The notes beneath the pieces are model-generated. The model saw nothing but the letters and a program-made list of their open reading frames with translations, searched no databases and was not told the origin of the DNA. Below, piece by piece: positions 1 to 64,000 of a DNA stretch of 64,000 bases; the first letter of the stretch is position 1; each line of letters begins with the position of its first letter. Source of the stretch: Mesorhizobium sp. C432A (GTDB lineage Bacteria; Pseudomonadota; Alphaproteobacteria; Rhizobiales; Rhizobiaceae); NCBI RefSeq assembly GCF_030323145.1, contig NZ_CP100470.1, positions 5,621,001-5,685,000 of the forward strand, given 5' to 3'. Both the position numbers and the translations under genes were made by a program.

Positions 1-240
1 TTAGGCCCTGTCCACCCGCCATGTCAGCGCTCTCCGAAAGGTTTTCTGCTTTGGAGTGCCTATCGCACACGCAGAAAGGCGCATCAAGCACAGACGGGGC
101 GCGCGTTCAATTCAGACACTCGGCGTGACAACGAATGGGGATAATAAGGTTGTTGTGAGATTCGAACGCCTCACTGCGGCCAGCGCGCCTTGACGGCCCA
201 GGCCGGGCAGCCGAATCGGCTGGCCGGCACCGCATCGGCC
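1..240. other. left-edge stretch without a recognised gene
   Basis: I see no convincing gene here. A short minus-strand open frame ends at the very first bases but has no recognisable motif. The longer minus-strand frame that crosses this stretch from about 107 onward is the antisense-frame shadow of the methyltransferase gene to its right. Confidence 0.4.
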
Positions 241-975
241 CTATCCAGCCATTTTGCGCCAAGGAATGAGCATTCCCACCTGCTTGCGGTAGAGGCGGTA
301 CTGATCGCCAAACATCGCGACGAGATCGCGTTCCTCGAGGAAGATGCCGAGCAGGATGTAGCCGGTGCTGCCCGCCGCGAACAGAAGATGGCCCCATGTC
401 ATCGACGGCGTCGCCCAGAAGGCCAGGAGAAAGCCGACATAGAGCGGGTGCCGGACCCATTTGTAGAACAGCGGCGTCCTGAACACGGGCGGCGCCGGTT
501 CGCTCTTGCGCAAAGCGGCGAGAACCTGGCGCAAGCCGAACAGTTCGAAATGGTTGATCAGAAAGGTGCTGGTCAACAATACCGCCCAGCCGAGCCAGAA
601 CACGCCATGGATGACGGCGACCCAGACCGGGTTCTCGACCGTCCAGACGAGACCGGGGATCGGCCGCCATTGCCAGTAGAGCAGCAGCAGGATGAGGCTG
701 GCCAAAAGCACATAGGTGCTGCGTTCGGCCGCGTGCGGGACAATCTGTGTCCACCAGCGCTTGAAAACCGGCCGCGCCATGATGCTGTGCTGGGCGGCGA
801 AAAGGCCGAGCAGCAGCGCATTGACGATGACGGCTTCGACCGGACTTCCAGCGACTCCGGAATCGATGGATTTCGGCACGACCATGTTGCCGACGAAACC
901 GACCGCATAGAGAAACGAACCGAGAAAAATCAGGTATGCGGCAACGCCGTAGATAAGGGTGATTACGCCCGCCAT
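241..975 (-). CDS. mddA: methanethiol S-methyltransferase-like membrane protein (MddA type)
   Basis: Integral membrane methyltransferase of the NnrU/isoprenylcysteine methyltransferase superfamily, about 244 residues with five or six hydrophobic spans. The pattern of an early [10 protein letters not shown] segment, a central [11 protein letters not shown] segment and a C-terminal [10 protein letters not shown] segment (the RHP-x-Y cofactor motif of ICMT-like enzymes) matches MddA, which methylates methanethiol to dimethyl sulfide using S-adenosylmethionine. The start at 975 is preceded by GGAGGGG at good spacing, so it is preferred over a TTG six codons upstream. It is divergent from a TetR regulator, with two operator-like palindromes between them. 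The substrate is inferred from family resemblance only; another thiol- or lipid-methylating ICMT-like enzyme is possible. Confidence 0.65.
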
Positions 976-1001
976 GACTGCCCCTCCATGCAAGCATCAG
1001 G

Positions 1002-1021
1002 ATTCGGTCGGTCGACCGAAT
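1002..1021. promoter_or_regulatory. TetR-type operator 1 (inverted repeat)
   Basis: ATTCGGTCG, a 2-bp spacer GT, then CGACCGAAT: a perfect 9-bp inverted repeat in the divergent promoter region between the methyltransferase and the tetR gene. The same CGGTCG-N2-CGACCG core recurs at 1063-1078, which supports real operator function, probably for the adjacent TetR protein. Confidence 0.75.
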
Positions 1022-1062
1022 TCAGTGTCAAAAACCATAAATTCTCTGACGAGTCAACTTGA

Positions 1063-1078
1063 TCGGTCGCTCGACCGA
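1063..1078. promoter_or_regulatory. TetR-type operator 2 (inverted repeat)
   Basis: TCGGTCG, spacer CT, CGACCGA: a perfect 7-bp inverted repeat with the same core and the same 2-bp spacer as the site at 1002-1021. The two centres are about 59 bp apart, so one may control the methyltransferase and the other the regulator itself. Confidence 0.75.
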
Positions 1079-1162
1079 GATAGAGTGGAGGGACGTCCAG
1101 CCCCGGACAGGAGAAGCTATGATCCGCCCAGATTGCACCGCTAACAGCGGCAGCCACGCCGC

Positions 1163-1798
1163 ATGACGGACGCTGCCGAAGCCGTTACCCCGCCGCAGAA
1201 CAAGCAAAAGCGCGACACGCGCGCCGAACTGATTTCGGCCGCCGAGTTATGCCTCCATCAAGGCGGTTATGCCGATCTGTCGACGCGCCGCGTTGCCGAG
1301 ATCGCCGGCGTTCCGCTCAGCCAGATCCATTACCATTTCGGCTCCAAGGAACGGCTGTTCCTGGCCCTGCTCGACCATCTGAACGAGGGCCTGCTGAAAC
1401 GCCAGGCGGAGACTTTTGCGGCACCGATGCCGCTGTGGCAACGCTGGGAGCGCGCTTGCGATTTCCTCGACGATGATCTGGCGTCCGGCTATGTCCGGAT
1501 CCTGCACGAGATGATCGCGGCAAGCCTGTCGAGCCCCGAGATCGCCAAGGCGGTGCGCCGCGACCTGCGCGGCTGGTTCGAACTGCTGGACGGACTGGCG
1601 CAAGAGGCGGAGCGTCGGTTCGGCGGCCTCGGGCCATTCTCCGCCGCCGAAGTAACCAGCCTGGTCAGCGCCGCATTCCTCGGCAGCGAGACGATGATCC
1701 TGCTTGAGATCGAGAGCCCGCATGTCCCGGTGCGGCAGGCGTTGCGCCGCTTCGGCGAAACCATCCGGCGGATGGAGGAAGCAGCGCCCGGCAGTTAG
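1163..1798 (+). CDS. TetR/AcrR family transcriptional regulator
   Basis: A 211-residue TetR-type repressor. Residues about 18-65 form the N-terminal helix-turn-helix domain, with the diagnostic recognition-helix region ending in IHYHFGSKERL. The rest is a helical ligand-binding domain whose ligand cannot be read from sequence. It is transcribed away from the methyltransferase gene, and the shared 190-bp region carries two inverted repeats with the same core, so autoregulation plus control of the methyltransferase is the simplest reading. The length is normal for the family and nothing looks broken. Confidence 0.9.
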   Translation: MTDAAEAVTPPQNKQKRDTRAELISAAELCLHQGGYADLSTRRVAEIAGVPLSQIHYHFGSKERLFLALLDHLNEGLLKRQAETFAAPMPLWQRWERACDFLDDDLASGYVRILHEMIAASLSSPEIAKAVRRDLRGWFELLDGLAQEAERRFGGLGPFSAAEVTSLVSAAFLGSETMILLEIESPHVPVRQALRRFGETIRRMEEAAPGS

Positions 1799-1817
1799 CC
1801 AGCGAAGTCGAGCCGCG

Positions 1818-2747
1818 TCAGCCTTTGCGGCTGCGCATCAGCGCTTCGAGTTCGCTGTCGCCGCCTTCCGGCAGCATGATGCGGACATGGGCGTAGAGAT
1901 CGCCATGGCCGCCGGCCTTTTCCGGCAAGCCCCTGCCCTTCAGGCGCAGCACCTTATCGGAACTCGACCAAGCCGGAATGTTGACCGCCAGCCTGCCGGT
2001 CGGCGTGTCGACCGGCACCTTGGCGCCCAGCACCGCGTCGGCCAACGCTACCTCCAGATCGGCATGCAAGTCACGGCCCTCGATGCGGTAGCGCGGGTGC
2101 CTGCGGATACGGATCTTGACCAGCGCATCGCCCGGCTGTGCCGGCCCCTGCTCGCCCTGGCCCTTCAGCCGGATGGTCTGGCCATCCTCGACATAGACCG
2201 GCAGCTTGACCGCAATCTTGCGGCCGTCGGGAAACATCGCCGTCACCTTTTCGGCGGTCGCTATCTCCTCGATGGTGACGTCGAGCGTGACGTTCAGATC
2301 GGCGGCGGTCGCCTGCTGGCGGCGGTCGCCTGTTCCGGCGCCGCGCGCGCCGGAAAAGGCGTCGCCGAAGATCTGGCTGAAAATGTCGCTGTTGCCGTCG
2401 AACGGATCGCCGCCCGGACGCCCCGATCGGAATTCGAAGCGCGAGCCGCCGGCGCCCTGCTGGCGGCGGAAGCCACCGAACGGATCGCCGCCGCCGGCTG
2501 CGCCCTCGAAGCCCTGGAATTTCGGCTTGCCGTCGGCGTCGATCTCGCCGCGGTCGAAGGCCGCACGGTTCTTCTCGTCGCCGACGACCTCATAGGCCTG
2601 ATTGGCGGCGGCAAAACGGTCCTTGGCCTTGGGATCATTCGGATTCTGGTCCGGATGATACTTCTTGGCGAGCTTGCGGTAAGCCGATTTTATGTCCTTG
2701 GCCGATGCGTTCTTGGCAACGCCCAGCACCTCATAGGGGTCGCGCAT
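1818..2747 (-). CDS. DnaJ C-terminal domain protein, CbpA-like co-chaperone
   Basis: A 309-residue Hsp40. The J domain occupies residues 1-68 with the HPD motif at 31-33, the contact that stimulates the DnaK ATPase. It is followed by a glycine/phenylalanine-rich linker and two C-terminal substrate-binding domains. The four CxxCxGxG zinc-finger repeats of true DnaJ are absent, so this is the CbpA type. The open frame continues upstream of the J domain, but the ATG at 2747 ([10 protein letters not shown]) is the natural start. It converges on the TetR gene with a gap of about 20 bp. Confidence 0.9.
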
Positions 2748-2871
2748 GCGTCCTGCCCTGGAAAATGAGTTAAATCCACGTTGGCCCTTATATGCGCTCC
2801 CATAGGAAGAAATTCCAGTGGCGCGCAGGCTTATCGAGGGTTGAAATTGCGATGCCCGCAAACCTCGAAAA

Positions 2872-3360
2872 TCAGAGCGGTTTGAAGTCCTGCATGTGCC
2901 AGCCGCCGGCCGCGGCGATGCACAATTGCCCCTTGAACAAAGCGACGCCGTCGAAGCTTTCGCGCGAGGCGGTAAAGCTGCGGCAGGCCTGGCCGTTGTC
3001 CTGCACTTCGGCGAGTTCGGTGATGGAGCCCCGCGAGCCGGTGTCGGCATTCGCCCACGGCACGGCCTGGCCGCGAAGCTCCTCGATGTCGGCCGAAGAC
3101 ACCGCATTGCCGATCGTGGTCTGGTCGGAAGCGCTGTCGGCGTCCGTCGATGTCACCCTCGCCGGCGCGCTTGAGGTGACGATGGAACGGTCGACCTCGG
3201 CCTTTTCCAGGCTGAAGCCGCCGGCGCCGCAGGCGGCAAGTGGCAGGGCGATAATCACGATCACGGCTTTCGAACTGGCCGAAGCGATAACGCTCCATTG
3301 CCCGCTGTCAAAAGCTTGCGCGATACGCGACAATCGGCAACCTCCTGAAGCTCGAGACAT
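2872..3360 (-). CDS. small lipoprotein, RT0821/Lpp0805-like surface antigen family
   Basis: Up to 162 residues. A hydrophobic stretch ends in LPLAAC, a good lipobox, so the mature protein would be lipid-anchored. The C-terminal half carries the pattern [13 protein letters not shown] then CRSF and a final [11 protein letters not shown], which recalls the RT0821/Lpp0805 family of small surface proteins of unknown function. The ATG at 3360 leaves only 13 bp to the divergent pdxH start; an internal GTG near the start of the signal sequence would give a normal signal peptide and room for promoters, so the start is uncertain. Confidence 0.6.
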
Positions 3361-3373
3361 TTTGAGAAAAACT

Positions 3374-3991
3374 ATGAGTGACACTGAGTTAACAAGTAGT
3401 GACTTTACCGAAGCCGCCGAGCCGTTCCGGCTCTTTGCCGAGTGGCTGGAGGACGCCAAGAAAAGCGAAATCAACGATGCCAACGGCGTAGCACTTGCAA
3501 CCGTCGATGCCGACGGCATGCCGGATGTGCGTATGGTGCTGCTCAAGGGGTTCGATGAAAGCGGCTTTGTCTTCTACACGAATTTCGAGAGCGCCAAGGG
3601 CCGCGAGATTCTTGGCAGCATGAAGGCGGCGATGTGCTTCCACTGGAAATCGCTGCGCCGCCAGGTGCGCATACGCGGACCGGTGGAAATCGTCAGCGAC
3701 GCTGAAGCCGACGCCTATTACGCGACGCGGCCGCGCGGCAGCCGGATCGGCGCATGGGCTTCGAAACAGTCGCGGCCGCTGGAAAGCCGCTTTGCCCTGG
3801 AGAAGGCGGTGGCCGAATACACGGCGCGCTACCCTATCGGCGAAATCCCGCGGCCAAAGCACTGGTCGGGCTTCCGCATCGTGCCGCAGGCGATCGAGTT
3901 CTGGCACGACCGGCCATTCCGGCTGCACGATCGGCTGGTCTTTTCGCGCAACGCCGAAGGCGGCTGGGACAAGACACGGCTTTATCCCTGA
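3374..3991 (+). CDS. pdxH: pyridoxamine 5'-phosphate oxidase
   Basis: 205 residues, the usual length. This FMN-dependent enzyme makes pyridoxal 5'-phosphate from pyridoxine or pyridoxamine phosphate in vitamin B6 synthesis and salvage. Recognisable features are the [20 protein letters not shown] block with the following KGRE (FMN and substrate binding), the [13 protein letters not shown] block, and the conserved C-terminal end RLYP. The ATG at 3374 fits the family N-terminus. An upstream extension of the frame antisense to the lipoprotein gene is not used. Cytosolic. Confidence 0.95.
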
Positions 3992-3999
3992 GGATAAGT

Positions 4000-4758
4000 T
4001 CAGGCCTTCTTCCTAGTCATAAACGCGGTCAACGCGGCGCGCGCTTCGTCGGACTTCAGCCGCTCGGAGAAATGCTCGCTCTCCACCTTGATGCGGGCGA
4101 CAAGCTCGTGGCGCGGGGCGCGCATCAGGTCACGCGCGATCTTCAGCGCCTGCGGCGGCTTGGCGGCGATCGCGCCGGCCGCGGCAAGTGCCGCGGCTTC
4201 TAGCCCGTTCTCCTCGACCACCTCATAGATCAGGCCGGCGGCCTTGGCGCGTTCGGCGGAAAAACCTTCGCCGAGCCCAAGCAGCGCGAAGGCGCCCTGC
4301 CTGCCGAGGATGAGCGGCGCCAGCAGGCTGGAGCCCGCCTCCGGCACCAGGCCGAGGTCGACGAAGGGTGTGCGGAACACCGTGCGCGGCGTGGCGAAAG
4401 TCAGGTCGCAATGCAAATTGAGCGTGGTGCCGATGCCGACCGCAATGCCGTCGACGCCGGAGACCATCGGCTTCTCCGTTTTGGCCAGCGCCATCAGGAA
4501 GTCCCAGACCTCGTTGCCGCCCTCACCGCCGGTGGCGATGACCAGGAAATCGGCGAGATCGTTGCCGGAAGAGAAGGCGCCAGGCACACCGAGGAAGACA
4601 TGGACGCGAACCGCCGGGTCGGCATCGCCATCGGCCAGCGCCTTGGACATTGTCGCGTACATGGCGCGCGTCAGTGCGTTCTTCTTGTCGGGACGGTTCA
4701 TGCGGATGATCTGGATGGCGCCCTGGCGCTCGACGAGAATATGGTCTGTCACGGTCAT
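4000..4758 (-). CDS. enoyl-CoA hydratase/isomerase family protein
   Basis: A 252-residue crotonase-fold protein acting on an acyl-CoA. KKNAL (25-29) and the GAFSSGNDL loop (60-68) contribute to CoA binding and the oxyanion hole. In true hydratases two glutamates act; here the first position, in GVDGIAVGIGTTLNLHCDL, is a threonine, while Glu140 in GLVPEAGSS is present. That single-Glu pattern is typical of delta3,delta2-enoyl-CoA isomerases, so the common label hydratase may be wrong. It lies 25 bp downstream of an acyl-CoA dehydrogenase on the same strand and probably shares its transcript. Confidence 0.85.
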   Translation of the reverse strand: MTVTDHILVERQGAIQIIRMNRPDKKNALTRAMYATMSKALADGDADPAVRVHVFLGVPGAFSSGNDLADFLVIATGGEGGNEVWDFLMALAKTEKPMVSGVDGIAVGIGTTLNLHCDLTFATPRTVFRTPFVDLGLVPEAGSSLLAPLILGRQGAFALLGLGEGFSAERAKAAGLIYEVVEENGLEAAALAAAGAIAAKPPQALKIARDLMRAPRHELVARIKVESEHFSERLKSDEARAALTAFMTRKKA

Positions 4759-4783
4759 TCTTCCCTGGTGAGCGCTCTGGTAC

Positions 4784-6553
4784 TCAGGCCGTTATCAGCG
4801 CCTTGCCGGCGGTAGCGAGGCTCTCGGCGCCATCGATGACGCGTTCCTTCAAGGCGCTGACTTCGCCGAGCAGGTTTTCGGCGAAAAAGCGGCAAAGGGC
4901 GATGCGGCTCTGCTGGGCAAGTCCGCCACGCGCCAGATAAGCGCCGCCGGCAGCAAGCGAGATCAGCCTGAGATAGGGGGTCGCACCGGCTTGCGCTTCG
5001 TCCAGACGGCCGTCGGCCAGCAGCTTCTGCAGGAAGCGCGTCGCCTCGGTGAGATCGTCGAACGCCTGGTCAAGCGCTTCGGCGGTGCGGCCGAAGCCCT
5101 GCAGGTTCGAGGTCCGCACCTCGTCGGCGATGGCCTTCAGTTCGGCGATATAGCCATGCACATGCTCGCCGCCGCCAAGCGGCAATTTGCGGGCTACAAG
5201 GTCGATCGCCTGGATGCCGTTGGTGCCTTCATAGATCGGCGCGATGCGGGCGTCGCGATAGAGCGCGGCCGCGCCCGTCTCCTCGATGAAGCCCATGCCG
5301 CCGTGGACCTGGACGCCGAGCGATGCGACATCGACGCCGATATCGGTGGAAAAGGCCTTGGCCAGCGGCGTCAGCAGATTGGCGCGATCGCGCCAATGCG
5401 CGGCCTCCTCGCCTGTCGACACACGCGCGAAGTCGATGGCATAGGCGCAGGAATACGAGATGGCGCGGGCGATCTGGGTCAAAGCCTTCATGGTCAAGAG
5501 ATTGCGCTGCACGTCGGGGTGATGGACGATCGGCGCCATCCCGGCGCCTGAAAAGTCCGATGCCTTGCCCTGGCGGCGCTCATTGGCATAGGCGATCGCC
5601 TTCTGCGTCGCGGCTTCGGCCACTGCCACGCCCTGCATGCCGACGCAAAGCCTCGCGTTGTTCATCATGGTGAACATGCAGGCGAGCCCCTTGTTCTCCT
5701 CGCCGATCAGCCAACCGATGGCGCCGGGCGCAGCACCCTGGAACCCGTCGCCATAGATCATGGTGCAAGTCGGCGAGGCATGGATGCCGAGCTTGTGCTC
5801 GAGGCCGGAACAGAAGACGTCGTTGCGGGCGCCGAGCGAGCCGTCATCATTGACCAGGAATTTCGGCACCAGGAACAACGAAATGCCGCGCGTGCCGGCC
5901 GGCGCATCCGGCAGCCGCGCCAACACCAGATGGATGATGTTGTCGGTGAAATCATGCTCGCCATAGGTGATGAAGATCTTCTGGCCGAAGATGCGGTAAG
6001 TACCGTCGCCGGCAGGCTCGGCGCGGCTGCGCAAGGCGGCGAGATCGGAACCGGCCTGCGACTCGGTCAGGTTCATCGTCCCCATCCACTCGCCGGAGAC
6101 GAGCTTTGCCAGATACTTTGCCTTCAGCGCTTCGGAAGCATGCTTGTCGAGCGCCTCGACCGCGCCCATGGTCAGCGTCGGGCCGATGCCGAAGGCCATG
6201 GCGGCGGAGTTCCACATTTCGAGCGCGGCAACGCCGAGCATGGTCGGCAGGCCCTGGCCACCGAATTCTTCCGGTCCCGACAGCGCGTTCCAGCCGCCGT
6301 CGATCCAGCTGCGGTAAAGCGCCTTCCAGCCGGGCGGCGTGGTCACGGTCGCATCCTTCAGCACCGCGCCATGCTCGTCGCCGATCTTGTAGAGCGGCGC
6401 CACTTCCTCGCTGGCGAAGCGGCCGGCCTCGGACAGGATGGCGTCGACAAGGTCTTCGCCGAGGTCCCCGAACGCGCCGCGGTCTAGCGCCGGCTTGAGC
6501 GCGGCGACATGCTTGAGCGTGAACGAAATGTCGTCGACCGGGGCCTTGTACAT
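4784..6553 (-). CDS. acyl-CoA dehydrogenase with C-terminal extension (DmdC-like size class)
   Basis: A 589-residue FAD-dependent acyl-CoA dehydrogenase, longer than the roughly 380-residue standard because of an N-terminal segment and an extra C-terminal domain. Recognisable are LTESQAGSDL (FAD contact), the R-rich NNARLCVGMQGVAVAEAA helix, HGGMGFIEE and YEGTNGIQAIDLVARK, where the Glu is the likely catalytic base. This size class includes DmdC, the 3-methylmercaptopropionyl-CoA dehydrogenase, but also enzymes of unknown substrate. It heads a two-gene unit with the crotonase; a palindrome resembling LiuR sites lies about 90 bp upstream. Confidence 0.85.
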   Translation of the reverse strand: MYKAPVDDISFTLKHVAALKPALDRGAFGDLGEDLVDAILSEAGRFASEEVAPLYKIGDEHGAVLKDATVTTPPGWKALYRSWIDGGWNALSGPEEFGGQGLPTMLGVAALEMWNSAAMAFGIGPTLTMGAVEALDKHASEALKAKYLAKLVSGEWMGTMNLTESQAGSDLAALRSRAEPAGDGTYRIFGQKIFITYGEHDFTDNIIHLVLARLPDAPAGTRGISLFLVPKFLVNDDGSLGARNDVFCSGLEHKLGIHASPTCTMIYGDGFQGAAPGAIGWLIGEENKGLACMFTMMNNARLCVGMQGVAVAEAATQKAIAYANERRQGKASDFSGAGMAPIVHHPDVQRNLLTMKALTQIARAISYSCAYAIDFARVSTGEEAAHWRDRANLLTPLAKAFSTDIGVDVASLGVQVHGGMGFIEETGAAALYRDARIAPIYEGTNGIQAIDLVARKLPLGGGEHVHGYIAELKAIADEVRTSNLQGFGRTAEALDQAFDDLTEATRFLQKLLADGRLDEAQAGATPYLRLISLAAGGAYLARGGLAQQSRIALCRFFAENLLGEVSALKERVIDGAESLATAGKALITA

Positions 6554-6643
6554 GCCGCTTTCTCCTCCGCTGCTCCGACCGCTCGATCCTAGGACCCGGG
6601 CCGATGCAAAACCATCCGCCTCTGGGCGGCCTCCGACCTTCTT

Positions 6644-6660
6644 TTTACGTAAACGTCAAA
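6644..6660. promoter_or_regulatory. candidate LiuR-like operator upstream of the acyl-CoA dehydrogenase
   Basis: TTTACGTAAACGTCAAA, an imperfect palindrome with the ACGT-rich pattern that I recall for MerR-family LiuR regulators of branched-chain and fatty acid degradation genes. Its position about 90 bp before the dehydrogenase start fits a promoter. No LiuR gene lies in the window, so this is a candidate only. Confidence 0.4.
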
Positions 6661-6810
6661 CTTTGTCACGCGGATTTTCATCGAACTTCGTCGTCCACGG
6701 GTGGAGCGGGAGCGTAGCGGACGCCGAGTACCATGTCGCGACCTCGCGCTAGGGGCGCAACGGTGCAGAATTCCGCGCCGTGGCAACGCTTCGAAGTCGC
6801 GGAATGCATA

Positions 6811-6860
6811 CTATGGTCCGCGCCGCGTCGCTTCGCTCCTTGCTTCGCCATAGAATGACG
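6811..6860. repeat. dispersed repeat, CGTCGCTTCGCTCCTTG family, copy 1
   Basis: The segment CGCGTCGCTTCGCTCCTTGC followed by a CGCCATAGAATGACG end. Near-identical copies occur at 22590-22634 and 54982-55030, always between genes. In this copy the ends CTATGG and CCATAG form an inverted pair. Confidence 0.7.
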
Positions 6861-6950
6861 AAATCGCGAGAGCGACAGGACTCCTGCCCGAAAGCACTTC
6901 CTTAACCATACCGGTCCACCATCGGTGTTTGGTCAGCGGGGATCCCCTGT

Positions 6951-8114
6951 TTGAAAACGCCGACGCATCTTCTTCGCCGCTCAGCGATCGCTCTCGCGGC
7001 GATGATGGCGCTGATGTCAGCGGCTACAGCCTCGGACTTTTCCGAGCCGTGGCGGGATGGCGACCGCGCGCTGGTGGTCGACGCCTATGAATACAATTCC
7101 ATCGACTGGGGTGCGCTTGCCACCGACAAGCGCATTGTCGGCTTCATCAACAAGGCCTCCGACGGGCTGCCGCCGCCCTATTTCTGCTTCGGCGACGAGA
7201 TAGCGGTCAAACTCTGCAAGACATTGTGGAAACGCTTTGCGGTGACACGCGAGCTGTTTCAGACGCGCAAGGTGGTGGCCAAGGCGCTCGGCCTGAAATG
7301 GGGCGCCTATCATCTTGCCCGCCCCGGCAATCCGCTCGAGCAGGCCAACAGTTTCATCGATTTCGCCGAGCCAGCCCCTGACGATCTGCTCGCCCTCGAT
7401 CTCGAAGGCAACGACCCCTCGCAATGGATGTCACTCGAGGATGCCGAGGAATTCGTGCGCCAGGTGCACCGGCGGCTCGGCCGTTTCCCGATCCTCTACA
7501 CCAACGGCAAGACCGCCCAGTTCATCGCCGACAACCGCTATCGATACCGGCTCTTGTCGCGGCTGCCGCTCTGGTATGCGCGCTACAAGCCCGACATCGA
7601 CGTGCACTTTCCGATGGGCAACTGGCAGGGCTATGCGCTGTGGCAGTTTTCGGCGCAGGCCAATTGCGGCCGCCTGCGCTGCCCCTACCGGGTCCCCGGC
7701 ACGCCCAACGACATCGACGTCAACGTCGCGCCGATGGACGCGGCGGCACTGCGCCAGCAATGGCCCTTCGGCGGCCTGATCGACGTGCCGCCCGACTACC
7801 TCGCCTCGATACCGGTGCCAGTCTCGCGCGCAGCCGGGCTCGCCGGAAAAGTCACCATCACCTATGCCGATGTGGCGACGCCACCGACGGTCGAGGAGAT
7901 GGTGGCGGTGCTCGGCGCGCGCTGGCAGACATTCCGCGCTGCCTTCCGCATGCCGGTGGTCAAGACGGTGCCGCGCCGCGCGCGCTTCGGCATTGCCGAG
8001 TATGTCGCCTGGAAGCGGACTGCGTATCGTTCGGAGGCTCTGCTCGAGGCCGCCTTCTCGCAGGCCGCCGACCCGGTCAGCACCGCTTCAACGGAACTCC
8101 TTCGCGAGCGCTGA
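6951..8114 (+). CDS. secreted glycoside hydrolase family 25 (lysozyme-like) protein
   Basis: 387 residues. An N-terminal signal peptide (HLLRRSAIALAAMMALMSAATA) is followed by a GH25 domain. The family pattern is clear: an initial VVDAYEYNSIDW strand with the first Asp, a LALDLEGNDP motif carrying the Asp-x-Glu catalytic pair, and FPILYTNGK. GH25 enzymes cleave the beta-1,4 bond between MurNAc and GlcNAc, so it probably acts on peptidoglycan in the periplasm. About 110 C-terminal residues lie outside the domain and are unassigned. The start is a TTG; an ATG further in would shorten the signal peptide too much. Confidence 0.8.
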   Translation: MKTPTHLLRRSAIALAAMMALMSAATASDFSEPWRDGDRALVVDAYEYNSIDWGALATDKRIVGFINKASDGLPPPYFCFGDEIAVKLCKTLWKRFAVTRELFQTRKVVAKALGLKWGAYHLARPGNPLEQANSFIDFAEPAPDDLLALDLEGNDPSQWMSLEDAEEFVRQVHRRLGRFPILYTNGKTAQFIADNRYRYRLLSRLPLWYARYKPDIDVHFPMGNWQGYALWQFSAQANCGRLRCPYRVPGTPNDIDVNVAPMDAAALRQQWPFGGLIDVPPDYLASIPVPVSRAAGLAGKVTITYADVATPPTVEEMVAVLGARWQTFRAAFRMPVVKTVPRRARFGIAEYVAWKRTAYRSEALLEAAFSQAADPVSTASTELLRER

Positions 8115-8117
8115 GGC

Positions 8118-9401
8118 TCAGGTGACGCTGGCTTTCTCCCGCGCCACCGCCTGCCAGCCTATGTCGCGGCGGCAGAAGCCTTGCGGCCAGTCGATACGGT
8201 CGAGCGCGGCGTAAGCGCGGCTTTGCGCTTCACCCACCGTCTTGCCTGATGCCGTGACGTTGAGCACGCGGCCGCCATTGGCGACCAGCGCGCCGCCATT
8301 GATGGCAGTGCCGGCATGGAAAATCTCAACGCCTTCGCCAGCGGCTTCGTCGAGACCCCGAATGACCGAGCCTTTTTCCGGCGTCCCGGGATAGCCCTGT
8401 GCCGCCATCACCACGGTCAGCGCGGCATCGTCGCGCCAGCGGATCGAACTGTGCGCCAACTGGCCGTCGACGGCGGCGTTGAGCAGCACCAGCAGATCGT
8501 CCTTCAGCCGCATCATCAGCACCTGGCACTCGGGATCGCCGAAGCGGGTATTGTATTCGATCAGCTTCGGCCCCTTGTCGGTGATCATCAGCCCGGCAAA
8601 CAGAATACCGGCGAACGGCGCGCCAAGCTCGGCAATGCCGTGCATGGTCGGCTCGACGATCTCGCGCATGGTGCGCTCGACCATTTCGGGGCTCATCACC
8701 GGCGCCGGCGAATAGGCGCCCATGCCGCCGGTATTGGGGCCGGTATCGCCGTCGCCGACGCGCTTGTGGTCCTGTGCGGTGCCAAAGGGAAGTGCGGTCG
8801 TGCCGTCGCAGAGGCAAAAGAAGCTTGCCTCCTCGCCGGTCATGAATTCCTCGACCACGACCTCGGCACCGGCGCCACCGAATGCGCCGTCGAAACAAGC
8901 ATCGAGGGCGGCGCGCGCCTCGTCCAGCGTCATGGCGATGGTGACGCCCTTGCCGGCAGCGAGCCCGTCGGCCTTGATGACGATCGGCGCTCCCACCTTT
9001 TCGACGTAAGCCTTGGCCGCAGCCAGTTCGGTGAAGCGGCCATAGGCGGCGGTCGGGATGCCGTATTTGGCGCAAAGGTCCTTGGTAAAACCTTTCGAGC
9101 CTTCGAGCCGCGCTGCCCGCTTCGACGGGCCGAAGACGCGGATGCCCTCGCCGCGCAGGTCGTCGGCAATGCCGGCGACCAGCGGGCCTTCCGGCCCGAC
9201 GACGACGAGGTCGATCGCATTGTCCTTGCAGAAGGTTGCGACAGCGGCATGGTCGGCGATGTCGAGCTTGACCAGTTCGGCCTCGCGGGCGATGCCCGGA
9301 TTGCCGGGCGCGGCATAGAGCTTGGTCAAAAGCGGCGAGGCCGCGATCTTCCAGGCCAAGGCATGTTCGCGGCCGCCGGAGCCGATCAACAAAACGCGCA
9401 T
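8118..9401 (-). CDS. purD: phosphoribosylamine--glycine ligase
   Basis: 427 residues, the normal length. This ATP-grasp ligase joins glycine to phosphoribosylamine in the second step of purine synthesis. The sequence starts [18 protein letters not shown], the family hallmark, and continues with [26 protein letters not shown] and [10 protein letters not shown], all near invariant. The ATG at 9401 is preferred over an in-frame ATG six codons upstream because it gives that canonical N-terminus. It converges on the GH25 gene with a gap of 3 bp and appears monocistronic. Confidence 0.97.
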
Positions 9402-9546
9402 GCCGATGTCCCTTGTCATTTCACGACAGGGACTGCGCTATTGCGCTGCGCAGCGCGGGTCAAGACTTTTGGTCCGCTGCTTGCCGGTTGCGCACGGCAA
9501 CGTCGCACGCATCGGCGAGCCGAAGCAGAAGCGCGGCTCTCGCGGC

Positions 9547-10341
9547 TCAGCTCTGGAAGACCACTGGAAACCAGTCCTCGCGCAGTTTCTGGCCGGGCTT
9601 CATGTCATGGCCGGGATAGGGCGGCGAGGTACGGCCGGGGCGCTCGACATAGCGCGCATCGTCGCCGACCCAGCGCAGCGACAGCGCCCGGCGCCGCGCC
9701 GCGGTCGGATTGCCGCGCGCACCATGCGCGGTGCGGAAGTCGAACAGGATGGCGTCCCCCGGTTCCATCTCCCATTCGAGCACCTTCAGCGACGGGTCCT
9801 TGTCTGGATCCGGCACGGGGAGGTAGTCGCCCTCGCCGGCATAGAAATTGCTGTCATCTAGCCAGCGCACCGGCAGGATCATCTTGTCCCATTTGTGCGA
9901 GCCGGCGATCAGCCGCAGCGTCGCTTCCTTGACCGGATCGATCGGAATCCAGAAGCTGACGGTCTGGGTGCCATCGACGAAGTAATACGGGATGTCCTGG
10001 TGCCAAGGCGTCGGCTTTTGCGTGCCCGGTTCCTTGACCAGCACATGGTCGTGGAAGAACTGGGCGCTGCGCGACTGCATCGCCGCTGCCGCGAGTTCCG
10101 CGGCCGGGGAATTGCGCACCACGTCGACGAATTCGGGAATGCGCTCCCAATTGCAGTAATCGTCGAAGAAGCTGCCCTTGCCGTTGGCGATGTCCGAAGC
10201 CGTGGCGCTGCGGTTTTGCATGTTGCGCTCGATGCCGGCGGCGATGGTGCCGACCCAGTCCTTGAAGGCGCCGCGTATGCAGACCGCGCCGTCGCGCTGG
10301 TAGTCGGCAATCGCTGCGGCATCAATATGTCTGGCGGCCAT
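9547..10341 (-). CDS. phytanoyl-CoA dioxygenase (PhyH) family protein
   Basis: A 264-residue Fe(II)/2-oxoglutarate-dependent oxygenase. The metal triad can be placed: His114 and Asp116 in WHQDIPYYF and the distal His206 in FRTAHGARG, with an Arg soon after in RRRALSLRW for 2-oxoglutarate. The substrate is unknown; the family includes hydroxylases of acyl-CoAs, small amines and amino-acid derivatives. It is divergent from a LysR regulator with about 90 bp between the two starts, a common arrangement for an inducible catabolic enzyme and its activator. Confidence 0.85.
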   Translation of the reverse strand: MAARHIDAAAIADYQRDGAVCIRGAFKDWVGTIAAGIERNMQNRSATASDIANGKGSFFDDYCNWERIPEFVDVVRNSPAAELAAAAMQSRSAQFFHDHVLVKEPGTQKPTPWHQDIPYYFVDGTQTVSFWIPIDPVKEATLRLIAGSHKWDKMILPVRWLDDSNFYAGEGDYLPVPDPDKDPSLKVLEWEMEPGDAILFDFRTAHGARGNPTAARRRALSLRWVGDDARYVERPGRTSPPYPGHDMKPGQKLREDWFPVVFQS

Positions 10342-10432
10342 CTCATGTCTTCCCTGTTTCGATGACCGACTATCGCAGCCGCCGCACATCGCGTAAAATA
10401 ATAACTTCTCATCTCTCTTATAGTTTTAGACT

Positions 10433-11344
10433 ATGAATCTGACCCTCACCCAGCTGCGTTACCTCGTCGCCGTCGCACGGCATGGCAGCGTCACCGCGGC
10501 CGCGCGGATGCTGAACGTCTCACAGCCGTCGATCTCGGTGGCGATCGACAATGTCGAAGCGACGCTCGGCCAGAAACTGTTCGTGCGCCAGCGCGGCAGC
10601 GGCATCGCGCTGACCTCGTTCGGCCGCAGCGCGGTGGCGAAGGCAAAGCAGGTGCTGGCCGAAGCGGACGAACTGGTTGGGCTCGGGACGCGCGACGCCG
10701 ATGTCGGGGGCGAACTTGTGCTCGGCTGTTTCGAGGATCTGGCGCCCTATTTCGCGCCGGCGCTGATCCGCGCTTTTTCGCAACGCTGCCCGGCGGTCAC
10801 CGTGGTGGTCCGCGACGAGACCTTCGAGACGCTGGGCCGGCGGCTCGGCGATGCGGCAATCGATCTCGGCCTGACCTACGATCTCGGCCTGCCCTCGCAC
10901 TTCGCCCGCATCCTGCTGCATGAGCTGCGGCCACACGCGCTTCTGCCGCAAGGCCACGCACTGGCCAGCCAGGCGAGCGTCAGCCTGGCGGAGCTGGCGA
11001 CCCATCCCTTGATCACCACCGACCAGCCGCATAGCTGGCAGCATATGCTGGACCTGTTCCTCAGCCGCGGCCTGTCGCCGGTCTCGCAATCGACGGCGAG
11101 TTCGTTCGAACTGCAGCGCAGCATGGTCGCCAACGGCTTCGGCGTCGCAGTGAGCTACACCAGGCCCTATGGCGACAGGAGTTATGACGGGCTGCCGCTG
11201 GTCTGCAAGCCGCTGTCCGATCCGCTGCCGATGCAGCGCATCATCCTCACCCATGACACAAGGCAAAGGCTGTCGAAGGCGGCGCTGGCCTTCACGGAGG
11301 TGGCGAAGGCATGGTTTGCCAGCCACGATGTTTTCACCGCCTGA
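10433..11344 (+). CDS. LysR family transcriptional regulator
   Basis: 303 residues. The winged helix-turn-helix at residues 3-62 (LTQLRYLVAVARHGSVTAAA, then SQPSISVAI) is followed by a type 2 periplasmic-binding-like effector domain from about residue 90. It is divergent from the PhyH-type oxygenase, which it probably controls. The intergenic region is AT-rich (AAAATAATAAC and TTATAGTTTTAG segments), unlike the surrounding GC-rich DNA, and likely holds both promoters. The effector is not predictable. Confidence 0.9.
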   Translation: MNLTLTQLRYLVAVARHGSVTAAARMLNVSQPSISVAIDNVEATLGQKLFVRQRGSGIALTSFGRSAVAKAKQVLAEADELVGLGTRDADVGGELVLGCFEDLAPYFAPALIRAFSQRCPAVTVVVRDETFETLGRRLGDAAIDLGLTYDLGLPSHFARILLHELRPHALLPQGHALASQASVSLAELATHPLITTDQPHSWQHMLDLFLSRGLSPVSQSTASSFELQRSMVANGFGVAVSYTRPYGDRSYDGLPLVCKPLSDPLPMQRIILTHDTRQRLSKAALAFTEVAKAWFASHDVFTA

Positions 11345-11395
11345 GCGACAATGCGGCCGCTTGACGGCGCACGCCGCTGCTGCCACTCCAGCACG

Positions 11396-12379
11396 ATGGA
11401 AACCATCCAGTCGAAAGCCGCACAGGGCCGCGTCGCCGACGCGCCGAGCGGCCATTGGGTCTACAAGATATTGCCGCGCTGGCTGTGGCCTTACGCGCAG
11501 CTTGCGCGCTGGGACCGGCCGATCGGCTGGCAATTGCTGCTGTGGCCCTGCTGGTGGTCGGCAGCGCTTGCGGCCAGCGCCTATCCCCGCCCGGCAGACC
11601 CGTTGCTCACATTGCTGCCGTCGCCGTGGTTCCTGTTCCTGTTCTTTGTCGGCGCCGTCGCCATGCGTGGCGCCGGCTGCACCTATAACGACATTGTCGA
11701 CCAGGACATCGACAACAAGGTCGAGCGCACGCGCTCGCGGCCATTGCCGGCCGGCAAGGTGACGCGCCGCCAAGCCTGGGCGTTCCTGGTCATCCAGGCC
11801 TTGCTGGGCCTGGTCGTGCTGCTGCAGTTCAACGACTTCGCCATTCCGCTCGGCATCGTCTCGCTGGTCATCGTTGCCGTCTATCCCTTCATGAAGCGCT
11901 TCACCAACTGGCCGCAATTGGTGCTCGGGCTCGCCTTCTCCTGGGGTGCGCTGATGGGCTGGGCGGTCGAGTTCGGCGATCTCGATGGCCCGGCCATCAT
12001 GCTCTATATCGGCTCGATCCTGTGGGTGATCGGCTACGACACCATCTATGCACATCAGGACAAGGAAGACGACGCAATCGTCGGCGTGCGCTCGACGGCG
12101 CGGCTGTTCGGCGACAACACCAAGACCTGGCTGGTCGGGCTTTATGGCGGCACGCTGGTCTGCTTCGCCATCGCCTTCGCCTCGGCGCAGGTGCCGGTGG
12201 TGGCGCTGGCCGGGCTGATCGCCGCCGGCGCCCATATGGCGCGGCAGATAGCGGTTCTGGATATCGACGATCCCGATCAATGCCTGCGGCTGTTCAAATC
12301 CAACAACCAGGTCGGCTGGTTGATCTTCATCGGCCTGATCGGCGGTGCGCTGTGGGTGGCGCTAAAGCCGCTGGTTTAA
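11396..12379 (+). CDS. ubiA: 4-hydroxybenzoate octaprenyltransferase
   Basis: 327 residues with seven to nine hydrophobic segments. It attaches the polyprenyl tail to 4-hydroxybenzoate in ubiquinone synthesis at the inner membrane. The two Asp-rich motifs of the UbiA family are present: NDIVDQDIDNKVERTRSRPL and, later, YDTIYAHQDKEDD. The ATG at 11396 is chosen over an upstream frame start because it gives the usual short N-terminus before the WPYAQLARWDRPIG segment. A polyprenyl diphosphate synthase that could supply the side chain lies at 28160-29176. Confidence 0.93.
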   Translation: METIQSKAAQGRVADAPSGHWVYKILPRWLWPYAQLARWDRPIGWQLLLWPCWWSAALAASAYPRPADPLLTLLPSPWFLFLFFVGAVAMRGAGCTYNDIVDQDIDNKVERTRSRPLPAGKVTRRQAWAFLVIQALLGLVVLLQFNDFAIPLGIVSLVIVAVYPFMKRFTNWPQLVLGLAFSWGALMGWAVEFGDLDGPAIMLYIGSILWVIGYDTIYAHQDKEDDAIVGVRSTARLFGDNTKTWLVGLYGGTLVCFAIAFASAQVPVVALAGLIAAGAHMARQIAVLDIDDPDQCLRLFKSNNQVGWLIFIGLIGGALWVALKPLV

Positions 12380-12382
12380 TCT

Positions 12383-12640
12383 CCTTCTCCCCGTCACTAC
12401 GGGGAGAAGGTGGCGGCAGCCGGATGAGGGGCAGCGCCAATCTTCGCAGTTGAGGTGAGATGCACAGCGGCGATATTGCGAGAAATGCCTCGGTCAGCGC
12501 CGCCCCTTATCGCCCTGCCGGGCGTTCGTCACTCGAAAAGCCAAGCAATTGGCTTTTCGTCCGCTACGCGGACCGCTCCTCAACCCCCCGTATATTGAGA
12601 AGAAGGCTGTCGTCGGCGGTTTCGCCAATCGCCGGTCAAG
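12383..12640. repeat. dispersed palindromic repeat and hairpin region
   Basis: The left part carries CTTCTCCCCGTCACTACGGG then GAGAAGG, a hairpin, followed by a GGATGAGGGGCAGCGC tail; related copies lie at 34817-34875 and 59919-60099. At 12534-12559 there is a perfect 11-bp inverted repeat, CGAAAAGCCAA, loop GCAA, TTGGCTTTTCG. No gene is visible. Confidence 0.65.
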
Positions 12641-13207
12641 CTACTCTCTCGAAATAATCTCCTGGCCGTCGATCACCAGTCTCAGCCCGAGATTGCCGGC
12701 CCTGCGGCGGGCGAGGAAGCGCGGGCGGCGCGTGGTCGAGACCCGGCCCTTGCGGCGATCCTTGGCCGGCAGCGCCTTGATGGCGGCGCCGAGCGATTCC
12801 TCCAGCGTGCGGGCAATGCCGTCGGATTCGATCAGCAGCATCTGCAGCCGGTAAGCATCGGCCCAGGCGCGCCAGTCGGCGGCGACGTCGTCGAGATCGT
12901 CGGCCACCAGCAGCGGCACCGACAGCATCGGGTCGTTGTGCAGGAGTTCGAGGGTTACCGTGACGTTGCCTTGCGCATCCTCCATCGCGCGGGCGGCGAC
13001 GCCGCGAAACGCGTTGGCGGGCAGCGCGATGATCGCCGGCACGCCGCTCATCTCGAGCGTGCGGCGGATGACGGCGCCGCGCTGGTCGATGGTGAAGGTA
13101 ACGTCGCCATAGTCGTCGCGCGTGGCATAGCTCACCACTTGCGGCAGGCGGAATGGGTCGAGGCGCATGTTGCGCCCAGCCCAGACGGGCTTCGATACAC
13201 TGTTCAT
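12641..13207 (-). CDS. DUF6101 family protein
   Basis: 188 residues, soluble, no signal peptide. It resembles the DUF6101 family found in Rhizobiales: an N-terminal GRNMRLDPFRLPQVVSY segment, a beta-rich middle including VTFTIDQRGAVIRR, and a basic C-terminus (KDRRKGRVSTTRRPRFLARR) that could bind nucleic acid or membrane. Function unknown. The ATG at 13207 is chosen because the residues upstream in the same frame are not conserved-looking. It stands alone on the minus strand between the repeats and a 2-hydroxyacid dehydrogenase gene. Confidence 0.7.
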   Translation of the reverse strand: MNSVSKPVWAGRNMRLDPFRLPQVVSYATRDDYGDVTFTIDQRGAVIRRTLEMSGVPAIIALPANAFRGVAARAMEDAQGNVTVTLELLHNDPMLSVPLLVADDLDDVAADWRAWADAYRLQMLLIESDGIARTLEESLGAAIKALPAKDRRKGRVSTTRRPRFLARRRAGNLGLRLVIDGQEIISRE

Positions 13208-13391
13208 CTGCTGCCTTCCTGTGTTTCTCCTGAGAGCCGCTTTCACGGATCCCACCGGGCCAGTTTTCCCGGCCTCGTTGTGTGAAACATTAGCGCGAGC
13301 TTCTGCCGCCCGGCTTAAGAAAGTCAGTTAAATTTTGCTGATCTCAGGCGATGGTTATCGGAATGAGACCAGCCACAAAATGTTGAAAGGA

Positions 13392-14822
13392 TCAGATAAC
13401 CTTACCGGGATTCATGATGCCGGCCGGGTCGAAGGCCGCCTTCACCCGGCGCATCAGCTCGATCGCCATGGGCGGCGCGGTGGCGATCAGCTCGTCGCGC
13501 TTCAACTGGCCGATGCCATGCTCGGCCGAGATCGAACCCTGGAAGGAGCGCACGACATCGTGCACGGCATGGTTCATGGCGTGGTAGAGGCCGAGAAACG
13601 CTTCATCGTCACCGCCCTCCGGCCGGGAGATGTTGTAGTGGAGATTGCCATCGCCCATATGACCGAAGCAGACGACGCGCGCCTGCGGACTGACCGAAGC
13701 CACTGCACCGGCCGCCTTTTCGATAAACGCCGGGATGGATGCCACCGGCACCGAAATATCATGCTTGATCGAAGCGCCTTCGGGCTTTTGCGAATCCGGC
13801 AGCACCTCGCGGAAGTTCCAGAACGCGTCGCCCTGCGCCAGGCTGGCCGCGATCACCGCGTCGCCGACGATGCCTTGCTCGAGGCCTGCCGACAGCACTT
13901 CTTCGATCAGCCCCCTGGCGTCCTCGGCCGAACGGCCCGACGACACCTGCATCAACACATACCATGGCCAATCCTGCACCAGCGGCCGCGTGACGCCCTG
14001 CGCATGGCGCAGCGTGAAATCATAAGGACGCTGGCCGATCAGCTCGAAGGCGGTGAGTGCCGCCCCGGCCCGGTCCATCGCCAGGCTGAACAGCGAAAGC
14101 GCTGCTTCCGGCGACGACAGGCCGGCAAAGGCGACTTCGCGCCCCTTGGGCTTGGGAAACAGTTTCAGCACCGCGGCGGTGATGATGCCGAGCGTGCCTT
14201 CGGCGCCGACGAACAGGTTCTTCAGATCGTAGCCGGTGTTGTCCTTCTTCAGTTTGCGCAGATCGTCGAACACCTCGCCGGTCGGCAGCACGACTTCGAC
14301 ACCAAGGCAGAGTTCGCGCGCATTGCCATAGGCAAGCACGCCGGTGCCGCCGGCATTGGACGAGAGATTGCCGCCGATCTGGCAGGACCCTTGCGCGGCA
14401 AGCGACAGCGGAAACAGCCGGTCGGCGGCGTCGGCGGCTTCCTGCAGCGTCTGCAGGATGACGCCGGCTTCGACGGTCACCGTGTTCGAGAAGACGTCGA
14501 TCTCGCGAATGCGGTTCAGCCGCGACAAAGAAAGCACGATCTCGCGGCCGGAGGCATCCGGCACCTGGGCGCCGACCAGCCCGGTGTTGCCGCTCTGCGG
14601 CACGACCGGCGTACCGGTCCCGCTCGCCAGCCGCATGATCCGGCTGACCTCGTCGACGCTGCCGGGACGCAACACCAAGGCGGTCCTGCCGTGCCATAGG
14701 CCGCGCCGCTCGGCAAGATACGGCGCAATATCGGCCTGGTCGCGCAGCGCATATTTGTCGCCGACGATTGCCGCAAAGCGGGCGATGAGGGCGGGATCGA
14801 GGTCGAAGGGTGCGTCGTTCAT
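13392..14822 (-). CDS. FAD-binding oxidoreductase, D-2-hydroxyacid dehydrogenase type (GlcD/D2HGDH-like)
   Basis: 476 residues. The FAD_binding_4 (PCMH) domain is marked by VVPQSGNTGLVGAQVPD near residue 80 and SSNAGGTGVLAYGN; the C-terminal FAD-oxidase domain carries CFGHMGDGNLHYNI and SAEHGIGQLKRDEL. This family oxidises D-2-hydroxyacids such as D-lactate, D-2-hydroxyglutarate or glycolate and passes electrons to a flavoprotein or quinone. The substrate cannot be chosen from sequence alone. It is followed, with an 18-bp gap, by the Sua5 gene start region on the same strand, the Sua5 gene being upstream. Confidence 0.88.
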   Translation of the reverse strand: MNDAPFDLDPALIARFAAIVGDKYALRDQADIAPYLAERRGLWHGRTALVLRPGSVDEVSRIMRLASGTGTPVVPQSGNTGLVGAQVPDASGREIVLSLSRLNRIREIDVFSNTVTVEAGVILQTLQEAADAADRLFPLSLAAQGSCQIGGNLSSNAGGTGVLAYGNARELCLGVEVVLPTGEVFDDLRKLKKDNTGYDLKNLFVGAEGTLGIITAAVLKLFPKPKGREVAFAGLSSPEAALSLFSLAMDRAGAALTAFELIGQRPYDFTLRHAQGVTRPLVQDWPWYVLMQVSSGRSAEDARGLIEEVLSAGLEQGIVGDAVIAASLAQGDAFWNFREVLPDSQKPEGASIKHDISVPVASIPAFIEKAAGAVASVSPQARVVCFGHMGDGNLHYNISRPEGGDDEAFLGLYHAMNHAVHDVVRSFQGSISAEHGIGQLKRDELIATAPPMAIELMRRVKAAFDPAGIMNPGKVI

Positions 14823-14840
14823 GGGCGCAAACTATGGCGC

Positions 14841-15806
<966 letters not shown>

Positions 15807-15831
15807 TCGCTTCACCTCACAGGCACCGGAC

Positions 15832-16025
15832 CTAAAGCGCGTCGCGCTGAACCGGATTCATGCGACGCGCTTTAGGTCTTTGTTTTGATGCATGTCGTTC
15901 TCTCAAAACCGGGGCCACTTTTGAGCGACATGCATTAGAGCGGTTCAGCGGTTCGCTGAAACGCTCTAAGTATTTGTTTTTGCGCAATTCCGGACGGAAA
16001 ACCGCTACTCACTTTTCCTGGAATT
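15832..16025. repeat. mosaic of four intergenic palindromic repeats
   Basis: Four hairpins in series: arms CTAAAGCGCGTCGC and GCGACGCGCTTTAG at 15832-15875 (perfect 14 bp); ATGCATGTCG and CGACATGCAT at 15888-15935; AGAGCG-TTCAGCG and CGCTGAA-CGCTCT at about 15937-15967; and GCAATTCC and GGAATTGC at about 15982-16025. The last type recurs at 22655-22720. These are dispersed non-coding elements and fill the gap between the Sua5 gene and the next gene. Confidence 0.8.
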
Positions 16026-16178
16026 GCTCTAATACGGCAGTGGTTTTCGGGCAAGCCGGCGTTGGCGAATTATCAATGCCTAAAATGCTACGTTTCCCTG
16101 CAAGCCGGCATCAATCCACTGGGGTTAAGGCTATTTGCGGTTAGGGCTGGCGGCTTGTCGGGCAAGGGGACGGTTTCG

Positions 16179-16637
16179 ATGTCGATGCGTGTGCTTGGAG
16201 CGCTTGGTTTCACCCTGGCGGCGATGACCGGTGGGGCGCACGCCTCGTCGATCGTCTTTCTCGGCGTCTCGACCTCGACGCCATCGGTCATCAAGGTTGG
16301 CGGATCCGAACCGGTCAGGATCGCCTCGTCGCCATCGATCGTCGCACTCGGCGATGCCCAGCCCGATGTGACTTATGAAAAGGTCGCGGCGATCCCCGAA
16401 AAGCCTAGGCACGGCCAGGACCCGATGATCATTCGCGGCGGCATCGTCGGCGGCGCCTTCGCCGCGCCGGCTCCGGCCAGGGCGAGCGCCGCGGCGCCGG
16501 CGACTGAGCCGACGGCAGAGACCGCACCAGCCGGAACTGCAACGGCATCGAACGGCAAGCCCGAGTCGCAACCGGCAGCGCCGCAGCCGGCAGCAACACC
16601 GCAGCAGCCGATCGAGGGCGTCGGCAAAGCCGAGTAG
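16179..16637 (+). CDS. hypothetical exported Ala/Pro-rich protein
   Basis: 152 residues of unknown function. The ATG at 16179 begins a clear signal peptide (MRVLGALGFTLAAMTGGAHA, cleavage likely after AHA). The mature part has a structured-looking first half with repeated SIVFLG and SPSIVALGD segments. A low-complexity tail rich in Ala, Pro and Thr follows from about residue 90 and would be extended in the periplasm. The frame remains open upstream but lacks coding character. The ribosome-binding site is weak (GGGGACGG). Confidence 0.65.
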   Translation: MSMRVLGALGFTLAAMTGGAHASSIVFLGVSTSTPSVIKVGGSEPVRIASSPSIVALGDAQPDVTYEKVAAIPEKPRHGQDPMIIRGGIVGGAFAAPAPARASAAAPATEPTAETAPAGTATASNGKPESQPAAPQPAATPQQPIEGVGKAE

Positions 16638-16796
16638 GCCATTCAGCCAAAACAGTCGGCCAAGACAGTCGGCCGATCCATGCCGCTTGACGCCGATCGA
16701 CGCCCCGGCGCAGGATCGGCTTGGCGGCGGCGGCCCCAATTTCGCCAATCGGGTTTGGCATGAGCGCGCCGGGTTCTAGGAGAGCGAGGGGTTATC

Positions 16797-17186
16797 ATGA
16801 ACATGACGAAATCTTTGACTATTGCCGGCCTGTTGCTGGCGTCACCTATAGGTGTCGGCGGCGCGCAGGCCGGTGACGAGCTAGGGTCCTACGTCGCGCG
16901 CATTTCCGATCGCGACCACCATGCCAGCGACGGCTATGGGCTGAGCAGCGCAGCACAGATGGTGCGGCAGGACCGTGCCAACTGGCACAAGTTCCACCGG
17001 CGCGATGCCGACGACCAGGGCGATGACTGGTTCCGCAGCAACGATGATCGCGCGTATCTGGAACGCATGCTGAAGCGCGGTGGCGCGATGAGCTCCTCGA
17101 CACGGAACGCCATCGTCAATGGCGAGCCGCTGATCCAGGTCGACGTCTATTCAGACAGCGTGCATGTCAGCATTTTGGAGGACTGA
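16797..17186 (+). CDS. hypothetical exported protein
   Basis: 129 residues of unknown function. It begins with a signal peptide (MTKSLTIAGLLLASPIGVGGAQA) and has AGGAGAGCGAGG upstream as ribosome-binding site. The mature protein is hydrophilic, with many His and Asp residues (DRDHHASDGYG, HKFHRRDADDQGDDW). It ends with a short beta-like VDVYSDSVHVSIL. The His/Asp content might suggest metal binding, but no known motif is seen. It is followed by a hairpin terminator. Confidence 0.65.
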   Translation: MNMTKSLTIAGLLLASPIGVGGAQAGDELGSYVARISDRDHHASDGYGLSSAAQMVRQDRANWHKFHRRDADDQGDDWFRSNDDRAYLERMLKRGGAMSSSTRNAIVNGEPLIQVDVYSDSVHVSILED

Positions 17187-17216
17187 CGGGTCAGCCTCGG
17201 GAGGACTGAAAACAAG

Positions 17217-17242
17217 ACGGGCGGCGTGTGAACGCCGCCCGT
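17217..17242. terminator. hairpin terminator between convergent genes
   Basis: ACGGGCGGCGT, loop GTGA, ACGCCGCCCGT: a perfect 11-bp stem in the gap between the plus-strand exported-protein gene and the minus-strand glyS stop. Read on the minus strand it is followed by CTTGTTTTC, so it most likely ends the glyS transcript and may work in both directions. Confidence 0.75.
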
Positions 17243-17261
17243 GTTCGGGCTTGTCCGTCGC

Positions 17262-19766
17262 TTAGCCAGCTATTCTGGAAAAATCCGCGACCTGATCGGT
17301 GGCCGTGCGGATGCGAGCCAGCAGCGCCAGGCGGTTGGCGCGCACGGCCTGGTCCTCATCATTCACGAGAACGCGTTCAAAGAATGAATCAACCGGTTCA
17401 CGCAACACGCTAAGCGCCAGCATGGCGGCGGAAAAGTCTTCGTTTTGAATCGCTTCGCCGGCTTCTCTCTCCGCCTGATTCACCGCCGCAAACAGCGATT
17501 TCTCGGCCTCCTCGCGAAACAGCGCCGGCTCAACAGTCGCGGCGACACGCGTTTTCTTCTTCTCCTCGGCAGCCAGAATGTTGGCCGCGCGCTTGGTGCC
17601 GGCGAGCAGGTTCTTGCCGTCCTCGGTGTCGAGGAAGTAGCCGAGCGCTTCGACGCGGCGCACGATCTGCAGGAGGTCATCCGACTGCGGCGTGATGACC
17701 GCATCGATGAGATCGTGGCGGGCGCCCTGGTCGCGGAGATAGACTTTCAGGCGGTCGTGGAAGAAGGCGATGAGGTCGGAGAGAACTTCTAACGAGCCTC
17801 GAAACGTATACACCTCCGCGATCTGACCGCTTTCAAAACGTGCATAGTTACAGCCGTCTGTTAGGTAAATCTCCCGACCTTCGTCCGAAAAATCATACTG
17901 CCCCCAAAGGGTGTCCGGATGGTCCTCTGGCAATTCAAAGTCCGTCGGATCTATCTCCGTTACCACTAGCTTGCGGCTGTGCAGCCGGTCGTATTGGGCG
18001 GTATGAGCAGCTCTTAGCAAACTCAACATTGCCAGCTTGATGCCATTCTCGACCAATATCCTGACTACACCCAGTGCGGCCCTTCTCAGCGCGTAAGGGT
18101 CCTTAGACCCCGTCGGCTTTTCATCAATGGCCCAGAAGCCGACCAGCGTGTCGAGCTTGTCGGCCAGCGCGACGGCAATCGACACCGGATCGGTCGGCAC
18201 GCGGTCGGACGGACCTTGCGGCTTGTAGTGCTCCTCGATCGCCGCGGCCACGGACGGATGCTCGCCTTGCAGCAGCGCGTATTTGCGGCCCATTGCGCCT
18301 TGCAGTTCCGGAAACTCGCCCACTGCTTCTGTCGTGAGATCGGCCTTGGCCAGCACAGCGGCGCGAGCGGCGAGCGCGGTAATCTCCCCCCTCGAGGGGG
18401 AGATGTCGCCGAAGGCGACGGAGGGGGTCGTCTCGCGTGGAGCGCCAACTCCCTCTTTCTTCGAGAGACCGGACGGCGTCGCGGCAGCCGAAGCGACCCC
18501 CTCTGGCCTGCCGGCGATCTCCCCCTCAAGGGGGGAGATCGACTGCGCCACTGTTGGCGCCAGCTCTTCCGCCAGCCGCTTGATCCGCTCCACCCGCTCG
18601 CCTTGCGTGCCGAGCTTGGCGTGGAAAGTCACCCCGAGATGGTCGAGGCGGGCCATGCGTTGGTCGAGCGGCTTTTTCAGATCGAGCCCGAACTTTTTTG
18701 CCGATGCCTCGAGCTCTCCCAGATCGGGCAGATCGCCCTGGTCGGTCCGCCAGAAGTACAGCGCATCCGACAGGCGCGCGCGCACCACCTTGCCGTTGCC
18801 GTGCGCGATCTCCTTGCCGCCATCCTTCGCCTCGATGTTGGCAGTGAGGATGAAGCGGTTGGAAAGGTTTTCGCCGTCGCCTTGCGGACGGGTGACAAAG
18901 CATTTCTGATTGGCGCGAATGGTCAGCCGCACCACCTCGGGCGGAATGGCAAGAAAGGCCTGCTCGAATTCGCCCATCAGCACCACCGGCCATTCGACCA
19001 GGCCCGACACTTCCTCCAGCAGCCCTTCGTCCTCGACCAGATCGAGCCCGTTGGCGAAGGCGAGGTTGCGGGCGTCGGCAAGGATGATCTCCTTGCGCCG
19101 GTCGCCGTCGAGCACGACCTTGGCTGCTTCCAGCTTGGTCACGTAATCGTCGAAGCGACGCACGGTGATTTCACCCGGCGCCATGAAACGATGGCCGTAG
19201 GTGATATTGCCCGAGCGGATGCCATCGATCTCGAAATCGACCACCACCGGCTCCTCGGTCTCCGGCCCGAAGGTGCACAGAATCGTCTGCAGCGGCCGCA
19301 CCCAGCGCAGCGAACCGGGCTTCGCCGAAGCCGGCCCCCATCGCATCGATGTCGGCCAGGGGAAGCCGCGAATGATGGCCGGCACCAGTTCGGCGATGAT
19401 TTCTTCCGCCGCCCTGCCCGGCTTCGAAATATGGGCGACGTAGAAGTCGCCCTTCTTCGGATCGGAATGGACATGCGCCTCGGCAGCCGAGGCAAGACCT
19501 GCCTTGCGCAGAAAGCCCTGCACCGCCTGTTCCGGCGCCGTCGTCGACGGCCCCTTGATCTCCTCGTGGATATCCTTCGAGCGCGCGGTCAGGCCCCTGA
19601 CATCGAGCGCCAGGCGCCGCGGCGTCCAGTATTCGCGCGCGGCGTCATAGGTCAGACCCGCCTCGACCAGACCGTCGGTCAGCATCTTCCTGAGATCGCC
19701 CGCCGCCTTGCGCTGCATGCGGGCGGGGATTTCCTCGGAGCGGAGTTCCAGCAACAAATCCGGCAT
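17262..19766 (-). CDS. glyS: glycyl-tRNA synthetase beta subunit, with an in-frame repeat insertion
   Basis: 834 residues; the family is usually about 690-760. With GlyQ it charges tRNA-Gly in the alpha2beta2 enzyme, the beta chain supplying the HD domain and tRNA-binding body. The N-terminus [20 protein letters not shown] is canonical, and [23 protein letters not shown] and a C-terminal DALR-like region follow. Residues about 409-462 do not belong to the family: they are the translation of an intergenic-type palindromic repeat (18381-18540) that keeps the frame open. The first 16 codons also occur three more times upstream in tandem. Only the start at 19766 gives the full protein. Its partner glyQ lies 1.2 kb upstream, separated by the repeat array and a nuclease gene. 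Confidence 0.95.
18381..18540. repeat. composite palindromic repeat inserted in frame within glyS
   Basis: Two opposed hairpin halves: CTCCCCCCTCGAGGGGGAG with a GCCGAAGGCGACGGAGGGGG tail on the left, and GACCCCCTCTGGCCTGCCGG leading into CTCCCCCTCAAGGGGGGAG on the right. The same arrangement is intergenic at 37541-37690. Here it adds about 53 codons to glyS, translated as [16 protein letters not shown] and DISPSRGEI at its two ends, without a stop or frameshift. Confidence 0.9.
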
Positions 19767-19885
19767 CAGAGTTTCTCCACCCGCATGCCTTCTCCCTGAT
19801 TGCGCGTCCTCGCGCCTCCGGCGCTGCGGTTGCGCGGCCGGGCGGGGATTTCCTCGGAGCGAAGTTCTAGCAAAAGATCAGGCAT
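19766..19885 (-). CDS. leader mini-ORF 1 duplicating the glyS N-terminus
   Basis: 39 residues: [16 protein letters not shown] followed by a basic linker peptide ending GMRVEKL. The stop TGA shares its A with the glyS start ATG (TGATG), an arrangement typical of translational coupling. All of its differences from glyS in the first 15 codons are synonymous. Expression is not known; it may only be a relic. Confidence 0.4.
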
Positions 19886-20004
19886 CAGAGTTTCTCCACC
19901 CGCATGCCTTCTTCCTGATTGCGCGTCCTCGCGCCTCCGGCGCTGCGGGCGCGCAGCCGGGCCGGTATTTCCTCGGAGCGAAATTCCAGCAACAAATCCG
20001 GCAT
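19885..20004 (-). CDS. leader mini-ORF 2 duplicating the glyS N-terminus
   Basis: 39 residues, same design as the mini-ORF just downstream, with one replacement in the shared segment (Leu8 to Phe). Its TGA overlaps the ATG of mini-ORF 1 in TGATG. Confidence 0.4.
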   Translation of the reverse strand: MPDLLLEFRSEEIPARLRARSAGGARTRNQEEGMRVEKL

Positions 20005-20123
20005 CAGAGTTTCTCCACCCGCATGCCTTCTTCCCGTTTGCGCGTCCTCGCGCCTCCGGCGCTGCGGTTGCGCGGCTGGGCGGGAATCTCTTCCGAGCGG
20101 AGTTCTAGAAGCAGATCAGGCAT
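20004..20123 (-). CDS. leader mini-ORF 3 duplicating the glyS N-terminus
   Basis: 39 residues. The shared segment differs from glyS at nine positions in 15 codons, all synonymous, with a Gln in place of Arg16. It is the copy nearest the nuclease gene and its TGA overlaps the ATG of mini-ORF 2. It may mark the ancestral glyS start site. Confidence 0.4.
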   Translation of the reverse strand: MPDLLLELRSEEIPAQPRNRSAGGARTRKREEGMRVEKL

Positions 20124-20136
20124 AGTTAGGCTCCCA

Positions 20137-20189
20137 CCCTCCCCTCGATGGGGAGGGTCGGCGCGCAGCGCCGGGGTGGGGTGGCGACC
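20137..20189. repeat. dispersed palindromic repeat, left of the nuclease gene
   Basis: CCCTCCCC-TCGAT-GGGGAGGG hairpin followed by a CGCCGGGGTGGGGTGGCGAC tail. A related element in opposite orientation lies at 20607-20660, so the DUF559 gene is bracketed by two inverted copies. Confidence 0.75.
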
Positions 20190-20191
20190 TC

Positions 20192-20593
20192 TCAGCCGCC
20201 GATACCTTCGGCACCATCGCGCAAACGCAGGTGTGATTTTCGTTCTTCCACCGCCGCATAGATCGTATCGAGCACGGAATCCAGTTCGTTTTTGATTTCA
20301 TGGTTCCAGAAGCGGATGACTCGATAACCCTGGCTCTCAAACCATTTCGTTCGACGTTCGTCATGGTGCTGTTGGCCATCGAAGCTGTGCTGGACACCGT
20401 CCACCTCAATGATCAGCTTCAGCCGGTGGGAGATGAAATCAGGGAAGTAAACGCCTACCGACGCCTGCCTGCGAAAATGAGTGCCTTCTACTGGAATGCG
20501 CCACAGATGCCGCCACAGGATGCGTTCCTCGTCGGTCATCGCCGCGCGAAGCCTTTGCGCAGACTGCAGCTTGAATCGATCGAGTTTTGGCAT
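20192..20593 (-). CDS. DUF559 (Vsr-like) endonuclease domain protein
   Basis: 133 residues, a complete DUF559 protein of the PD-(D/E)XK, Vsr-like group. Key features: an N-terminal helix with TDEERILWRHLW, FRRQ, then YFPDF (catalytic Asp), IIEVDGVQH (E-x-D-G) and the C-terminal GYRVIRFWNHEI strand-helix. Members are presumed DNA nucleases; some relatives behave like free-standing homing endonucleases, others are of unknown role. It lies on the minus strand between glyQ and the array of duplicated glyS starts, bracketed by inverted repeats, which suggests it is a mobile passenger in the glyQ-glyS operon. The ATG at 20593 gives the normal N-terminus; the upstream open frame crosses the repeat. 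Confidence 0.88.
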   Translation of the reverse strand: MPKLDRFKLQSAQRLRAAMTDEERILWRHLWRIPVEGTHFRRQASVGVYFPDFISHRLKLIIEVDGVQHSFDGQQHHDERRTKWFESQGYRVIRFWNHEIKNELDSVLDTIYAAVEERKSHLRLRDGAEGIGG

Positions 20594-20606
20594 GGAACGT
20601 CGCGCT

Positions 20607-20660
20607 GTCACCCCACCCGCCGCTTCGCGGCGACCTCCCCATCTAGGGGGAGGTAAGAGG
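20607..20660. repeat. dispersed palindromic repeat, right of the nuclease gene
   Basis: CACCCCACCCGCCGCTTCGC followed by GGCGACC and CTCCCC-ATCTA-GGGGGAG. It is the inverted partner of the element at 20137-20189. Confidence 0.7.
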
Positions 20661-20814
20661 GCATAGCAACTCGGCTGACCGCTGTTTCCAGAAATTTGAC
20701 CGCCCCTGTCGGGCCGCAACCAGCCCGCCCGTCCTTGGATCAAAGATTTCCATGAACCAAACGCAGCGCTGAAGCGACCAACGCTCAGGCAGGGAACTTA
20801 TTGGCTGAACGACC

Positions 20815-20985
20815 ATGAAAACGGCATCGAGACTCCTCCAGATCATCGCGCTCAGCGCCTGTTTCGCCGCGCAGGTGCATGGCGCCTTCTCGATGCCGGG
20901 CGTACGGCAGGCTATGCGGACCATGGCGGGGTCGACTGGCCCGATATTGGCCCCAATCAACATTTCCCTCGAAATGATGAAGTGA
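20815..20985 (+). CDS. possible small exported peptide (56 aa)
   Basis: An ATG-to-TGA frame of 57 codons opposite in direction to glyQ and the nuclease gene. It starts MKTASRLLQIIALSACFAAQ, which looks like a Sec signal peptide with cleavage near QVHG. A short tail, SMPGVRQAMRTMAGSTGPIL, continues to EMMK. The ribosome-binding site is weak and no family is recognised. It ends 4 bp before the convergent glyQ stop. It could be a chance frame; the signal-peptide character is the only positive evidence. Confidence 0.35.
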   Translation: MKTASRLLQIIALSACFAAQVHGAFSMPGVRQAMRTMAGSTGPILAPINISLEMMK

Positions 20986-20988
20986 GCC

Positions 20989-21933
20989 TCAGGCGGCGAG
21001 CCCGCCGGCCTGGGTCTGCAAAAATGCCTCGCCGCAGGCCTTCGCCAGATTGCGCACCCGCAGGATGTAGCTCTGCCGCTCGGTCACCGAAATCACGCCG
21101 CGCGCGTCGAGCAGGTTGAAGACGTGGCTGGCCTTGATGCACTGATCATAGGCCGGGAAGACCATGCGGTGCATCGGCAGATTGTCGTTCGAAGCCGGGG
21201 CGCCGGCCGCGAGCAGCGCCTTGCATTCGGCTTCGGCGTCCTCGAAATGCCTGAGCAGCATGGCGGTGTTGGCATATTCGAAATTGTGCCTGGAATATTC
21301 CTGCTCGGCCTGCAGGAAGACATCGCCATAGGTGACTTTTTCGGCGCCTTCTCGGCCATTGAAGTTGAGGTCGTAGACATTGTCGACGCCCTGCACATAC
21401 ATGGCCAGCCGCTCCAGGCCGTAGGTCAGTTCTCCCGCCACCGGCGCGCATTCGATGCCGCAGACCTGCTGGAAATAAGTGAACTGCGACACTTCCATGC
21501 CGTCGCACCAGCACTCCCAGCCGAGCCCCCAGGCGCCAAGCGTCGGGCTTGCCCAGTCGTCCTCGACGAAGCGAATGTCGTGCAGCAACGGATCGACGCC
21601 GATCGCCTTGAGCGAGCCGAGATAGAGTTCCTGCAGGTTCGGCGGGTTGGGCTTCAGGATCACCTGGTACTGGTAATAATGCTGCAGCCGGTTGGGGTTT
21701 TCGCCGTAGCGGCCGTCCTTGGGCCGGCGCGAGGGCTGGACGTAGGCGGCGTTCCAGCCCTTGGGCCCGAGCGCGCGCAGCGTGGTGGCCGGATGGAAGG
21801 TGCCGGCGCCGACTTCCATGTCGTAAGGCTGCAGGATGACGCAGCCATAGGCGGCCCAGTAATTGTGCAGGGTCAGGATCAGCCCCTGGAACGAGCGGCT
21901 GGGATGCATATGGGCTGGACTGTCTGACGTCAC
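20989..21933 (-). CDS. glyQ: glycyl-tRNA synthetase alpha subunit
   Basis: 314 residues. This catalytic subunit of the alpha2beta2 enzyme activates glycine and transfers it to tRNA-Gly. Class II motifs and family blocks are intact: [20 protein letters not shown] at the N-terminus, [38 protein letters not shown] and [13 protein letters not shown]. The GTG at 21933 has GAGG upstream and is chosen; an ATG eight codons in is the alternative. In most relatives glyS follows closely; here a small nuclease gene and a repeat array intervene, so co-transcription is less certain. Confidence 0.96.
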
Positions 21934-22109
21934 GGCGGCCTCGGAAAGCGCTGAAATGATGCCATTCCCTAGTTGCCGGGCCGGTAGGCGTCAAGGCAGC
22001 GCCTATCGCCGCCTTGATGAGAGGTTGAACGCTTTGCTTCGGACTGGCCCATTGCCGGACGGTGCCGGTGGCCGTTTGCTCGCCCAGCTTCAACGACAAA
22101 GGTTCAGCC

Positions 22110-22571
22110 ATGCAAGGCCAGTTCACCGTACGCCCCGTCACCCGAGAGGATTACGAGCAATGGCTGCCGCTGTGGGACGGCTACAATGCGTTTTACGGCC
22201 GCTCGGGCGAGACCGCCTTGCCCGGTGACATCACTGCAATGACATGGTCGCGCTTCTTCGATGCCTATGAGCCGATGCATGCGCTGGTCGCCGAGAGCGA
22301 AGGCAAGCTTCTCGGCCTTGTCCACTATCTCTACCACCGCACCACGACGGCGATTTCGCCGAACTGCTATCTGCAGGATCTCTTCACCAATGAGGCGTCG
22401 CGCGGCAAGGGCGTCGGCCGGGCACTGATCGAAGACGTCTATACCAGGGCGCAAACCGCAGGCTCCAGCCGCGTCTACTGGCTGACACACGAAACCAACC
22501 ACACGGCGATGAAGCTCTACGACAAGATCGGCGATCTCTCGGGGTTCGTCGTCTACCGAAAGCTGTTCTAG
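22110..22571 (+). CDS. GNAT family N-acetyltransferase
   Basis: 153 residues forming a single GNAT domain. VRPVTREDYEQWLPLW opens the fold, and LQDLFTNEASRGKGVGRALI is the acetyl-CoA pyrophosphate-binding motif A (R-G-x-G-x-G/A type). YWLTHETNHTAMKLYDKIG is motif B. The acceptor is unknown; it could be a small amine, an antibiotic or a protein terminus. The ATG at 22110 is chosen because the preceding codons of the open frame look non-coding. It is divergent from glyQ and stands alone. Confidence 0.85.
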   Translation: MQGQFTVRPVTREDYEQWLPLWDGYNAFYGRSGETALPGDITAMTWSRFFDAYEPMHALVAESEGKLLGLVHYLYHRTTTAISPNCYLQDLFTNEASRGKGVGRALIEDVYTRAQTAGSSRVYWLTHETNHTAMKLYDKIGDLSGFVVYRKLF

Positions 22572-22589
22572 AATGAGCGCCAACGCTGG

Positions 22590-22720
22590 GTCTGCGCCGC
22601 GTCGCTTCGCTCCTTGCTCCGCCATAGAATGACGATCGCGATAGGGCGTCTCTATCTCTTTGTTTCTGTCGCAATTCCGAACGGAAAACCGCGCACACTT
22701 TCCTGGAATTGCTCTAAGAC
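22590..22720. repeat. two dispersed repeats in the gap after the GNAT gene
   Basis: At 22590-22634 lies a second copy of the CGTCGCTTCGCTCCTTGC repeat ending CATAGAATGACG. At about 22655-22720 lies GCAATTCCGAACGGAAAAC with a closing GGAATTGCTCTAA, the same hairpin type as at 15982-16025. Confidence 0.75.
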
Positions 22721-22727
22721 GCCAAGC

Positions 22728-22757
22728 CGAAAAAACGGGGCTCAGCGAGCCCCGTTT
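22728..22757 (-). terminator. rho-independent terminator of the TPR gene
   Basis: On the minus strand AAACGGGGCTC, loop GCT, GAGCCCCGTTT followed by a run of T and then CGGC. A perfect 11-bp stem with a T tract, 20 bp after the stop of the minus-strand TPR gene. Confidence 0.88.
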
Positions 22758-22776
22758 CATCAGAAGTATGGCCCGA

Positions 22777-24552
22777 TCACCCCTTCGGCGCTGGCGGGGT
22801 GGCCGGCTTGACCTTCGGGGTTTCCTGCGCCGTGTTGGATTCGATCGGCGGCAGGCCCTTCATCAGCTTCTGCTGCAAAATGGCAAGCACATCGGGATCC
22901 GGCTTCAGGTCGCGCGCCTGATTCCACTGGAAAGTGGCTTCGAGCTTGCGGCCGACGCGCCAATAGGCATCGCCGAGATGGTCGTTGAGCACCGGATCTT
23001 CCGGCTTGAGCGACACGGCGCGCTCCATTTCGCGCACGGCGTCGTCGAACCGGCCCATGCGGAAATAGGCCCAGCCCAGCGAATCGACGATGTAGCCGTC
23101 GCTCGGCCTGAGGTCGACGGCCTTCTGGATCATCGCCAGGCCTTCCTTGAGGTTCATGTTCATGTCGACCCAGGAATAGCCGAGATAGTTCAGCACCTGC
23201 GGCTGGTCGGGGAACAGCTCAAGCGCCTTGAGGAAGTTCGGTTCGGCCTTCGGCCATTCCTTCAGCCGCTCATAGGCGATGCCGCGCTGATAGTAGATGT
23301 TCCAGTTGGCATTGGTCGGCGTCTTCAGCACCGCGACCGCCTTGTCGTAGAGAGTGGCGGCGGAGCGGAAATCCTCCTTCGAGGCATAGACCCCGCCCAG
23401 CGCCAGATAGGCGCGCATGTCATCGGGGTGAGCTTCGACGAATGCCTTGAGATGGGCGATAGCCTCGTCGTGACGGTTGAGATCGGCAAGGTTGAGGCCG
23501 AGCTGCAGGTCGGAAAGCTCCTTCAGCGGCGAGGAGGCTGGAATGCGGCTATAGAGCGCAATGGCGCCTTCGCCGTCCTTCAGCTGCTCCGCAACGGCGG
23601 CAAGCTGCACCAAAGCGGCGTCGCTGTCGGGCTTGAGCGCGAGCGCATATTGCAGATAGAGGCGCACGAACGGCTCGCCGCCGCCGCGATTGAGCGCGAT
23701 GGCGAGGTCGAGCAGGATTTCAGCGGCGCCTTCGGAGGGACTGGCGACGAAGGGCTCGATCTTGTCGCCCTTGCTGATCCTGTCGCGAAGCGCCTGGATG
23801 TCGAGCTTGCCGGGCGCGAACGCCTCGGCCTTGTCGAGCACGTAGAGCGCCTTGTTCTTGTTTCCCTTGCGCGCCAGGAAAGACGCGTAGGCCTGGGCGT
23901 TGCGCATCCATGTCTCGGGCGCGGCACCGCCGGCCGTGACGTCGGTCAGGGTCGCGTCATAAAGCGCGTCGGCCTTGTCCGATAGGCCTGCGGCATCGGC
24001 GATCAGCGCGCGGTGGAAGGACTTGAACAGGCCGAACCAGTCAGGCCCCTGCAGTTTGTCGATCGAGGCCATCGCCCCGGTGGGGTCGCCGGCGCCCTCT
24101 TGTGCCCAGCCGGACATGACGCCGGAAATCAGCCGGTCGAGATCGGATTCGAGCGACAGCTTGAGCCAGTACTGCGCCTTGGTGAAATCCTTCTTGTGGA
24201 AGGAATCGACCGCCAGAGCAAGACGCGAGAAGCGCTCGACGTCGGGAACTGCCTTGAGCTTGTCGGCATAGACCAGCGATTCCTCGAAGCGGCCTTGCGC
24301 GATCAGCGACAGCATCAGGCTTTGCTGCAGCGAGGTGTCGCCGGGATTGAAGGCGAGCGCCTGCTTGTAATAAGCGATGGCATTGTCGAGGTCGTTGTCG
24401 CCTTCGGCGATGCGGGCGGCCAGATAGGCGCCCGAGAAGGAGGTGATCTTGACCGGGTCGGTCGATTCCTTGGCGTAGGCAGGCAGCGGAGAAATCGCCA
24501 TCCCTGCCACAATTGCCAGCCCCGCGAGCCAGCGCGCACGTCCTTGCCGCAT
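22777..24552 (-). CDS. exported tetratricopeptide repeat protein
   Basis: 591 residues. A signal peptide (RWLAGLAIVAGMAISPLPAYA) leads into a run of at least ten TPR units, for example DLDNAIAYYKQALAFNPGD, PNFLKALELFPDQPQVLNYL and DGYIVDSLGWAYFRMGRFDD. A Pro/Lys-rich tail follows. TPR solenoids hold protein complexes together, and exported ones in alphaproteobacteria often act in envelope assembly or export; no specific partner can be named. The ATG at 24552 begins the signal peptide. It is single and ends at a clear terminator. Confidence 0.85.
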   Translation of the reverse strand: MRQGRARWLAGLAIVAGMAISPLPAYAKESTDPVKITSFSGAYLAARIAEGDNDLDNAIAYYKQALAFNPGDTSLQQSLMLSLIAQGRFEESLVYADKLKAVPDVERFSRLALAVDSFHKKDFTKAQYWLKLSLESDLDRLISGVMSGWAQEGAGDPTGAMASIDKLQGPDWFGLFKSFHRALIADAAGLSDKADALYDATLTDVTAGGAAPETWMRNAQAYASFLARKGNKNKALYVLDKAEAFAPGKLDIQALRDRISKGDKIEPFVASPSEGAAEILLDLAIALNRGGGEPFVRLYLQYALALKPDSDAALVQLAAVAEQLKDGEGAIALYSRIPASSPLKELSDLQLGLNLADLNRHDEAIAHLKAFVEAHPDDMRAYLALGGVYASKEDFRSAATLYDKAVAVLKTPTNANWNIYYQRGIAYERLKEWPKAEPNFLKALELFPDQPQVLNYLGYSWVDMNMNLKEGLAMIQKAVDLRPSDGYIVDSLGWAYFRMGRFDDAVREMERAVSLKPEDPVLNDHLGDAYWRVGRKLEATFQWNQARDLKPDPDVLAILQQKLMKGLPPIESNTAQETPKVKPATPPAPKG

Positions 24553-24743
24553 CGTATCCCTTTCAGCCAAGCGCCATCCCGCGTCGGCGCGGAGAAGCCA
24601 TAGACTCGATGTTTCCTGACAAAGCATGGCCTTTTTGGGGTCAGGCTTCAATCCGGGCCGAATTCACAATCGGGTCACCCGATTAACAAACCATGGCGAC
24701 GCAGACACTGTCGGTTCCGACAATAGCAGATCGGGGTTGGGAG

Positions 24744-25160
24744 CTACAGCCTGACATCGCGATATCCGCCTGCCGCTATCGTGCTGCACAGGCCGGCCCA
24801 CTCGCAACCCTGGCAGGCCTCACGCGTCACGCCGGCTGAAAAGGCCGCGCGCAAGGCCGCAAGCGTTGCCGCGTCGAGGCTGAGACGGACGCCCGCCTCG
24901 ATGGGCCGGGCCAGCAGCTTGCCGACATCGCGTGCTGCCAGCTCGTCCCGGCCTGCCGCGCTTTCGCGCAAGCAGTGGGGCTCGGCCTCGCCGAGCAGCG
25001 GCCGGCAGATGTCGTCGGGGCCGGAGACGATCAGAATATCCTCGCCCCGGCCCAGACGTTTCGCGATCACGTCATAATTGGCGACGAAGGCTGCGCTGTA
25101 CCCTTTGCCGACATAGGCCAGCAGGCAAAGCAGATGGTGGGAGCGCAGCCTGACGGTCAT
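24744..25160 (-). CDS. DUF1284 domain protein
   Basis: 138 residues, a full-length DUF1284 protein. It starts MTVRLRSHHLLCLLAYVGKG, the family signature, and ends with a Cys-rich segment (REACQGCEWAGLCSTIAAGGY). With Cys51 and Cys62 elsewhere, this suggests a metal or Fe-S site. Function is unknown. It sits between the TPR gene and bioY on the same strand, separated from bioY by repeats, so it is probably not part of the biotin unit. Confidence 0.85.
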   Translation of the reverse strand: MTVRLRSHHLLCLLAYVGKGYSAAFVANYDVIAKRLGRGEDILIVSGPDDICRPLLGEAEPHCLRESAAGRDELAARDVGKLLARPIEAGVRLSLDAATLAALRAAFSAGVTREACQGCEWAGLCSTIAAGGYRDVRL

Positions 25161-25178
25161 CGGTCAGGACGCGGCAGC

Positions 25179-25275
25179 GGAGCCTGTTCCATCCCGATGG
25201 TATCGGGATGGGGCTCCATCTCTTTGTTTGAGCGTGATCTCTTCCGAAAACCGGACTCCACTTTTCGGGATCATG
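25179..25275. repeat. two intergenic hairpin repeats
   Basis: GGAGCC-TGTT-CCATCCCGAT, loop, ATCGGGATGG-GGCTCC at 25179-25217. Then GTGATC-TCTTCCGAAAA and TTTTCGGGATCAT at about 25232-25275, a dispersed element related to the CCGAAAACCGG-type repeats. Confidence 0.7.
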
Positions 25276-25864
25276 CTCCTGCCGGGTCCGCCTTGTTGCT
25301 CCAAAACAGCTTGAGCGTCGCGGTGCCGAGCGCCGATTTCAGCAGGCCGCCGACGAGGAACGGCAGGAAACCGAAGGCGATGGCCTGTTCGAGGCCGATC
25401 ATGACGGCGAGCCAGGCCGTGCCGAGAACCAGGCAGGCGAGGTTGCCGAGGACCATGCCGGCGAAGGCGAGCAGCACGCGGTTGCCGTTCCAGCCGCGCT
25501 CGGCCAGCCAGCCGACAAGCGCGCCGACGAGCGGGAAGGCGAAGAGATAACCGCCCGTTGCCCCGACGAAATACGACGCGCCCGCTGCCCCTCCGGACAG
25601 GACAGGAAAGCCCACGGCGCCCTCGGCGAGCCAGGCGATGATGGTCATGGCGCCAAGCCGCCAGCCATAAAGTGCGCCGACCAGCGTCACGGCGAAGGTC
25701 TGCATGGTGACCGGCACCGGCACCATCGGCACCTCGATCTGGGACAACAGCGCCAGAAACAGCGTACCGAGGACGACGGCCGCGGCCTGCCAGCTATGCG
25801 AGCGGGTTTGCAGGCGCAACGGGCTGAAGGACGGCTTGGACGGCGAAAAGGCGATGTCGGTCAT
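25271..25864 (-). CDS. bioY: biotin transporter BioY (ECF S component)
   Basis: 197 residues with six hydrophobic segments. BioY is the substrate-binding S component of the biotin uptake system and can act alone or with an ECF energising module. VPMVPVPVTMQTFAVTLVGA, YGWRLGAMTIIAWLAEGAVG with FPVLSGG, and GATGGYLFAFPLVGALVGWL are family blocks. AGGAAG precedes the ATG. A BioR box lies 25 bp upstream of the start, so uptake should be repressed when BioR is bound. The bioR gene is 1.5 kb away on the same strand, now separated by an IS element. No BioM or BioN gene is in the window. Confidence 0.93.
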   Translation of the reverse strand: MTDIAFSPSKPSFSPLRLQTRSHSWQAAAVVLGTLFLALLSQIEVPMVPVPVTMQTFAVTLVGALYGWRLGAMTIIAWLAEGAVGFPVLSGGAAGASYFVGATGGYLFAFPLVGALVGWLAERGWNGNRVLLAFAGMVLGNLACLVLGTAWLAVMIGLEQAIAFGFLPFLVGGLLKSALGTATLKLFWSNKADPAGA

Positions 25865-25888
25865 GGTTGCTTCCTAGCTGGTTTGACA

Positions 25889-25898
25889 TTATAGATAA
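25889..25898. promoter_or_regulatory. BioR box upstream of bioY
   Basis: TTATAGATAA on the plus strand (TTATCTATAA on the coding strand), matching the known BioR operator of alphaproteobacteria. A further inverted repeat, TTCGAT-N5-ATCGAA, lies just upstream at 25907-25923. An identical box precedes bioR at 28076. Confidence 0.9.
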
Positions 25899-26014
25899 TT
25901 TTGTTGTTCGATCTATTATCGAATCCATATTTGCGCGGGAATGGCAACCCTCGCCCCTAAAAAGGCTTGGGCTTGCGTGTCGAATAAAGGACATTTGGAA
26001 AGGCTGGCGGGACA

Positions 26015-26052
26015 GCGCCCCCCTCTGTCCTACCGGACATCTCCCCCTTGAG
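26015..26052. repeat. left part of a composite palindromic repeat interrupted by the IS5-family element
   Basis: CCCCCTCTGTCCTACCGGAC followed by ATCTCCCCCTTGAGG, then IS sequence. The matching right part continues at 27218. The intact form can be compared at 44425-44561. Confidence 0.8.
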
Positions 26053-27217
26053 GGGCCCGTTGCGTTATAGGCTTTGGGCGTGGAGAGAGACGGCAAGGGC
26101 AATGCGAGGTGGTTTCCGGCGCTGGTTTGTGGCCAGATGGGGTAGGAGTTGGCGTATTCGGCGGATTTCGGGCGCAGTGCGACCCTAGATCAGGTCGCCA
26201 GCGTCACCCAGCGACGCATGTTGAAGGCCATGGCGGCGATGAGAACCTGTCCTGCCGCCTTGGCCAGACCGCGATAGCGGATGGCGCAAAGTCGCATGCG
26301 GTTCTTCAAGGTGGCGAAGGTCGTCTCGACGGCAAAACGTTGCCGGGCGATCAGTTGGTTGAACTGCTTCAGGCGCGCCGGCAGGCGCGGATGATGCTTG
26401 TTGGCCCGCCGCATCAGCCGCGGCTTGATCCCGCGCTGCCTCAGCGACAGCTCGCGCGCCTTGGTGTGATAGGCCGCATCCGCCAGCACCGCGCCTTCGT
26501 CGCCACAGATCAGATGATCCGCCTCGACCGTGTCGTTGACGTTGGCTGCTGTCGTCCTCACCCGGCGGATCAGACCAGAACCCTGGTCGACGCCGACATG
26601 GGCCTTGTAGCCGTAGGAGGAGCCAGGCTTGCCCTGCCGGCGTGTAAAGCCGGCATCGGGATCGCCGGCATCGCCCGCTTCGTGCGCGGCCCCACTGGGC
26701 GGCCGTGCCGCCGCCGTCTCGATCACCGTGGCATCGAGCATCGTGCCGCGCCGCAGGATCAGCCCGGCCTTGTCCAGTTGACGGTCCAGTTCGCCAAACA
26801 GCTTCTCCAGAAGCCCGGCCTCCACGAGAAGATTGCGAAAGCGGTTGAGCGTGGTGTGGTCGGGCACCGTCTCCTCGAGCGTCAGTCCAACGAAGCGGCG
26901 GAACGACAGCCGATCGGCGAGCGCCTCCTCCAGTTCGTTGTCCGACAGCCCATACAAGGATTGCAGCAGAAGCGCCTTGAACATCACCAGCGAATTGTAC
27001 GCAGGCCGCCCCGGCCCAGTTGGCGAGCGCAGCCGTGCCAGGATCTTCTCGAAGCGATACCACTTCACCAGCGACGACAGCCGGTCCAGTCGTCCGCTCC
27101 GACCAAGACCCTGCGGCAGCAGAGCCTCTACAAAACTGAACTGACCGCTCGGCTTTGTCGCAAAAATCCCCGTTTCAAAAACAGGGAATCACATCCACCC
27201 AATTTTGCAACAGTGCC
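26053..27217 (-). mobile_element. IS5-family insertion sequence (about 1.17 kb)
   Basis: A single-transposase element inserted into a composite palindromic repeat. The proposed ends are imperfect inverted repeats: GGGCCCGTTGC on the left and, read inward, GGCACTGTTGC on the right (8 of 11 matching). Because the target itself is a palindrome (TTGAG left, CTCAA right), the exact boundaries and the target duplication cannot be fixed by eye and may shift by a few bases. It lies between bioR and bioY. Confidence 0.8.
26190..27068 (-). CDS. IS5-family transposase
   Basis: 292 residues from a GTG at 27068. The DUF772-type N-terminal domain (YNSLVMFKALLLQSLYGLSD) is followed by the DDE domain: Asp in LDATVIETA, Asp in AVLADAAYHTKA and Glu in FAVETTFATLKNRMRL. 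All three catalytic positions are present. The same frame stays open for 40 codons upstream and translates to ATKPSGQFSFVEALLPQG, which looks like the true N-terminus of such transposases. No ATG, GTG or TTG precedes it; an ATT at 27167 sits where a start would be expected. Translation may be impaired. Confidence 0.88.
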   Translation of the reverse strand: MKWYRFEKILARLRSPTGPGRPAYNSLVMFKALLLQSLYGLSDNELEEALADRLSFRRFVGLTLEETVPDHTTLNRFRNLLVEAGLLEKLFGELDRQLDKAGLILRRGTMLDATVIETAAARPPSGAAHEAGDAGDPDAGFTRRQGKPGSSYGYKAHVGVDQGSGLIRRVRTTAANVNDTVEADHLICGDEGAVLADAAYHTKARELSLRQRGIKPRLMRRANKHHPRLPARLKQFNQLIARQRFAVETTFATLKNRMRLCAIRYRGLAKAAGQVLIAAMAFNMRRWVTLAT

Positions 27218-27345
27218 TCAAGGGGGGAGATCGGATGTCGTCTCTGCTTTCGCCAATGGCCGACGTTGCAGGACTAACGCAACGGCAAAGCTGTTGATCT
27301 CCCCCCTTGCGGGGGAGATGTCCGGCAGGACAGAGGGGGTGTGAA
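27218..27345. repeat. right part of the IS-interrupted composite palindromic repeat
   Basis: It begins TCAAGGGGGGAGATCGG and runs through a central CTTTCGCCAATGGCCGACG. It ends with the opposed half CTCCCCCCTTGCGGGGGAG and its GATGTCCGGCAGGACAGAGG tail. The plan is the same as at 44425-44561, including the CTTTCGCCAAT centre. Confidence 0.8.
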
Positions 27346-27403
27346 GGATCGCGGCGCTCGGGGTCTTCAGAGGAGCCACGACCAGGCCGTGTCTTCTTGT
27401 CCC

Positions 27404-28072
27404 CTACCCGACGATGGCAAACGCTTCGCGCATCTTGCCCGACGCGGTCTTGACTGGTTTCTGGCCGATCCACTGCACGTGCCGGCCAAGCGTGGCGGCG
27501 GCCGATTCGGTATTGCCCTGTCGCAGCGCGCTCAGGATCGCGCGATGATCCTGGTCGGTGCGGATTTCCCATTCCGAGCGCCATGCGGCGAACAGGAAGC
27601 GGGCGCTTGCGGCGTGCAAATCGTCGATGGTGGCGATGAGCCGCGGCATGCCGCAGGGCGCCAGGATCAGCCGGTGGAAGGTGCGGTTGGCCTCCTCCCA
27701 AGAGCGGACATCGCGGGATTTGTCGCCGGCCTTTGTGGCTTCTTCGGCAAGATTGAGAATGGAAGCCGTCAGATGCGGCGCGGCATGGCGCAGCGCCAGC
27801 ACTTCGAGGGCTGCGCGCATTTCGGCGACTTCCCTGACTTCGCCGAGGTCGAAGGCGGCGACGCGTACGCCCCGCCTGGGCTCACTGGCCGCCAGCCCTT
27901 GCGCCTCCAGGCGCCGAAAGGCCTCGCGCACCGGGACATGGCTGGTCTGGAATTCCTCGGCGATGTGATCCTGCCGCAGCCGGGCGCCGGGTTCGATCGC
28001 ACCCGATATGATGCGATCCGCCAGCACCTTGCTGATGCGCACGGCGATGGTGTCGTCTGCGGTCTTTGCCAT
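27404..28072 (-). CDS. bioR: GntR family biotin regulator BioR
   Basis: 222 residues, FadR subfamily. The winged-helix domain at about residues 10-75 includes LRQDHIAEEFQTSHVPVREAF, and an all-alpha FCD effector domain follows (MRAALEVLALRHAA, a likely metal-binding H in FHRLILAPCG, and DQDHRAIL). BioR represses biotin synthesis and uptake genes in alphaproteobacteria. The identity is supported by TTATCTATAA boxes both before this gene and before bioY. Its own box ends 3 bp before the ATG, leaving no room for a ribosome-binding site; see the findings. Confidence 0.88.
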   Translation of the reverse strand: MAKTADDTIAVRISKVLADRIISGAIEPGARLRQDHIAEEFQTSHVPVREAFRRLEAQGLAASEPRRGVRVAAFDLGEVREVAEMRAALEVLALRHAAPHLTASILNLAEEATKAGDKSRDVRSWEEANRTFHRLILAPCGMPRLIATIDDLHAASARFLFAAWRSEWEIRTDQDHRAILSALRQGNTESAAATLGRHVQWIGQKPVKTASGKMREAFAIVG

Positions 28073-28075
28073 GTT

Positions 28076-28085
28076 TTATAGATAA
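28076..28085. promoter_or_regulatory. BioR box upstream of bioR
   Basis: TTATAGATAA on the plus strand, identical to the box at 25889. It starts 3 bp upstream of the bioR ATG, so BioR would cover the start region of its own gene. Confidence 0.88.
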
Positions 28086-28159
28086 TTTGCGCCGCAACCG
28101 ATTGTCGAGCGGTGATTGCCCGATTTTGCGTGCAATCTTGCTTTGGCGCCAGGCGCGGG

Positions 28160-29176
28160 TCAGTTCACCCGGCTGATGCAGAAGTCGATGACGTCGATCA
28201 GCGCCGATTTCTGCGGCGTCGCTTCCAGCGGCGCCAGCGCGTCGCGGGCGATCTCGCCGAAATGGCGGGCGCGGCCGATGGTGTCGGCAATGGCGCCATG
28301 GCGGGTCATCAGGCCGATCGCCTTTTCCAGGCCGGCATCGTCGGTGACATTGTCCTCGATGGCGCGCTTCCAGAAGGTGCGCTCGGCCTTGGTGCCGCGC
28401 CGGTAGGCGAGGATGACCGGCAGCGTAACCTTGCCTTCGCGGAAATCGTCGCCGACATTCTTGCCCAGCTCCTGGCTGGAGCCGCCATAATCCAGCGCAT
28501 CGTCGATGAGCTGGAAGGCAAGGCCGAGATTCATGCCGTAGGAGCGCAATGCGGCGCGATCGTTGCGCGTCGCCGATGCGATGACCGGACCGACCTCGGC
28601 GGCAGCCGAGAACAGCGCCGCGGTCTTGGCCTTGATGACGGCGAAATGCTCGTCCTCGGTGGTATCCAGGTTCTTGGCTGCCGCCAGCTGCATCACCTCG
28701 CCCTCGGCGATGATCGAGGCGGCGCTGGACAGGATATCGAGCGCTTCCAGCGAACCGACATCGACCATCATGCGAAAAGCCTGGCCGAGCAGGAAATCGC
28801 CGACCAGCACGCTCGCCTGGTTGCCCCAGATCATGCGGGCAGTCTTTTTGCCGCGCCGCATGCCGCTCTCGTCGACCACGTCGTCATGGAGCAGCGTGGC
28901 GGTGTGCATGAACTCGACCGCGGTGGCGAGCTTGACGTGGCCCTCGCCGGAATAGCCGAACATCTGGGCCGCGGCGAGCGTCAGCATCGGCCGCAGCCTC
29001 TTGCCGCCCGACGAGATCAGATGGTTGGCGACTTCCGGGATCATCTCGACGTCGGAGCCGGCCTTGGACAGGATCAGTTTGTTGACGCGCCCCATATCGG
29101 CTGCTGTCAGGTCGATGAGATCCTTGATGGAGGCGGGTTCCCGCTTCCCGTTTTCGATGTTGAGAACGACACCCAC
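28160..29176 (-). CDS. polyprenyl diphosphate synthase (octaprenyl/decaprenyl type)
   Basis: 338 residues. This trans-isoprenyl diphosphate synthase makes the long side chain for ubiquinone from IPP and an allylic primer. The two Asp-rich motifs are clear: LLHDDVVDESGMRRGKKTA (first DDxxD) and FQLIDDALDYGG (second), with GGKRLRPML before them. The GTG at 29176 has GGGAG at good spacing and gives the VGVVLNIENGKREPASIKDL N-terminus; the longer frame upstream is not credible. The side-chain length is inferred from overall similarity to rhizobial decaprenyl synthases. It is divergent from the DUF2007 gene. Confidence 0.9.
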   Translation of the reverse strand: MGVVLNIENGKREPASIKDLIDLTAADMGRVNKLILSKAGSDVEMIPEVANHLISSGGKRLRPMLTLAAAQMFGYSGEGHVKLATAVEFMHTATLLHDDVVDESGMRRGKKTARMIWGNQASVLVGDFLLGQAFRMMVDVGSLEALDILSSAASIIAEGEVMQLAAAKNLDTTEDEHFAVIKAKTAALFSAAAEVGPVIASATRNDRAALRSYGMNLGLAFQLIDDALDYGGSSQELGKNVGDDFREGKVTLPVILAYRRGTKAERTFWKRAIEDNVTDDAGLEKAIGLMTRHGAIADTIGRARHFGEIARDALAPLEATPQKSALIDVIDFCISRVN

Positions 29177-29310
29177 CAACAAACACTCCCGTCTTTGATC
29201 ACGCGTGCGACGGCACCCTGGTCCCGCCTGGGACTCTAGGGCGGCACATACGGGCACGGCAAGAGGCGAATTGGCGCGGCTGCGGTGACGGCGTGTCAAC
29301 CTTAGCGACC

Positions 29311-29360
29311 GCATGCCGTTGCCCGGAAACCGCTCCACACTTTTCGGCGCCATGCTCCGG
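29311..29360. repeat. dispersed CCGGAAACCG-type repeat
   Basis: TTGCCCGGAAACCGCTCCAC then ACTTTTCGGCGCCATGCTCC, similar in plan to the second element at 25232-25275. It lies in the divergent promoter region of the synthase and DUF2007 genes. Confidence 0.55.
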
Positions 29361-29397
29361 CGTTTACATCAACGCTGCAACCTGCGAACTTCGTCCG

Positions 29398-29622
29398 ATG
29401 ATAGAACTCGTGCGCACCAACGATGCCGTGATCATCTCCTTCGTCGAATCGCTGATGCGCGATGCCGGGATCGCCTGCTTCGTCGCCGACCAGAACATGA
29501 GCATTCTCGAAGGGTCGATCGGTCTTTTGCAGAAGCGCGTGATGGTCGATGCCGACCAGGCCGATCAGGCGCGGCGCATCTTGAAAGACGCCGGCATCGA
29601 GCACGAAATCCGCCAGACATAA
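29398..29622 (+). CDS. DUF2007 domain protein
   Basis: 74 residues, a complete DUF2007 (putative signal-transducing) protein. It starts MIELVRTNDAVIISFVESLM and has a beta-alpha-beta-beta-alpha pattern typical of this ferredoxin-like family (VMVDADQADQARRILKDAG). The role is unknown. Its TAA stop overlaps the ATG of the following methyltransferase gene by one base, so the two are translationally coupled. This pairing may hint at a shared function. Confidence 0.88.
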   Translation: MIELVRTNDAVIISFVESLMRDAGIACFVADQNMSILEGSIGLLQKRVMVDADQADQARRILKDAGIEHEIRQT

Positions 29623-30416
29623 TGGCTGAAGCGAGCGCGCTTACCAGCGATACGCCGGCCCATACGGTCGATGCCTTCCATCGCGGCCGCTTCTGGCTGG
29701 TCCAGCCCAGGACAGGGCATCGCGCCGGGATGGATGCCATGATGCTGGCGGCAGCAGTTTCATCCGGTTTTTCTGGACGCCTCGCCGATTTCGGCGCCGG
29801 CGCCGGTGCGGCGGGTCTCGCCGTGCTGTCGCGCTGCCCAGAGGCGCAGGTCGTGCTCGTCGAACGGTCGGCCGAGATGGCAGGCTTCGCCACAACCACG
29901 CTCGCCCATCCCGGCAATGCGCATCTCGGCAATCGCGCCTCGGTGCTGACCGCCGACGTCACGCTGTCAGGCCGGGCGCGGACGCAAGCCGGCCTCGCCG
30001 ACAATTCCTTCGATTTCGTCATCATGAACCCGCCCTTCAACGCGGCGCAAGACCGCGCCACGCCAGATCCGCTGCGGCGGCAGGCGCATGTCATGGACGA
30101 CGGGCTGTTCGAAAGCTGGATCCGGAGTGCGGCTGCCGTCGCCAAGCCGCGCGGGGGCCTGGCCGTCATTGCGCGGCCGGAACAGCTTGGCGACCTCCTC
30201 GATGCGCTGTCGGGCCGCTTCGGCGACGCCGAGATGCTGGCGGTGCATCCGCGCCCGGAAGCAGCCGCAATCCGCATTGTCGTCAGGGCAGCGCTCGGCG
30301 CGCGCGGCAAGCTGTCGATCCGCCCGCCTTTGATGCTGCATGGGCAAACGGGCGACGGCCCGTCGGAACGAACCGAGATGATCAACAACGGACTGGCGTC
30401 GCTGTTCGGCGATTGA
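29622..30416 (+). CDS. TrmN6-like class I SAM-dependent methyltransferase
   Basis: 264 residues, Rossmann-fold methyltransferase. The SAM-binding glycine motif is LADFGAGAGAAGLAVLSRCP and the amino-methyltransferase signature is FVIMNPPFN, an N-P-P-F motif that methylates exocyclic amines. These features and the preceding QPRTGHRAGMDAMMLAA resemble TrmN6 (YfiC), which makes m6A37 in tRNA1-Val. The exact RNA target is not proved. It overlaps the DUF2007 stop by one base and lies in a plus-strand run of six genes. Confidence 0.85.
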   Translation: MAEASALTSDTPAHTVDAFHRGRFWLVQPRTGHRAGMDAMMLAAAVSSGFSGRLADFGAGAGAAGLAVLSRCPEAQVVLVERSAEMAGFATTTLAHPGNAHLGNRASVLTADVTLSGRARTQAGLADNSFDFVIMNPPFNAAQDRATPDPLRRQAHVMDDGLFESWIRSAAAVAKPRGGLAVIARPEQLGDLLDALSGRFGDAEMLAVHPRPEAAAIRIVVRAALGARGKLSIRPPLMLHGQTGDGPSERTEMINNGLASLFGD

Positions 30417-30536
30417 TTTGGGCCCGTCAGTGTCGTTGCCGCAAAACCGGCACACAGTTGGCTGAGATGGATTGCAGCATTGCCGTTGACCGGCAAATCC
30501 CTACATGCGTTGAAGCCATTTGGAGACAGCCACCTC

Positions 30537-31394
30537 GTGAAACGCCTTTTCAACCGCCTGCTGCCGAAATCCTGGCGATCCAGCGTCGTCACCATTCCCG
30601 TCATCAGGCTGCATGGCACCATCATGGCCGGCGGCGGCCCGTTCCGGCCGAGCCTGTCCTTGGCGTCCACCGCCGCCCTCATCGAAAAGGCGTTCCTGTT
30701 CGATGCGCCCGCCGTCGCCATTTCAATCAATTCGCCTGGCGGCTCGCCGGTGCAGTCGCGGCTGATCTTCAAGCGCATCCGCGACCTCGCGGTCGAGAAG
30801 AACAAGAAGGTGCTGGTCTTCGTCGAGGATGTGGCGGCCTCGGGCGGCTACATGATCGCGGTCGCCGGCGACGAGATCTTTGCCGATCCGTCCTCCATCG
30901 TCGGCTCGATTGGTGTCGTCTCGGCCTCGTTTGGCTTTCCCGAGCTGATGAAGAAGATCGGTGTCGAGCGCCGTGTCCACACCGCCGGCCAGAACAAGGC
31001 GGTGCTCGACCCGTTCAAGCCGGAGAAGAGGGAAGACGTCGAGCGCCTGAAGGCGCTGCAGCTGGAAGTGCACGAGACCTTCATCGATCTGGTCAGGGAA
31101 CGCCGTGGCACCAAGCTGAAGGACGATCCGGACCTGTTCACTGGCCTGTTCTGGACCGGCAAGAAAGGGCTGGAGCTTGGCCTCGTCGATGCGTTGAGCG
31201 ACATGCGCACGGTATTGAAAACCCGCTTCGGCGCGAAAACCCAGCTCAGGCTGGTCACCGCGCCGCGTGGCCTGTTTGGCCGCATCGGCCTGTTCGGCTC
31301 GAACTTTTCAGCGCCCGATATCGCCGCCGCCGCCGCCAGCGGCGTGATCGATGCGGCGGAAGAGCGCGCATTGTGGGCGCGCTTCGGGCTTTGA
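30537..31394 (+). CDS. S49 family serine peptidase (SppA/SohB-like)
   Basis: 285 residues from a GTG at 30537 that is preceded by GGAGACAG; a TTG further upstream is less convincing. S49 proteases digest signal peptides and membrane protein fragments at the inner membrane. SINSPGGSPVQSRLIFK and FVEDVAASGGYMIAVAGDEI carry the oxyanion and catalytic Ser, and the basic Lys is in TAGQNKAVLDPF. No strong transmembrane segment is visible, so it may be peripheral. The short form lacks the second SppA domain. Confidence 0.9.
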   Translation: MKRLFNRLLPKSWRSSVVTIPVIRLHGTIMAGGGPFRPSLSLASTAALIEKAFLFDAPAVAISINSPGGSPVQSRLIFKRIRDLAVEKNKKVLVFVEDVAASGGYMIAVAGDEIFADPSSIVGSIGVVSASFGFPELMKKIGVERRVHTAGQNKAVLDPFKPEKREDVERLKALQLEVHETFIDLVRERRGTKLKDDPDLFTGLFWTGKKGLELGLVDALSDMRTVLKTRFGAKTQLRLVTAPRGLFGRIGLFGSNFSAPDIAAAAASGVIDAAEERALWARFGL

Positions 31395-31466
31395 AAAAGC
31401 GGGGAAAGCGTCTAGCATAAGCGCTTGACAGTCTGCCTTGCCGTCTTGCGAGGGAGGAGCTTTGAA

Positions 31467-31652
31467 ATGCCACAGATCATTTTCTTCGCAGTTGTCGGCG
31501 CAGCCGCTTATTTCGGCTACCGCACCTTCGTCCGCGAGGCCGAACGTGTGACCGCCAAGGTGCGGCGCACCGAAAAGCAGGCAGCCAACGGCACCAACGG
31601 CACGCTGGTCCAGGATCCCAAGACCGGCGAATACCGCCTGGCCAAGGACTGA
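31467..31652 (+). CDS. small single-span membrane protein
   Basis: 61 residues of unknown function. One N-terminal transmembrane helix (QIIFFAVVGAAAYFGYRTFV) is followed by a charged cytosolic or periplasmic tail (REAERVTAKVRRTEKQA) ending DPKTGEYRLAKD. AGGGAGGAGC precedes the ATG. I recall similar small proteins in Rhizobiales near ispE, without a known role. It is placed between the S49 peptidase and ispE on the same strand. Confidence 0.75.
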   Translation: MPQIIFFAVVGAAAYFGYRTFVREAERVTAKVRRTEKQAANGTNGTLVQDPKTGEYRLAKD

Positions 31653-31678
31653 GCATCATCCCGTCAGCAGCCGACAGT

Positions 31679-32572
31679 TTGGATGCCGCAGCCCGGACGT
31701 GGCTTGCGCCCGCCAAGATAAATCTGGCGCTGCACGTCACCGGCAGGCGCGCCGACGGGTATCATCTGCTCGAGAGCCTGATCGTTTTCACCCGCTTCGG
31801 CGACAGGGTCGAGATCGAGCCTGCCGACGCCGACCGGTTCTCCGTATCGGGCCGTTACGCGACTTCCGTGCCGATCGACGACAGCAATCTGGTGGTGAAG
31901 GCGCGCGAGGCGCTGCGCAGGCAGGCCGGCCAGCAGAGCACGCCGCCGGTTGCCATCCGGCTGGAAAAGAACCTGCCGATCGCATCCGGCGTCGGCGGCG
32001 GCTCAAGCGACGCGGCGGCGGTATTGCAGGGTCTTGTCCGGACCTGGGGGCTCGACATCGGCGAGGCCGAACTGAGCCGGATCGGTCTCACGCTCGGCGC
32101 CGACGTGCCGATGTGTCTTGCGGCAAAACCGCTGGTTGCGCGTGGCGTCGGCGACGAGCTGTCGCTGGTGCCGGATTTTCCGGCGCTCGCTTTGGTGCTG
32201 GTCAATCCCGGCGTCGCCGTCTCGACGCCTGATGTGTTCAACGCACTTGAGAAACGCGACAATGAGGGATTGCCGCCGCTGCCGCGTGCATTTGACTTCC
32301 ACAGTGTCCGCAACTGGCTGGAGATCACCCGCAACGATCTCGAACCGGCGGCGCAGGCGATCCAGCCGCCCATCGGCCGAGCGCTTTCCCTGCTGAACAG
32401 GGCCGGATCTGGATTCTCGCGCATGTCGGGCTCCGGCGCGACATGCTTCGGACTGTTCGAGACCGGCAATGTCGCCAAGCGCGCCGCCGCCGAGATCCGC
32501 AGCCGCGAACCGGAGTGGTTTGTCGCCGCGACACGAAGCATCGCTTCAGAGGGGGCCGATGACCAAAATTGA
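31679..32572 (+). CDS. ispE: 4-diphosphocytidyl-2-C-methyl-D-erythritol kinase
   Basis: 297 residues. This GHMP kinase phosphorylates CDP-methylerythritol in the MEP pathway of isoprenoid synthesis, supplying precursors used by the polyprenyl synthase in this window. PAKINLALHVTGRRADGYH is the family N-terminal motif, and PIASGVGGGSSDAAAVLQGL is the ATP-binding glycine-rich motif. SGSGATCFGLF near the end is motif 3. The start is a TTG with no strong ribosome-binding site, so a few residues could be missing. The 3' end overlaps moaB by 14 bp. Confidence 0.95.
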   Translation: MDAAARTWLAPAKINLALHVTGRRADGYHLLESLIVFTRFGDRVEIEPADADRFSVSGRYATSVPIDDSNLVVKAREALRRQAGQQSTPPVAIRLEKNLPIASGVGGGSSDAAAVLQGLVRTWGLDIGEAELSRIGLTLGADVPMCLAAKPLVARGVGDELSLVPDFPALALVLVNPGVAVSTPDVFNALEKRDNEGLPPLPRAFDFHSVRNWLEITRNDLEPAAQAIQPPIGRALSLLNRAGSGFSRMSGSGATCFGLFETGNVAKRAAAEIRSREPEWFVAATRSIASEGADDQN

Positions 32573-33113
32573 CGAAAGCCGCCCCTTCATCCCGGTGCGC
32601 ATCGCGGTGCTGACGGTGTCCGATACGCGCAGCCTTGCCGACGACAAATCAGGGCGGACGCTGGCCGATCGCATCGTCGAGGCCGGCCATGTCCTGGCCG
32701 CGCGCGACATCGTCACCGACGACCGGGAGAAAATCCGCGACAAGGTGCTGGGCTGGTCGCGCGACGAAGACATCGATGTCGTCATCACCACCGGCGGCAC
32801 CGGTTTTACCGGCCGCGACGTGACGCCGGAGGCGCTGGAGCCGATCTTCGAGAAGCGCATGGATGGCTTTTCCGAAGTGTTCCACCGCATTTCCTACGAC
32901 AAGATCGGCACCTCGACAGTGCAGAGCCGAGCGACGGGCGGCGTCGTCAACGCCACCTTCGTCTTCGTGCTGCCGGGCTCGCCCGGCGCCTGCAAGGACG
33001 CCTGGGACGGCATCCTGAAGCCGCAGCTCGATTACCGCCACATGCCCTGCAACTTCGTCGAGATCATGCCGCGCCTGGACGAGCATTTGCGGCGCGGCAA
33101 GGCCGCCTCGTAA
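32559..33113 (+). CDS. moaB: molybdenum cofactor biosynthesis protein B
   Basis: 184 residues. A MogA/MoaB-fold protein that adenylylates molybdopterin or helps in that step. VLTVSDTRSLADDKSG opens the fold, TTGGTGFTGRDVTPEAL is the MPT-binding signature, and VLPGSPGACKDAWD is the second conserved loop. The ATG at 32559 lies inside the 3' end of ispE, preceded by AGAGGGGG, so translation is coupled. No other moa gene is in the window. Confidence 0.92.
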   Translation: MTKIDESRPFIPVRIAVLTVSDTRSLADDKSGRTLADRIVEAGHVLAARDIVTDDREKIRDKVLGWSRDEDIDVVITTGGTGFTGRDVTPEALEPIFEKRMDGFSEVFHRISYDKIGTSTVQSRATGGVVNATFVFVLPGSPGACKDAWDGILKPQLDYRHMPCNFVEIMPRLDEHLRRGKAAS

Positions 33114-33115
33114 AC

Positions 33116-33135
33116 CAAGGCAAAGCGCTGCCTTG
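33116..33135 (+). terminator. possible terminator after moaB
   Basis: CAAGGCA, loop AAGCGC, TGCCTTG directly after the moaB stop: a perfect 7-bp stem, but with only a weak T tract. Confidence 0.4.
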
Positions 33136-33230
33136 TCAGGCAGAATGGCGGTTGCGCCTGCGAAAGGATCATTTCCTGAAGGCCGCCAGGCGGGTAATCT
33201 GCCACTAGGTCCTTGAGGCGAAAAGATGCC

Positions 33231-33662
33231 ATGACTGCGCACCGCGGCGGCTGCCATTGCGGCAACATCCACCTGACCTTCGAAACCGGAATTGAGCCGT
33301 CCGAGATGGAGATCCGCGCCTGCCAATGCGCCTTCTGCGTCCGGCATGGCTCACGCGCCGCCGCCGATCCGCAGGGGCGATTGATCGTCGCGGTCGAGGA
33401 CGAGGCCCGGCTGCACCGATACCGGTTCGGATTGCGCACCGCCGATTATCTCATCTGCCGGGACTGCGGCGTCTATGTCGCTGCTGTGACCACCGACGGC
33501 GAACCGAGAGCGATCGTCATCGTCAATGCGCTGGATGACCGGCCGCGGTTCAACCGCGAGCCGGTCCCAATGGACTATGATGCCGAGAACAAAGAGGGTC
33601 GCATTGCCCGGCGGCAAGCGCGCTGGATGCCGGTCGAGATCCGCTCCGGCCTCAGCGGATGA
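33231..33662 (+). CDS. GFA (glutathione-dependent formaldehyde-activating/CENP-V) family protein
   Basis: 143 residues. Zinc-binding cysteines are arranged as in the GFA fold: GGCHCGNIHL near the start, CQCAFC near residue 38 and CRDCGVYV near residue 83. The founding enzyme links formaldehyde to glutathione, but most members have unknown roles and this one lacks a formaldehyde gene context. The ATG at 33231 follows an AGGCG-type site. Its last 11 bp overlap the 3' end of a convergent minus-strand gene. Confidence 0.85.
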   Translation: MTAHRGGCHCGNIHLTFETGIEPSEMEIRACQCAFCVRHGSRAAADPQGRLIVAVEDEARLHRYRFGLRTADYLICRDCGVYVAAVTTDGEPRAIVIVNALDDRPRFNREPVPMDYDAENKEGRIARRQARWMPVEIRSGLSG

Positions 33663-34626
33663 CCGGTTCGCCGTGGAAGCGGCGGCGCGAGGGCGGCGAG
33701 ACGCCGAAGCCGACCTCCATCATCAGCCGTGGCGTGGTGGACGGCACGGTGCCCATGTGGAAGCCGAACGGGTCCTCGACGAAGCCGAGGCCGGCCTCGC
33801 CGGTCAGCGTGACCGGGCTGTCGTCGCCATAGACCTTGAGCACGTCTTGCGCCGGATGGCCGACCAGCAGCGTCAACTGGTGCTTGAGGCTGCGCCTGTT
33901 GTGGCTGCCTTTGACATAGACATGCGGGCCGGTGCCGGCATCGCAGGGCTTGAGATAGAAGAAGAATTTCAGCATCCGCCAGTCGTCGAGATCGAAATGA
34001 TATTTGCCGAGCGAGGCAAGGTTCTTGTCGGCGTCGGAAGCCTCGCCGGTCGGGAAACTCCACCACACACGCGTGGTGATCAGCTTTGCCTGCCCGCCCA
34101 GATAGTGCTGGGCGATGTCGAACAGCAGCGGGTCGTTCTGGATGGCGAGTGCCGCCTTGCAGCCGAGGATGCGCTCGAAATAGTGGCCGCTGAGCAAAGA
34201 GCGACCGAACCGCTTCTCGGCTTCTGCGTGTTCTCCGGGCATGAATTCGAGCCGGCGGTCGAAATTGCCGAAGCACGGCGTGCTCTGAGCAAAGCTGGCG
34301 ATCTCTTCGTGGATTGCCTGCGGAAGGACCAGTCCGGAGAACAGGCCATCGGTGCGCAGCGCCGCGACGATCGACTTGAGGTCGACGCCCCTGAACATCG
34401 TCGCTCCGGCACTCTGCGCGGGGCGCGCGGCTTTGGCGCCAAGCCAGTGCAGCTTGCGCGCCGGCATGGTGCGGGCAAGCACGAACATCGGCAGCCATGC
34501 GGGATTTTCGCGCAGGTCGGACAGATAGGTCGGGATACGCACCGCAATGCGGCGGAGCAGGCTGCCGTTGCGGGCAATGGCTTCCAGACTGGGGGCGCCG
34601 GATTTGTCAGGGGACGAAAGGTTCAT
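33652..34626 (-). CDS. PhyH-like 2-oxoglutarate/Fe(II) oxygenase family protein
   Basis: 324 residues, probably a divergent member of the phytanoyl-CoA dioxygenase fold. KYHFDLDDWRMLKFFFYL provides a His-x-Asp pair, and VEDPFGFHMGTVPSTTPRLM provides a distal His and an Arg, the order expected for a 2-His-1-Asp iron site. The first 100 residues have no recognised domain. The substrate is unknown; the surrounding genes (GFA protein, glycosyltransferase) do not settle it. A full-length partner family member is at 9547-10341, which is clearly different in sequence. The 3' end overlaps the GFA gene. Confidence 0.65.
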   Translation of the reverse strand: MNLSSPDKSGAPSLEAIARNGSLLRRIAVRIPTYLSDLRENPAWLPMFVLARTMPARKLHWLGAKAARPAQSAGATMFRGVDLKSIVAALRTDGLFSGLVLPQAIHEEIASFAQSTPCFGNFDRRLEFMPGEHAEAEKRFGRSLLSGHYFERILGCKAALAIQNDPLLFDIAQHYLGGQAKLITTRVWWSFPTGEASDADKNLASLGKYHFDLDDWRMLKFFFYLKPCDAGTGPHVYVKGSHNRRSLKHQLTLLVGHPAQDVLKVYGDDSPVTLTGEAGLGFVEDPFGFHMGTVPSTTPRLMMEVGFGVSPPSRRRFHGEPVIR

Positions 34627-34816
34627 CGGGGTCCTCAGATATGAACGGCAGCAACGACGACGCGGCGCTTGCTTACCGCTCCGGCACTACCCAAACCCCG
34701 ATATCCCGCATCAACGGAATGCTAATCCCGCGTCAGCTTTTGTGCAATGCACAATAGCTTTTTGCGGCGAAAAAGAGGGATGGTGCTGCGACCGTGCCAA
34801 TGCGGATGAGACGCCG

Positions 34817-34875
34817 ACGCTGCCCCTCATCCGCCCTTCGGGCACCCTTCTCCCTGGGAACGGGAAAAGGGAGAA
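34817..34875. repeat. dispersed palindromic repeat between convergent-side genes
   Basis: GACGCTGCCCCTCATCCGCC then CTTCTCCCTGGGAACGGG and AAAAGGGAGAA. It is the same class as at 12383 and 59919, with the GCTGCCCCTCAT end. Confidence 0.7.
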
Positions 34876-34878
34876 ACA

Positions 34879-35382
34879 TCACTTCTTCGGCGCCAGCCAG
34901 ATTTCGGCGTCGAGCCGCCTGGTGGCGAGACCGCGCGCAAGGGCTTCGGCGCTGTGCGCGTTCTTCGACAGGGCAGCGGCCTGGCGCTTGCTGATGACCA
35001 GCCCTTCGGCCAGCGCCCGGTTGCCCGAAAACACCCGTGACAGGAACGGCGTGCGGCTGCCGCGCGCACGGGAAAAGCGCGCCGGCATGGTTTGCCGCGC
35101 CGTGTGAGCGACAACGTCGTCGATCCAGCCCTCCGCCAGCCTTGCGCCGGGTTCCAGAAACAGCAGCCAGTCACCCTTCGCCTGCCTGATTCCCGCGGCA
35201 ATGCCGCCGGCCACGAAGTGGCAGCCGGCATGATCGGCAACCCGATGCGTCTGGTCGGTCGAGCCGGTGTCGCAGACGATGACATCGCGCACCACGCCCT
35301 CGACCGCGCCGCCGATCAACGAGGCGAGCGTGCGGGCAAGGCCTTCTTCGTCATCCCGGGTTTCGATGAGAACGCTGAGCAT
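34879..35382 (-). CDS. short glycosyltransferase family 2 protein
   Basis: 167 residues, about half the usual GT2 length. MLSVLIETRDDEEGLARTLA is the first strand and nucleotide-sugar site, VIVCDTGSTDQT is the motif around the first Asp, and AKGDWLLFLEPGARL matches the DxD-type region with Glu-Pro-Gly in place of Asp-x-Asp. The missing second Asp and the short C-terminus leave activity open. The same family of short GT2 proteins occurs as stand-alone genes in rhizobia. It starts at an ATG and ends at a repeat. Confidence 0.75.
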   Translation of the reverse strand: MLSVLIETRDDEEGLARTLASLIGGAVEGVVRDVIVCDTGSTDQTHRVADHAGCHFVAGGIAAGIRQAKGDWLLFLEPGARLAEGWIDDVVAHTARQTMPARFSRARGSRTPFLSRVFSGNRALAEGLVISKRQAAALSKNAHSAEALARGLATRRLDAEIWLAPKK

Positions 35383-35481
35383 TTTTAGCCGAATAGCGGA
35401 AAGCCCGGCGCAGCGCCAGTTTTGCATGGCCCAACGAAAAAGTTCTTGCTTTGTTCTCATCAGCGAAATAGGATTATTTTC

Positions 35482-36687
35482 ATGAACAAAGCGATTCGAC
35501 AGCCAGCCGACAGTCCTTGGGAAAGGGCCAAAATGGAACATATCGTGCGTGCGGACATTGCTGCTTTCGGAGCAGGGCGAGCCGAGATGGCCAATGCGAT
35601 GATCGAACAGAGCGGCATGCGCGTCCGTCCGGATCGCAACCGCGGCCGTTCCGCGGGCATCAACCCGTCCGGCCGGTTCGAGCCGGTCAGCCGGCATGTG
35701 TTCGACGACGGCTGGAATTCGCTGGAGGAATTGCCGCCGTTCAAGACCGAAGTGCAGGTCGAGAAGCCGCGCACCATCATCACCCGCAACGAATCGCCCG
35801 ACATTTCCTTCGACCGCTCGATCAACCCCTATCGCGGCTGCGAGCATGGCTGCGTCTATTGTTTCGCCCGGCCGACGCATTCCTTCATGGGCCTGTCGCC
35901 GGGGCTGGATTTCGAAGCGAAGCTGTTTGCCAAGCCGGATGCGGCGCGGCTGCTCGACAAGGAACTGTCGAAGGATGGCTATCAGCCGCGCACCATCGCG
36001 ATCGGCACCAACACCGATCCCTACCAGCCGATCGAGAAACAATACCGGATTATGCGCGAGATCCTCGAAGTGCTGGAGGCGCGCGGCCATCCGGTCGGCA
36101 TCGTCACCAAATCCCATCTGGTGACGCGCGACATCGACGTCTTGTCGCGCATGGCCGAACGGGGCTTGGCCAAGGTGGCGCTGTCGGTGACGACGATGGA
36201 CCGCATGCTGGCGCGCACCATGGAGCCGCGCGCGTCGACGCCGACCAAGCGGCTTGAGGCAATCCGGCAGCTTTCCGATGCCGGCATCCCGGCCTCTGTC
36301 ATGGTGGCGCCGATCATTCCCGGCCTGACCGACCAGGAGATGGAGCGCATCCTCGATTCGGCACGCGCCGCAGGCGCCCGCGAGGCCGGCTATGTCATCC
36401 TGCGCCTGCCGCTCGAGGTGGCGCCGATCTTCAAGGACTGGCTGCTGCGCCATTATCCCGACCGCTACCGGCACGTGATGTCGCTGATCCGTTCGATGCG
36501 CGACGGCAAGGACTATGATTCGGAATGGGGCAAGCGGATGAAAGGCGCCGGCCCCTATGCCTGGCAGATCGGCCGGCGCTTCGAGATCACGGCCAAGCGG
36601 CTCGGCCTCAACGCCGAGCGGCGCACGCTCCGAACCGACCAGTTTGTCGCCGCCGCCAAGGCGACCGAGCAGCTGATGCTGCTCTGA
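35482..36687 (+). CDS. PA0069-family radical SAM protein
   Basis: 401 residues. The radical SAM cluster motif is [19 protein letters not shown] (CxxxCxxC), placed near residue 115. Downstream, [19 protein letters not shown] and [17 protein letters not shown] are conserved in the PA0069/SplB-like branch. The reaction is unknown; relatives resemble spore photoproduct lyase but act in non-sporulating bacteria. The first residues to [13 protein letters not shown] may be dispensable, and an ATG at 35533 is a possible alternative start. It is followed by rnhB with a gap of about 155 bp. Confidence 0.85.
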
Positions 36688-36841
36688 GAGTAGCGCTTGC
36701 CCTGCCCTCGTGGCTGTCAGGCGACCCAAGAATCCCGTCCGGCCTGTCCCCCGGCCTGCAGACGGTGCCCTCCCGGTCTTGCCCCACTCGACCCTGGAGG
36801 GACTTGCGGAGAATCGGAGCCGATGCGAACCTCGCCGCAAC

Positions 36842-37540
36842 ATGGCTCGCGCACGTTCCGATTCTCCGCTTCTTTTCGAAATCGTCGAAAAGCCCGATTT
36901 CTCCTTCGAGACGAAGGCGATGGCCGAAGGCCTGTGGCCGGTGGCAGGCATGGATGAGGCCGGCCGCGGTCCGCTGGCCGGGCCGGTGGTGGCGGCGGCC
37001 GTGATCCTCGATCCCGCCAACATTCCCGACGGGCTCGACGATTCCAAACGGCTCAACCATTTGCAGCGCGAGGCGCTGTTCCTGAAAATCCTGGGGTCAG
37101 CGCTCGGCGTGTCGATGGCCTCGGTCAGTGCCGAAGGCATTGACGGCAGCAACATCCTCAAGGCCAGCCTGGAAGCCATGCGCCGCGCCCTTGCCGGCCT
37201 GCCGATCCAGGCGAAGCTGGCGCTGGCCGATGGCCGCGATGTGCCGCCGGGCCTCCTCTGCCAAGGCCGCGCGCTGATCAAGGGCGACCAGCGCTCGCAA
37301 TCGATCGCCGCCGCCTCGATCGTCGCCAAGGTGATGCGCGACCGCATGATGTGCGGCTGCGGCAGCCACCACGAACGCTACGGGTTCGAAGTCCATATGG
37401 GCTACGCCACCGTGCGGCACCGCACCGCGATCGAAGCGCATGGTCCGGTGGCAAGGCTGCACCGGGCGTCATTCGCGCCGTTCAGGCTGGGTGGGGTTGA
37501 GGTGGTGGAAGAAGAAGGGTTTGTCGGGTTGGACAGCTAA
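36842..37540 (+). CDS. rnhB: ribonuclease HII
   Basis: 232 residues. It cleaves the RNA strand of RNA-DNA hybrids and removes single ribonucleotides from [23 protein letters not shown] carries the first two acidic catalytic residues; [17 protein letters not shown] and [18 protein letters not shown] complete the family pattern. The ATG at 36842 is used because the frame upstream has no family similarity. About 20 N-terminal residues precede the catalytic domain. Confidence 0.94.
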
Positions 37541-37690
37541 TCTCCCCCCTTGAGGGGGAGATGGCCGGCAGGCCAGAGGGGGTCGCCGCGCGTGAAGCGC
37601 TAGCCCTTCTTCGCAGCAGAATGCGTCGCGCCCGGTCGAACGGAACCCGTCTGTCGCCTTTGGCGACATCTCCCCCTCGAGGGGGGAGAT
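37541..37690. repeat. complete composite palindromic repeat after rnhB
   Basis: Left half CTCCCCCCTTGAGGGGGAG with the tail GGCCGGCAGGCCAGAGGGGG, then about 70 bp, then the opposed half GCCTTTGGCGACATCTCCCC and CTCGAGGGGGGAG. It is the same architecture as the copy inside glyS, here with no coding role. Confidence 0.85.
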
Positions 37691-37731
37691 CAGGCGCACC
37701 ACCGCCTTCGCCAATCTCCGTCGCCGCTCAA

Positions 37732-37762
37732 CAAAAAAGCCGCCAGGTTGCCCGGGCGGCTT
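37732..37762 (-). terminator. rho-independent terminator of the atp operon
   Basis: On the minus strand AGCCGCC, a loop including CCGGG, GGCGGCT and then TTTTTG. It lies about 25 bp after the atpF stop. Confidence 0.85.
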
Positions 37763-37784
37763 GATGTCAGCGAGTTAACCCCGC

Positions 37785-38276
37785 TCAGTTCAGCCTGGCC
37801 TTCACGTCCTGCAGCGCGGACTTGAACAGGTCGGCGCCGGCCTTGGCGTCGATCTTGCCGGCAAGCAGCGTGCGGGCCGCCTCGACAGCGATGTCGACGG
37901 CGCTGGCGCGCACTTCGGCGACGGCTTCGCGCTCGGCCTGGCCGATCTTCTGCTCGGCAAGCGCGGTGCGGCGGGTGACATAGTCTTCGGTCTTCTTGTG
38001 CGCCTCGGCGGCAAGCATGTCGGCTTCGCGCTTGGCGGCAGCGACGATGGCTGCGGCCTCCTGCTCGGCTTCCTTGCGCTTCTTCTGGTATTGGCCGAGC
38101 AGTTGCTGGGCCTCTTCGCGCAACCGGCGGGCTTCCGCAAGCTCGTCGCTGATCTTGGTCGCACGGGCGTCGAGCGACTTGGCGATCAGGCCCGGCACCT
38201 TGATGTAAACGGCAACGCCGAGGAAAATGACGAGGGCAACTGTTGCCCAAAGCGTTGCGAGAGATGTGGCGTCCAT
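37785..38276 (-). CDS. atpF: ATP synthase F0 subunit b
   Basis: 163 residues. One N-terminal transmembrane helix (SLATLWATVALVIFLGVAVY) is followed by a long, highly charged coiled coil, the peripheral stalk that joins F0 to F1. The ATG at 38276 begins the canonical short N-terminus; the longer upstream frame overlaps b' and is not used. It is the last gene of the operon, 10 bp after the b' gene, and ends at a strong terminator. Confidence 0.93.
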   Translation of the reverse strand: MDATSLATLWATVALVIFLGVAVYIKVPGLIAKSLDARATKISDELAEARRLREEAQQLLGQYQKKRKEAEQEAAAIVAAAKREADMLAAEAHKKTEDYVTRRTALAEQKIGQAEREAVAEVRASAVDIAVEAARTLLAGKIDAKAGADLFKSALQDVKARLN

Positions 38277-38286
38277 GATGTGCTCC

Positions 38287-38883
38287 TCACCGGGCCACGG
38301 ATTTGACCGCAGCCGAGATCTCGGCCTTGCTCGTCTTGCCGCCGACAAGCGCATCGACGATGGCTGAAGCGGTGTCCTCGGCAATCGTGCCGACTTCCTT
38401 CATGGCGTTGGCCTTGATGGAAGCAATGCTGGCCTCGGCCTCGCCGAGCTTCTTGTCGAGGGCGGCCTCGACCTTCTTGCGGGCAGCCTCGGCTTCAGCC
38501 TTGGCAGCGTCGTTGGCCTGCTGGCCTATCGCGTTGGCCTTGGCCTTGGCTTCCGCAAGTTCCTGCTCGTAAGCGGCAACGGCGGCGTCGGCCTCGCCCT
38601 TCAGCCTGGCGGCCTGGTCGAGGTCCTGCGTGATGCGATCGCTGCGGACGTCGATGATGCCGCCAAGGCGCGGCATCACCACCTTCTTCAGGAACAGATA
38701 GAACAGCCCGAACGTGATCGCCAGCCACAGAAGCTGGGACGGAAACGTCGCCGGATCGAATGGCGGGAACGTGCCGTGCGCCTCGGCAGGCACGCCGGCG
38801 CCGGAATGCGTGCCGCCTTCCGTACCGGTATGGCCTTCAGCGGCGGGTGCGGACTCTTGCGCAAACGCAGATGTCACGAACAT
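38287..38883 (-). CDS. atpG: ATP synthase F0 subunit b'
   Basis: 198 residues. The b' subunit is a second stalk subunit found in photosynthetic and many other alphaproteobacteria; with b it forms a heterodimeric stalk. A Gly/Glu/His-rich N-terminal extension precedes the transmembrane helix (SQLLWLAITFGLFYLFLKKV), then RLGGIIDVRSDRITQDL and a coiled coil. The name atpG is used for b' in some rhizobial annotations and for gamma in others. Order atpI-B-E-b'-b is standard here. Confidence 0.92.
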   Translation of the reverse strand: MFVTSAFAQESAPAAEGHTGTEGGTHSGAGVPAEAHGTFPPFDPATFPSQLLWLAITFGLFYLFLKKVVMPRLGGIIDVRSDRITQDLDQAARLKGEADAAVAAYEQELAEAKAKANAIGQQANDAAKAEAEAARKKVEAALDKKLGEAEASIASIKANAMKEVGTIAEDTASAIVDALVGGKTSKAEISAAVKSVAR

Positions 38884-38975
38884 GGACTATCCCCTGATAT
38901 CAGGCATGGCCGCAGGAATGCGGCCAGCCAATTCTTCCCAATGCTCGTCCGACCGATAATTGGCCGAACAGGGGC

Positions 38976-39200
38976 TCAGCCGAACAGGGCGAGAAGCGCG
39001 ATGAGAAGCGAGAAAATGCCCAGAGCTTCGGTCACGGCGAAGCCGAAAATCAGGCGGCCGAACTGGCCATCGGCGGCCGACGGATTGCGCAGGGCGCCCG
39101 CCAGGTAGCTGCCGAAGATGTTGCCGAGGCCAATGCCCGCGCCGCCCATGCCCAGGCAAGCGATACCGGCGCCGATGTACTTTGCTGCTTCTGCGTCCAT
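38976..39200 (-). CDS. atpE: ATP synthase F0 subunit c
   Basis: 74 residues, two transmembrane helices in a hairpin. Glycine-rich helix 1 ([20 protein letters not shown]) packs the ring, the polar loop is RNPSAADGQ, and Glu58 in [10 protein letters not shown] is the proton-binding carboxylate. The ATG at 39200 is preferred over an in-frame upstream start because it gives the standard c-subunit N-terminus. Inner membrane. Confidence 0.96.
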
Positions 39201-39265
39201 TTTAAACTCCTTTGGATCTGTAATTCGTTGCAATTCCATCCGGCGAAAGATGCCGGAAATTCTAT

Positions 39266-40024
39266 CTAGTGCGAAGGATGCAGCGCATCATTCAGGTACA
39301 TGCAGGTGAGCACGGCGAACACATATGCCTGCAAGAGCGCCACGAGCAACTCCAGCGCGGTCAGCGCCACAGCCATCGCCAGCGGCAGGATCGATCCCGC
39401 AACGCCGAGCGCGCCGAGCGCACTCAGGCTGACCACAAACCCGGAAAACACCTTCAGGGTAATGTGGCCGGCGAGCATATTGGCGAACAGACGAACCGAT
39501 AGGCTGACCGGACGCGAGACAAAGGAAATCACCTCGATCGGAACGACAAGCACCATCATCAGGATGGGCACGCCCTTCGGCACGAAAAGCTTGAGGAAGC
39601 CCAGACCGTGCTTCATGAAGCCATAGACGATGACGGTTCCGATCACCAGCGCGGCCAGGCCGAAGGTGACGATGATGTGGCTGGTGATGGTGAAGAAATA
39701 AGGAAAAAGGCCAAGCAGATTGGCAACAAGCACGAACATGAACAGCGAGAACACTAAGGGAAAGAACTTCATACCTTGGGTTCCGGCTGCATCGCGCAAC
39801 ATGTTCGCGACGAACTCGTAGGCCATTTCCGAAACCGACTGCAGGCGGCCGGGAACAAGGCTGCGGCTTGCGGTCGAGAGGTAAAGAAACGCCGATGCAA
39901 TGGCCACGGTCGCGACCATGAACAGAGCCGAATTGGTGAAGGACAGGTCATAGCCGCCGATATTGATCGGAATCAGCTTGACGATATGGAACTGGTGGAT
40001 CGGATCGACCTTGTCAGCAGCCAT
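39266..40024 (-). CDS. atpB: ATP synthase F0 subunit a
   Basis: 252 residues with five to six transmembrane helices. It forms the two proton half-channels against the c ring. The block [20 protein letters not shown] contains the essential Arg of helix 4, and [20 protein letters not shown] lies near the N-terminus. [13 protein letters not shown] and [18 protein letters not shown] complete the family pattern. It stands between atpI and atpE. Confidence 0.96.
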
Positions 40025-40089
40025 TTACATCCCCGTCAAAACCGCGAGCGGCCTTAAGTGTCCTTGTGCGCCATTGGCGGCGCGCCATT

Positions 40090-40482
40090 TCATTCTTTCG
40101 GATCGTGCGACTTCTCGCTTTTTCCGAATTCCGCCACAACACCTGACGAACGCAGGACATTGAGCACGCCGGCGCCAAAGCCCAGCAACAAGCCGACGAC
40201 CAGACCCCATGGCGAGGTTCCCGCCACGCGATCCAGAAACCAGCCAAGGCCCACACCCACCACTATCCCGGCGATGAACTCGCTGGACAGCTTGAGCGCC
40301 TGGCCATATCCGGCCGTCGCCTTCGCGCCGTCATTCCCCTCGAGCTGATCCGGCCGTCTTGTCGCAAGCGATGCTCCAAGCTCACGCCGGCGGCGTTCGA
40401 GATCTTCGTCGCGGATGTCGGCCTCGTGCTTGCTGCCGCGGCCGGTTTCTCCGGTTCCGTCTGGCCCGTTCTTGTCGGCCAT
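40090..40482 (-). CDS. atpI: AtpZ/AtpI family F0F1 assembly protein
   Basis: 130 residues. A hydrophilic, charged N-terminus (DLERRRRELGASLATRRPD) is followed by two transmembrane helices, SSEFIAGIVVGVGLGWFLD and LVVGLLLGFGAGVLNVLR. AtpI helps assemble the c ring. It is the first gene of the F0 operon, 65 bp before atpB. Confidence 0.9.
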   Translation of the reverse strand: MADKNGPDGTGETGRGSKHEADIRDEDLERRRRELGASLATRRPDQLEGNDGAKATAGYGQALKLSSEFIAGIVVGVGLGWFLDRVAGTSPWGLVVGLLLGFGAGVLNVLRSSGVVAEFGKSEKSHDPKE

Positions 40483-40747
40483 CGTAACCCCCCTGCCCGG
40501 TCAGACCGTCACCGTCCGTCCGCTTCTAAAGTCGCCGGCAACATAGTTAGAGGGTTTGCGCCCGTCAAGCCACGGGCGGGACTTCAAAGCCATGTATTTT
40601 TTCTATTGGAATCAATCACTTGGCGAGGTGCGACATCGTGCCCGGCACTATCGGGTCGGCACATGCCCCGAATCCGTCCGGCGACCGCTGTCCGATTTCG
40701 GCTTCCAGGGCCTTTGCGGTTCGTTTGCGACAGGCAAGCCGAAGGGC

Positions 40748-41932
40748 TCAGCTCCAGCCGCCGCCATAGGTGCGGTAGAAGATATGCAGGCCGATCTTGG
40801 TCATCTTCTGCATCGTGCGCGCCCAGCCCGGATGGACGTAGTTGGCGTAGTAGTGGGTCGATGAGCCGACTTCGGGAATGAAGATCTTGCCGGCGGTGAC
40901 CGCCATCGCGACGTCCTGCGCGGTCTTGTAGTGGGCGGGGCTCTCGATGCGCTTCTTGCGGCCGTCGCAGGCGAAGGAGAACTGGCAGCGGTTCAGCCAG
41001 TTGTCGTTCTGGTAGACGACGCCGCAAATCGAGTTCGGATAGGCCGGATTGCGGACGCGGTTGAGAATGACCTGGGCGACGGCGGCCTGGCCGCGCACGG
41101 ATTCTCCCCGCGCCTCGAAATAGATGCCGTTGGCGAGGCAGGCCTGCTCCTTCGTGGAGAAGACGCTGGCCGGCAGCGGGTTCTGGATCCACGAATGATC
41201 GCCCTTGGCCATCGGCGGAATGAAGCGCCCGCTGCTCGGCTCCTCGTCCTGCAGCAGCGCTTCGAAGGGCGAGGCCTTGGCGTAATCGGGTTCGGCCTGG
41301 GCATAGGCGGTGGCCAGCACGTCCGGTCTGTCATTGTTGACGAGGGCGGCAAGCATGGCCGGCACGCCGGGATCGGGCTTCTTGTCCACATTGGTGTGGA
41401 AGGACTGGGCGATCTGGATTTCCTTGCCTTTGATGCCGGGCTTGGCGAAGGCGAGCTTCAGGCCGCTGTCCATGCTCGGCCGCAGCAGCGAGGAGGTGCG
41501 CTGGAAGATCGAGCCGGCATTGAAGTTCTTCGGCGGCGCCACCGGCGAGACCTGGATGATGCGGCCCTTCTTGTCGGCGCGCATGATGCGGTCCTCGTCG
41601 GGCGTGATGCCGGCGACATTGCCCTTGCCGCGAAACGAGACCTTGCCGACGCCGGGCAGGCGCACGCCCGAGCCCGAGAGCGAACCGGTGGTGACGGAAT
41701 CGATGAAAGGCATTTCGGCGGCATGAACCGAGCCGGCGACGGATCGCTCGACATAAGAGTTCCAGCGGGTGCCCGAGGCTTCGAGGCCGGAAATCAGGCT
41801 GCCCATGTCCTGGTAGGCGACGACGGTTGGAAAGCCGATCCAGATGCCGAGCCCGATGACCAATGGCGGTACGAAGGAACGTTTTTTCTCACCGGCGGCG
41901 GCGGCCAGCCGCTTCAGGACACGTCGATGCAC
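40748..41932 (-). CDS. SleB-type cell wall hydrolase
   Basis: 394 residues. After a short cytosolic segment (HRRVLKRLAAAAGEKKRSF) comes one membrane anchor (VPPLVIGLGIWIGFPTVVAY), and the C-terminal 130 residues form the Hydrolase_2 domain. CLANGIYFEARGESVRGQAA carries the conserved Glu, followed by VILNRVRNPAYPNSICGVVY, CQFSFACDG and THYYANYVHPGWA. These enzymes cut peptidoglycan; in non-spore-formers they work in cell-wall turnover. The GTG at 41932 has GGAG upstream and is chosen over a TTG 14 codons earlier. The middle of the protein has no recognised domain. Confidence 0.88.
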   Translation of the reverse strand: MHRRVLKRLAAAAGEKKRSFVPPLVIGLGIWIGFPTVVAYQDMGSLISGLEASGTRWNSYVERSVAGSVHAAEMPFIDSVTTGSLSGSGVRLPGVGKVSFRGKGNVAGITPDEDRIMRADKKGRIIQVSPVAPPKNFNAGSIFQRTSSLLRPSMDSGLKLAFAKPGIKGKEIQIAQSFHTNVDKKPDPGVPAMLAALVNNDRPDVLATAYAQAEPDYAKASPFEALLQDEEPSSGRFIPPMAKGDHSWIQNPLPASVFSTKEQACLANGIYFEARGESVRGQAAVAQVILNRVRNPAYPNSICGVVYQNDNWLNRCQFSFACDGRKKRIESPAHYKTAQDVAMAVTAGKIFIPEVGSSTHYYANYVHPGWARTMQKMTKIGLHIFYRTYGGGWS

Positions 41933-42068
41933 GGGGAACTCTCCAGAAACGCAACTGAGCCACTGGAGAGCCAAAGTGAAGCATTAACCTTGATGCGGGG
42001 TTAACGCGGTCGATCGTGTTGGTCCGAAGCGGCCCGAAATGGGACGCCGTTTGCCGGCCGGCAACCCG

Positions 42069-43364
42069 TCAGTTCGGCCGCAGGAAAATTGGCCATGCAA
42101 TCATGGCGCAGAGCGCGCCCACCAGCCAGACGCCAGGCCACGACCAGATGAGCAGCAAAGCCGGAATGGCGGTCGGCACCACGAAGAAGGCGATGAAGAC
42201 GAAGCTGTTGGCAAGACCGAGCGCGGTTCCGGCGCGGCTGGCGCCAGCAAGCGTGGCGAGTTCGGTGTAGGCGACGCCATGCCAGGCGGAGACCGAAATG
42301 CCGGCAACGACCAGCAGCACGGCGATCGCCGGGATCAACGCGGCATGGGCGTCTGGCGTGGCTCCTGCCGCCAGGACCAGCAGGCCGACGGCCGCGAAGC
42401 CAAGCGCGCTTGTCATGCTGCAGAGGCGCAGGAACCAGCGGCGGTTGCCATGGCGGTCGGTGAAGCGGCCGCTCCAGACGCGCATCACCATGGCGCCGGT
42501 CTGCACCGCGGCAAGGCTGGCGCTGATCGTGAGCGTGGCTATGCCGGCGAAATCGTGCAGGAAGACCGAGGCAAAGGTCAGCACCGCCACTTGCGGAAAG
42601 CAGAGCAGGCCGATGGCGGTGGCGATGCGCCAGACCTCGACATTGCGCAGCGGCGCCGGACCGCCCGACTTTGCCATGGCCATGCTGCCGGCATTGTCCA
42701 GTTCCGGCGGCTGGTGCAGCCATCGCCAGGCAAACAGCGCAGAGACGGCGTTCATGGCGGCCAGCAGCCCGAAGACCGCCGCGAAACCGTGCACCGATGC
42801 CAGCGACGGCAGGACCAGCGCGCCGAGCCCGCCGCCGAGCGGCACCGCGGTCTGCCTGATGCTCATGGCAAAGCCACGTTCGCCTTCGTGGAACCAGGCC
42901 ATGATGGCGCGGCCGCTGGAACCGTTGACGCTGCCGCCGAGCAGGCCGGCGACCAGAAGGCATGCGGCCAGCATTGCGACGCCAGGCACATAGGTCACTG
43001 AGGGCACGATGAACAACGCCATCAAGGCGAGCCACGCCGCGGTCGCGCCAAGGCCGGTCAACAGCACGCCGCGATCGCCCCAGCGGTCGGTGAGCAGGCC
43101 CCAGGGCAGTTCGCTCAAGGCAACGCCCAGTCCGAGAAGGCCGAGGACCAGACCGAGATTGCCATTGCTCAAGTGATAACCCGACCGCAGAAACACCGCC
43201 GCCGCCGGTATGCCGGCGAAGGTGGCGGAGAAACTGGCATTGGCGGCAACGCCGATGCCAAGCACCTTCCAGCGATGATTGGCGGGAAATTGTTCAGCCT
43301 TCGACGTGACGGCGGCGGCTCGGCCAACCCGGCCTGGCTCACAATTTGCGTCGGCAATCGACAT
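42069..43364 (-). CDS. MFS transporter
   Basis: 431 residues with twelve predicted transmembrane segments. The MFS motif A region, between helices 2 and 3, reads GVALSELPWGLLTDRWGDRG, and a second in the C-terminal half is MRVWSGRFTDRHGNRRW. The substrate is unknown. It is divergent from a LysR gene with a 117-bp shared region, so it is likely controlled by that regulator. The first 35 residues are hydrophilic. Confidence 0.9.
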   Translation of the reverse strand: MSIADANCEPGRVGRAAAVTSKAEQFPANHRWKVLGIGVAANASFSATFAGIPAAAVFLRSGYHLSNGNLGLVLGLLGLGVALSELPWGLLTDRWGDRGVLLTGLGATAAWLALMALFIVPSVTYVPGVAMLAACLLVAGLLGGSVNGSSGRAIMAWFHEGERGFAMSIRQTAVPLGGGLGALVLPSLASVHGFAAVFGLLAAMNAVSALFAWRWLHQPPELDNAGSMAMAKSGGPAPLRNVEVWRIATAIGLLCFPQVAVLTFASVFLHDFAGIATLTISASLAAVQTGAMVMRVWSGRFTDRHGNRRWFLRLCSMTSALGFAAVGLLVLAAGATPDAHAALIPAIAVLLVVAGISVSAWHGVAYTELATLAGASRAGTALGLANSFVFIAFFVVPTAIPALLLIWSWPGVWLVGALCAMIAWPIFLRPN

Positions 43365-43481
43365 GGCGGGACTCCTGTTGATGCCCTTTCAGGGCCTTGA
43401 CGCCTCGTCTTTACCGCCATAACCTCATCCCGAATAGCGGGAAGTTTTTGACAATTGTTCCCGAAAAACAGGATCGTTGTG

Positions 43482-44390
43482 ATGCGCCGCGTAACCTTCG
43501 ACCTCGATGTCCTCCGAAGCTTCGTCACCGGCATGGAACTCGGCAGCTTCGCCAAGGCCGCCGACCGGCTTGGACGCTCGACCTCGGCGGTGAGCGCGCA
43601 ACTGAAGAAGTTGGAGGACCAGGCGGCCACGCCGATCTTCCGCAAGTCGGGCCGCGGACTGGCGTTGACCGAAGCCGGCGAAACCATGCTCGGCTATGCC
43701 AGGCGGCTGCTCGAGTTGAACGACGAGGCGGCCTCGGCCATCCACGACGTGGAACTGGAAGGCTGGGTCAGGCTCGGCCTGCAGGAGGATTTCGGCGAGG
43801 CGGTGCTGCCGGAGGTGCTCGGACGCTTCGCCCGCGCGCACCCCAAGGTCAAGATCGAGGCGCGGATCGGGCGCAGCTATGAACTCGCCGAGCGGATCAC
43901 ATCAGGCAATCTCGACATTGCGCTGGCCTGGGACAGCGGCCAGGCGCTGCCTTACAGCCGGCATGTCGGCGACGCGCAATTGCGCTGGATCGGGCCGGCA
44001 AAGCTGATCGAGACCAGGCTGCGCGAGGGCGAGGCACTGCCGCTGGTGGCGCTGGAAGCGCCATGCCTGCTGCGCACAGTGACGACGGAAACGCTCGACC
44101 GCGCCGGCCTGCCATGGCGGATGGCCTTCTCCAGCCCCAGCCTTGGCGGCATCTGGGCGGCGGTCGCCGCCGGCCTCGGCCTGACCATCCGCACGGATAT
44201 CGGCCTGCCGGCCAATGTCAGGGCGATGGCGCCGCAAACGCTGGGCTTACCCGCGCTGCCGACCATGGCGCTGGTGCTGCACCAGAAAGACGCCGAACTG
44301 GACCCGGTGGCGGCGCGGCTGGCGGATATATTGTGGCACGCGGCGGTGGCGGCGCTGCCGCAGGACGAGCGGTTGAGAGAGGTCGCTTAG
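43482..44390 (+). CDS. LysR family transcriptional regulator
   Basis: 302 residues. The winged helix-turn-helix spans residues about 5-62 (FDLDVLRSFVTGMELGSFAK and RSTSAVSAQLKKLE). The effector-binding domain begins near residue 90 (WVRLGLQEDFGEAVLPEVLG). It is divergent from the MFS gene. The ATG at 43482 is chosen; an in-frame GTG one codon earlier and a further start nine codons upstream are possible. It is followed by repeats and an IS element. Confidence 0.9.
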   Translation: MRRVTFDLDVLRSFVTGMELGSFAKAADRLGRSTSAVSAQLKKLEDQAATPIFRKSGRGLALTEAGETMLGYARRLLELNDEAASAIHDVELEGWVRLGLQEDFGEAVLPEVLGRFARAHPKVKIEARIGRSYELAERITSGNLDIALAWDSGQALPYSRHVGDAQLRWIGPAKLIETRLREGEALPLVALEAPCLLRTVTTETLDRAGLPWRMAFSSPSLGGIWAAVAAGLGLTIRTDIGLPANVRAMAPQTLGLPALPTMALVLHQKDAELDPVAARLADILWHAAVAALPQDERLREVA

Positions 44391-44424
44391 ACGGAAGCGG
44401 CTGTCCAGCGTAGCGTTCCGTCAC

Positions 44425-44561
44425 ACCCCCCTCTGTCCTGCCGGACATCTCCCCCGCAAGGGGGGAGATTGGATCTCGCGAATGCTTTCGCCAATTTTCA
44501 ACGTTGCAAGAGAGGCTCCAAAGACGAAACGACTGATCTCCCCCCTTGCGGGGGAGATGCC
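44425..44561. repeat. composite palindromic repeat, interrupted on the right by IS256-family DNA
   Basis: CCCCCTCTGTCCTGCCGGAC, ATCTCCCCCGCAAGGGGGGA, a centre with CTTTCGCCAATTTTCAACG, then the opposed half CTCCCCCCTTGCGGGGGAG and ATGCC, where the IS begins. The lost right tail resumes after the IS at 45903. Confidence 0.88.
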
Positions 44562-45902
44562 GGTAGTGTGCTGAGAGTTCTGCAAATTCGCTGAGAGGGG
44601 GCGGTCATGGCAGGCTGGTGATTGTTCACGTCACCTGATTCCCGCGAAGGAACGCCACCATGACCAAGACTGAAGTTAAGACCGCCAGCGCTGCCGTCAA
44701 AGACATTTTGCTTTCGAACCCGGATGGATTGCACGAAGTGCTCCGTGCGGTGATGCAGGAGGTGCTTGAGGCCGAGATGGACGAGGCGCTGGGTGCCTCG
44801 AAGAGCGAGCGCACGCCCGAACGGCTTGGCTATCGCTCGGGCTATTACGGCCGTACCCTTGTGACGCGGGTCGGCAAGCTCGAGCTGCGGGTTCCGCAGG
44901 ACCGGGCCGGGCGCTTCTCCACCGAGCTGTTCGAGCGCTACCAGCGTTCCGAGCGGGCCTTGGTGGCGACACTGGCGGAGATGTATGTGCAGGGCGTGTC
45001 GACCCGCAAGGTGAAGGCGATCACGGAAGAACTGTGCGGCCATGCCTTCTCGGCCTCGTCGATCTCGGCCATCAACAAGCGGCTGGACGAGAGCCTCGCT
45101 GCCTTTGCCAGGCGCCCCCTTCAAGAGCCGTTTCCTTACCTCATCCTCGATGCGCGCTACGAGAAGGTGCGTGAAGCCGGTGTTGTCATGAGCCAGGCGG
45201 TGCTGATCGCGGTCGGTATCGACTGGGACGGAAGGCGCCAGATCCTGGCCGTGGAGATGGCCAATCGCGAGAGCCGCTCGGCCTGGAGGGACTTCCTCGT
45301 CGGCCTCAAAGCGCGCGGCCTCAAGGGCGTCGAGTTGGTTGTGTCCGACGATCACGCCGGCCTGGTGGCAGCGACCGGCGAGGTGATCCCCGAAGCCGCC
45401 TGGCAACGCTGCTACGTGCACTTCCTCAGGAACGCGCTCGATCATCTGCCGAGGAAGCACGGCGACGACTGCCTGCAGGAATTGCGCTGGCTCTACGACC
45501 GGCGCGATCTCGCAGAGGCCAGGGCTGATCTTGCCGCATGGCTTGCCAAATGGTCGGCCCGCTATCCGCGCCTGACAGGCTGGGCCGAGGATGCCATCGA
45601 ACAAACCCTGACCTTCTTCAGGCTGCCGAGACAGCACCACAAGCATCTCAAATCCACCAACATGCTGGAGCGGCTCAACGAGGAAATCCGCCGGCGCACC
45701 TATGTCGTGCGCATCTTCCCCAATACCGAAAGCTGCCTGCGCCTGGTCAGGGCCTTGGCCGTCGAGACCAATGAAAACTGGATGGAGGCCAACCGATACA
45801 TCAACATGGACGACCTGCGCGAGCACAAGAAGCTCGCTCTGCGCCAAGCCGCATGACCAGCATCATGGCTGCCCCATTTTGCAGAACTTGACGCACACAA
45901 CC
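44562..45902 (+). mobile_element. IS256-family insertion sequence, 1341 bp, with 9-bp target duplication
   Basis: The ends are inverted repeats: GGTAGTGTGC then AGTTCTGCAAA on the left, and, read inward from the right, GGTTGTGTGC then AGTTCTGCAAAA. GGAGATGCC is present immediately outside both ends (44553-44561 and 45903-45911), an exact 9-bp target duplication, as expected for this family. The insertion split a copy of the composite palindromic repeat. Intact ends, intact transposase and exact duplication suggest a recent insertion. Confidence 0.93.
44660..45856 (+). CDS. IS256-family (mutator-type) transposase
   Basis: 398 residues, full length. It is an RNase H-fold DDE transposase: Asp in PYLILDARYEKVREAG, Asp in ELVVSDDHAGLVAATG and Glu in the C-terminal helix around NMLERLNEEIRRRTYVVRIF, with the conserved CYVHFLRNALDHLP block between them. 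No frameshift or stop is seen, so it is likely active. The ATG follows AAGGAACG. It reads in the plus direction within the 1341-bp element. Confidence 0.93.
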   Translation: MTKTEVKTASAAVKDILLSNPDGLHEVLRAVMQEVLEAEMDEALGASKSERTPERLGYRSGYYGRTLVTRVGKLELRVPQDRAGRFSTELFERYQRSERALVATLAEMYVQGVSTRKVKAITEELCGHAFSASSISAINKRLDESLAAFARRPLQEPFPYLILDARYEKVREAGVVMSQAVLIAVGIDWDGRRQILAVEMANRESRSAWRDFLVGLKARGLKGVELVVSDDHAGLVAATGEVIPEAAWQRCYVHFLRNALDHLPRKHGDDCLQELRWLYDRRDLAEARADLAAWLAKWSARYPRLTGWAEDAIEQTLTFFRLPRQHHKHLKSTNMLERLNEEIRRRTYVVRIFPNTESCLRLVRALAVETNENWMEANRYINMDDLREHKKLALRQAA

Positions 45903-45930
45903 GGAGATGCCCGGCAGGGCAGAGGGGGGT
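45903..45930. repeat. right remnant of the IS256-interrupted repeat
   Basis: GGAGATGCCCGGCAGGGCAG followed by AGGGGGGTG: the tail that normally follows the hairpin of the composite repeat, starting with the duplicated target GGAGATGCC. Confidence 0.85.
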
Positions 45931-45961
45931 GCTGTCCCGCCAGCCTGAAGCTTATTTGCGC

Positions 45962-47395
45962 TCACTTGCGCTTGTTCGCTCTCCCCGCGAACGGGTTGTC
46001 CGAAGTCCGCAGCGCTATCCTGATCGGCACGCCGGGCATGTCGAAGGCTTCGCGCAGGCTGTTGGAGAGGTAGCGGACATAGGATTGCGGCATCGCGTCG
46101 GGCCGCGAGCACTGGACGACGAAACCCGGCGGCCGGGTCTTGGCCTGGGTGACGTATTTGACCTTGAGCCGGCGGCCGGCGACGGCGGGTGGCGGGTGAT
46201 GCGCCAGAATGCTTTCCAGCCAACGGTTGAGCTTGCCGGTGGAAACGCGGCTGTTCCACACCTTGTGCGTCTTGATGACGGCATCCATCAGCTTGTCGAG
46301 GCTGCGCCCGGTCTCGGCCGAAACCGTCACCGCCTGGATGCCGCGCACTTGCGGCAAAAGCCGTGTGGTCTTTTCGCGCAATTCGGCCAGCAGTTCCTGC
46401 GGATTGTCGATCAGGTCCCATTTGTTGAAGGCGATGACCGGCGCCCTGCCCTCGCGGATGATCAGGTCGGCGATCTGCAGGTCCTGCTTTTCGAACGGGA
46501 TGGTGGCGTCGAGCACGATGATGACGATCTCGGCAAAGCGGATGGCGCGCAGACCGTCCTGCACCGACATCACTTCCAGCTTTTCGTGGATCCTGGCCTT
46601 GCGGCGCATGCCGGCAGTGTCGAACAGTTTTAGGCGACGGCCATGCCAGTCCCAGTCGACCGAGATGGAATCTCGGGTGATGCCTGCTTCCGGGCCGGTC
46701 AAAAGCCGCTCCTCGCCGATCAGCGCGTTGATCAGCGTCGACTTGCCGGCATTGGGACGGCCGACGACGGCGATGCGCATCGGCTTGGTGTCGTCATAGG
46801 CAGGTTCAGCGTCGGGATCGGTGATGTCCTCGCCGATCAGCACCTCGCTGGCGGCGACCTCGTCTTCGGCTTCGGCCTCTTCCTCGTCGAAAGCGCGCTT
46901 CTCGCCAAGGGCTTCGATGACAGCATCGCGCAGGTCGGGCATGCCCTGGCCATGCTCTGCCGAGACCGGGATCGGCTCACCGAGACCCAGTTCCCAGGCT
47001 TCCAGCATGCCGCCCTGGGCGCCCTTGGCCTCGGCCTTGTTGGCGACCAGCACGACCGGCTTGCCGGACTTGCGCACGATCTCGGCGAAGGTGCGATCAT
47101 CGGGCAGCAGGCCGGACTTGGCGTCGATGGTGAAGAAGATCAGGTCGGCTTCGCGGATGGCGATCTCGGTCTGCGCGCGCATGCGGCCGGGCAGCGTCGA
47201 AGCGGCGGCGTCCTCGAAGCCGGCGGTGTCGATGACATCGAAATGCAGATCGTAGAGTTTTGCCGCGTGGACGCGACGGTCGCGGGTGACGCCCGGCGTG
47301 TCGTCGACAAGCGCCAGCTTCCGTCCGACCAGCCGGTTGAAAAGCGTCGATTTGCCGACATTGGGCCGGCCGATAATGGCGACTTTGAAGCTCAT
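45962..47395 (-). CDS. der: ribosome-assembly GTPase Der (EngA)
   Basis: 477 residues. Two GTPase domains in tandem: [16 protein letters not shown] near residue 8 with DTAGFED and NKAEAKG, and [16 protein letters not shown] near residue 200 with [14 protein letters not shown] and NKWDLID. A C-terminal KH-like domain follows, and the end is basic (GRANKRK). Der is needed for 50S subunit maturation. The ATG at 47395 is the canonical start; an upstream TTG and ATG in the same frame are less likely. It is followed downstream by the IS256 insertion region. Confidence 0.96.
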
Positions 47396-47471
47396 CCGGC
47401 TATCCATATCATCGCCCAAACCGCAGCGCGCCCTTGGGTCAGGCCCGAGGGCAGGCTTTGGGCGATGCGTA

Positions 47472-48134
47472 TCATGACGCGCCCGAGCCGCGGATCAGTT
47501 CGGACATCAACGTCGCCCGCTGGCGCGCATTGCGCGGCGCGCCGTCATCGGCGGCGATCTGGTCGAACAGTTTCAGCGCATCCTGGGTCTTGCCTTCCTT
47601 CCAGGCGGCAAGGCCGAGCGCTTCGCGCGCCGTGTGGCGCAGCGTGTTGTTGTCGGCGGTCAGCGCCTCGACGCGGCTGGAGACATCGGCGACGGAGCCG
47701 TGGTCGACGAGCAGCAGAGCTGCCCGCAGGCGCGCCATGTCGCGAATGCCCTGCGGAATGGCGGTGTCGGCGGCGACGCCATCGAAATCCGTAACGGCGG
47801 CGGCAAAGTCGCCCTTGTCGGCCTTGACGGTTGCGGCGCGCATACGGGCGAGCAGTGGATAGGCGCCGTAGCCATCCTTTTCCAGCTGTTCGAGCGCTGT
47901 CAGCGCCTCGTCGCTCTTGCCGTCATTGGCAAGCTTCAGCGCCTGCGAGAAGGCATCGCCCGAGCGGTTGGCGCGGGTCTCATCCCAATAGCGGTAGCCG
48001 ACGAAGGCAGCGGTGCCGAGCACCACCAGGATAGCAAGGCCAAGCAGCGCCGGACCGAAACGATCCCACAGCGCCTGCGCCTTTTCGCGGCGCATCTCGT
48101 CGTTGACTTCGCGGATAAAACTGTCGTCGGACAT
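47472..48134 (-). CDS. YfgM-like tetratricopeptide protein
   Basis: 220 residues. A cytosolic N-terminal segment ([20 protein letters not shown]) precedes one transmembrane helix ([20 protein letters not shown]) and a periplasmic TPR region, which is the layout of YfgM, an ancillary subunit of the SecYEG translocon. The Der gene follows 76 bp downstream on the same strand; yfgM and der also neighbour one another in E. coli, with bamB between them. Here no bamB-like gene is present between them. Confidence 0.8.
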
Positions 48135-48327
48135 CAATCAAAACCATTGCTGCCCCAACAGGGGCGCTTCTTGAGCCCGCGTTTTAGCGAAATTTCGCGG
48201 GCATGGAAGGGGCTGGGCAGGAAAATCGGCTAATCGCCGGGCGCATAGCTGCCGACTTTGATCGCACCCACGCCACATTTTGCCGATAGCCGGCTTTGAC
48301 TGCCTCCAGATCAAGCCCAGATTGCCG

Positions 48328-49332
48328 ATGCCACGTTTGTCCCGCGTTGTCGCATTTTCCACCGCTGTGCTTGCCACGGCGGGCGTTGCTTACGCCGACC
48401 CGCCGGCGGCGCCATCCCCGGCAAAGCCGAAGCAGATCGTCATCATCTCGTTCGACAGCGCCCGTGAGATATCGCAATGGCAGCGCAGCCGGGCGCTAGC
48501 CAAGCGCACCGGCGCGCATTTTACCTACTTCCTTTCCTGCGTGTTCCTGCTGTCGCAGCAGACACGCGCCGAATACACCGCGCCGGCCAGGTCCGCGGGC
48601 AAATCCAACATCGGCTTCGCCGCCTCGAAACAGGAAGTCGCGGACCGGCTCGACCAGATCGGCCTCGCCGCGTCGGAGGGCCATGACATTGCCAGCCATG
48701 GCTGCGGCCATTTCGACGGCAAGGACTGGAGCAAGGCCGACTGGCTGAAGGAATTCGCATCGTTCGAGCGCATTCTGGAGAACGCCTATGCAATCAACGG
48801 CATTGCGCCCGAGCCCGCAGGCTGGCGCGCTATTGCCCATGCCGTGGTCGGCTTTCGCGCGCCCTATCTGTCGACCAGCAAAGGGCTCTACGAGGCCCTG
48901 CCTGAAGCCGGCTACCACTATGACGCCAGCGGCGTCTCGAACGGCCCGGTCGAGCCGCCGACCGGCGGCGGCTTGACCCGCTTTTCGCTGCCACAGATCC
49001 CGGAAGGCCCGAGTTCAAGGCCGGTGATCGCCATGGACTACAATCTCTATGTCAGGCATTCCGGCAGTTTCGAGCGGCCGAGCCAGGCAGCCGAGTTCAG
49101 CGATCGGACCTACCAGGCGTTCCGCGCCGCCTTCGACAAGCAATATCAGGGCAAGCGCATCCCGCTGGTGCTGAGCTTCCATTTCACGCTGATGAATGAC
49201 GGCGCCTACTGGAACGCGCTGGAGCGCTTTGCCGACGAGACGTGCGTGAAAGCCGACGTCGAATGCATCAGTTTTCGCGATTATGTGCAGCGGCAACGTG
49301 GTAGCGAGAGGCAGGCGGCGGTGGGCGGCTGA
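48328..49332 (+). CDS. exported polysaccharide deacetylase family protein
   Basis: 334 residues with a signal peptide (SRVVAFSTAVLATAGVAYA). The NodB-type fold is suggested by the early Asp in IVIISFDSAREISQ and the zinc-binding His pair H-x3-H in GHDIASHGCGHFDG. FRAPYLSTSKGL resembles the RxPY catalytic loop and SFHFTLMNDG the final motif. Related enzymes remove acetyl groups from peptidoglycan or other glycans. The target is unknown. It is divergent from the YfgM-like gene. Confidence 0.82.
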   Translation: MPRLSRVVAFSTAVLATAGVAYADPPAAPSPAKPKQIVIISFDSAREISQWQRSRALAKRTGAHFTYFLSCVFLLSQQTRAEYTAPARSAGKSNIGFAASKQEVADRLDQIGLAASEGHDIASHGCGHFDGKDWSKADWLKEFASFERILENAYAINGIAPEPAGWRAIAHAVVGFRAPYLSTSKGLYEALPEAGYHYDASGVSNGPVEPPTGGGLTRFSLPQIPEGPSSRPVIAMDYNLYVRHSGSFERPSQAAEFSDRTYQAFRAAFDKQYQGKRIPLVLSFHFTLMNDGAYWNALERFADETCVKADVECISFRDYVQRQRGSERQAAVGG

Positions 49333-49358
49333 GCCGCCAACCGTCTGTGCAAATAGGA

Positions 49359-50627
49359 TCAAGCCGGGTCGGGTTCCTTTGCCTGTTCCTGACGCTCCAT
49401 GAAGTGGCGGTCAATGTCGGGCAGCGGCTCGCCGCGAATCGTCGCCTCGAAGGCGCGAAGGCGCTTGTGAACTGACAGAAGCTCGACAATCGTCGACCAA
49501 GAATTGACGAGATACTGGAATGAGTTGGTTACCTGACTGAAGGCTGAACTGACCTGGTTGATGAGACCCAGCGTCAGCGTTCCAGCGATCATGGAAGGCA
49601 CCATCAGGAAGTAGGAGAAGACGTTGTTGGTCTGAAGATAAAGATAGCGGACCACGTTGAAATACACATAGTGGAAATACAGGCGAAAGTAGTTTTGCCG
49701 CACACTCGCAAACAGCTCCGCGACGGTCGGCGGCTGCGCCCGGGCCGGATCGTCCTCACCGTAGACGAGTTCCTTGCGATATGCTGCCTCGACGCGCTGG
49801 TTACGAAACTGCAAGCCAGGAAGCTTGATGCCTGCGGTCGCAATGATGACTGTACCGAAGACTGCCCAGAAGATCGCAGCCAAAACCAGCGGCTGAGGAA
49901 CATGACCGATCAATGGCAACTCTGTGACATGCTTAGAATAACTGAGCAGGATCGGCATGAAAGCGATAAGCGTCATGATGGAATCGACGAAGCTAGTGCC
50001 AAGGTCTTCCATTATCTTGGAAAACCGCATCGTGTCTTCCTGCACACGCTGTGCAGCGCCCTCAATATGGCGCAGCTTCGGCCAATAGGACATGTAGTAA
50101 TTGTTCATCGCAGTGCGCCAGCGAAACACCCAGTGGCTGACGAAGAAGTTTGTCAAAACGAACACGGTAACCGCGACAAGAGCGATACCGAGGAAAGTGA
50201 TTATTTGAGCGTAAAGATCAGCCTCGGTTGCCTTGACCGTTTTGCTAACGATGCCCTGAATGAGGTCCCAGAATGGTCCATACCATGCGTTGATCGCCAC
50301 GCTTACCTGCACCTGAAAGTAGGTCGTGAACAGGAGCAGCGAACTGCCGAGGATAGACCATTGGTCCCACGGGTGCGGAGAATACCAGTGCCAGAAGCCA
50401 TAGAATATCAAAACGCCAAGCGCATAGTAGATGTAGAACCAGAGGAACGGAGGCGACCAGAACACCGAGACGCCTATGATGGGCGGCGCGTCGGCAAGAG
50501 CCGGAGGCAAGCCGAGAAACGCGCCAAGCTGGTCAGCACCGAGGAACCAGGCTGCCACGAGAACCGCAGTCCAGACGACGGCCGAGATGAAAAACAGCTT
50601 CGGCTGCGGGAAGAAGGATACGAACAC
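49359..50627 (-). CDS. bacA: peptide transporter BacA (SbmA/BacA family)
   Basis: 422 residues with about seven transmembrane helices, starting [19 protein letters not shown], very like rhizobial BacA. The family imports antimicrobial peptides and modified microcins using the proton gradient. In Sinorhizobium it is essential for bacteroid survival because it takes up plant NCR peptides. [40 protein letters not shown] (the coupling region) and [20 protein letters not shown] are family blocks. Its presence fits a nodulating or host-associated lifestyle but does not prove one. Confidence 0.93.
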
Positions 50628-50742
50628 TGTGGTGAAATCCTCGGTCGGTGCGCAAATCAGCGGGGTTCGGCGGGCATAAAGTCACACATTAGGTGGAAAG
50701 CAAATGCCCGTACCCGATGCCCGGCATCGAGCAAGACCACAA

Positions 50743-51900
50743 TCATGGCGATTTTGGCGCGGCCGACCAGGTGATCCCAGCAGATACCAGCAATACGCCA
50801 GCAGCGACGATCGAGGCCAGGAAGAAGTTGCCCGAGGCTTGCGCCAGCAGGCCGGCGACGACAGGGCCGACGATCTGGCCGATGCCGAAGGCGGCGGTCA
50901 TCATGGCGAAGATCCGGCGCGGCGCCTGCGGCACGAGCTGCCTGGCGGTCTGCAGGCCGAGTGCTGTAACGGCGATGAAGGTGCCGCCGAGCAGGACGCC
51001 CGCGAGCAACGGGCCGGCGGCGCCGCCCATGGCGACGCTGGCGGTGACGCCGACCACTTCGACCAGGCAGCCCAAGGCATAGGCGGCATAAAGCCCGATC
51101 CGTGCCGCTACCTTCTGCCACAGCCACACCGAGGGGAAGCCGGCAAGGCCGGTGACCATCCAGACGGTCGCCTCGAAGACGCGGCCGTCGCCGCCCTGGC
51201 GCACGATGGCAACGAGGAACGTCGCCGTCACCACGTAGCCGAAGCCGAACAGGCCGTAGGCAACGATAACTTTTATCAGCGACCGGTCCTTGGGCAGCGC
51301 CGGTTCGCGCCCGGCCAGGCCGGTAGCGGGCGCGGTGCCGCCGGCAAGCCAGGCGACAAGCGCAAGGCCGCCGGCGGAAATCGCCGCCGACCACAGCCAG
51401 CCCGACGCCCAGCCGGCATGTTCGGTGACCAGAACCGCCATCAGCGCCGAGGATGCCGCGATGCCGAGACCGACGCCGCCGAAATGCAGCGCCTGCAGGT
51501 CGCTTCTGTTGGCGGCTGCCAAATGACCAAAGACGATCGAGGCCATGAACACCATGACGAAGGCACTGGCCAGGCCGGCAAGGAAGCGGATGACGACAAA
51601 GGCGGTCATCGTCTCGCTCAGCCCCATCAGGCCGGCGAGCGCAGCACTTGCGGCAAGGCCGCCAAACATCAGCAGCCGCTCGCGCCCATGCGCCCAGCCG
51701 CCGGCCGCCGCAAGCGCGCCGGCGAGGTAGCCGAGATAGTTGGCCGAAGCGATCCAGCCGGCATCGGCCGGCGACAGATGCAGTTCCTCCATCATGCCGG
51801 GCAGGATCGGGGTGTAGACGAAGCGGCCAATGCCCATGGCAACGGCCATGGCGATCATGCCGGCTACGGCTAGACGCAAGGGTGATGGCGCAGCGTTCAT
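50743..51900 (-). CDS. YbfB/YjiJ family MFS transporter
   Basis: 385 residues with twelve transmembrane segments. MAVAMGIGRFVYTPILPGMM is the recognisable N-terminal block of the YbfB/YjiJ group, followed by WIASANYLGYLAGALAAAGG. The carried compound is unknown. The ATG at 51900 gives the usual start; the upstream frame is not supported. It lies downstream of the bacA promoter side and on the same strand, but 115 bp separates it from the bacA start, so it has its own transcript end or reads into bacA. Confidence 0.88.
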   Translation of the reverse strand: MNAAPSPLRLAVAGMIAMAVAMGIGRFVYTPILPGMMEELHLSPADAGWIASANYLGYLAGALAAAGGWAHGRERLLMFGGLAASAALAGLMGLSETMTAFVVIRFLAGLASAFVMVFMASIVFGHLAAANRSDLQALHFGGVGLGIAASSALMAVLVTEHAGWASGWLWSAAISAGGLALVAWLAGGTAPATGLAGREPALPKDRSLIKVIVAYGLFGFGYVVTATFLVAIVRQGGDGRVFEATVWMVTGLAGFPSVWLWQKVAARIGLYAAYALGCLVEVVGVTASVAMGGAAGPLLAGVLLGGTFIAVTALGLQTARQLVPQAPRRIFAMMTAAFGIGQIVGPVVAGLLAQASGNFFLASIVAAGVLLVSAGITWSAAPKSP

Positions 51901-51982
51901 TGCAGCGCACAATAGATTTGGCGGCCGCCGAAACAATCCGCTTTGTGTTGGGCCAGTGGCTCGCGACTAATGTCTAAGAATC

Positions 51983-52186
51983 TCAACCACAGCCGATTGC
52001 GCCGGTCTCGTAGGCGGTGCGGCGCGCCGTCAGGCGAAACGGCATGTCGCCGAGTTCGCGCTCCGACATGGTGTCGAGCACGGGATGCGACAGCGGATCG
52101 GTCACCCAATTGAGGACATCCCCGTCATGGCGCCGCCGCTTGTAGCCGGCGGCAAAGACTTTGAGCAATGATACGATCGTCACCAT
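51983..52186 (-). CDS. small DUF1127-like protein
   Basis: 67 residues. An N-terminal VTIVSLLKVFAAGYKRRRHD segment and a following LDTMSERELGDMPFR look like a divergent DUF1127 protein; members with an Arg-rich motif bind RNA or regulators in other rhizobia. It is divergent from a GcvA-type LysR gene with a 95-bp shared region. The C-terminus (TARRTAYETGAIGCG) is outside the domain. Confidence 0.7.
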   Translation of the reverse strand: MVTIVSLLKVFAAGYKRRRHDGDVLNWVTDPLSHPVLDTMSERELGDMPFRLTARRTAYETGAIGCG

Positions 52187-52281
52187 CCTCGCCTCCTCGG
52201 TCTGGTTGTCTTCGCTAGAATCTGCCCTGTCTCGCCGTCTTTCAATTGAGATTTCGGCCGCGCCGGTTTAGAAAAACTGGA

Positions 52282-53196
52282 ATGGCTATGCTGAACCGCG
52301 TCCATCTCAACGGCCTGCGCGCCGTCGAAACCGTCGCCCGCCTCGGCTCGCTGGCGGCCGCTGCCGGCGAGCTCAACGTCTCCGTCAGCGCCGTCAGCCA
52401 GCAGATCAACCGCACCGAAAAGCAGCTTGGACAGGCGCTGTTCGAACGAACGGCGAGCGGGCTGGTGCTGACCGAGTTCGGCACGGTTTTTTCCGCCCGG
52501 CTTGGCGCCGGTTTTCGCGAGCTGGCGCAAGCGGTGGCGCTGGCGGACGAGGCAAGCCAGTGCACGCTGGTGGTTTCGGTGGCGCCGGCCTTCGCTTCGA
52601 AATGGCTGCTGCCGCGATTGTCGCGGCATTTCGACCGCCATCCCAACGTGCTGCTGCGCATCGACGCCTCGGTGCGGCTGGCCGATCTCGAGCGCTCCGA
52701 CATCGACATCGCCATCCGGCTTGGCGACGGCAAATGGCCGGGCGGCCGGGCGGAACTTTTGTTGGCGCAGGAAGTCTTTCCGGTCTGCGCGCCGGTGATC
52801 GCCAAGAAACTGAAGTCGATCGAAGACCTGGCGCAGACCTGCGCCATCACCGACGAACGGGCGATGATCAACTGGGAGAGCTGGTTCAAGGCTGCCGGGG
52901 CCGAGCCGGTCAGCTTCCGCAAGGGCGCGCGCTTCACCGACCCGATGCTGTGCCTGGAATCGGCGATCGCCGGCCATGGCGTCATGCTCGGCTGGCAATT
53001 GCTGGCCGCCGATGCGCTGGCCGACGGCCGCCTCGTCGCGCCTTTCGGCGTGCGGGCGCAGAGCGGCCTCGGCTACTGGCTGGTGACCTCGGCGACCAAG
53101 ACCGAAAGCCGCAAGGTGCGCGATTTCAAGATCTGGATCCGCGAGGAAATCGCGGCGACCGTGGCGCAGTTTAGCGCGCTGGAAAGCGCTGCCTAG
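52282..53196 (+). CDS. LysR family regulator, GcvA-like subgroup
   Basis: 304 residues. The helix-turn-helix (NGLRAVETVARLGSLAAAAG and VSVSAVSQQINRTEKQLG) is of the GcvA type, and the effector domain includes ASKWLLPRLSRHFDRHPNV with IDIAIRLGDGKWPG. The target is unknown; the divergent small DUF1127-like gene is the best candidate. The start at 52282 (MAMLNRV) or 52288 is possible. Confidence 0.88.
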   Translation: MAMLNRVHLNGLRAVETVARLGSLAAAAGELNVSVSAVSQQINRTEKQLGQALFERTASGLVLTEFGTVFSARLGAGFRELAQAVALADEASQCTLVVSVAPAFASKWLLPRLSRHFDRHPNVLLRIDASVRLADLERSDIDIAIRLGDGKWPGGRAELLLAQEVFPVCAPVIAKKLKSIEDLAQTCAITDERAMINWESWFKAAGAEPVSFRKGARFTDPMLCLESAIAGHGVMLGWQLLAADALADGRLVAPFGVRAQSGLGYWLVTSATKTESRKVRDFKIWIREEIAATVAQFSALESAA

Positions 53197-53281
53197 GGCT
53201 GTCCGTCGCGACGGTGCTGGAAAGGACAGCCGCGCCGGCCTATGTTGGAACTCTCACTCCCGGACCAAGGCAGGCAGGATC

Positions 53282-54538
53282 ATGACCACACATTCGCGCG
53301 GCGTTTCCGCAACGATCGACCCGGTGAAGCTCGACAGGCTGGCGGAAGTCGCCATCAAGGTCGGGCTGCAATTGCAGCCGGGGCAGGATCTGGTGCTGAC
53401 CTCGTCGATCGCCGCACTGCCGCTGACCAGGCGCATCGTTGAGCACGCTTATAAAGCGGGCGCCGGCCTGGTGACGCCGATCTTCAACGATGACGAGATC
53501 ACGCTGGCGCGCTTCCGCTACGGCGCGGATGCCGGCTTCGACCGCGCCGCCGGCTGGATGTATGAAGGCATGGCGAAGGCCTTTTCCAACAATGCGGCGC
53601 GGCTTGCCGTGCGCGGCGAGGACCCGTCGCTGTTGTCGGCGCAGGACCCGGCGAAAGTGGCGCGCGCCAACAAGGCGAACTCGATGGCCTACCAGCCGGC
53701 GCTGGAAAAGATCACCGGCTTCGACATCAACTGGAACATCGTCGCCTACCCGGATCTCGCCTGGGCAAAACAGGTCTTCCCCGGCGATGCCGACGATGTC
53801 GCCGTGGTGAAGCTCGCCGATGCGATCTTTTCGGCATCACGGGTCGATGTGGAAGACCCGATCGCAAACTGGACGGCGCACAATGCAGCGCTGCGCGGCC
53901 GCACAAAGTGGCTGAACGAGCACAATTTCCATGATCTGCATTTCAGCGGCCCGGGCACCGACCTCACCGTCGGGCTGGCCGATGGCCATGAATGGATGGG
54001 CGGCGCCTCGACTGCCAAGAACGGCGTCACCTGCAATCCGAACATCCCGACCGAGGAGGTCTTCACCACGCCGCATGCACGGCGCGTCTCCGGCCGTGTA
54101 TCCTCGACCAAGCCGCTGTCCTACCAGGGCACGCTGATCGACGATATCTCGGTGCGTTTCGAAGAGGGCAGGATCGTCGAGGCCAAGGCTTCGAAGGGCG
54201 AGGACGTGCTGAAGAAAGTGCTCGACACCGACGAGGGTTCGCGCCGGCTCGGCGAGGTGGCGCTGGTGCCGCATTCCTCGCCGATCTCGGCCAGCGGCCT
54301 GCTGTTCTTCAACACGCTGTTCGACGAGAACGCCGCCTGCCACATCGCGCTCGGGCAGTGCTATTCAAAATGCTTCGTCGACGGCGCCTCGCTCACCCAG
54401 GACGAAATCGCCCAGCGCGGCGGCAACAAGAGTTTTATCCACATCGACTGGATGATCGGCTCCGACAAGATCGACATAGACGGCGTGCACAAGGATGGCC
54501 GCAAGGTGCCGGTGATGCGCAAGGGCGAGTGGGCGTAA
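53282..54538 (+). CDS. M29 family aminopeptidase
   Basis: 418 residues, full length. Thermophilic-type (PepS/AmpS) metallo-aminopeptidases release N-terminal residues from peptides. The metal-binding region is visible: NIPTEEVFTTPHARRVSG with Glu and His ligands, FHDLHFSGPGTDLTVGLADG, LGEVALVPHSSPI and, near the end, FIHIDWMIGS. Cytosolic; it probably acts in peptide turnover. A GCAGGATC site precedes the ATG. Confidence 0.92.
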   Translation: MTTHSRGVSATIDPVKLDRLAEVAIKVGLQLQPGQDLVLTSSIAALPLTRRIVEHAYKAGAGLVTPIFNDDEITLARFRYGADAGFDRAAGWMYEGMAKAFSNNAARLAVRGEDPSLLSAQDPAKVARANKANSMAYQPALEKITGFDINWNIVAYPDLAWAKQVFPGDADDVAVVKLADAIFSASRVDVEDPIANWTAHNAALRGRTKWLNEHNFHDLHFSGPGTDLTVGLADGHEWMGGASTAKNGVTCNPNIPTEEVFTTPHARRVSGRVSSTKPLSYQGTLIDDISVRFEEGRIVEAKASKGEDVLKKVLDTDEGSRRLGEVALVPHSSPISASGLLFFNTLFDENAACHIALGQCYSKCFVDGASLTQDEIAQRGGNKSFIHIDWMIGSDKIDIDGVHKDGRKVPVMRKGEWA

Positions 54539-54547
54539 AGGGGGCGG

Positions 54548-54904
54548 ATGGCCTTCGACCTGACGGTCAAGCGAATTTACGAAGCACCCGCGCCCGATGA
54601 TGGGCAGCGGGTGCTGGTCGATCGCATCTGGCCGCGCGGCATCAGCAAGGAGGATGCCGCGCTGACGCTGTGGCTGAAGGAGATCGCGCCGAGCGATGAA
54701 TTGCGGAGGTGGTTCGGACATGAGCCGGCGCGATGGGCGGAGTTTCAGGTGCGGTATTCGGTCGAGCTGGATGGGAATAGAGAAGCGGTGGCGAAACTGC
54801 GTGGCTTGCTCGGCAAGGCCAAGGTGACGCTGCTTTATGGCGCACATGACGAGGCGCATAACAATGCGGTGGCGTTGGCGGGGTATTTGCGCTGGACGGG
54901 TTGA
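54548..54904 (+). CDS. DUF488 domain protein
   Basis: 118 residues, a full DUF488 domain. FDLTVKRIYEAPAPDDGQRV, VDRIWPRGISKEDAALTLWL and WAEFQVRYSVEL are the family blocks; the Arg in RIWPRG is invariant. DUF488 proteins have an unknown function, with suggested roles in nitrate or thiol metabolism. It starts 9 bp after the aminopeptidase stop with GGGGGCGG upstream, and the two are likely one transcript. Confidence 0.88.
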   Translation: MAFDLTVKRIYEAPAPDDGQRVLVDRIWPRGISKEDAALTLWLKEIAPSDELRRWFGHEPARWAEFQVRYSVELDGNREAVAKLRGLLGKAKVTLLYGAHDEAHNNAVALAGYLRWTG

Positions 54905-54981
54905 GAGACAGCGAACCGCTGCATACGCCGCAAGCGAAAGCCTTCACAATTAGCGATCGCCCTCCACGCGTTCGTCATCCT

Positions 54982-55030
54982 CGTGTCTGCGCTGCGTCGC
55001 TTCGCTCCTTGCTACGCCATAGGCTGACGA
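54982..55030. repeat. dispersed repeat, CGTCGCTTCGCTCCTTG family, copy 3
   Basis: CTGCGTCGCTTCGCTCCTTG with a CTACGCCATAGGCTGACGAGG end. See 6811-6860 for the family. Confidence 0.7.
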
Positions 55031-55042
55031 GGCAGGGCTACG

Positions 55043-55390
55043 CTACTTCACCACCCCTTCATAAGCCTCCGGCTTGAACCCCACCAAAATCTCATCCCCG
55101 ACCTCGAGCACCGGGCGCTTGATCATCGTCGGGTTGGCCAGCATCAGCTTCCTGGCCTTCTTCTCGTCGAGCCCTTGCTTGTGCTTGTCGGGCAGTTCGC
55201 GGAAGGTCGTGCTGCCCTTGTTGAGCAGCTTTTCCCAGCCAACCTTGCCGATCCATCCGTCCAGTCTGCCCGCCTCTATCCCCTCGGCCCGGTAGTCGTG
55301 AAAGCGGTAGGGCACAGCATGGCCCTCCAGCCAGGTGCGCGCCTTGCGGATCGTGTCGCAGGTGGTGATGCCGTACATGGTGATCGTCAA
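55043..55390 (-). CDS. ArsC/Spx-like thioredoxin-fold protein (YffB type)
   Basis: 115 residues. MYGITTCDTIRKARTWL is the YffB-type active-site loop with a single Cys, GSTTFRELPDKHKQGL is the loop typical of ArsC/Spx-fold proteins, and PTMIKRPVLEVGDEILVGFK is the C-terminal block. True arsenate reductases need partner residues that this group lacks, so a thiol-reductase or Spx-like role is more likely. The TTG at 55390 has GGGAAG upstream; the ATG at 55378 is the other candidate. Confidence 0.85.
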   Translation of the reverse strand: MTITMYGITTCDTIRKARTWLEGHAVPYRFHDYRAEGIEAGRLDGWIGKVGWEKLLNKGSTTFRELPDKHKQGLDEKKARKLMLANPTMIKRPVLEVGDEILVGFKPEAYEGVVK

Positions 55391-55495
55391 AACGCGCTTC
55401 CCTTGACTGACAGTCGAATCCTCAGACAGCCTAAAACCGCCCTCCCCGCTTTGCCAGCTTCCCAATCGCTAGCGGCGCTTTTTTAGAGGTTGCCA

Positions 55496-55519
55496 ATACT
55501 AAGGAAATTTCCTAAGTAT
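55496..55519. promoter_or_regulatory. palindromic operator of the ArsR-SRPBCC operon
   Basis: ATACT-A-AGGAAATTTCCT-A-AGTAT: a 24-bp palindrome broken at only one symmetric pair, 36 bp upstream of the arsR ATG. The inner AGGAAATTTCCT is a perfect 12-bp palindrome. Probably the site at which the ArsR protein represses its own operon. Confidence 0.8.
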
Positions 55520-55555
55520 CTGCCTGCACCGCGTCGACAGACCTCAGGATCGCCC

Positions 55556-55912
55556 ATGCCAAGCCTCCTCGCCCCAACTACAAGTCTCCCGCCGATCGAC
55601 GGCATCTTCCGCGCGCTGGCTGACCCGACGCGGCGGCGCGTGGTCGAGCGGTTGAACCGCAGTCCGGCCTCGGTCAGCGAGTTGGCGCAGCCTTTCGAGA
55701 TGGCGCTGCCTTCCTTCATCGAGCATCTGAAAGTGCTGGAAGGCTGCGGTCTGGTGCGATCGGAAAAAATCGGCCGCACCAGGACCTATCAGCTGGCGCC
55801 CGAACCGCTGCAGCTCGCCGAAAACTGGCTGGCCGAACAGCGCACGCTGTGGGAGCGCCGACTCAATCAATTCGACGCCTATGTGATGAGCCTCAAGGAG
55901 CAAGAAAAGTGA
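55556..55912 (+). CDS. ArsR family transcriptional regulator
   Basis: 118 residues. The winged helix-turn-helix is in [20 protein letters not shown] and [20 protein letters not shown], the usual ArsR pattern. No metal-binding Cys motif (CVC) is seen, so this is the type that pairs with an SRPBCC protein rather than a metal sensor. Its stop overlaps the GTG of the SRPBCC gene in GTGA. A strong palindrome sits in the promoter. Confidence 0.92.
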
Positions 55913-56388
55913 GCTATCCCTTCAAGCCCGACCCCAGACTGGACCTTGTGCTGGAGCGCAAGCTCGACGCGCCGCGCGAACTCTTGTGGAGCGCGATGAC
56001 GGTGCCGGAGCATGTCAAGCAATGGTTCACGCCCAAGCCCTGGCTGATCACCGATTGCGAGATCGACCTTCGTCCGGGCGGACTGTTCCGGACGCGCATG
56101 CAATCGCCCGACGGCAAGGAGGTCAACGACCGCCATTGCTGCTATCTCGAGATCGTGCCGAACGAGCGGCTGGTGTGGACCGATGCGCTGCTGCCGGGCT
56201 ATCGGCCCTCCGGCGAGCCCTTCATCACCGCAGTCATTTCGCTTCAGTCGGATGACAAGGGCACGCGCTACACGGCAACGGCCATCCATCGCGACGAGGC
56301 TACCCGCAACAATCATGAAGAGATGGGGTTCTTCGACGGCTGGGGCACGGTGGCCGATCAGTTGGCGCAGTATGTGAAGACCATTTGA
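55909..56388 (+). CDS. SRPBCC (AHSA1-like) domain protein
   Basis: 159 residues. A START-like helix-grip fold with a hydrophobic cavity: [67 protein letters not shown]. Members are often co-expressed with ArsR regulators, as here; the ligand is unknown. The GTG start overlaps the arsR stop and is preceded by AAGGAG. It ends shortly before a terminator. Confidence 0.9.
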
Positions 56389-56400
56389 GCTTTTCCCACT

Positions 56401-56434
56401 GCGGCCAGGACTTTGTCCCGGCCGCCTGGTTTTT
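56401..56434 (+). terminator. terminator of the ArsR-SRPBCC operon
   Basis: GCGGCC-A-GGAC, loop TTT, GTCC-C-GGCCGC followed by CTGGTTTTT: a 10-bp interrupted stem with a T tract, 12 bp after the stop. Confidence 0.75.
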
Positions 56435-56477
56435 GGGTCGTGCAGCGAAGTGCGCCGGAACCCTACGGCACCCGGGC

Positions 56478-56831
56478 TCAGTAGTAGAAGCGCTCTTCGG
56501 TGATCTTGCCGTTCTTGACCGTGTACAGGCCAACCTCGTCCATGGTGACCCGTTCGCCGGTCGCCTTGGGCGTTATGTCGAACTTGAAGCGCACCGCGAA
56601 CTGGTCGCCGTTGACATAGGGGCCTTCGACAGAGCCGCCATGGACTTCGTGGTTCTCTTGCCACCATTCGCCCTTTTGCCTGAGAGCCTCCTTGCCACGG
56701 GCGATGGCCATCGGCCCCTCCATGGCTTCGAGGCTGACGATATCATCGGCATTGTACTTTTCACCAGCACCCAGGTGATCCCCCTGCTGGAGCATTTCAG
56801 TGAAATCCTTGGCAACATCCGCGATGGTCAT
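56478..56831 (-). CDS. SnoaL-like (NTF2 fold) protein
   Basis: 117 residues. A cone-shaped NTF2/SnoaL fold is suggested by the helix IADVAKDFTEMLQQGDHLGA, the strand pattern GGSVEGPYVNGDQFAVRFKF and MDEVGLYTVKNGKITEERFY. Such proteins bind small hydrophobic molecules or act as isomerases, cyclases or unknown. No catalytic residue can be assigned. It is convergent with the SRPBCC gene and has its own promoter. Confidence 0.8.
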   Translation of the reverse strand: MTIADVAKDFTEMLQQGDHLGAGEKYNADDIVSLEAMEGPMAIARGKEALRQKGEWWQENHEVHGGSVEGPYVNGDQFAVRFKFDITPKATGERVTMDEVGLYTVKNGKITEERFYY

Positions 56832-57017
56832 GTGTGTTCCTCCTGTTCAGACTGGTTTGAAGTAGGGAAGCGCTTGCCGGCCCGCCACCTTTACCCGCAC
56901 GACAGCTGACAAGGTGTGTCAGGACGATGATATAGCGCGGCTGTGTGACGACGATTGCGGCGGCGTCGGACAGCGACTTCGGTTGCAGACAAAAGCCAAT
57001 TCCGCAATGCTGGGTGC

Positions 57018-57722
57018 ATGTGCAACCTCTACAACATCACGACGACGCAAGAGGCGGTCCGCCAATGGACCCGCACATTGCGCGATATCAGCGGCAACCT
57101 CGAACCTTCGCTTGATGTCTATCCCAATCAACCTGGGCTTGTCGTTCGCAACAGGACGGATGGGGAGCGTGAACTGGCGAAACTGCTTTGGGGTTTGCCA
57201 ACGCCGCCCGAGCGCATGAAAGGTAAGGCCGACTACGGCACCACCAACGTTCGCAATCCGCAATATTCGCACTGGCAGCAATATGTGGGCGTCGAGCACA
57301 GATGTGTCGTGCCGGTGACCAGCTTTGCCGAGCCCAGCCCTGCGGCGAACGATAAAGACCCGGAAACAGGAATCCAGCGAAATTACTGGTTTGCCCGTGG
57401 CGAGAGCCGGCCGCTGTTCTTCTTCGCTGGTTTCTGGACGTCTTGGCAGGGCGTGCGAAAGGTCAAGGACGGTCCCGGCGACTTCGAGCTATACGCCTTC
57501 ATGACCACCAAGCCTAATGCTCTCATTGCGCCGATACATGAGAAGGCTATGCCCGTGATCCTCACCACGCCGGAGGAAACCGAGGCTTGGCTGACGGCGC
57601 CATGGTCGGAAGCACGGCATTTGCAGCGGACGGCGCCCAACGACGCGTTGGTGATCGTTGAGAAGCCAGCCACACAGATCAAGTTCCCACCACAGGCCCC
57701 GGCCCAAGGGACTCTGTTTTAG
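57018..57722 (+). CDS. SOS response-associated peptidase (YedK/HMCES family)
   Basis: 234 residues. HMCES/YedK proteins cross-link to abasic sites in single-stranded DNA with Cys2 to protect them. Here the N-terminus is MCNLY, so Cys2 is exposed after Met removal; the active-site His is in IAPIHEKAMPVIL. The usual NARxE motif has the form TTNVRNP in this branch, and the Glu-containing strand reads VTSFAEPSP. The second half is a longer version (GIQRNYWFARGESRP). The ATG at 57018 is required for the Cys2 position. Confidence 0.85.
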   Translation: MCNLYNITTTQEAVRQWTRTLRDISGNLEPSLDVYPNQPGLVVRNRTDGERELAKLLWGLPTPPERMKGKADYGTTNVRNPQYSHWQQYVGVEHRCVVPVTSFAEPSPAANDKDPETGIQRNYWFARGESRPLFFFAGFWTSWQGVRKVKDGPGDFELYAFMTTKPNALIAPIHEKAMPVILTTPEETEAWLTAPWSEARHLQRTAPNDALVIVEKPATQIKFPPQAPAQGTLF

Positions 57723-57739
57723 CCCGAAATCGGCTCTCC

Positions 57740-58054
57740 TCAATCGTCGTCTCGCCAGATTACCCGGCGAACCATGCGGATTTCGACAAGACGTCTGACG
57801 CGAATTTTAAGGCGTTCAGCAGCGCTTGGCAGAATGATGCCTGCATCGAGCTCACGACCTTTGCAGCGCTCGCACCGCATGTGCCGCTCCACATCCCAAA
57901 AGGGGATATCACCAACCAGCTTTGCGAGATCGCCAGGCAGATAGTGTCGAGTGATGTTGCAGTTCCGACATCGAACACGAATTAGCTGCCCGACTTCATG
58001 CGCCAAGCAGAGGGTTTGCACATTTCGGCGCGGTCGGGTGCTTAGTTCGGGCAT
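57740..58054 (-). CDS. small zinc-ribbon-like protein
   Basis: 104 residues. Two CxxC pairs 33 residues apart, VRCRNCNITRHYLPGDL and MRCERCKGRELDAG, can bind one zinc. The rest is basic and Leu-rich, with RVRRLVEIRMVRRVIWRDDD at the end. I do not recognise a family of known function, but similar short rhizobial proteins carry this layout. It is convergent with the YedK gene and separated by about 17 bp. Confidence 0.65.
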   Translation of the reverse strand: MPELSTRPRRNVQTLCLAHEVGQLIRVRCRNCNITRHYLPGDLAKLVGDIPFWDVERHMRCERCKGRELDAGIILPSAAERLKIRVRRLVEIRMVRRVIWRDDD

Positions 58055-58162
58055 CCCGCAAAGTAGGAATATGTTCCTTTGCGAGTCAATTCACACTTAA
58101 TTCCACCTTGGCGATCTTCACAGCAGGTTAAATCCAACCGTCGATGAAGGGATTGGGTTGGA

Positions 58163-59248
58163 TCAGCTTGGCAGCATAGGGCAGTTGGCACCACGGCGCA
58201 GGCTGATATGCGCCACGTCGCCGACGCTGAATTGAAAGCCCTCGGCCTGGCGCGGCGCATCGATCACCACCGGCAATCCCTGCCCCAGCTCAGCATGCAG
58301 CCGCAGCGTGCGGCCGTGGAAGACGATGGAGTTGACGCGCGCCGGCGCGGTGCCGGCGGCGGCATCGGTGGTGGCCAGCAAGTCCTCGGGCCGAACGCCG
58401 ATAGTGCGCTCAGTGCCTTCGCCGGGTGTGTCGCCGGTTTCAGATGTTGCTTCCAGCGAAAGCCCGCCAGCGGCGAAGCGCAGGCGGTCGCCGTCGCGGC
58501 CGATGAAGCGCGATTGCAAGAGGTTCATGGTGCCGATGAAGCTTGCGACGAATTTCGTCGCCGGCCGGTCGTAAAGCGTAGCCGGCGGCGCGATCTGCTC
58601 GATGCGGCCCTTGTTCATGACGACGATGCGGTCGGAGATCGACAGCGCTTCGGTCTGGTCGTGGGTGACCATGACGAAGGTGGTGCCGAGCCGCGACTGC
58701 AGCCGCTTCAGTTCGACCTGCATCTGTTCGCGCAGATGCGCATCGAGCGCCGACAGCGGTTCATCGAGCAACAGAACGCGCGGCTCGCAGACTATGGCGC
58801 GGGCGAGCGCGACGCGCTGGCGCTGGCCACCCGACAGTTCGGAAACGCGGGCGCCGAGCTTGTCGGCGAGGCCGACCATGTCGAGGGCTTCGCGGACGCG
58901 CTTTGCCTGCTCGGCGCCGGACAGTTTGCGCAGCGACAGGCCGAAGCCGACATTCTCGGCGACCTTCATATGCGGGAACAGCGCATAATCCTGGAACACG
59001 GTGTTGACGGGACGGTCGAACGGCCTGAGCGCGGTGATGTCGCGACCATCGAGCAGCACCTTGCCGCTCGACGGGCTCTCGAAACCGGCAATGACGCGCA
59101 GGCTGGTGGTCTTGCCGCAGCCCGAGGGCCCGAGCAGGGTGATGAACTCGCCGCTGATAATGTCGAGATCGACGGCGTCGAGCCCGACAATGCCGCCGGG
59201 GAAAACCTTCGAGACCGTGTCCAGGCGTACCAGCGCATCAGGCGCCAT
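58163..59248 (-). CDS. potA: ABC transporter ATP-binding protein, polyamine type
   Basis: 361 residues. Walker A is LGPSGCGKTTSLRVIAG, the signature LSGGQRQRVALARAI, and Walker B VLLLDEPLSALD; the family is the PotA/MalK group with a C-terminal TOBE regulatory domain. It powers uptake by the two permeases and the PotD-like protein encoded upstream. The 5' end overlaps the 3' end of the regulator gene by 11 bp. The order regulator-potA downstream of potD-C-B with a repeat between suggests either one long transcript or two. Confidence 0.92.
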   Translation of the reverse strand: MAPDALVRLDTVSKVFPGGIVGLDAVDLDIISGEFITLLGPSGCGKTTSLRVIAGFESPSSGKVLLDGRDITALRPFDRPVNTVFQDYALFPHMKVAENVGFGLSLRKLSGAEQAKRVREALDMVGLADKLGARVSELSGGQRQRVALARAIVCEPRVLLLDEPLSALDAHLREQMQVELKRLQSRLGTTFVMVTHDQTEALSISDRIVVMNKGRIEQIAPPATLYDRPATKFVASFIGTMNLLQSRFIGRDGDRLRFAAGGLSLEATSETGDTPGEGTERTIGVRPEDLLATTDAAAGTAPARVNSIVFHGRTLRLHAELGQGLPVVIDAPRQAEGFQFSVGDVAHISLRRGANCPMLPS

Positions 59249-59837
59249 CGCGAACCTCGGACGGCTTGGTGGTGTTGACCCAGAGGATCTGGCAAGGCTC
59301 GGTGCCGGGATTGCGGAAGGCGTGCAGAAGCGTGCTCTTGAAGGCAAAGGAGTCGCCGCTCTTCAGCACGTATTTTGTCGAGTCCACCACCAGTTCGACC
59401 TCGCCCGACAGGACATAGCCGAACTCGTGACCGATATGCGCATAGGCTTCCGCCGTGCCGCCATCGGCTTCCACCGTCACCAAGAGGCCGGTCAGCGCCG
59501 CGCCCGGCGGCGACAGCAGCGCCTTGGCGATGCCTTCCGACTTGACCGGGAGCTGCCGCCTTTTGTCGGCGCGCACGCAATAGAGATCGTTGGCGGCTTC
59601 GTTGCCGTCGGTGATCAGCGCCGAAGGCTCGATGTCGAGCGCGGCCGCAAGCGGCCAGATCACCTTGACGCGCAGCGAAGACAGGCCGCGCTCGATCTGG
59701 CTCAGCGCACCGATGGAGACGCCGGCTTTTGCTGCCAGCTCGGCCAACGACAAATTGCGCTCCAGCCGCAGCGCCCGCACGCGCCGGCCGACGCGAATGT
59801 CGGCGTCGGCCTTTGGTTTCGCTTCAAGCATGTCCAT
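59238..59837 (-). CDS. XRE-cupin transcriptional regulator (PuuR-like)
   Basis: 199 residues. An N-terminal helix-turn-helix of the XRE type (RALRLERNLSLAELAAKAGV and SIGALSQIERGLSSLR) is followed by a C-terminal cupin domain (AYAHIGHEFGYVLSGEVELV). PuuR-type proteins of this plan control polyamine use, which fits the surrounding transporter genes. The ligand could be a polyamine or a product of the oxidase encoded upstream. It overlaps potA by 11 bp. Confidence 0.88.
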   Translation of the reverse strand: MDMLEAKPKADADIRVGRRVRALRLERNLSLAELAAKAGVSIGALSQIERGLSSLRVKVIWPLAAALDIEPSALITDGNEAANDLYCVRADKRRQLPVKSEGIAKALLSPPGAALTGLLVTVEADGGTAEAYAHIGHEFGYVLSGEVELVVDSTKYVLKSGDSFAFKSTLLHAFRNPGTEPCQILWVNTTKPSEVRDGA

Positions 59838-59918
59838 CAGTTGGTCCTTGTTGCAGTCTTTGGCGCGGCGGCAAGACCCGCGGGCTTCAGGAGATTAGTC
59901 ACAATTACCTGCCGTCGG

Positions 59919-60099
59919 CGCTGCCCCTCATTGTCCTGCCGGACATTTCTCCCCGTATAGTGACGGGGAGAAAGCGGCTGGTCGCAAACTCGGCGCCATT
60001 TCTGCAACGTTTGCGATTTGCGAAATCGCTGGTGACAGCGCCCCTCTCCCCGTCACTATACGGGGAGAGGATGCCGGCAGGCAGGTGAGGGGCAGCGCA
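59919..60099. repeat. composite palindromic repeat in the polyamine transporter cluster
   Basis: Two opposed halves, CGCTGCCCCTCATTGTCCTG with CTCCCCGTATAGTGACGGGG on the left and CTCCCCGTCACTATACGGGG with GAGGATGCCGGCAGGCAGGT on the right, around a 60-bp centre. It is the class seen at 12383. It lies between the regulator and potD genes and could affect the transcript. Confidence 0.85.
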
Positions 60100-60118
60100 A
60101 CCGTCGGCGATGGATCCC

Positions 60119-61225
60119 TCAGCCGCCCGCCTTCACTTTCTCGAACATCTTCGCCACATCGTCGTTCTGCTTCATCGGGCCGGTGAAGATGGTGGTCTTC
60201 AGCATCACCTCCGGGTCCGCCGGCAATTGCAGCTTGTCCAGTTCGTCCTTCGCCACGCCGGCGAAGGCGGTGCTCAGCGAGCTGCCATAGCCGTAGGCCT
60301 GGATCAGGTACTTACCCGAGTCGGCGTCGAGCCGGCTGTTGATGAAGTCATAGGCGAGGTCGACGTTTTTGGCGTCCTTGAGCATGACGAAGCCGCAGGC
60401 CCAGGTCAGCATGCCCTCCTTCGGCTTCATGAACTCGACCGGCACGCCCTGCTTCTTCAGCGAGGTTGCCGACGCGTTCCAGGTCATGGCGGCGACCAGC
60501 TGGCCGCTGGCCAGCGCCTGTTCGACCGAGGTCATGTCGGTGGTGTAGTTGGAGAGCAGCGGACGCTGCTCGCGCAATTTTTCCGCCACCTTGTCCATCT
60601 GCTCCGGCGTCATATCGAAGGGGTTTACGCCGGCCAGAAGTGCTGCAACGATCGGCGTGTCATGCACGGCATCGATGGTCGCCATGCGGCCGGCATATTG
60701 CTTGTCCCACAGAAGGTTCCAGCTCGCTTCCGGGTTCTTCACCAGATCGGTGCGGTAGAGGATCGAGGTGTTGCCCCAATCCCACGGCACCATCCAGACC
60801 TTGCCGTCGCCGGCCTGGATGTCGGGCAGGTTCTTGAACACCGGGAAGATCGAATCCCAGTTCTTGATGCGCTTGGTATCGATCGGCTGCAGCAGGCCTT
60901 CCTTGTTCCAGCGCGCCACCTTGTCGTAGCAGGGATGGGCGATATCGGGGCGGAAGCCGGCCTTGACCTTGGTGAAGGCATCGTCGTCGTCGCCGAAGAT
61001 CGAGGCCTCGACGCCATCGGGATGGGCCGTCAGGAAGCTCTTGTTGAAGTCTGGCAGTTCATAGCCGGACCAGGTGAAATATTGCAGCTTGTCGGCGGCG
61101 AAGGCGACAGTCGACGACAGGACGATTGCAAGCGCGGCAAGCCCGGTGCGGGCTGTCTTTGCAGTGATCGATTTCGGGCCAGTGATCGATTTCAGCCCAG
61201 TAATTGATTTCGGGTCGAATGCCAT
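60119..61225 (-). CDS. potD: polyamine-type ABC transporter substrate-binding protein
   Basis: 368 residues. It is a periplasmic PotD/PotF-like protein: signal peptide after a charged N-terminus (ARTGLAALAIVLSSTVAFA), then LQYFTWSGYELPDFNKSFL and DIAHPCYDKVARWNKEG, and WMVPWDWGNTSILYRTDLVK of the binding cleft. The N-terminus has three tandem copies of a six-residue unit (KSITGL, KSITGP, KSITAK) from an 18-bp DNA repeat, which is unusual ahead of a signal sequence. AGAGGAGAA precedes the ATG. Confidence 0.9.
   Translation of the reverse strand: MAFDPKSITGLKSITGPKSITAKTARTGLAALAIVLSSTVAFAADKLQYFTWSGYELPDFNKSFLTAHPDGVEASIFGDDDDAFTKVKAGFRPDIAHPCYDKVARWNKEGLLQPIDTKRIKNWDSIFPVFKNLPDIQAGDGKVWMVPWDWGNTSILYRTDLVKNPEASWNLLWDKQYAGRMATIDAVHDTPIVAALLAGVNPFDMTPEQMDKVAEKLREQRPLLSNYTTDMTSVEQALASGQLVAAMTWNASATSLKKQGVPVEFMKPKEGMLTWACGFVMLKDAKNVDLAYDFINSRLDADSGKYLIQAYGYGSSLSTAFAGVAKDELDKLQLPADPEVMLKTTIFTGPMKQNDDVAKMFEKVKAGG
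61165..61218. repeat. 18-bp tandem repeat in the potD start region
   Basis: Three units: GTGATCGATTTCGGGCCA, GTGATCGATTTCAGCCCA and GTAATTGATTTCGGGTCG. They encode the repeated KSIT-x-x peptide in PotD. Because each unit is a multiple of three, length changes keep the frame. Confidence 0.88.
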
Positions 61226-61250
61226 TTCGGTTCTCCTCTTTTGTTATGGG

Positions 61251-62078
61251 TCAGGCTGGACTGGTGGGCGCCGTCCGACGGGCTGTGCTCAGCCCGCGAT
61301 GGCGCAGGATTTCGGCGATGCCGGCGATGATGACGGACACAGCAAGGATAGCTGTCCCCAGCGCCATCACGGTCGGCAGCGAGCGAGGAAAACGCAGTTG
61401 GCTCCAGATGTAGAGCGGCAGCGTCGGCTCGGTGCCGGCGAGGAAGAAGACGACGATGAACTCGTCGAAGGAAATCAGAAAGGCCAGCATGAAGGCCGAG
61501 ACGATGGCCGGCAGCGAGAGCGGCAACATCACCCGCCGGAAGGTCGTCCAGTCGGAAGCGCCGAGATCGAGTGCGGCCTCGCGAATGGTTTTCGGAATTG
61601 CGGCAAACCGGCTGCGCATGATCACCACGGTGGTCGGCAGCGCCACCAGTATGTGGCCGAGAACGATGGCGATGCGCGACGGGCCGAGGCCGATGAGATT
61701 GACGAGGATCAGCAACGATATGCCGACGATGACGCCGGGGATCAGGATCGGCAGCCTGGAGATGGCGCTGATGGTGGCGGCGAGCGGCGAACGACCGTAG
61801 AGGTCCATATAGGAGACGGTGATGCCGCAGAGCGTGGCGCCGGCGGCGGCCACGACGCCAATGACGAGACTGTTCAAAAGCGCGCCGGACAGCGCCGGAT
61901 TGCCATAGAGCGTGGCATACCATTCGAGCGTGAAGCCCTGCAGCGGAAACGCGGCCTGGATGGAGTTGTTGAAGGAAAACAGCGGGATCAACAGCACCGG
62001 CAGATAGAGGAAGACGAGATAGGCAAGCACATAGACGCCGAGCCAGCCGCGGCCATCATCTCTCCGCGCCGCGCTCAT
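61251..62078 (-). CDS. potC: ABC transporter permease, PotC type
   Basis: 275 residues with six transmembrane helices. The cytosolic EAA loop, which touches the ATPase, reads EAALDLGASDWTTFRRVMLP. It is the second permease. The ATG overlaps the potB stop in ATGA, so it is translationally coupled to potB. The potD gene follows 25 bp downstream. Confidence 0.92.
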   Translation of the reverse strand: MSAARRDDGRGWLGVYVLAYLVFLYLPVLLIPLFSFNNSIQAAFPLQGFTLEWYATLYGNPALSGALLNSLVIGVVAAAGATLCGITVSYMDLYGRSPLAATISAISRLPILIPGVIVGISLLILVNLIGLGPSRIAIVLGHILVALPTTVVIMRSRFAAIPKTIREAALDLGASDWTTFRRVMLPLSLPAIVSAFMLAFLISFDEFIVVFFLAGTEPTLPLYIWSQLRFPRSLPTVMALGTAILAVSVIIAGIAEILRHRGLSTARRTAPTSPA

Positions 62079-62956
62079 TTGCGGCTGCCGAATTTGCGGT
62101 CGGCGCCGCGTGCGACCAGCACCACGCAGAGGATGACCAGCATCACGCAGACTGAAAGTGCCGCTCCGAACGGCCAGTCATTGGCCTTGCCGAACTGCGA
62201 CTGGATCAATGTGCCGATCATGGTGCTGGCGGGACCGCCGACCATGGCCGGGGTGACATAGTCGCCGACCGTCGGCACAAAGACGACGAGGGCGGCCGCC
62301 AGAACGCCCGGCATCGAATTGGGCAAGACGACGCGGCGAAACGCCGTGAACGGTCTGGCGCCGAGATCGGAGGCGGCTTCGAGCAGTGATTTCGGGATGG
62401 TGTCCAGCGCCACATAGATCGGCAGGATGGCGAAGGGCGCATAGGCATGCGCCAGCGTGACGACCACCGCCGCCGGCGTGTTGAGGAAGGCCAGCGTCGG
62501 CTCCGACCAGATGCCGCTTTCGATCAGCGCCGAGTTCAAGACGCCGTTGTAGGCGAGCACGATCTTCCAGGCGAAGACGCGCAGGAGATAGCTGGTCCAG
62601 AACGGCAGGGTCACCAGAAACAAAAGCAGGCTGCGGCGGCGGCCGGCATGGAAGGCGAGATAGTAGGCGACGGGATAGGCGGTGACGACGGTCGCCAGCG
62701 TCACCAGGCCGGCGATCACCAGCGAGCGCAGCGTCACCGTCCAGTAGAGCGGATCGGAGACCACGGTGATGAAGTTGCCTGCCGTGAAGCCGGCGCCGAG
62801 CAGCGAACCGTCATTGCCGCGCAAGGCGAGGAACAGCACGAGGCCGAGCGCAAACAGGATCAGGAAGAAGGTGACCAGCCCGCCCGGCAGCAACATGGCG
62901 AAGCGGAAGCCCCGGGCGGAGCCTGCTGGCGCTTCAGACGCAACGACGGTCGACAT
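62075..62956 (-). CDS. potB: ABC transporter permease, PotB type
   Basis: About 293 residues with six transmembrane helices. The EAA loop is EAASDLGARPFTAFRRVVLP. FWTSYLLRVFAWKIVLAYNG is typical of PotB-like permeases. The ATG at 62956 is used; a TTG four codons upstream is in frame, and neither has a strong ribosome-binding site. First gene of the transporter transcript; an AT-rich inverted repeat lies directly upstream. Confidence 0.9.
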   Translation of the reverse strand: MSTVVASEAPAGSARGFRFAMLLPGGLVTFFLILFALGLVLFLALRGNDGSLLGAGFTAGNFITVVSDPLYWTVTLRSLVIAGLVTLATVVTAYPVAYYLAFHAGRRRSLLLFLVTLPFWTSYLLRVFAWKIVLAYNGVLNSALIESGIWSEPTLAFLNTPAAVVVTLAHAYAPFAILPIYVALDTIPKSLLEAASDLGARPFTAFRRVVLPNSMPGVLAAALVVFVPTVGDYVTPAMVGGPASTMIGTLIQSQFGKANDWPFGAALSVCVMLVILCVVLVARGADRKFGSRK

Positions 62957-62972
62957 CAGGCTGCTCAATGGA

Positions 62973-63003
62973 AATATGAAATTGACTTAGCTTTTTTCAT
63001 ATT
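62973..63003. promoter_or_regulatory. inverted repeat in the potB promoter region
   Basis: AATATGAAA and TTTCATATT, a perfect 9-bp inverted repeat with a 13-bp AT-rich spacer. It ends 17 bp upstream of the proposed potB start. A likely operator, possibly for the XRE-cupin regulator encoded in the cluster. Confidence 0.6.
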
Positions 63004-63052
63004 CATGAAACTGTCAAGCTGAATCCACGAGGCCTAAACGGCCGGCGCGCAA

Positions 63053-64000
63053 TCAGCGCTCGAAGGCGTCGAGCATGCGGTACCAGGCGATCGTCGCGGC
63101 GACGCCGATCTGGCGAAAGGCGTGGAACGGAATCGGCCGGATCGGCGACAGCGGGAACGGCAATTGCGCTGCCTCACCGTTTGCCAAATAGCCCGCCATG
63201 CGTTTTCCCAGCGCGGTCATCAGGCCGACGCCCCTGCCCTGGCAACCGACCACGGCGAGCAGGCCCTTTTCAGGTTCGTGGATGTGCGGCAGATGATCCG
63301 GCGTCATCGCCACGCGACCGAACCAGCGCTTCTCGATGACGACATCGGAGAGCGCCGGATAAAGCCGCACCAGCGCGCGCTGCAGATGCGCCCAGTCGGC
63401 CTCGCTCCTCGGCCGCGCCATGCGGCCGCGGCCGCCAAGCACCAGATGGCCGTCGGTTGTTTTGCGGTAGTAGACGAGAATGCGCCTGGAGTCGGACACC
63501 GCCTGCCCTTCCGGCAGGATCGTCGCCGCAAGGTTGGATGACAGCGGCGCGGTCGCGACCTGGAAGGAATGCAGCGGCACGATCGTTTCCGCGAGGCCCG
63601 GAAGCAGTCCATCGGTATAGGCGTTCGTCGCCAGGACAACCGCTTTCGCCCGCACCTCGGCGCCGCTTTCGGTTGAGACACGCCAAAGGCCGGCCTCCTT
63701 GCGGAGTTTCACCACCTTCTGCCGCTCGGCAATGCTGGCGCCGGCGGCGGCGGCGATGCGCGCCAGTTCCACTGTATAGGCGAGCGGATCGATGATGCCG
63801 GCGCGGCGGTCGAGCCAGCCGCCGAGATAGCCTTGCGCGCCGGTCATAGCGGCGATCTCGCTTTCATTCAGAAGCCGGACATCGGCGCCACGCGCCCGCC
63901 ATTGACGATCCCTGTTCGCCGCCGCTTTCAATGCGGTTTCGGTATGCGCGGCCTGGATCCAGCCATTGCGGGTGAACGGCACCGCCAGCTTTTCGTCTTG
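63053..64000 (-). CDS. FAD-dependent oxidoreductase, DadA/PuuB-like (partial, 5' end outside the window)
   Basis: 316 residues of the C-terminal part; the frame is open at the right edge, so the N-terminal FAD-binding motif lies outside. Typical features are GGWLDRRAGIIDPLAYTVEL and AKAVVLATNAYTDGLLPGLA. RILVYYRKTTDGHLVLGGRG and the C-terminal GCQGRGVGLMTALGKRMAGY bind FAD in glycine-oxidase-like enzymes. The family includes gamma-glutamylputrescine oxidase and D-amino acid dehydrogenases. Its place next to a polyamine transporter and a PuuR-like regulator makes a polyamine-related substrate likely, but not proved. Confidence 0.85.
   Translation of the reverse strand, partial: QDEKLAVPFTRNGWIQAAHTETALKAAANRDRQWRARGADVRLLNESEIAAMTGAQGYLGGWLDRRAGIIDPLAYTVELARIAAAAGASIAERQKVVKLRKEAGLWRVSTESGAEVRAKAVVLATNAYTDGLLPGLAETIVPLHSFQVATAPLSSNLAATILPEGQAVSDSRRILVYYRKTTDGHLVLGGRGRMARPRSEADWAHLQRALVRLYPALSDVVIEKRWFGRVAMTPDHLPHIHEPEKGLLAVVGCQGRGVGLMTALGKRMAGYLANGEAAQLPFPLSPIRPIPFHAFRQIGVAATIAWYRMLDAFER

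Follow-up and report, generated by a model that had tools for sequence, protein, structure and literature searches.

Tandem glyS start copies in Mesorhizobium sp. C432A and a putative family of miniature, gene-restoring cassettes at conserved gene ends

The glyS start array and its repeated unit

Why does glyS of Mesorhizobium sp. C432A carry four versions of its own start, one behind the other? In the 64,000-nucleotide stretch that we analyzed (the window), the four ATGs are spaced at exactly 119 bp (Table 1). The first-pass annotation had reported four 16-codon starts at this period with mostly synonymous differences, and the description proved exact. Pairwise, the four 48-bp starts differ at 13, 9, 11, 7, 5 and 6 positions, the non-synonymous exceptions being L8F in the second copy and R16Q in the outermost. 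The three 71-bp linkers between them differ at 5, 3 and 4 positions, confirming that the linkers drift less than the starts (3-5 differences in 71 bp versus 5-13 per 48 bp).

Table 1. Features of the glyS array, in window coordinates
Feature	Position	Strand	Remark
glyS, target gene (tRNA_synt_2f)	17262..19766	-	
Relic copy, outermost, first 16 glyS codons (ATG 20123)	20076..20123	-	native-type codons; codon 16 CAG
Unit 1: core, junction-complementary segment, start copy (ATG 20004)	19957..20075	-	119-bp period
Unit 1 core hairpin	20036..20075	-	model R1, 54.9 bits
Unit 1 GCATGCGGG, reverse complement of junction CCCGC/ATGC	20018..20026	-	
Unit 2: core, junction-complementary segment, start copy (ATG 19885)	19838..19956	-	
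Unit 2 core hairpin	19917..19956	-	model R1, 57.2 bits
Unit 2 junction-complementary segment	19899..19907	-	
Unit 3, adjoins gene body, ends in functional glyS start (ATG 19766)	19719..19837	-	
Unit 3 core hairpin	19798..19837	-	model R1, 55.4 bits
Unit 3 junction-complementary segment	19780..19788	-	
Junction J, glyS codons 16/17 (GCCCGC/ATGCAG)	19718..19719	-	empty/occupied comparison
DUF559 gene, neighbour, outside element	20192..20593	-	PF04480, 3e-35

Toward the gene body, each unit consists of a hairpin core of ~39 nt (CCGCGCGNCCGCAG-stem-loop-CGAGGACGCGC), a purine-rich stretch of 8-12 nt, a segment complementary to the junction and a copy of the gene end. The unit is about 100-155 bp long across the sites described below and constant in length at each, and no genes were found inside units among the intervals read. 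The core pattern occurs three times in the window, compared to 0.01 expected from 100 dinucleotide shuffles. The first, unbiased core matches were obtained by BLAST with a single linker, and a model (R1) built from 56 of 78 distinct listed cores matched 108 of 146 genomes of the genus. The core is strongly conserved, with the qualification that the R1 rows were picked by a pattern fixing CCGCAG and GAGGACGCGC, so that these columns are partly invariant by construction. Compensatory change was evident at the hairpin tip, where 36 cells were altered on both sides and none of 500 shuffles scored as high. The folding advantage of single units over shuffles was only slight (z 0.04 to -1.85), and the junction-complementary segment in part pairs with the outer copy as well, which closes a stem around the core. 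No Rfam family covered the cores at E <= 1 (window positions 17000-23000 and 8 loci).

Occupancy and recoding of the glyQ-glyS interval

The first-pass annotation proposed that insertions had struck the start of glyS repeatedly, each event adding a recoded start and leaving the previous one as a relic, and looked to other strains for empty sites with one glyS start. Such sites make up 112 of the 139 glyQ-glyS intervals of the genus, the other 27 carrying one to three units; the empty sites, together with the relic codons, support the proposal. Among the intervals read, the glyS units are spaced at 113, 117 or 119 bp in arrays of 2 to 4 starts, and J was identical in 11 aligned occupied/empty pairs.

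Compared to the nearest single-copy genome, the functional glyS start shows 0.406 differences per nt in codons 2-6, 0.100 in codons 7-15 and 0.060 in codons 17-30 (24 of 27 arrays; L195, L197 and L221 were left out). Divergence downstream of J is ordinary in the glyS genes whose functional start is foreign at codons 2-6. Relic starts share codons with single-copy relatives, whereas functional copies do not. Scores were mixed on whether the gene-proximal unit is always the youngest. None of the 32 displaced starts meets an in-frame stop within the linker; each terminates at the next ATG.

The exact period and the arrays of 2 to 4 starts could also stem from plain tandem duplication of this gene start with later drift. 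We regard such an origin as highly improbable, since codon differences between relics and the nearest single-copy genome are 104 synonymous to 3 other, the linkers were not found in single-copy genomes among the matches listed, and the core is common to unrelated genes, which contradicts a local origin. Complementarity of at least 8 nt to the junction, in every case spanning J, is present in 17 of 27 arrays and in 0 of 112 single-copy loci; with core and segment missing from the latter, the unit is not wholly local.

The first-pass annotation attributed the array to a homing element linked to DUF559, with recoding as a shield against recutting. The window's glyQ-glyS interval does hold a DUF559 gene, and array-bearing intervals are slightly richer in it (10 of 27 versus 23 of 112 array-free intervals), but Fisher's test gave p = 0.08, J is not recoded, and tblastn found no DUF559 at the mmsA, ilvC and hisF loci (L229-L310, about 1.5 kb of flank). 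The nuclease does not track the arrays, and the presence counts and its absence at the other targets examined led us to reject it as the driver; we give such a homing element hardly any credence. Shielding fares no better, as the recoded codons 2-6 lie at least 30 bp from J, the functional copy keeps J itself unaltered, and some arrays contain 2-3 units. The inverted repeats proposed to bracket the element are real (20131-20156 pairs with 20634-20659), but they flank the DUF559 gene rather than the units.

Related units at other gene ends

The glyS-type core was also found at mmsA, ilvC and hisF in the genus and, across the order, at hisF, glyS, rnhA, groEL, tRNA-Gln, ilvC and a leuA/cimA-like gene; the searches covered samples of 394 genomes of the family, 397 of the order and 313 of the class. 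Units lie at the 5' ends of glyS, hisF, rnhA and the leuA/cimA-like gene and at the 3' ends of ilvC, mmsA, groEL and tRNA-Gln. The core is oriented toward the gene interior, and it is the inner copy that completes the gene; the one odd locus is L392, whose eight tandem cores lack gene-end copies and face away from the gene there. The ilvC and mmsA cores are located past the stop codon, on the strand opposite to the gene. In a loose classification, 81 of 240 matches could not be assigned; closer reading showed most of these to be coding sequence caught by the pattern and the remainder to be outer units, L392, L395 and L311. The mmsA copy comparison, in which 4 of 30 loci were unparsed and 12 were called empty (of these, L382 and L387 hold a core and L389 a remnant), revealed no consistent recoding of inner copies. 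The outer and inner copies of L362 are identical, private variants included, as expected from local duplication or gene conversion.

The longest run complementary to the uninterrupted junction averaged 8.3 nt in 103 units, compared to 4.6 nt in shuffles. Runs of at least 7 nt were present in 87 of the 103 units versus 213 of 5150 shuffles (4%), and the complementary run spans J in 91 units. The rnhA complementarity is 6-7 nt and falls beside J rather than across it. The cross-target control was not clean: hisF segments reached 6.9 when scored against mmsA junctions, and the score of glyS segments against ilvC junctions was 6.6. Segments at mmsA track the G/C variant of their junction (30 + 6 concordant, 1 discordant, 7 of 44 neither; p = 3e-6 by Fisher's test with 37 units, uncorrected for relatedness).

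Unit presence requires 23 changes on the glyS tree for 26 carriers in 135 (shuffled mean 24.2, minimum 20), which makes the patchy distribution no closer to the tree than random placement. Distances of the glyS body correlate with those of the linkers (Mantel r = 0.45, p = 0.02) and of the functional start (r = 0.83), both ungapped; vertical descent would give such correlations. Hairpin tips group by target gene across genera, suggesting descent at each site and not jumping between sites.

These results bear on the possibility that the unit is an old element kept by the host, inserted once at each gene end in the distant past and retained for a function such as coupling or tuning of expression. 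Copies would be lost by recombination between gene-end copies and regained by homologous exchange between strains, and arrays would expand and contract by unequal recombination. We consider this account unlikely, though deserving of serious attention. The tips sorted by target, the weak tracking of the glyS tree by linker distances and the lack of any mobility machinery found (Y1 is absent from the strain's own genome) speak for it and against cassette movement; the strong conservation of the core and the 32 open relic frames ending at the next ATG also favor it. However, it offers no reason for the complementarity to the uninterrupted junction, it sits poorly with a presence that fits the glyS tree no better than chance, and a 48-bp direct repeat would be expected to vanish over such times unless renewed. 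Because the ilvC and mmsA cores lie past the stop codon and opposite to the gene, a single mRNA-level function cannot cover all sites.

We searched for machinery and vectors. The Y1 HUH transposase (PF01797) gave 0 matches in the strain's own genome and was present in only 25 of 146 genus genomes, compared to 108 for R1, leaving transposition by a resident HUH/Y1 enzyme unsupported. Phages yielded no match to the unit; two plasmid records matched and on reading held single glyS starts, and an mmsA-unit query against plasmids matched mmsA coding sequence and not the core among the matches listed (20 of 31 records). The one match in viral contigs (L311) lies within an ORF and was indistinguishable from chance. 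A phage or plasmid vector was rejected on these results. The Shinella locus L420 gave no strict core match. A self-splicing intron was rejected because the core at ilvC and mmsA lies opposite to the gene strand, and target-primed reverse transcription on paper yields the opposite core orientation. The literature, searched mostly by titles and abstracts, provided no description of such an element.

The units might instead be attL/attR scars, left when larger integrase-borne elements (islands or phages) that used these gene ends were reduced by deletion to about 100 bp. Gene-end restoration at tRNA 3' ends and conserved coding ends is typical of tyrosine-recombinase islands (compare PMC12424338 and PMC4383910). 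Against this origin stand the sharing of one core by eight unrelated gene ends, a unit length fixed per site, the occurrence of one to three tandem units, the lack of a gene within units among the intervals read, and a sole viral-contig match that falls within an ORF; we judge it rather improbable.

A candidate cassette mechanism and its relation to known systems

We are inclined, with moderate confidence, to regard the units as a miniature, gene-less, site-specific and gene-restoring family of cassettes, whose mobility we infer from sequence comparison. The entry point of a cassette would be a single exact position within a conserved gene, some 45-60 bp from its end. Entry would orphan the old gene end, and the gene would be completed by the end that the cassette brings. 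As the cassette supplies the replacement end, the host would retain a working gene, and the restored site would be open to another cassette, so that arrays could build up, probably through re-insertion and not unequal recombination. At glyS, the orphan frame runs uninterrupted across the cassette to a stop on the new ATG, and its translation may therefore couple into the functional glyS start. The complementary segment may pick the target, as single-stranded DNA or RNA. More specifically, a 7-13-nt segment might base-pair with the intact target and direct gene-less mobile DNA of ~100 bp carrying a replacement end, with a putatively host-encoded enzyme; we advance this version tentatively, as possible but doubtful.

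If true, that version would make the units mobile DNA of a new class, in effect an insertion system of the Rhizobiales that is programmable by nature and mends its own scars. If the units move, they would be among the smallest known site-specific mobile elements, entering gene ends without gene loss at a target seemingly named by complementarity. Even if immobile, a conserved hairpin unit at the same few gene ends across the order, whose displaced start is predicted to lead translation into the genuine one, is still an unexplained element of basic gene structure. Such units also cause gene starts and ends to be mis-annotated.

Tyrosine-recombinase islands restore the ends of their target genes, using tRNA 3' ends and the ends of conserved coding genes. 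Like them, the units have a site within a conserved gene end, a restored gene and a duplicated end. As with the islands of the TIGER/Islander catalogue (PMC12424338, PMC4383910), the units occupy a precise position within the end of a conserved gene or tRNA, the displaced end is orphaned and the element gives the new one. The units differ in being gene-less and about 100-155 bp long, which leaves no room for an integrase gene, in a structured core common to unrelated sites, in forming tandem arrays and in carrying a target-complementary segment. The PMC12424338 catalogue omits islands under 2 kbp and requires an integrase, so ~100-bp units could not appear there.

REP elements and REPtrons of the IS200-IS605 group (TnpAREP) are likewise tiny, non-autonomous hairpin units, and in IS608 a guide within the element selects the target through base pairing (PMC8266576, PMC5934647). 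In contrast, our units are confined to a few fixed gene ends rather than dispersed at high copy number, carry a gene end, show complementarity of 7-13 nt in most cases, and occur in a genome in which Y1 transposase was not found (25 of 146 in the genus).

Integron gene cassettes are small units with a folded recombination site that form arrays at one site, and the units resemble them in size, in folding and in forming arrays at one site; the units differ in having a gene end as cargo and several unrelated sites (attC motifs were compared by eye). CTX-type phages use a folded single-stranded att site and the host XerCD, and inverted segments of one strand of the units could similarly form a recombination site, but the units carry no phage genes and do not target dif. 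Rickettsia-type or rhizobial palindromic repeats are short and may lie in frame in genes; the units, unlike these scattered repeats, are site-specific and gene-restoring.

Four glyS starts in the window and one in most relatives

The 834-aa glyS frame in the window takes in only the last of four copies of the first 16 codons, which are separated by three 71-bp linkers; our recount confirmed the figures that the first-pass annotation had given for these copies. To place the array in the genus, we detected glyQ in 144 of 146 genomes, including the window's own, and took the stretch downstream of glyQ from 140 of the 143 others, leaving out G121 (contig end), G064 and G072. Two stretches lacked glyS, so that 138 intervals and the window (139 in all) were compared. 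Single-start, empty sites predominated (112/139); two starts were found in 23 intervals, three in 3 and four in the window. The copies are spaced at 119 bp, except at two loci (113 bp in L152, 117 bp in L221). No linker before glyS in single-copy genomes was among the matches listed. The point of insertion (the junction), after codon 16, was identical in eleven aligned pairs of occupied and empty sites.

The first copy adjoins the native leader and uses codons of the native type; neither is true of the last. Against the nearest single-copy genome (24 arrays), the per-nt difference of functional starts, those joined to the gene body, was 0.406 (codons 2-6), 0.100 (codons 7-15) and 0.060 (codons 17-30); outer copies gave 0.081 and 0.127. 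Functional copies in arrays usually open with CCGGAT, which begins no single-copy genome's start. Relative to native starts, the outer copies carry 104 synonymous and 3 non-synonymous codon differences. All 32 upstream copies (27 arrays) are open across the linker in frames of 37, 38 or 39 codons, the size changes keeping frame, and 31 overlap the following ATG by one base (TGATG or TAATG); the remaining frame, in L221, stops immediately before it. The simplest reading of these sequences is that ribosomes would load at the native leader and then be passed on to the next start.

The first-pass annotation had attributed the array to a DUF559-linked element that repeatedly inserted at the glyS start, recoding it each time. 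The link to DUF559 was not supported: the DUF559 gene (PF04480) and its palindromes form a separate presence/absence insert in 33 of the 139 intervals, and by these counts its occurrence does not depend on that of the arrays. The window's own genome has six DUF559 matches. Within glyQ itself, the GlyQ matches of 17 of the 144 glyQ-bearing genomes (L203-L219) end near residue 248 inside a longer open frame and the C-terminal part is recovered further on, indicating an in-frame insert.

Features located in the window and at other fetched loci
Sequence	Position	Strand	Feature
Window	ATGs at 20123, 20004, 19885, 19766	minus	first-16-codon glyS copies (n=4), upstream of glyS
Window	18386-18535		palindromic repeats in frame within glyS (SPLEGEI...SPSRGEI); two weak Rfam matches, below threshold
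Window	20131-20660		GC-rich palindromes on both sides of DUF559 gene
Window	20816-20986	plus	short frame MKTASRLLQIIALSACFAAQ... between glyQ and glyS, opposite strand; signal-peptide-like in look
L392	1508-1900		eight tandem cores; first encodes last residues of MarR-type gene; no gene-end copies
L404	1321-1540		two adjoining cores at groEL 3' end
L311	6559-6586	minus	one core-pattern match within ORF of viral contig

A hairpin unit at other gene ends

Toward the gene body, the unit consists of a core (CCGCGCGNCCGCAG-stem-loop-CGAGGACGCGC), 8-12 nt of purine-rich sequence, a target-complementary segment, the gene-end copy and the junction. Both-sided pair changes at the hairpin tip occurred in 36 cells, a value reached by none of 500 shuffles and lost when the partners were slid; by eye, the outer stem varies as GCGCG/CGCGC, GCCCG/CGGGC and GTTCG/CGAAC.

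A search with one linker matched its first 37-47 nt in many genus genomes besides at glyS, often in tandem 96-107 bp apart, and on reading we found the same layout at the 3' ends of mmsA (TIGR01722) and ilvC (PRK05479) and the 5' end of hisF (TIGR00735). The core strand is the sense strand at 5' ends and the opposite strand at ilvC, mmsA, groEL and the tRNA, so the core is always directed into the gene. The exception to the layout is L392, where the 3' end of a MarR-type-domain gene carries eight cores at 46-bp spacing.

In the genus the strict core pattern occurred in 77 of the 146 genomes, its reverse being absent from the matches listed; in the family it occurred in 29 of 394 genomes, spread over 22 of 109 genera, and the reverse matched once. 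The core is present at three of 80 named glyQ loci, those of Mesorhizobium sp. Root552 (L008), Mesorhizobium sp. Root157 (L010) and the MAG NORP169 (L044). At E <= 0.05 a covariance model of the core (R1) recovered 108 of the 146 genomes of the genus, a few of these weakly. It recovered 39 of 397 order genomes at E <= 0.001 and, in a class draw of 313 genomes at E <= 1e-4, the own genome only. Order-level targets among the loci read were glyS, hisF, rnhA (PF00075), groEL (PF00118), ilvC, tRNA-Gln (ARAGORN, anticodon ttg) and a gene encoding HMGL-like and LeuA_dimer domains. At the groEL locus L404 an apparent older, decayed unit lies further out, its copies taking in a terminator-like hairpin. 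The viral contig L311 appears filamentous-phage-like from its sequence.

Complementarity to the junction and the origin of the unit

Segments and the target sequences they face (slash, junction)
Target	Segment	Target sequence
glyS	GCATGCGGG	CCCGC/ATGC
ilvC	GTGGATCGC	GCGATC/CAC
mmsA	CCGTCC or CCGTCG	GGACGG or CGACGG
hisF	GGCCGTCC	GGAC/GGCC
tRNA	CTACCGCCC	GGGCG/GTAG
groEL	GCATGGGCG	CGCC/CATGC
HMGL gene	GCCGTCGC	GCG/ACGGC
rnhA	6-7 nt only	beside junction

The longest complementary run averaged 8.3 nt in 103 units, compared to 4.6 in shuffles; runs of at least 7 nt were found in 87 of 103 units, compared to 213 of 5150 shuffles, and the complementarity crosses the junction in 91 of 103. Segments scored mostly 1.0-5.2 on junctions of other targets, the high values being hisF segments on mmsA (6.9) and glyS segments on ilvC (6.6). 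Of 44 mmsA units scored for the G or C variant beside the junction, 7 had neither form and the segment agreed with the variant in 36 of the other 37, uncorrected for kinship. No single-copy locus (0/112) has, in the 40 nt upstream of its start, a junction-complementary segment of at least 8 nt. Pairing of part of the segment with the outer copy is also possible and would close a stem around the core; complementarity alone is therefore no proof of targeting.

We consider it somewhat probable that the unit is a mobile cassette, counting for insertion the exact empty/occupied junctions, the common core at unrelated sites and the complementarity to the uninterrupted site. Array presence at glyS is scattered (26 carriers among 135; 23 parsimony changes, shuffled mean 24.2, minimum 20), which is consistent with fast gain and loss and also with an old element lost repeatedly. 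An old element kept by the host seems rather unlikely; counted for such descent were the grouping of hairpin tip sequences by target gene, the linker and functional-start distances, which track the glyS tree, and a search for mobilising machinery that found none. That the units are remnants of islands is quite improbable. Compared with known systems, the putative mobile cassette matched no Rfam family and had no counterpart of such form that we found in the open-licence literature; it may be described elsewhere.
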